Assembly (NCBI GenBank): GCA_026418875.1
Contig: JAOAAM010000295.1
Span: forward strand, 1-14,648
Direction of reading: 5' to 3'
Source of the DNA: Gemmataceae bacterium
GTDB lineage: Bacteria > Planctomycetota > Planctomycetia > Gemmatales > Gemmataceae
Length of the DNA stretch: 14,648 nt
Shown: one piece after another, positions 1 to 14,648 of the stretch
Numbering within the stretch: the stretch's first letter is position 1
Layout of the letters: each line of letters begins with the position of its first letter
Program-made: the position numbers and the translations under genes
Notes under the pieces: model-generated
Databases searched by the model: none
Told to the model about the DNA's origin: nothing
Seen by the model: the letters and a program-made list of their open reading frames with translations, nothing else

Positions 1-609
1 CTGTGGCGCGAGGCGCTGCGGGCCTTCGAGCAGGAGAAGTTTTTTGTCCGGCCGCCGCACGGCCCGATCTACAGTCGTGTGATCCCGCTCTTCGTCTGTC
101 CGTCAGACTTTGACACGCAAGAGCCGCAAGACGTGGGGCATTATTACAAGATGGCCTTCACCAACTATCTCGGCGTTTGGGGCACGGATTACACCCGGCG
201 CGATGGCATATTGTTCCTCGATTCGCGGACCCGCATCGTGGACATCCGCGACGGGACGACCAACACGATCATGATCGGGGAGAGGCCGCCAAGTACGGAT
301 TATTTGCTCGGTTGGTGGTACGCGGGTTGGGGGCAGGCCCGGGATGGCTCCTGCGAGTACCTCATGGGAGCGCGCGAGTTGAATAACTATGCGCAGTATG
401 TGGGGATCTGTCCGCCGGGGCCGTACCATTACGCCCCCGGTCATGTCGAGAATCCATGTGATACCTTCCATTTCTGGAGCTATCATGCGGGCGGGTGTAA
501 CTTTGCCTTGGCCGATGGCTCAGTTCGCTTCCTGAGCTATTCCGTCGACCCGATCCTTCCGGCGTTGGCGACCCGCGCGGGTCGAGAGGTCGCCTCGGTG
601 CCGGATTAA
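1..609 (+). CDS. DUF1559 family protein, 5'-truncated by window start
   Basis: The frame is open from base 1, so this is the 3' part (about 202 residues) of a longer gene; the ATG-like start at 79 is internal. The C-terminus carries the family hallmark H-X9-DG (HAGGCNFALADG, about 500-533), followed by the usual short tail. Upstream lie other typical stretches, 'LFVCPSD' near 90-111 and 'DIRDGTTNTIMIGE' near 241-282. DUF1559 proteins are planctomycete-expanded, pseudopilin-like secreted proteins with an N-terminal prepilin methylation-type helix; that part lies outside the window. Their function is mostly unknown; roles in a type II secretion/pilus-like structure or on the cell surface have been proposed. 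The gene ends in TAA at 607-609 and is separated by 142 bp from the next gene, so it is probably a separate transcription unit. Confidence 0.9.
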   Translation: MWREALRAFEQEKFFVRPPHGPIYSRVIPLFVCPSDFDTQEPQDVGHYYKMAFTNYLGVWGTDYTRRDGILFLDSRTRIVDIRDGTTNTIMIGERPPSTDYLLGWWYAGWGQARDGSCEYLMGARELNNYAQYVGICPPGPYHYAPGHVENPCDTFHFWSYHAGGCNFALADGSVRFLSYSVDPILPALATRAGREVASVPD

Positions 610-662
610 GCAATCACCAAGTCTAAAAGCTTCCCAAGTCTGCATCCGACCATGGTGCCGGT

Positions 663-691
663 CGGCAATCCTTTCCGTTGCACGGTATAAT
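663..691 (+). promoter_or_regulatory. Candidate promoter for the aminotransferase gene
   Basis: A perfect -10 hexamer TATAAT lies at 686-691. The -35 position at 17-bp spacing reads CGGCAA (663-668), which is poor. The -10 context CGGTATAATTT closely resembles the tRNA promoter at 6748 (CGGTACAATTT). It would give a start near 698 and a leader of about 54 nt before the ATG at 752. A weak 6-bp inverted repeat (CCGACC at 646-651, GGTCGG at 660-665) overlaps its upstream edge and could be a terminator for the preceding gene, but no T-run follows it. Confidence 0.35.
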
Positions 692-739
692 TTGGGTGCA
701 TTCTTTGTCGGGAAGCCGTGATCCGTCATCCCTGGGCGC

Positions 740-745
740 GGAGGT
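740..745 (+). promoter_or_regulatory. Ribosome binding site of the aminotransferase gene
   Basis: GGAGGT lies 6 nt before the ATG at 752. This strong Shine-Dalgarno decides the start over other in-frame ATGs further in. Confidence 0.7.
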
Positions 746-751
746 GCTGCC

Positions 752-2092
752 ATGTGGCTGTTCGACGACCGAACGGTACCGGAGATTCGCACGCCACTTC
801 CCGGGCCTCGCGCGGCAGAATTGTTGCAACGGGATCAGCGTTACGTTTCGCCGTCGTATACCCGGATTTACCCACTGGTCGTGGAACGCGGCAGCGGCTG
901 CGTCATCGAGGACGTGGACGGTAACTTGTTTCTCGATTTCACGGCGGGGATCGCGGTGACGGCGACGGGGCATTGCCATCCGGAAGTGGTCGCTGCCATC
1001 CGCGACCAGGCCGGGAAGCTGCTGCACATGTCGGGGACCGATTTCTACTACGAGCCGCAAATTGCCCTGGCGCAACGGCTGGCCGAGACGGCCCCGGGGA
1101 AGTCGGCCAAGCGGGTGTTCTTCACGAACAGCGGTGCCGAGGCTCTCGAAGCCGCGTTGAAACTGGCCCGCTGGCACACCCGGCGGTCAAGAGTCATCGC
1201 GTTTTTGGGGGCATTCCACGGCCGGACTTACGGGGCCATGTCGCTCTCCGGGTCCAAGCTGGTGCATCGGCGCGGCTTCTCGCCGCTGGTGCCCGACATC
1301 CATCACGTCGCTTTCCCGCAGTCGGGCGACGGCTCCGGGTATGAGACGGTCCGCGGCCTGGAAAACACCATCCTGAAGCGGATTGCCCCGCCGGAGGAGG
1401 TCGCGGCGGTGTTCGTCGAACCGATCCAGGGCGAGGGCGGCTACCGGGTGGCCCCGCCGGAGTTCTTGCCCGCCCTGCGCGAATTGTGCGACCGGTACGG
1501 CATCCTGTTGGTCGTCGATGAGGTGCAGAGCGGCATGGGGCGGACGGGGAAGCTATATGCGTTCGAGCATTGGGGCATCGAGCCGGACATCATTTGCACC
1601 GCGAAAGGAATCGCCAGCGGCATGCCGCTGGGGGCGATCATCGCACGAGACACGGTGATGGATTGGCCCCCGGGGAGTCATGCCAGCACGTTCGGCGGCA
1701 ACCCGGTCAGTTGCCGGGCGGCACTGGCCACGCTCGACCTGTTGGAGCGGGAGTACATGGCCAATGCCTCCCGCCGGGGCGAGCAATTGCGCGAGGGGCT
1801 GCTGCGGCTGACCGGGCGGGTCTCGTGCCTGGGCGAAGTGCGGGGCTTGGGCTTGATGATGGCCGTGGATGTGGTCCGGCAGGGCGACCCGGACCCTGCT
1901 GGCCGCGACGACATCATCCAGGCGGCTTTCCGCCGCGGCCTGCTCCTGTTGGGCTGCGGGGAAAACTCGATCCGCTTCTGCCCGCCGTTGTGTGTCACGG
2001 CCGAGCAAGTAGACACCGCATTAAGTCTGCTAGGCGAAGCAATCGACGAGGTGGAAAGTCAGGCCGTGGCGTTGCAGGCGGCGTCGGCCTGA
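752..2092 (+). CDS. Class-III PLP-dependent aminotransferase (acetylornithine / GABA aminotransferase family; possible amino-acid racemase or ornithine aminotransferase)
   Basis: This 446-aa protein has the normal length for a class-III (fold type I) PLP enzyme and looks intact. Visible motifs: 'GIAVTATGHCHP' (residues 66-77); the phosphate-binding 'NSGAEA' (126-131); 'FHGRTYGAMSLSGSK' (155-169); 'PIQGEGGY' (224-231); 'VVDEVQSGMGRTG' with Asp256, which should contact the pyridine nitrogen; the Schiff-base Lys285 in 'CTAKGIASG'; and 'STFGGNP' (312-318). The N-terminal 'TPLPGP...ERD..YVSPSYTR.YP' pattern and 'MSGTDFYYEP' recall the archaeal-type subgroup that includes broad-specificity amino-acid racemases and ornithine delta-aminotransferases, rather than classic ArgD. 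No arginine-biosynthesis genes lie nearby, so the substrate is uncertain. It is cytoplasmic and appears monocistronic. The fold and PLP chemistry are near certain; the substrate is inference. Confidence 0.92.
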   Translation: MWLFDDRTVPEIRTPLPGPRAAELLQRDQRYVSPSYTRIYPLVVERGSGCVIEDVDGNLFLDFTAGIAVTATGHCHPEVVAAIRDQAGKLLHMSGTDFYYEPQIALAQRLAETAPGKSAKRVFFTNSGAEALEAALKLARWHTRRSRVIAFLGAFHGRTYGAMSLSGSKLVHRRGFSPLVPDIHHVAFPQSGDGSGYETVRGLENTILKRIAPPEEVAAVFVEPIQGEGGYRVAPPEFLPALRELCDRYGILLVVDEVQSGMGRTGKLYAFEHWGIEPDIICTAKGIASGMPLGAIIARDTVMDWPPGSHASTFGGNPVSCRAALATLDLLEREYMANASRRGEQLREGLLRLTGRVSCLGEVRGLGLMMAVDVVRQGDPDPAGRDDIIQAAFRRGLLLLGCGENSIRFCPPLCVTAEQVDTALSLLGEAIDEVESQAVALQAASA

Positions 2093-2176
2093 GCCGCGGA
2101 ACCCTGGGCGACTCGGGCGGAACCGCTGCGGCCGGAAGACCCTCCTTGCCGACTCCGCGGGCTGCTGCCCCGGGGC

Positions 2177-2204
2177 TTGACGGCGGCATTCTCACCTTCA
2201 CAAT
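2177..2204 (+). promoter_or_regulatory. Candidate promoter for the TPR gene pair
   Basis: A -35-like TTGACG (2177-2182), a 16-bp spacer and a -10-like CACAAT (2199-2204) lie in the 145-bp gap after the aminotransferase. Transcription would start near 2211, giving a leader of about 27 nt to the ATG at 2238. The -10 matches the sigma-70 consensus at four of six bases, so this is a candidate only. Confidence 0.35.
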
Positions 2205-2237
2205 GAACAAACCAATCCGAACCCGCTGGGCTGGGGC

Positions 2238-5200
2238 ATGATGAACCGAGATTATCGCCGCTGGCTTGGGCCTCTCGTCGTGCGGCGGCCGCTACGGTTA
2301 TTGCTGCGGTCATCGCTACGATCATCGCTGCTATCATCGCTGCTATCATCGCTGCGGTCGTCGCTGCGGTTATTGCTGCGGTCATCGCTGCTTTATCTGA
2401 TTCCCTGGGGTGTGTCGCAGGCGGAAGAGCCGCACCTGGAATTCATCCGCGGGCTGCGGGCGGCGGGGGAGGCCGAGCTGGCACTCCGCTACATCGAGCA
2501 GCGCCTGCCGAAGGATCTGCCCGAACCGCTGCAACGGGAACTCACCCTCGAGTTGGCCCGGGTGCGGATGGATCTGGCCCGGGATGAGCCGGAACTGTCC
2601 AAACGTCAAGCTCTGTATGCCCAGGCTCGAGCGGAGTTCGAGGGGTTTTTGAACGCCCGGCCCGACGATCCGCAGGCGGCCCAGGTTCGCTCCGAGTTGG
2701 CCCGGCTGGTGGCAGCCCAGGGACGAGAGGCGATGAACCGCTCGCGACGGCTCGAAGGACCCGCTCGAGCCCAGGCGATCGCGGAGGCCCGATCCGCTTA
2801 CGAGTCGGCCGCCGCGCAGTTGGAAGCCGCTGCCAAGCAACTCGCCGCCCAAGCCGAGGGGCTCGCCGAACCCAAGTCCGCCGCCGAGGCCGCCCGACTG
2901 CGGGAATGGACCCAAAGTTGGTACACGGCGGAATTGGAAGAGGGCACCATCCGCTTTGCTCATGCCCTGACCTACGCCGCCGAAGCCGGTGAGATCCAAG
3001 TTCGCGCCAAGCTCATCGCTGCGGCGATGGATGTTTTCAAGCGACTTGCCGGGCGCGATCCGAAACACCCCACTTGCTGGCTGGCCCGCGCCTGGCTGGG
3101 ACGCTGCCACCTGGAAAATGAGGACTACAGCAAGGCCGCCGAACAGTTCGACGCCATTCAAGCCGAGCGCGGCATCCACGCCAACGACGCCAAGCGCGTC
3201 GCCGCCTATTTCCGCATCCTCATGGTCCGAAAGCAGGACTCCGACCTGGTCAAACAAGCGGGCATGTTCCAATCCTGGCTGGAACGTTATCGGCCCTACA
3301 TCAACACGCCGGAGGGCTGCGGCGCTCGCTACTTCCTGGCCGACACCCTGGAGCGCATCGCTTACGATCCTCAGCGCGGCGGCGTGAAGCTGGACGAACG
3401 CGGCCGGCCCGTCAGCGTCACCGCCGAGGCCGCCTCACGTTTGAAACAAGCCGAGCGGCTCCTCCGTGCCCTGACCGAATTCGACAACGAGTTCACCGAG
3501 CGTGCTGCCGCCAAGCGGATGCGTCTGCTCTTGGCGATTGCCATTCGGGAGACCCCCGAGCGCGACCCGGAAAAGGTCGATTCATTCGAGAAATGCTACC
3601 TGCTCGCTCTTCTCGAAGTCGCCGAGCTGAACGAAGACCTGAAAAACCCGGAATTCGCCGAGGACCCGGACCGCGTGGCGGAAGCACGACGCCAACGTTA
3701 CCAGCGGGCAGCTCGGGCGTTGGATCGGGGATTGACGCTCGTCAAGCCGTCTGACCCCCCTCGCGAAGTGCAAGACGCCCGGCTGCTGCACGTTTATGCC
3801 CACCTCATTGGGGGAGACACGGCGCAAGCGGCCACCTTGGGGGAAAATCTCGCGAAGCTGATGACCCGCACCGGCCGTGGTGCCGTCCCCGCGCTCTACG
3901 CCGTTCAAGCCCACCGGCAATTGATGCTGGCCGCCCGTGCGGAAAACGACCCAAACTCCGACGCCGCCGCACAGCACTGGCAACACGTCCAACGCCTCGT
4001 CGCCTGGATGGAAGAAACCTGGCCCGCCGAGGAAGCCACCGATTCCGCCCGACATCTTCTCGGCTCGATCCATTTGGCCGAGGGTCGCCCCCTGGCCGCT
4101 CTCGAGACCTGGGAGCGAGTCCGGCCTGATTACCCCAACCGTTTCGCCCTTCGTGGTGAGCAAGGTTCCGCTTGCTTCCAACTCCAACGCGATCCCCAAG
4201 TCCCCCCCCAGACCAAACAGCAGTGGCTGGACAAAGTGATCGCCTTGCTCGAGTCGATCCCCCGTCCTGACCCGTCCTCCGAGCCGGAAGCTCAGGCCGC
4301 CTTCTGCCAGGCTCGGATCCAACTGGGGTATTTGCTGCTGCAACAGGGGAAAGATTACCCGCGGGTCGAGCAACTCGGCCGCGACATCGCCGACTCGCTC
4401 GGCACCCTCCGCGTCGGTGCCAAGGCAACGGAGATCAAGGCCCAAGCGGAAACGTTGTGGCTGTACGGGGTGTATGGCCGAGTTCTGGAACACGTCCAAG
4501 CTCGCCGCCACGACGCCGCCGCCGAACTCTTCCTACCCGCCCTCGATCGCGTGAAGAAGCTCCCGCTGGAGGACGACCCCTCGGGCCGCCTCGCCAAGGC
4601 CGCCGCCGAACTACTGCAACTCGGATTACGCAGCAGCATCCAGCAGGGGAACATCGAACGCGCAGAAGAGATCTGGCAAGTCCTGAGCCAAATGGACGAT
4701 CAAGACGAGCATTCCCCCCTCGTCGGCGTGCTGCGCGATGTCCAAGTGCAAATTCGCGAGATGAAGCGGCACGACAAGCAACGCCTGGCCGAGACCATCG
4801 ATCAATACACTCGGTTCCTCGACTCCTTGGCGAAAAAGCCTAACCTCCGACCCGAGGCGAAAATCCTGCTCGCGCAGGGCTACTCCAGCCTGGATCTACC
4901 GGCCAAAGGTCTGGAGTTGATTCGCTCGATCCCTCCGCCAGCCAACCCGCGAGACGAGCCACCGCCGCCAGCCCCCTCCGGTTCCGACGACGATGCCGCC
5001 AAGTCGATGGATGAGGAGGCCAAGGCAAAGCTGGAATCGGCGAGGGAGGCGCAAGAGGCAGCCATCCGCTTGCATCGCTTCGCGCAATTGACCGAGGTTC
5101 GGCTGCTGCGCCAGTCGGCTCGGCTCGCGGCCAAGGACCAGGAAAAAACTCAGTTCGCCGCCGACATCGAGAAGAAACTGGACGCCATGATCGGCACGCC

Positions 5201-5639
5201 GGAGCGCCCGGGCTGGGCTTTCAACAGCTTGGAAGTACGGCGAGAGCGAATCTTCCTCCTCGAAGACTTGGGGAAATACCGAGCCGCGATGGATGCTTGG
5301 GTGGCGATGCAAAAGCCCTTCGCCAAGTTCAGCAATCCGCCGAAGGACGACCGAGAAACCCGGATGCGGGCGGCCTACTACGAAGTCCGCTTTTACATGA
5401 CGCGGTTGGTCTTGATGAGCAAGCAGAAGATCGCTGATCCCGCACGGCGGCAGGCCGAGATCCGCAAGTTGGCCGAGCAACTCGTCGAACAAGAGCGCGA
5501 TTCGCGGACGTCGGACTTCGGCGGAGCATCCGTACGTGCCCTGTATCAAGAGTGGCTTGCCGACGAGCCGGAGCTGTTGAAGGCTTACGTCGCCGCCGGC
5601 GGCAAAGTCTTGCTCCCGCCAACATCGCCCGCTCAATGA
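2238..5639 (+). CDS. Large exported TPR/alpha-solenoid protein (1133 aa)
   Basis: I recognise the architecture but not a named family. The basic N-terminus (MMNRDYRRW) is followed by a repeat-built Leu/Ser/Arg stretch (residues about 19-52) and then 'LYLIPWGVSQA|EEPHLEF', which looks like the end of a signal peptide with cleavage near Ala62. The rest is almost entirely amphipathic helix with Ala/Leu/Arg/Glu-rich helical pairs typical of TPR solenoids, for example 'ARAWLGRCHLENEDYSKAAEQF' split around residues 280-305, 'AEGRPLAALETWERVRPDYP' near 613-632, and 'LAQGYSSLDLPAKGLELI' near 877. A Pro/Asp-rich linker (PPPANPRDEPPPPAPSGSDDD, in two parts, about 897-917) splits off a C-terminal helical domain. 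Expected location is the periplasm. A protein-interaction scaffold is the likely role. The start at 2238 or 2241 has only a weak GGGG Shine-Dalgarno. It is followed 19 bp later by a second exported TPR-like gene, so the two are probably co-transcribed and may work together. Confidence 0.85.
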   Translation: MMNRDYRRWLGPLVVRRPLRLLLRSSLRSSLLSSLLSSLRSSLRLLLRSSLLYLIPWGVSQAEEPHLEFIRGLRAAGEAELALRYIEQRLPKDLPEPLQRELTLELARVRMDLARDEPELSKRQALYAQARAEFEGFLNARPDDPQAAQVRSELARLVAAQGREAMNRSRRLEGPARAQAIAEARSAYESAAAQLEAAAKQLAAQAEGLAEPKSAAEAARLREWTQSWYTAELEEGTIRFAHALTYAAEAGEIQVRAKLIAAAMDVFKRLAGRDPKHPTCWLARAWLGRCHLENEDYSKAAEQFDAIQAERGIHANDAKRVAAYFRILMVRKQDSDLVKQAGMFQSWLERYRPYINTPEGCGARYFLADTLERIAYDPQRGGVKLDERGRPVSVTAEAASRLKQAERLLRALTEFDNEFTERAAAKRMRLLLAIAIRETPERDPEKVDSFEKCYLLALLEVAELNEDLKNPEFAEDPDRVAEARRQRYQRAARALDRGLTLVKPSDPPREVQDARLLHVYAHLIGGDTAQAATLGENLAKLMTRTGRGAVPALYAVQAHRQLMLAARAENDPNSDAAAQHWQHVQRLVAWMEETWPAEEATDSARHLLGSIHLAEGRPLAALETWERVRPDYPNRFALRGEQGSACFQLQRDPQVPPQTKQQWLDKVIALLESIPRPDPSSEPEAQAAFCQARIQLGYLLLQQGKDYPRVEQLGRDIADSLGTLRVGAKATEIKAQAETLWLYGVYGRVLEHVQARRHDAAAELFLPALDRVKKLPLEDDPSGRLAKAAAELLQLGLRSSIQQGNIERAEEIWQVLSQMDDQDEHSPLVGVLRDVQVQIREMKRHDKQRLAETIDQYTRFLDSLAKKPNLRPEAKILLAQGYSSLDLPAKGLELIRSIPPPANPRDEPPPPAPSGSDDDAAKSMDEEAKAKLESAREAQEAAIRLHRFAQLTEVRLLRQSARLAAKDQEKTQFAADIEKKLDAMIGTPERPGWAFNSLEVRRERIFLLEDLGKYRAAMDAWVAMQKPFAKFSNPPKDDRETRMRAAYYEVRFYMTRLVLMSKQKIADPARRQAEIRKLAEQLVEQERDSRTSDFGGASVRALYQEWLADEPELLKAYVAAGGKVLLPPTSPAQ
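2291..2392. repeat. 12-bp in-frame tandem repeat in the signal-peptide region
   Basis: Eight full 12-bp units plus half a unit, of the form GCTGCGGTCATC with variants (GCTACGATCATC, GCTGCTATCATC, GCTGCGGTTATT), starting at 2291, 2303, 2315, 2327, 2339, 2351, 2363, 2375 and 2387. In the gene's frame they encode RSSL/LLLR/SSLL tetrapeptides. In the +2 frame they encode a purely hydrophobic Ala-Ala-Val-Ile pattern. The unit is four codons long, so gain or loss of copies keeps the frame. Confidence 0.9.
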
Positions 5640-5658
5640 GGGATGGAGGTCGAAACCG

Positions 5659-6711
5659 ATGCGTTGCTTCGCTTGGCTAGCGCTCTTCCTGGTCGCCCCC
5701 CTCGCTTGGGGACAATCCCGCGACATCGTCTACTATCTCGATCGGACGAGTAAGTCGGACAAACCAGCGGCCTTCGAGGGCAGCGTTGTCGAGGAGTCGA
5801 TCAACGGCGTTCGCGTGAAGCCGGCAAACGGGACGGAGCGGACATTCGGCACCCTGGACCTGGTGGACATCGCCTACGCTCCGCCGCGCTCCCTGGAGTT
5901 GAAATTCCAGACGATCACCCTGGCCGAAGCCGCCGTCCGCACTGGGACCGCGGATCGCCCCCGCATGCAGCAACTACTGCGCGAATATCTTGCCATCGTC
6001 GAACCGCTGCGCGAGGCGCGAGCCGCGAGTTTGCGTCGCCACGTGGCCTACCGCATCGCTTGTTTGAAAGCGCAACTCGCCGAATCGGCCGACGAAATTC
6101 AGGAAGCCGTCCGCGACTTTTCCCGATTGCGGACAGAGCTTCTGGAAAGCTGGCAATTGATTCCCGCCGCCCGATGGCACGCCCAACTGCTGATCGACCT
6201 TGGCCGCACCGCCGAAGCCTTGGAAGTTCTCGATGCCGCCAGCCGAACCCCTCGTCTGAGCGTGGACATCAAGCGCGATTTGGGCCTGCACGTGATTGAC
6301 CTGATGCTGCGTTGCGAGAAACACCGCGATGCCGAGGCCCGCATCGCCGATGAATTGGCCGAACTGCCCGCCGATCACCCTTCCGTCCCGCTGCTAAACC
6401 TTTACCGGATCGCCGCCGTTGGCTGGACCGCGTCGCTGGAGGAGACCGCGGCGAAGCTGAAACAGGCCGTCGACACCGCTGAAACGCCAGTGGTCAAGGC
6501 CGTCGGCTATAACCTTCTTGGGCATTTATTTTCGTCGAAAAAGCAATTCGAAGATGCGATGTGGTCGTACCTGTGGGTGGACGTCGTGTACTCGCAAGAC
6601 CGGCGGGAGCACGTCAAGGCGCTGGAGCGGCTGGTGAACGTCTTCACGGAATTAAAAGACGAATCTCGGGCGGAGAAATATCGCGAAAAACTCCGCGCGG
6701 CTCGGCAATGA
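5659..6711 (+). CDS. Exported TPR-like helical protein with N-terminal beta domain (350 aa)
   Basis: Not a named family that I recognise. A clean signal peptide, MRCFAWLALFLVAPLAWG, precedes a short beta-rich region (residues about 20-75; 'AFEGSVVEESINGVRVKPANG' split, then 'TLDLVDIAY') that resembles the small SH3/Sm-like barrel often found at the start of planctomycete exported proteins. The remainder is helical, with TPR-type pairs such as 'ARWHAQLLIDLGRTAEALEVL' (in two parts, about 170-190) and 'YNLLGHLFSSKKQFEDAMWSY' (in two parts, about 283-303). GGAGGT (5645-5650) sits 8 nt before the ATG, a good ribosome site. The gene lies 19 bp behind the 1133-aa TPR gene in the same direction, so they probably form a two-gene operon and may form a periplasmic complex. 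The function is unknown. Confidence 0.85.
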   Translation: MRCFAWLALFLVAPLAWGQSRDIVYYLDRTSKSDKPAAFEGSVVEESINGVRVKPANGTERTFGTLDLVDIAYAPPRSLELKFQTITLAEAAVRTGTADRPRMQQLLREYLAIVEPLREARAASLRRHVAYRIACLKAQLAESADEIQEAVRDFSRLRTELLESWQLIPAARWHAQLLIDLGRTAEALEVLDAASRTPRLSVDIKRDLGLHVIDLMLRCEKHRDAEARIADELAELPADHPSVPLLNLYRIAAVGWTASLEETAAKLKQAVDTAETPVVKAVGYNLLGHLFSSKKQFEDAMWSYLWVDVVYSQDRREHVKALERLVNVFTELKDESRAEKYREKLRAARQ

Positions 6712-6724
6712 CGGCCGGGCCGCG

Positions 6725-6753
6725 TTGCCGACTCGATCTCCAAGCGGTACAAT
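6725..6753 (+). promoter_or_regulatory. tRNA-Ala promoter
   Basis: TTGCCG (6725-6730), exactly 17 bp of spacer, then TACAAT (6748-6753). The tRNA begins 12 bp after the -10 element, so transcription would start just upstream of the mature 5' end. The -35 lies 13 bp after the stop codon of the preceding gene. Confidence 0.6.
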
Positions 6754-6765
6754 TTCGAGGCGACC

Positions 6766-6838
6766 GGGGCGGTAGCTCAGTTGGGAGAGCGCTGCAATCG
6801 CACTGCAGAGGTCGAGGGTTCGACTCCCTTCCGCTCCA
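6766..6838 (+). tRNA. tRNA-Ala (anticodon CGC)
   Basis: A complete 73-nt cloverleaf. The acceptor stem GGGGCGG (6766-6772) pairs with CCGCTCC (6831-6837) and includes G3:U70, the alanine identity pair. The D-arm is GCTC/GAGC, the anticodon stem CTGCA/TGCAG with loop ATCGCAC (anticodon CGC, reading GCG), and the T-arm GAGGG-TTCGACT-CCCTT. The discriminator is A (6838). CCA is not encoded (next bases AT), so it must be added after transcription. Not a suppressor tRNA. Confidence 0.96.
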
Positions 6839-7108
6839 ATTCGACGCTGTGCGACACGAACTCACGTCGACCACGATCCGGCACAACTTGGCCATCGGCC
6901 AAGGGTTGCGGTTCAAAAAACCTGAACTTGTCACGACTGGTTGTTTGCACGCTGCCAGACTTTTTGGCGTCCCTTGCGTCGGAATTTGCGTCACTGCCCC
7001 CCGCGCAGCACCCGCTTGGGAATATGCAATCGCTCTTGTCCGAGGCCCGGTCTGCGTCGGAACAAAATACGACGATCGGCCGCCCACCTTATCCGCCAAC
7101 GCAGCAAG
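6839..7108. other. Spacer between the tRNA and the MgtC remnant, no supported gene
   Basis: About 270 bp in which several frames are open, but none shows a recognisable domain, a good ribosome site or membrane segments. In particular, the N-terminal transmembrane domain expected in front of the MgtC-type C-terminal domain is absent. It may be decayed sequence from an integration or deletion beside the tRNA; I see no clear repeat of the tRNA 3' end in it. Confidence 0.4.
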
Positions 7109-7384
7109 ACCCTCACGGACGTGGAGACGCTCGATCATTTGCGGGTCGAGATGGTTCCCAGCCGCGGTGCCCACATCCGCCACATCCTCATGCGACACGT
7201 CATCGGGCATGAGAAACTCACGCTTCAAAAGATTGCCACCGAAGACGACGAGGGTGGACGCACCACCGTCGTCGCCACGATTGACTCACCCGATCGAAAC
7301 GACCGGGCCATGGAGGATTTGGTTGCCCGAATCAGCATCGAGCCAGAGGTGAAACTCGTGAGTTGGCAGCGCTCGGCTGCCTGA
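7109..7384 (+). pseudogene. MgtC/SapB-family C-terminal domain remnant
   Basis: The reading frame ending at TGA 7382-7384 carries about 90 residues resembling the cytosolic ACT-like C-terminal domain of MgtC/SapB proteins: 'AHIRHILMRHVIGHEKLTLQ' about one third in, then 'EDDEGG', 'RNDRAMEDLVARISIEPEV' and a final 'VSW'. Family members combine this domain with an N-terminal membrane domain of several helices, which is missing here. Resemblance starts near 7109 ('TLTDVETLDHLRVE'). Upstream residues in the same frame are Arg/Pro-rich and look like non-coding translation. No ribosome site fits a start at this point. I read it as a 5'-deleted gene. MgtC proteins are linked to Mg2+ stress and virulence/ATPase regulation in other bacteria. 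Confidence 0.7.
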
Positions 7385-7651
7385 GTTGACTTTGCTACCG
7401 CCCGCGTTGTCAACCCAGTCGCCCTTGTTCACTCGAAGGTACGAAAGTCCCGGCCTCGATCGCGGATCGCCGAATTCTCCAACACCACCTTCGTTCTCTC
7501 CCTAGGGTCAGCTGGCCAGTTGCTGGCGCGAAATCATGCATGGACGAAGATTTGACAAAACCACGATCAGAGACTTCGAAAAGCCGCGAGTACGTCCGAT
7601 AACAAACCTGATACGGGAAAGTGCGGTCTTGTGGTTTGAGAAGGGGCAGCC
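7385..7651. other. Upstream region of the efflux operon
   Basis: 267 bp without a supported gene. It contains a perfect TTGACA at 7552-7557, but the -10 position at 17 bp reads TTCGAA, so no complete sigma-70 promoter can be called. Just before the next start, AAGGGG (7641-7646) lies 5 nt upstream of ATG 7652 and serves as the ribosome site. The operon promoter is probably within this stretch. Confidence 0.35.
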
Positions 7652-9210
7652 ATGCGGGATGCGAGAAATCAGGGGAGACGCATCATTCCCGTGGCCTGGG
7701 TGCTTATTTGGGCTGCCGGCTGCTCGTGGGACCGCCCGCTCCGAGCGCCCCTGCCGCCGGGTCGACAAAGTCCGCATGTCGCCCGACCGTGGCATCGTGG
7801 GCTGGCACGTCCGAGCCTGGGCCAAGGGGTCTTCCCCGCGCAGTCGATCGCCCAGAAGTCGGGCCTGGATCGTCGCTGACCCGGTTGGGGCACAGGGAAG
7901 CAGGGCTGGTGGATGGGGGGAGCGGCGGATCGGCCCTGCCGCGCGATTCGGCGCGGGATGGTGCACCGCCACGATCTTCGCCCACTTCCTCGTCGGGGAT
8001 GACGCTGGATCAGATCATTAATACCACCCTGCTGGCCGACCCGAAGCTGCGGGCTGGTTTCGAGGCGATCAATCAGGCCCATGCCGAGGCGCTGCAAGCC
8101 TCGTTGCGTCCGAATCCGACGTTCGGCATCGCGCAGACGCTGTTGCCTTTGACGAGGCCGTTCACGGAGGATGCGCAAGGCGGGCCGCCGCAGTTGGATC
8201 TTGGGATCTCGTACCCGATCGACTGGTATGTTTTTGGCAAGCGAGCTGCGGCTATGCAAGCGGCCGCGCTTGGGGTGCGGGCCAGCGAGGCGGAATTCGC
8301 CGACCTGGTGCGTCTACGTGTTCTTGGTGCGGCGATCGCGTACTTCGACGTGCTCGAGGCACGATCGCTGGTCGATTTGGCGCGTCAAGACGTGGCGAAT
8401 TTCCGGCAGGTAGAGGCCATCACCCAACGGGCGGTGGAGGGGGGCGGTCGGCCGCAGGTGGAGTTGGGCCGCATCCGTTTGGATCGTTTGACAGCCGAGC
8501 AAGGGCTTCGAGACGCGGAGAATGCTCTGGTGGCGGCGAAAGCCCGGCTTCGAGCCATCATGGGGCTGGCCGACCACGACCCCGATTTCGACGTTCAGGG
8601 TAATTTGGAGGAAATCGGCGTCGCCGACATCCTACCCTTGGAGGAGGCCTACGCCGTGGCGATCCGAAATCGTCCCGACATCGCCGCCCTGCATTGGCGT
8701 AGCCATCAGGGTCGGGCGGAGATGTGGCGCGAGCGGCGTCAAGCCTACCCGGAGATGGTGCCGCAGATCGGCTACACCCGCTAGTTTCAGCGGAAGGCGA
8801 TCGGCTTCCCCGACGCGAGTTCTTGGGGCGTGGGCCTGGAGATGACTCTGCCCATTTCCGACCGCAACCAGGGCAACCGCGGTCGCGACGCCTCCGTTGC
8901 CGCCCAGCAAATGTGGGAACTTCAAGCTGGTTTGGTCGATCTCCGGGCCGAGGTCGTCGAAGCGGATCAGGAGTTGCGGACGGCGCTGGCCAATGCCCAA
9001 GCCGTTGCCGACGAACAACTCAGGCTGGCCGAAGACGTTCGCGATAGCTTGAGTCGAGCCTACGAAGCCGGGGGTCGGCCGCTCATCGACGTTCTCGACG
9101 CCCAACGGAATTTTCGGGAGACGTATCGCCTCTTCATTGAGAGTCGGGCCAATCTTGGACGGGCCGCCGCCAGGTACAATGCGGTTCTCGGCAAAAGGGT
9201 TGCTCCATGA
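7652..9210 (+). pseudogene. TolC/CusC-type outer-membrane efflux lipoprotein, frameshifted and with an in-frame TAG
   Basis: The ATG at 7652 with AAGGGG 5 nt upstream starts a lipoprotein signal: basic start, hydrophobic core 'IIPVAWVLIWAAG' and lipobox Cys24. That frame stops at 7877-7879. The main body continues in the -1 frame: 'MTLDQIINTTLLADPKLRAG' from 7999, 'ISYPIDWYVFGKRAAAM', and long helices typical of outer-membrane efflux (OEP) repeats. This implies a lost base somewhere between about 7735 and 7876. At 8782-8784 a TAG interrupts '...QIGYTR*FQRKAIGFPD...'; the same frame then runs on as the second OEP repeat ('ITLP'-like strand, 'LSRAYEAGGRPLIDVLDAQR') to TGA 9208-9210. CAG to TAG would explain it. 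Repaired length is about 519 aa, normal for the family. The product would be the outer-membrane channel of the tripartite pump encoded with the next two genes. As sequenced, no full-length protein is made. Confidence 0.85.
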
Positions 9211-10421
9211 CGCACCATCCATCTCCTGCTGCCCCCGCTGCCTCGACCCAAATACTCCCCACACCGGTTCGCGGCTCGTCGTTGTGGGACCGTTGTTGGT
9301 CCGCCGGCCATTTCCTCGTGGCCCTGTCCAGCACGACAGGTTTCCTCGTCTACTTGTTGATGGATCCGTTTGCGTCGCCGATGCAACCGGTCGAGCGGGT
9401 CGCGCCACCGGAAGAAATCGTAACCATCCAGGGGCCGAGGTGAATTCATGTTCGGCCGGGCAGCCCCTTTGATGAAAAGATCGAAGTCGTGGCGGTTCGG
9501 CGGCAACGATTGACCGAACCGACCCTGAGCATCACCGGCCGCGTCGTCGCCAGCCTGCGCCCGGGGCCGAATCACGAGAACGATTATTGGCAGTTCGACT
9601 CGGCAGAGAACCTGACGGCTTTTTCGGATTGGGAGAAGGCCCAGGCCGACGTCCTTTTCCTCGAGACGCAGTTGGAACGAGTCAAGCAATTGGCCGCCGC
9701 TCGCACGGCCGCCCAGCAAGAGTTGGTCAAACGGCTGGAAAAACTCGTCGAGGCCGGCACCGACACGGTCAAAGACCTCAACGCCGAACGCGCGAACCTC
9801 ATTCAAGCCGAGATCACCGGTCGGCAGGAGGTGCATCAAGCGGAGACGGCCTTGCGAATCGCCCGCCGAGAAATGGCCACCCAAGCGCGGAAACTACAGC
9901 AGGCCGGCTTGAGCATCGAACTGCTCCGCTCGGTGACATCGGAGGTGGACATTGTGATGGCCGATGTGCCCGAGGGGCGTTTGAGCCAAGTCCACATCGG
10001 TCAGGGATGCGTGGCTCGGTTTTTCGGCTTGCCAAAAGAGTCTTTTCCCGGGCGTGTGCAGAGCATCGCTCCCGTGCTGTCTCCGGAACGCCGCTCATTG
10101 CGTGTGCTTTTCACCATCGACGACCCTGATGACAAGCTGCGGCCGGGCATGTTTGCTGAGATCGGCCTGGGCACCGACCCCCGCGAGGCGATGCTGGTGC
10201 CCGCCGACGCGATCCTCCACGTGGGCCGCGCGGATTTCGTTCTCGTCCACGATGGCGAAAACACCTGGCGGGTAACCGAAGTCCAAGTCGGCGACCCCTA
10301 CCGCAACGAAATCCAAATCCTCGACGGGCTTGAGATCGGCGATCGCATCATCGGCCGTGGCGCGATCCTCTTCAAGCCGCTCGTCATCCGAGCCTTGCAA
10401 ACGACCGAGGATCGACGATGA
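9207..10421 (+). pseudogene. RND membrane-fusion (periplasmic adaptor) protein, interrupted by an in-frame TGA
   Basis: The start ATG 9207 overlaps the previous stop (ATGA). Residues about 35-52 (FLVALSSTTGFLVYLLM) form the single inner-membrane anchor. The frame meets TGA at 9441-9443 (codon 79) and then continues without shift as 'IHVRPGSPFDEKIEVVAVRR', followed by 'LSITGRVVASL' (lipoyl-type strand), a long alpha-hairpin (about residues 135-235, heptad-rich 'LETQLERVKQLAAAR') and a beta-barrel/membrane-proximal part ('VPEGRLSQVHIGQGCVARF', 'KLRPGMFAEIGLG', 'VPADAIL'). This is the order seen in HlyD/CusB adaptors. CGA (Arg) to TGA is the simplest origin. Reinitiation at GTG 9489 would give 310 aa lacking the anchor. 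Repaired length is 404 residues. The adaptor would bridge the pump and the outer-membrane channel. Confidence 0.87.
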
Positions 10422-13400
10422 TTGCCGGGTTGATCGCGACGGCGCTTCGCCTCCGCTGGTTCGTGCTGGTCATTGTCGCGGTGATCGCTCTCGCCGGGGT
10501 CTACGCTTTCCAGCGGCAGCCGATCGATGCCTACCCCGACATCTCCGCCCAGATGGTGCAGGTGATCACGGTGTATCCGGGCCGCGCTCCCGAAGAGGTG
10601 GAGCGGCAAGTCACCATCCCGATCGAGATCGCCATGCGAACCGTGCCCAAGGTCGAGACGATCCGTTCTCGGACGATCTTCGGCCTGTCGGTGGTGCAGT
10701 TGATTTTCGAGGAGGGCACCGAGAGCTACTGGGCCAGGGCACGGGTGCAGGAAAACCTGGCGGCGGTCGAACTGCCCGAGGGCGCTGCCGCCGAGTTGGG
10801 ACCGCTTGCCACGGCCTACGGCGAGGTCTACCGGTACGAATTGGCCTCCGACGGCACCCACAACCTGATGGAGTTGCGCGAACTCAATGATTGGGTCGTC
10901 ATTCCCCGGTTGTTGCGGGTTCCGGGCGTGGCCGAGGTATCGAATTTCGGCGGCCTGGAAAAACAATTCGCCGTCACCTTCCGCCCCGCCGACCTCGACC
11001 GATTCGGCCTGACGTTGAAGGATGTCATCGAGGCCATCCAATCGAACAACGCCTCGGCCGGTGGCAGTGTCTTGCCCCGCGGCAGCATGTCGTTCGTCAT
11101 CCGCGGCAGTGGGTCGATCCAGTCGTTGCGCGACATCGAGAACACTTACGTCAAGTCGGTCAGCGGGACCCCGATTTACCTCCGGGACATCGCCGCCGTC
11201 GATCTCGACCACCTTACCCCCTCGGGGATCTTCAGCAAGGATTTCCACGACGAGGGGGTCGAGGGGATTGTGCTGCTGCGCAAAGGGGAAAACCCATCCC
11301 GCGTCCTGGAGGGGGTGAACGCCGCCGTCGAGGAACTGAATTCCTCCATCCTTCTGCCCGGAGTCCGGGTTGCCCCGTTTTATGATCGGCAATACCTGGT
11401 CGATGCCACCTTGCACACGGTGTCGCACAGCGTTCTGTTGGGTATCACGCTAGTGGTCTTGGTGCTGCTGCTCTTCCTGGGCCGCCCGGCGATGGCAGCC
11501 TTGGTCGCGCTGACCATCCCCTTCTCGCTCCTGTTCGCCCTGATCCTGATGTTTGTGACCGACATCCCCATCGGGCTGCTGTCCGTCGGCGCGATTGACT
11601 TCGGCATCATCGTGGATGGGGCCGTCATCATGGCGGAGCACATCGCCCGTCGGTTAGGCGAGGCCCAACAGCGTGGCGACCATCGTCCCGTGCCCCGGTT
11701 CGTCTTGTCCGCTGCCCTCGAAATCGAGCGGCCGGTGTTTTTCTCCGTGTTGATCATCATGGTCGCCTACTTGCCCCTGTTGTCGCTGACGAGCATCGAG
11801 GGGCTGCTTTTCCGGCCGATGGCCCTCACCATGGTCTTCGCCCTGCTGGGGTCCCTGCTCTTTGCCCTCTTCGTCGTCCCGGTGCTGGCCAGCATCGTGT
11901 TTCGCCACGGCTACTCGGAGTGGGAAAATCCGCTCCTCGCCCTCGCTCGACCCCTGTACCGCCGGGTGTTGCAGGGGCTGCTCGCATGCCGCTGGCTGGT
12001 CCTGGCCGCGGTCATCTGCGCCGTGGCGGCGGTGGTCGTAAAGCTGATCCCCAGGCTCGGCATCGAATTCCTGCCTTACATGAACGAGGGCGTGATCTGG
12101 GTTCGCGCCAACTTCCCCGAAGGAACATCACTGCGGCAATCGAGCGCGTACGGTCGGCGAATTCGGGAGATCGTCCTCGAGTTTCCCGATGTCCGCTTTA
12201 TCTCTGTGCAAGCTGGACGGAATGACTCCGGCACCGATCCGTCCCCCCCCCAGCCGACTGGAGATCATGATTGGCCCCCAGCCGCGGGAACAATGGACAC
12301 AATTCCGCACCAAGCAGCAATTGGTGGCGGCCATCGGCCGACGCTTGCGCGATGAATTCCCCACCACCCGATTCAATTTCACCCAGCCGATCATCGACAG
12401 CGTGACCGAGGACACCAACGGCACATCCGCAAACCTGGCCATCGAGTTCTCCGGCAGCGAGTCCGAAACGCTGCTTGACCTGGCCCGCCGCACCGTCGAT
12501 CTCATCCGTACCGTTCCCGGGGCGCAGGATGTCAACATCGAACAAGAAGGGCCGCAGCCACAGCTCATCATCACCCCGGATCGCCAGCTATGCGCTCGGC
12601 ACAATGTCAAGATCGAGGATGTCACCGCCGTGATCAACGTCTCGCTGGGCGGCCAGTCGATCGGTTCGGTGTACGAAGGGGAGCGACGCTTCGACATCGC
12701 CGTCAAAGTCGATCGCGAGGTGATTAACTCTCCGCTGGCCGTGGGACGCCTGCCAGTCCAAAACATGGACGGTTCCCCGGTGCCATTAAGTCAAGTGGCC
12801 CGGATCGACCTGGTCGATGGCCAAACGATCATTGCCCGGGAGGGGAATCGCCGCCGCATCACTGTCCGATGTGACATTGTCGGCCGCGATCAAGGCGGCT
12901 TTGTCCGCGAGGCCCAGCAGCGCTTCGACGCAGTCATCCGTCCCGATTTGCCGCCCGGCTATCGTGTCGCCTGGTTGGGAATGTTCGAGAACTTGGATCG
13001 TGCCCGCCGGCACTTCTCGTTGCTGATCCCCATCCCCGCCGCCTTGATCCTGACGCTGCTAATGATCACCTTCCGTTCCTTCAAATCGGCCATCCTCGTC
13101 GTCGCCGGAATCCCCTTCGCCTGCATCGGCGCCCTGATCGCCCTGTACCTGCGCGACATGCATATCAATGTCTCCACCGGGGTGGGATTTTGCGCCTTGT
13201 TCGGTATTGCCATCATGGACGGCGTGCTAATGGTCCGCGGTATCAACGTCCTACGTGAGGCTGGGGAGGATTTGAAGCAAGCCATTCTCGACGGTGCCCA
13301 ACAACGCTTGCGACCCATTTTGATGACGGCGATTGTCGCCATCTTCGGCCTTCTCCCGGCTTCGCTGGCCACCGGATTGGGTTCAGACGTCCAGCGGCCG

Positions 13401-13529
13401 CTCGCTACGGTCATTGTCTGGGGATTGTTCAGTGCGATGATATTGACCCTCTTTGTGTTGCCCGTCTTGTATTACCTTTACCCTCCAAACATTACCCCAT
13501 CTGAAAATACGACGCTCATCGAAAATTAA
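10418..13529 (+). pseudogene. CzcA-like RND (heavy-metal efflux type) inner-membrane pump, +1 frameshift in a C9 run
   Basis: The start ATG 10418 overlaps the adaptor's stop (ATGA). The first part (10418-12250, 611 residues) has TM1 'FVLVIVAVIALAGVYAF', the porter domain, and TM4 'GAIDFGIIVDGAVIMAE' with Asp394, Asp400 and Glu407. This is the D-x5-D-x6-E proton-relay spacing of CzcA-type pumps. The frame then dies at 12355. Homologous sequence resumes in the +1 frame immediately after a run of nine C (12243-12251): '...GTDPSPP' joins 'SRLEIMIGPQPREQW', if one C is removed. The second part (12252-13529, 425 residues) has the second porter half and TMs 8-12 ('GVGFCALFGIAIMDGVLMV'). Joined length is about 1036 aa, normal for the family. 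Predicted role: H+-driven export of divalent metal ions. Metal specificity cannot be read from the sequence. The start ATG 12189 of the second open frame is an internal artefact. Confidence 0.9.
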
Positions 13530-13567
13530 AAAAAACTAACATCGACACCAAGGAGGCCAACGGAAGG

Positions 13568-13581
13568 TCATGTTAACATGA
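13568..13581. repeat. 14-bp perfect palindrome
   Basis: TCATGTTAACATGA, a perfect inverted repeat with no spacer, 38 bp after the pump stop codon. Its size fits a dimeric regulator site, but it lies downstream of the operon and no regulator gene is adjacent. Chance is possible. Confidence 0.6.
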
Positions 13582-13720
13582 GGATCGGCACCTCGTCGCG
13601 TGGTTCCGAAACCGTTCCGAACACGGATGCGGCCCAACATCGACATTCATCAGGCGGAAAATTCATTCAACACAATCGCCGTCCTCTTCGCATGCCTGCT
13701 GCCGTCGAACTCGGAAAACG

Positions 13721-13791
13721 CAAACGCCGCGCGGTTGGGCAAACGCCGAGCGGTTGAGCAAACGCCGAGCGGTTGAGCAAACGCCGCGCGG
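13721..13791. repeat. 19-bp tandem repeat, 3.7 copies
   Basis: Units start at 13721, 13740, 13759 and 13778 (the last is 14 bp). The consensus is CAAACGCCGAGCGGTTGAG; the two middle copies are identical, and the outer copies carry GCGCGG in place of GAGCGG. The core GCCGCGCGG is itself nearly palindromic. Confidence 0.9.
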
Positions 13792-14047
13792 CCCACTTCG
13801 GCTTATCTCGCGGCATTCATGTGCCGGTCCATTCGCACAGAAGATGTCGGCTTGAACATTGAGCACCCGCCAAGTGTGATCGAGAACGAGCCAACCTTAT
13901 CGCGATTTGACTTTTGTCCACTGCATCCAAGACTGGTGATTGGAATTGGCTCCATGCCGGGACTGGAGCGGGTTCCACAAGACGATGGCCGAGACAGCCC
14001 CCGGCAATCGATCGAGGGTAATATGACCCTATTATGAAAAGGATGAA

Positions 14048-14074
14048 ATGATGGAAATGATGGAAATGTTGGAA
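14048..14074. repeat. 9-bp tandem repeat, 3 copies
   Basis: ATGATGGAA at 14048 and 14057, and ATGTTGGAA at 14066, in a purine-rich stretch. Possibly a replication-slippage microsatellite. Confidence 0.75.
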
Positions 14075-14151
14075 AAAGTGCAGGTATCCCTGAAAGGTGG
14101 GAAGAAGATGAACTTTCGGCGAGTCCAGCCGGGCGGCGAAGTATTTTGAAT

Positions 14152-14174
14152 CTGATGTCATTCAAGGACATCAG
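14152..14174 (-). terminator. Candidate hairpin terminator of the ABC-F gene
   Basis: CTGATGTC (14152-14159) and GACATCAG (14167-14174) form a perfect 8-bp stem with a 7-nt loop, 42 bp beyond the minus-strand stop codon. No clear T-run follows on either strand, so it could be a weak or Rho-assisted terminator, or serve both convergent units. Confidence 0.4.
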
Positions 14175-14216
14175 CTTGGGATCGGTTTGAAGCGTTCGAA
14201 GTGAGGTGGTCCGTCG

Positions 14217-14619
14217 TTAATTAAGCTCGATGGCCTCTTCCCAGTGTTCGTAGAGTTGCTGTAATCGGGCTTTCGCATCTTCAAACAGCCGCATGGTTTC
14301 CTTGAGCTTGGCAGCGTCGCGGTACAACTCCGGCGAAGCCAAGGCAGCCTCAGCCTGTTGAATCTGTGCTTCGGTGGCGGCAATATCGGCTTCAAGCTCT
14401 TCCACCTTGCGGAAGGGGAAACGGCGTTTGGGCTTTTTCGGCTTGGCGGGCGGAGCGGGACGCGCGGCTTGGTTTTCTGGAGGTTTCGCTTTGATGTTGG
14501 TTTTGGCAGCGGCTTCGCGAGCGGCTCGAAGCAGTTCGTAGGTGTCGTAATTCCCGTGGACCACCTCCGCGCTGCCGTTCCCAATGACGATCAGCAGATC
14601 GACCACACGGTTGAGGAAG
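14217..14619 (-). CDS. ABC-F family ATPase, C-terminal end only (5'-truncated by contig end)
   Basis: The minus-strand frame ends in TAA at 14217-14219 and holds 133 residues. It begins 'FLNRVVDLLIVIGNG', matching the segment right after the second ATP-binding domain's switch motif (SHDRxFLNxVVD in the family), then 'VHGNYDTYE', a Lys/Pro/Ala-rich linker ('PAPPAKPKKPKRR') and a C-terminal coiled coil ('RKVEELEADIAATEAQIQQA', 'YRDAAKLKETMRLFEDAKAR') like that of Uup/YheS-type ABC-F proteins. ABC-F proteins are soluble, bind the ribosome E site or DNA structures, and act in translation or antibiotic resistance; the subtype cannot be set from this end. The N-terminal residues MCIRDS in the full open frame come from adapter sequence and are not real. 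Confidence 0.85.
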
Positions 14620-14648
14620 CTGTCTCTTATACACATCTGACGCTGCCG
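14620..14648. other. Nextera transposase adapter left at the contig end
   Basis: 14620-14638 is exactly the 19-bp Tn5 mosaic end CTGTCTCTTATACACATCT, and 14639-14648 (GACGCTGCCG) continues into the Nextera read-1-side adapter. Artificial sequence, not genomic. Translation on the minus strand gives the familiar artefact N-termini MCIRDS and MYKRQ. Confidence 0.98.

Follow-up and report, generated by a model that had tools for sequence, protein, structure and literature searches.

Does the operon at positions 7652-13529 of this window still code for a metal-efflux pump, or has selection on it ended, and if so how recently? The window, that is, the whole stretch of 14,648 nucleotides that we analysed, is an entire contig (C634) of a draft genome that consists of 816 contigs and is 83% complete. 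The first-pass annotation had described a tripartite metal-efflux operon whose three overlapping genes carry four disruptions. We therefore begin with the genes of the window and their surroundings, which are:

left part of the window, plus strand: end of a DUF1559 protein (ORF/Pfam)
left of the tRNA-Ala gene, plus strand: class-III aminotransferase gene (ORF/Pfam)
left of the tRNA-Ala gene, plus strand: large protein, weakly matching TPR (Pfam)
left of the tRNA-Ala gene, plus strand: 350-aa protein without a Pfam family
6766..6838, plus strand: tRNA-Ala gene, anticodon CGC
7652..9210, plus strand: outer-membrane channel gene (OEP/TolC family), broken (OEP in both pieces; alignment to relatives)
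9207..10421, plus strand: adaptor gene (RND membrane fusion protein), broken (HlyD_D23; RND_mfp)
10418..13529, plus strand: CusA/CzcA-type RND transporter gene, broken into two frames (10418-12355 and 12189-13529)
from 14217, right of the operon, minus strand: end of a protein with an ABC transporter C-terminal domain

The domain content agrees with the annotated identity of the operon: an OEP channel and an HlyD_D23 adaptor gene precede a CusA/CzcA-type RND transporter gene, the layout of heavy-metal (HME-RND) efflux operons. The two transporter pieces match residues 2-610 and 610-1019 of ACR_tran, and for both the best NCBIfam model is TIGR00914 (CusA/CzcA heavy metal efflux), with 528.9 and 350.6 bits; each piece alone falls below the whole-protein cut-off of 701.45, whereas the intact transporters of two relatives, L028 and L038, score 898 and 902. 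For the adaptor, RND_mfp is the best NCBIfam model, its 93.7 bits lying below the cut-off of 94.9. The channel ATG at 7652 opens what we take to be a lipoprotein-like start. From the family, we infer that the pump would have exported metal ions. Named relatives that bear the pump are mostly Gemmatales and Gemmataceae. The CusA/CzcA (TIGR00914, CzcCBA type) operons of L028, L038, L029 and L030 have the same gene order of channel, adaptor and transporter with overlapping ends, and their transporters share about 80-90% protein identity with the pieces in the window. No further copy of the pump turned up in this genome, an absence that is not final in an assembly 83% complete. The genome's other two RND genes (on contigs C375 and C515) have open frames; they were rejected as spare copies, since both miss the TIGR00914 cut-off and score best with multidrug models, themselves below cut-off.

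The lesions were read from a DNA alignment with 10 relatives and lie as follows:

7652..7998, plus strand: variable N-terminal linker of the channel with a net frame break, the first frame closing at TGA 7877-7879
8782..8784, plus strand: channel gene interrupted by an in-frame TAG where aligned relatives have Gln (alignment)
9441..9443, plus strand: adaptor gene interrupted by an in-frame TGA, the codon varying among relatives (alignment)
12243..12251, plus strand: run of nine C with a frameshift in the transporter gene, one base more than in relatives (spacing, alignment)

All four disruptions claimed in the annotation are present in the sequence and distinguish it from its intact relatives. 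In the channel gene, the ATG at 7652 and the conserved domain, which begins at 7999, stand in different frames 347 bases apart; as the linker between them is not conserved, the break can be placed only within the linker. At the TAG, all eight relatives that have the channel gene code for Gln (CAG in 6, CAA in 2), the remaining two of the 10 aligned relatives having no channel gene at this position. The codon replaced by the TGA of the adaptor is variable: CTG in three of the 10 relatives, and CTA, TTG, CGA, CGG, TGC, AGC and CAA in one each, so its parent codon is not established. Both stops had been read as C-to-T changes. The alignment agrees for the TAG, but not for the derivation of the TGA from CGA, a codon present in one relative of ten, while L028, the nearest in the tree, has CTG. 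At the C run, all 10 aligned relatives are one column shorter than the window; likewise, 19 bases separate the transporter pieces in the window versus 18 in each of the 13 fetched relative loci (12 genomes) that were listed with both pieces. The annotation had proposed a comparison with intact operons. All three pump genes are open in L028, L038, L029 and L030, where the window has a lesion in each gene, and each of the 14 transporter orthologues listed with at least 60% identity has a frame of 1,031 codons or more that contains no stop. With its frames disrupted and its orthologues intact, the operon has the marks of a set of pseudogenes.

The list of four lesions proved incomplete, as the decay extends upstream of the pump:

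7094..7375, plus strand: what is left of an mgtC-family gene, its C-terminal part (MgtC_SapB_C) without the membrane domain

This stretch matches MgtC_SapB_C with an E value of 6.2e-16 and aligns at 51% identity with residues 171-264 of the L030 MgtC (271 aa). In L030, an intact MgtC-family gene follows a P-type ATPase gene and precedes the same operon. The mgtC gene of the window, cut off on its 5' side, is a fifth lesion. As a separate observation, P-type ATPase genes lie near RND operons of the same type in L030 (3-2449, with mgtC; Gemmataceae) and in two Methylococcaceae-type genomes (L033, 1314-3014; L034, 9225-10925), which hints that P-type ATPase and RND operon form a recurring module.

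Where did the block come from? Similarity to a genome of the same genus, G001, stops at 6838, the last base of the tRNA-Ala gene, and resumes at 14215 on another G001 contig. A search of G001, which is only 75% complete, yielded no closely related pump (best E 2.9e-44). The tree of pumps joins the window (family f1) to L028, which belongs to another family (f2), with support of 100/99, and the pump is present at 60% identity or more in 11 of 49 same-family genomes, the window's own included. Since synteny ends at the tRNA, the same-genus genome is without a close pump and the nearest pump in the tree comes from another family, the block was likely gained horizontally. Its GC content is similar to that of the left flank, and foreign composition was accordingly rejected as a sign of origin. 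As in tRNA-associated genomic islands, a lineage-specific block begins at the 3' end of a tRNA gene, as judged against one same-genus genome that is 75% complete. Unlike such islands, the block has no attachment repeat of the tRNA end within the window, whose contig ends soon after the operon. Among the frames given to Pfam there was no integrase. A tRNA-Ser gene lies at 2725-2811 of L038, about 400 bases before the intact operon, a position that again resembles that of tRNA-associated islands.

The annotation had also proposed that selection was lost recently, the proteins being still well preserved, and had asked for dN/dS along the operon. Our rate comparisons used the pieces as they stand, with the lesions unmended. 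Pairwise NG86 omega over the whole operon is 0.07-0.10 (computable for 5 of 8 pairs); at a dS of 1.4-2.2, these values speak only for a purifying history. Among the conserved columns, defined as those common to all other rows, the window has changed 10 of 707, compared with 5 of 702 in L028, 7 of 704 in L038, 9 of 706 in L029 and 8 of 705 in L030. The tree tip of the window is 0.093 long and that of its sister 0.089. Relative-rate tests over the whole operon, of the window versus L028 and L038 with three outgroups, gave chi-squares of 0.21, 0.35, 0.56, 2.24, 2.66 and 4.1, with more unique changes in the window than in the intact partner in all six comparisons. The protein has thus changed little beyond its intact relatives, the window being slightly faster. 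Since protein evolution, lesions aside, is nearly like that of intact relatives, the loss is recent, and selection on the pump likely ended only a short time ago. Taking the two stops together with the small excess of conserved changes, we estimate neutral divergence since the loss at about 0.4% (support 0.1-0.9%). At this divergence the probability of two or more stops is 0.12, so the number of stops is somewhat high given how few other changes there are. The chance of two stops landing in the operon, 0.013, is only indicative, because the operon was picked for its lesions.

Taken together, we consider it highly probable that this is a horizontally gained CzcCBA-type operon beside a tRNA-Ala gene, with a lesion in each gene, on which selection has recently ended. 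Every one of the three genes carries a stop codon or a frameshift, so that the cell likely makes the pump no more. The block would have arrived, an mgtC gene included, once the lineage had diverged from the same-genus species; the pump may then have become useless, or one gene may have been hit, and further stops and indels would have accumulated neutrally. We regard as improbable the alternative that the module was selected against after its arrival and purged for its cost, as opposed to drifting to death. If this were so, every gene including mgtC would have been inactivated while neutral divergence was still well below 1%, and the disrupted version would have spread through the sampled population.

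Could the decay instead be an artefact, with the genes intact in the cell and the lesions made by a poor short-read assembly? The assembly quality is poor. Adapter-like sequence, presumably Nextera, stands untrimmed at the contig end (14620-14648) and recurs on 37 or more further contigs of the genome, a lower bound since 40 of 160 candidates were scored. One lesion sits in a run of nine C, and the protein pieces are well conserved apart from the lesions. Against this, the broken proteins recur in a protein collection: exact copies come from 6 contigs for the transporter fragment (645 aa, including the frameshifted tail), from 4 for the channel fragment (261 aa, up to the TAG) and from 5 for the adaptor fragment (310 aa, beginning after the TGA), although the window's own contig may be among them, as may reassemblies of one data set. 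The longest contig for each of these proteins has 23,328 bases, compared with the 14,648 of the window's contig. Because the fragments occur on several contigs, one of them longer than ours, an error of one assembly is an unlikely source of the TAG, of an interruption upstream of 9489 and of the C run. Elsewhere in the genome, 87 matches to ABC_tran and Pkinase, together 46,113 matched bases, were screened for internal stops and contain none; of 11 suspicious junctions between neighbours, drawn from 13 readable sample contigs, nine join different or complete Pfam families, two have no family and none splits a family. Finally, the truncation of mgtC is not a point error. We therefore hold it to be quite improbable that assembly or sequencing error accounts for the lesions. 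Stop-codon recoding was rejected as well, all 87 matches being free of internal stops.

Real lesions might still leave a functional locus. At nine C, the run at the frameshift exceeds its counterparts in the 10 aligned relatives (up to 7) and could be a phase-variable tract by which the transporter is switched on and off. No tract, however, can switch the stop codons of the channel and the adaptor, the same frameshifted transporter protein occurs on 6 contigs, and among the 120 homologues listed (from 7,996 candidates sharing most words that were scored) there is no unbroken protein above 91% identity; reversible switching is accordingly a very remote prospect. Equally hard to credit is the idea that the fragments still work, the split transporter assembling with its shortened partners or having taken on a new role: an ATG at 12189 does open the second transporter frame ahead of the frameshift and the pieces are well conserved, but channel and adaptor are likewise broken, the conservation needs nothing beyond recency, and 116 of the 120 listed homologues are at least 1,024 aa long, the window's fragment being one of the other four.

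The locus illustrates a known process, and does so with good support: an accessory operon undergoing ordinary pseudogenisation. In its essentials, the reading given in the annotation holds. Kuo and Ochman 2010 (PMC2916853) describe young bacterial pseudogenes as usually removed fast in Salmonella; the operon resembles such young pseudogenes in its few lesions and little excess protein change, and differs in being a whole operon, probably horizontally gained, in an uncultured planctomycete and known from assemblies alone. Among the titles and abstract openings covered by a literature search, we found no published description of this operon. The pump is a datable accessory operon, probably horizontally gained, caught between loss of use and deletion, and the intact operons of relatives allow comparison. 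There is also a practical side: gene collections list the fragments as separate proteins, so that counts of metal resistance in metagenomes can include dead pumps.

Tandem repeats occur on both sides of the operon. On its 3' side lies a 19-base repeat in 3.8 copies (13720-13791), and a 12-base unit is repeated 8.5 times at 2290-2391, within the start of the long ORF 2238-5639.
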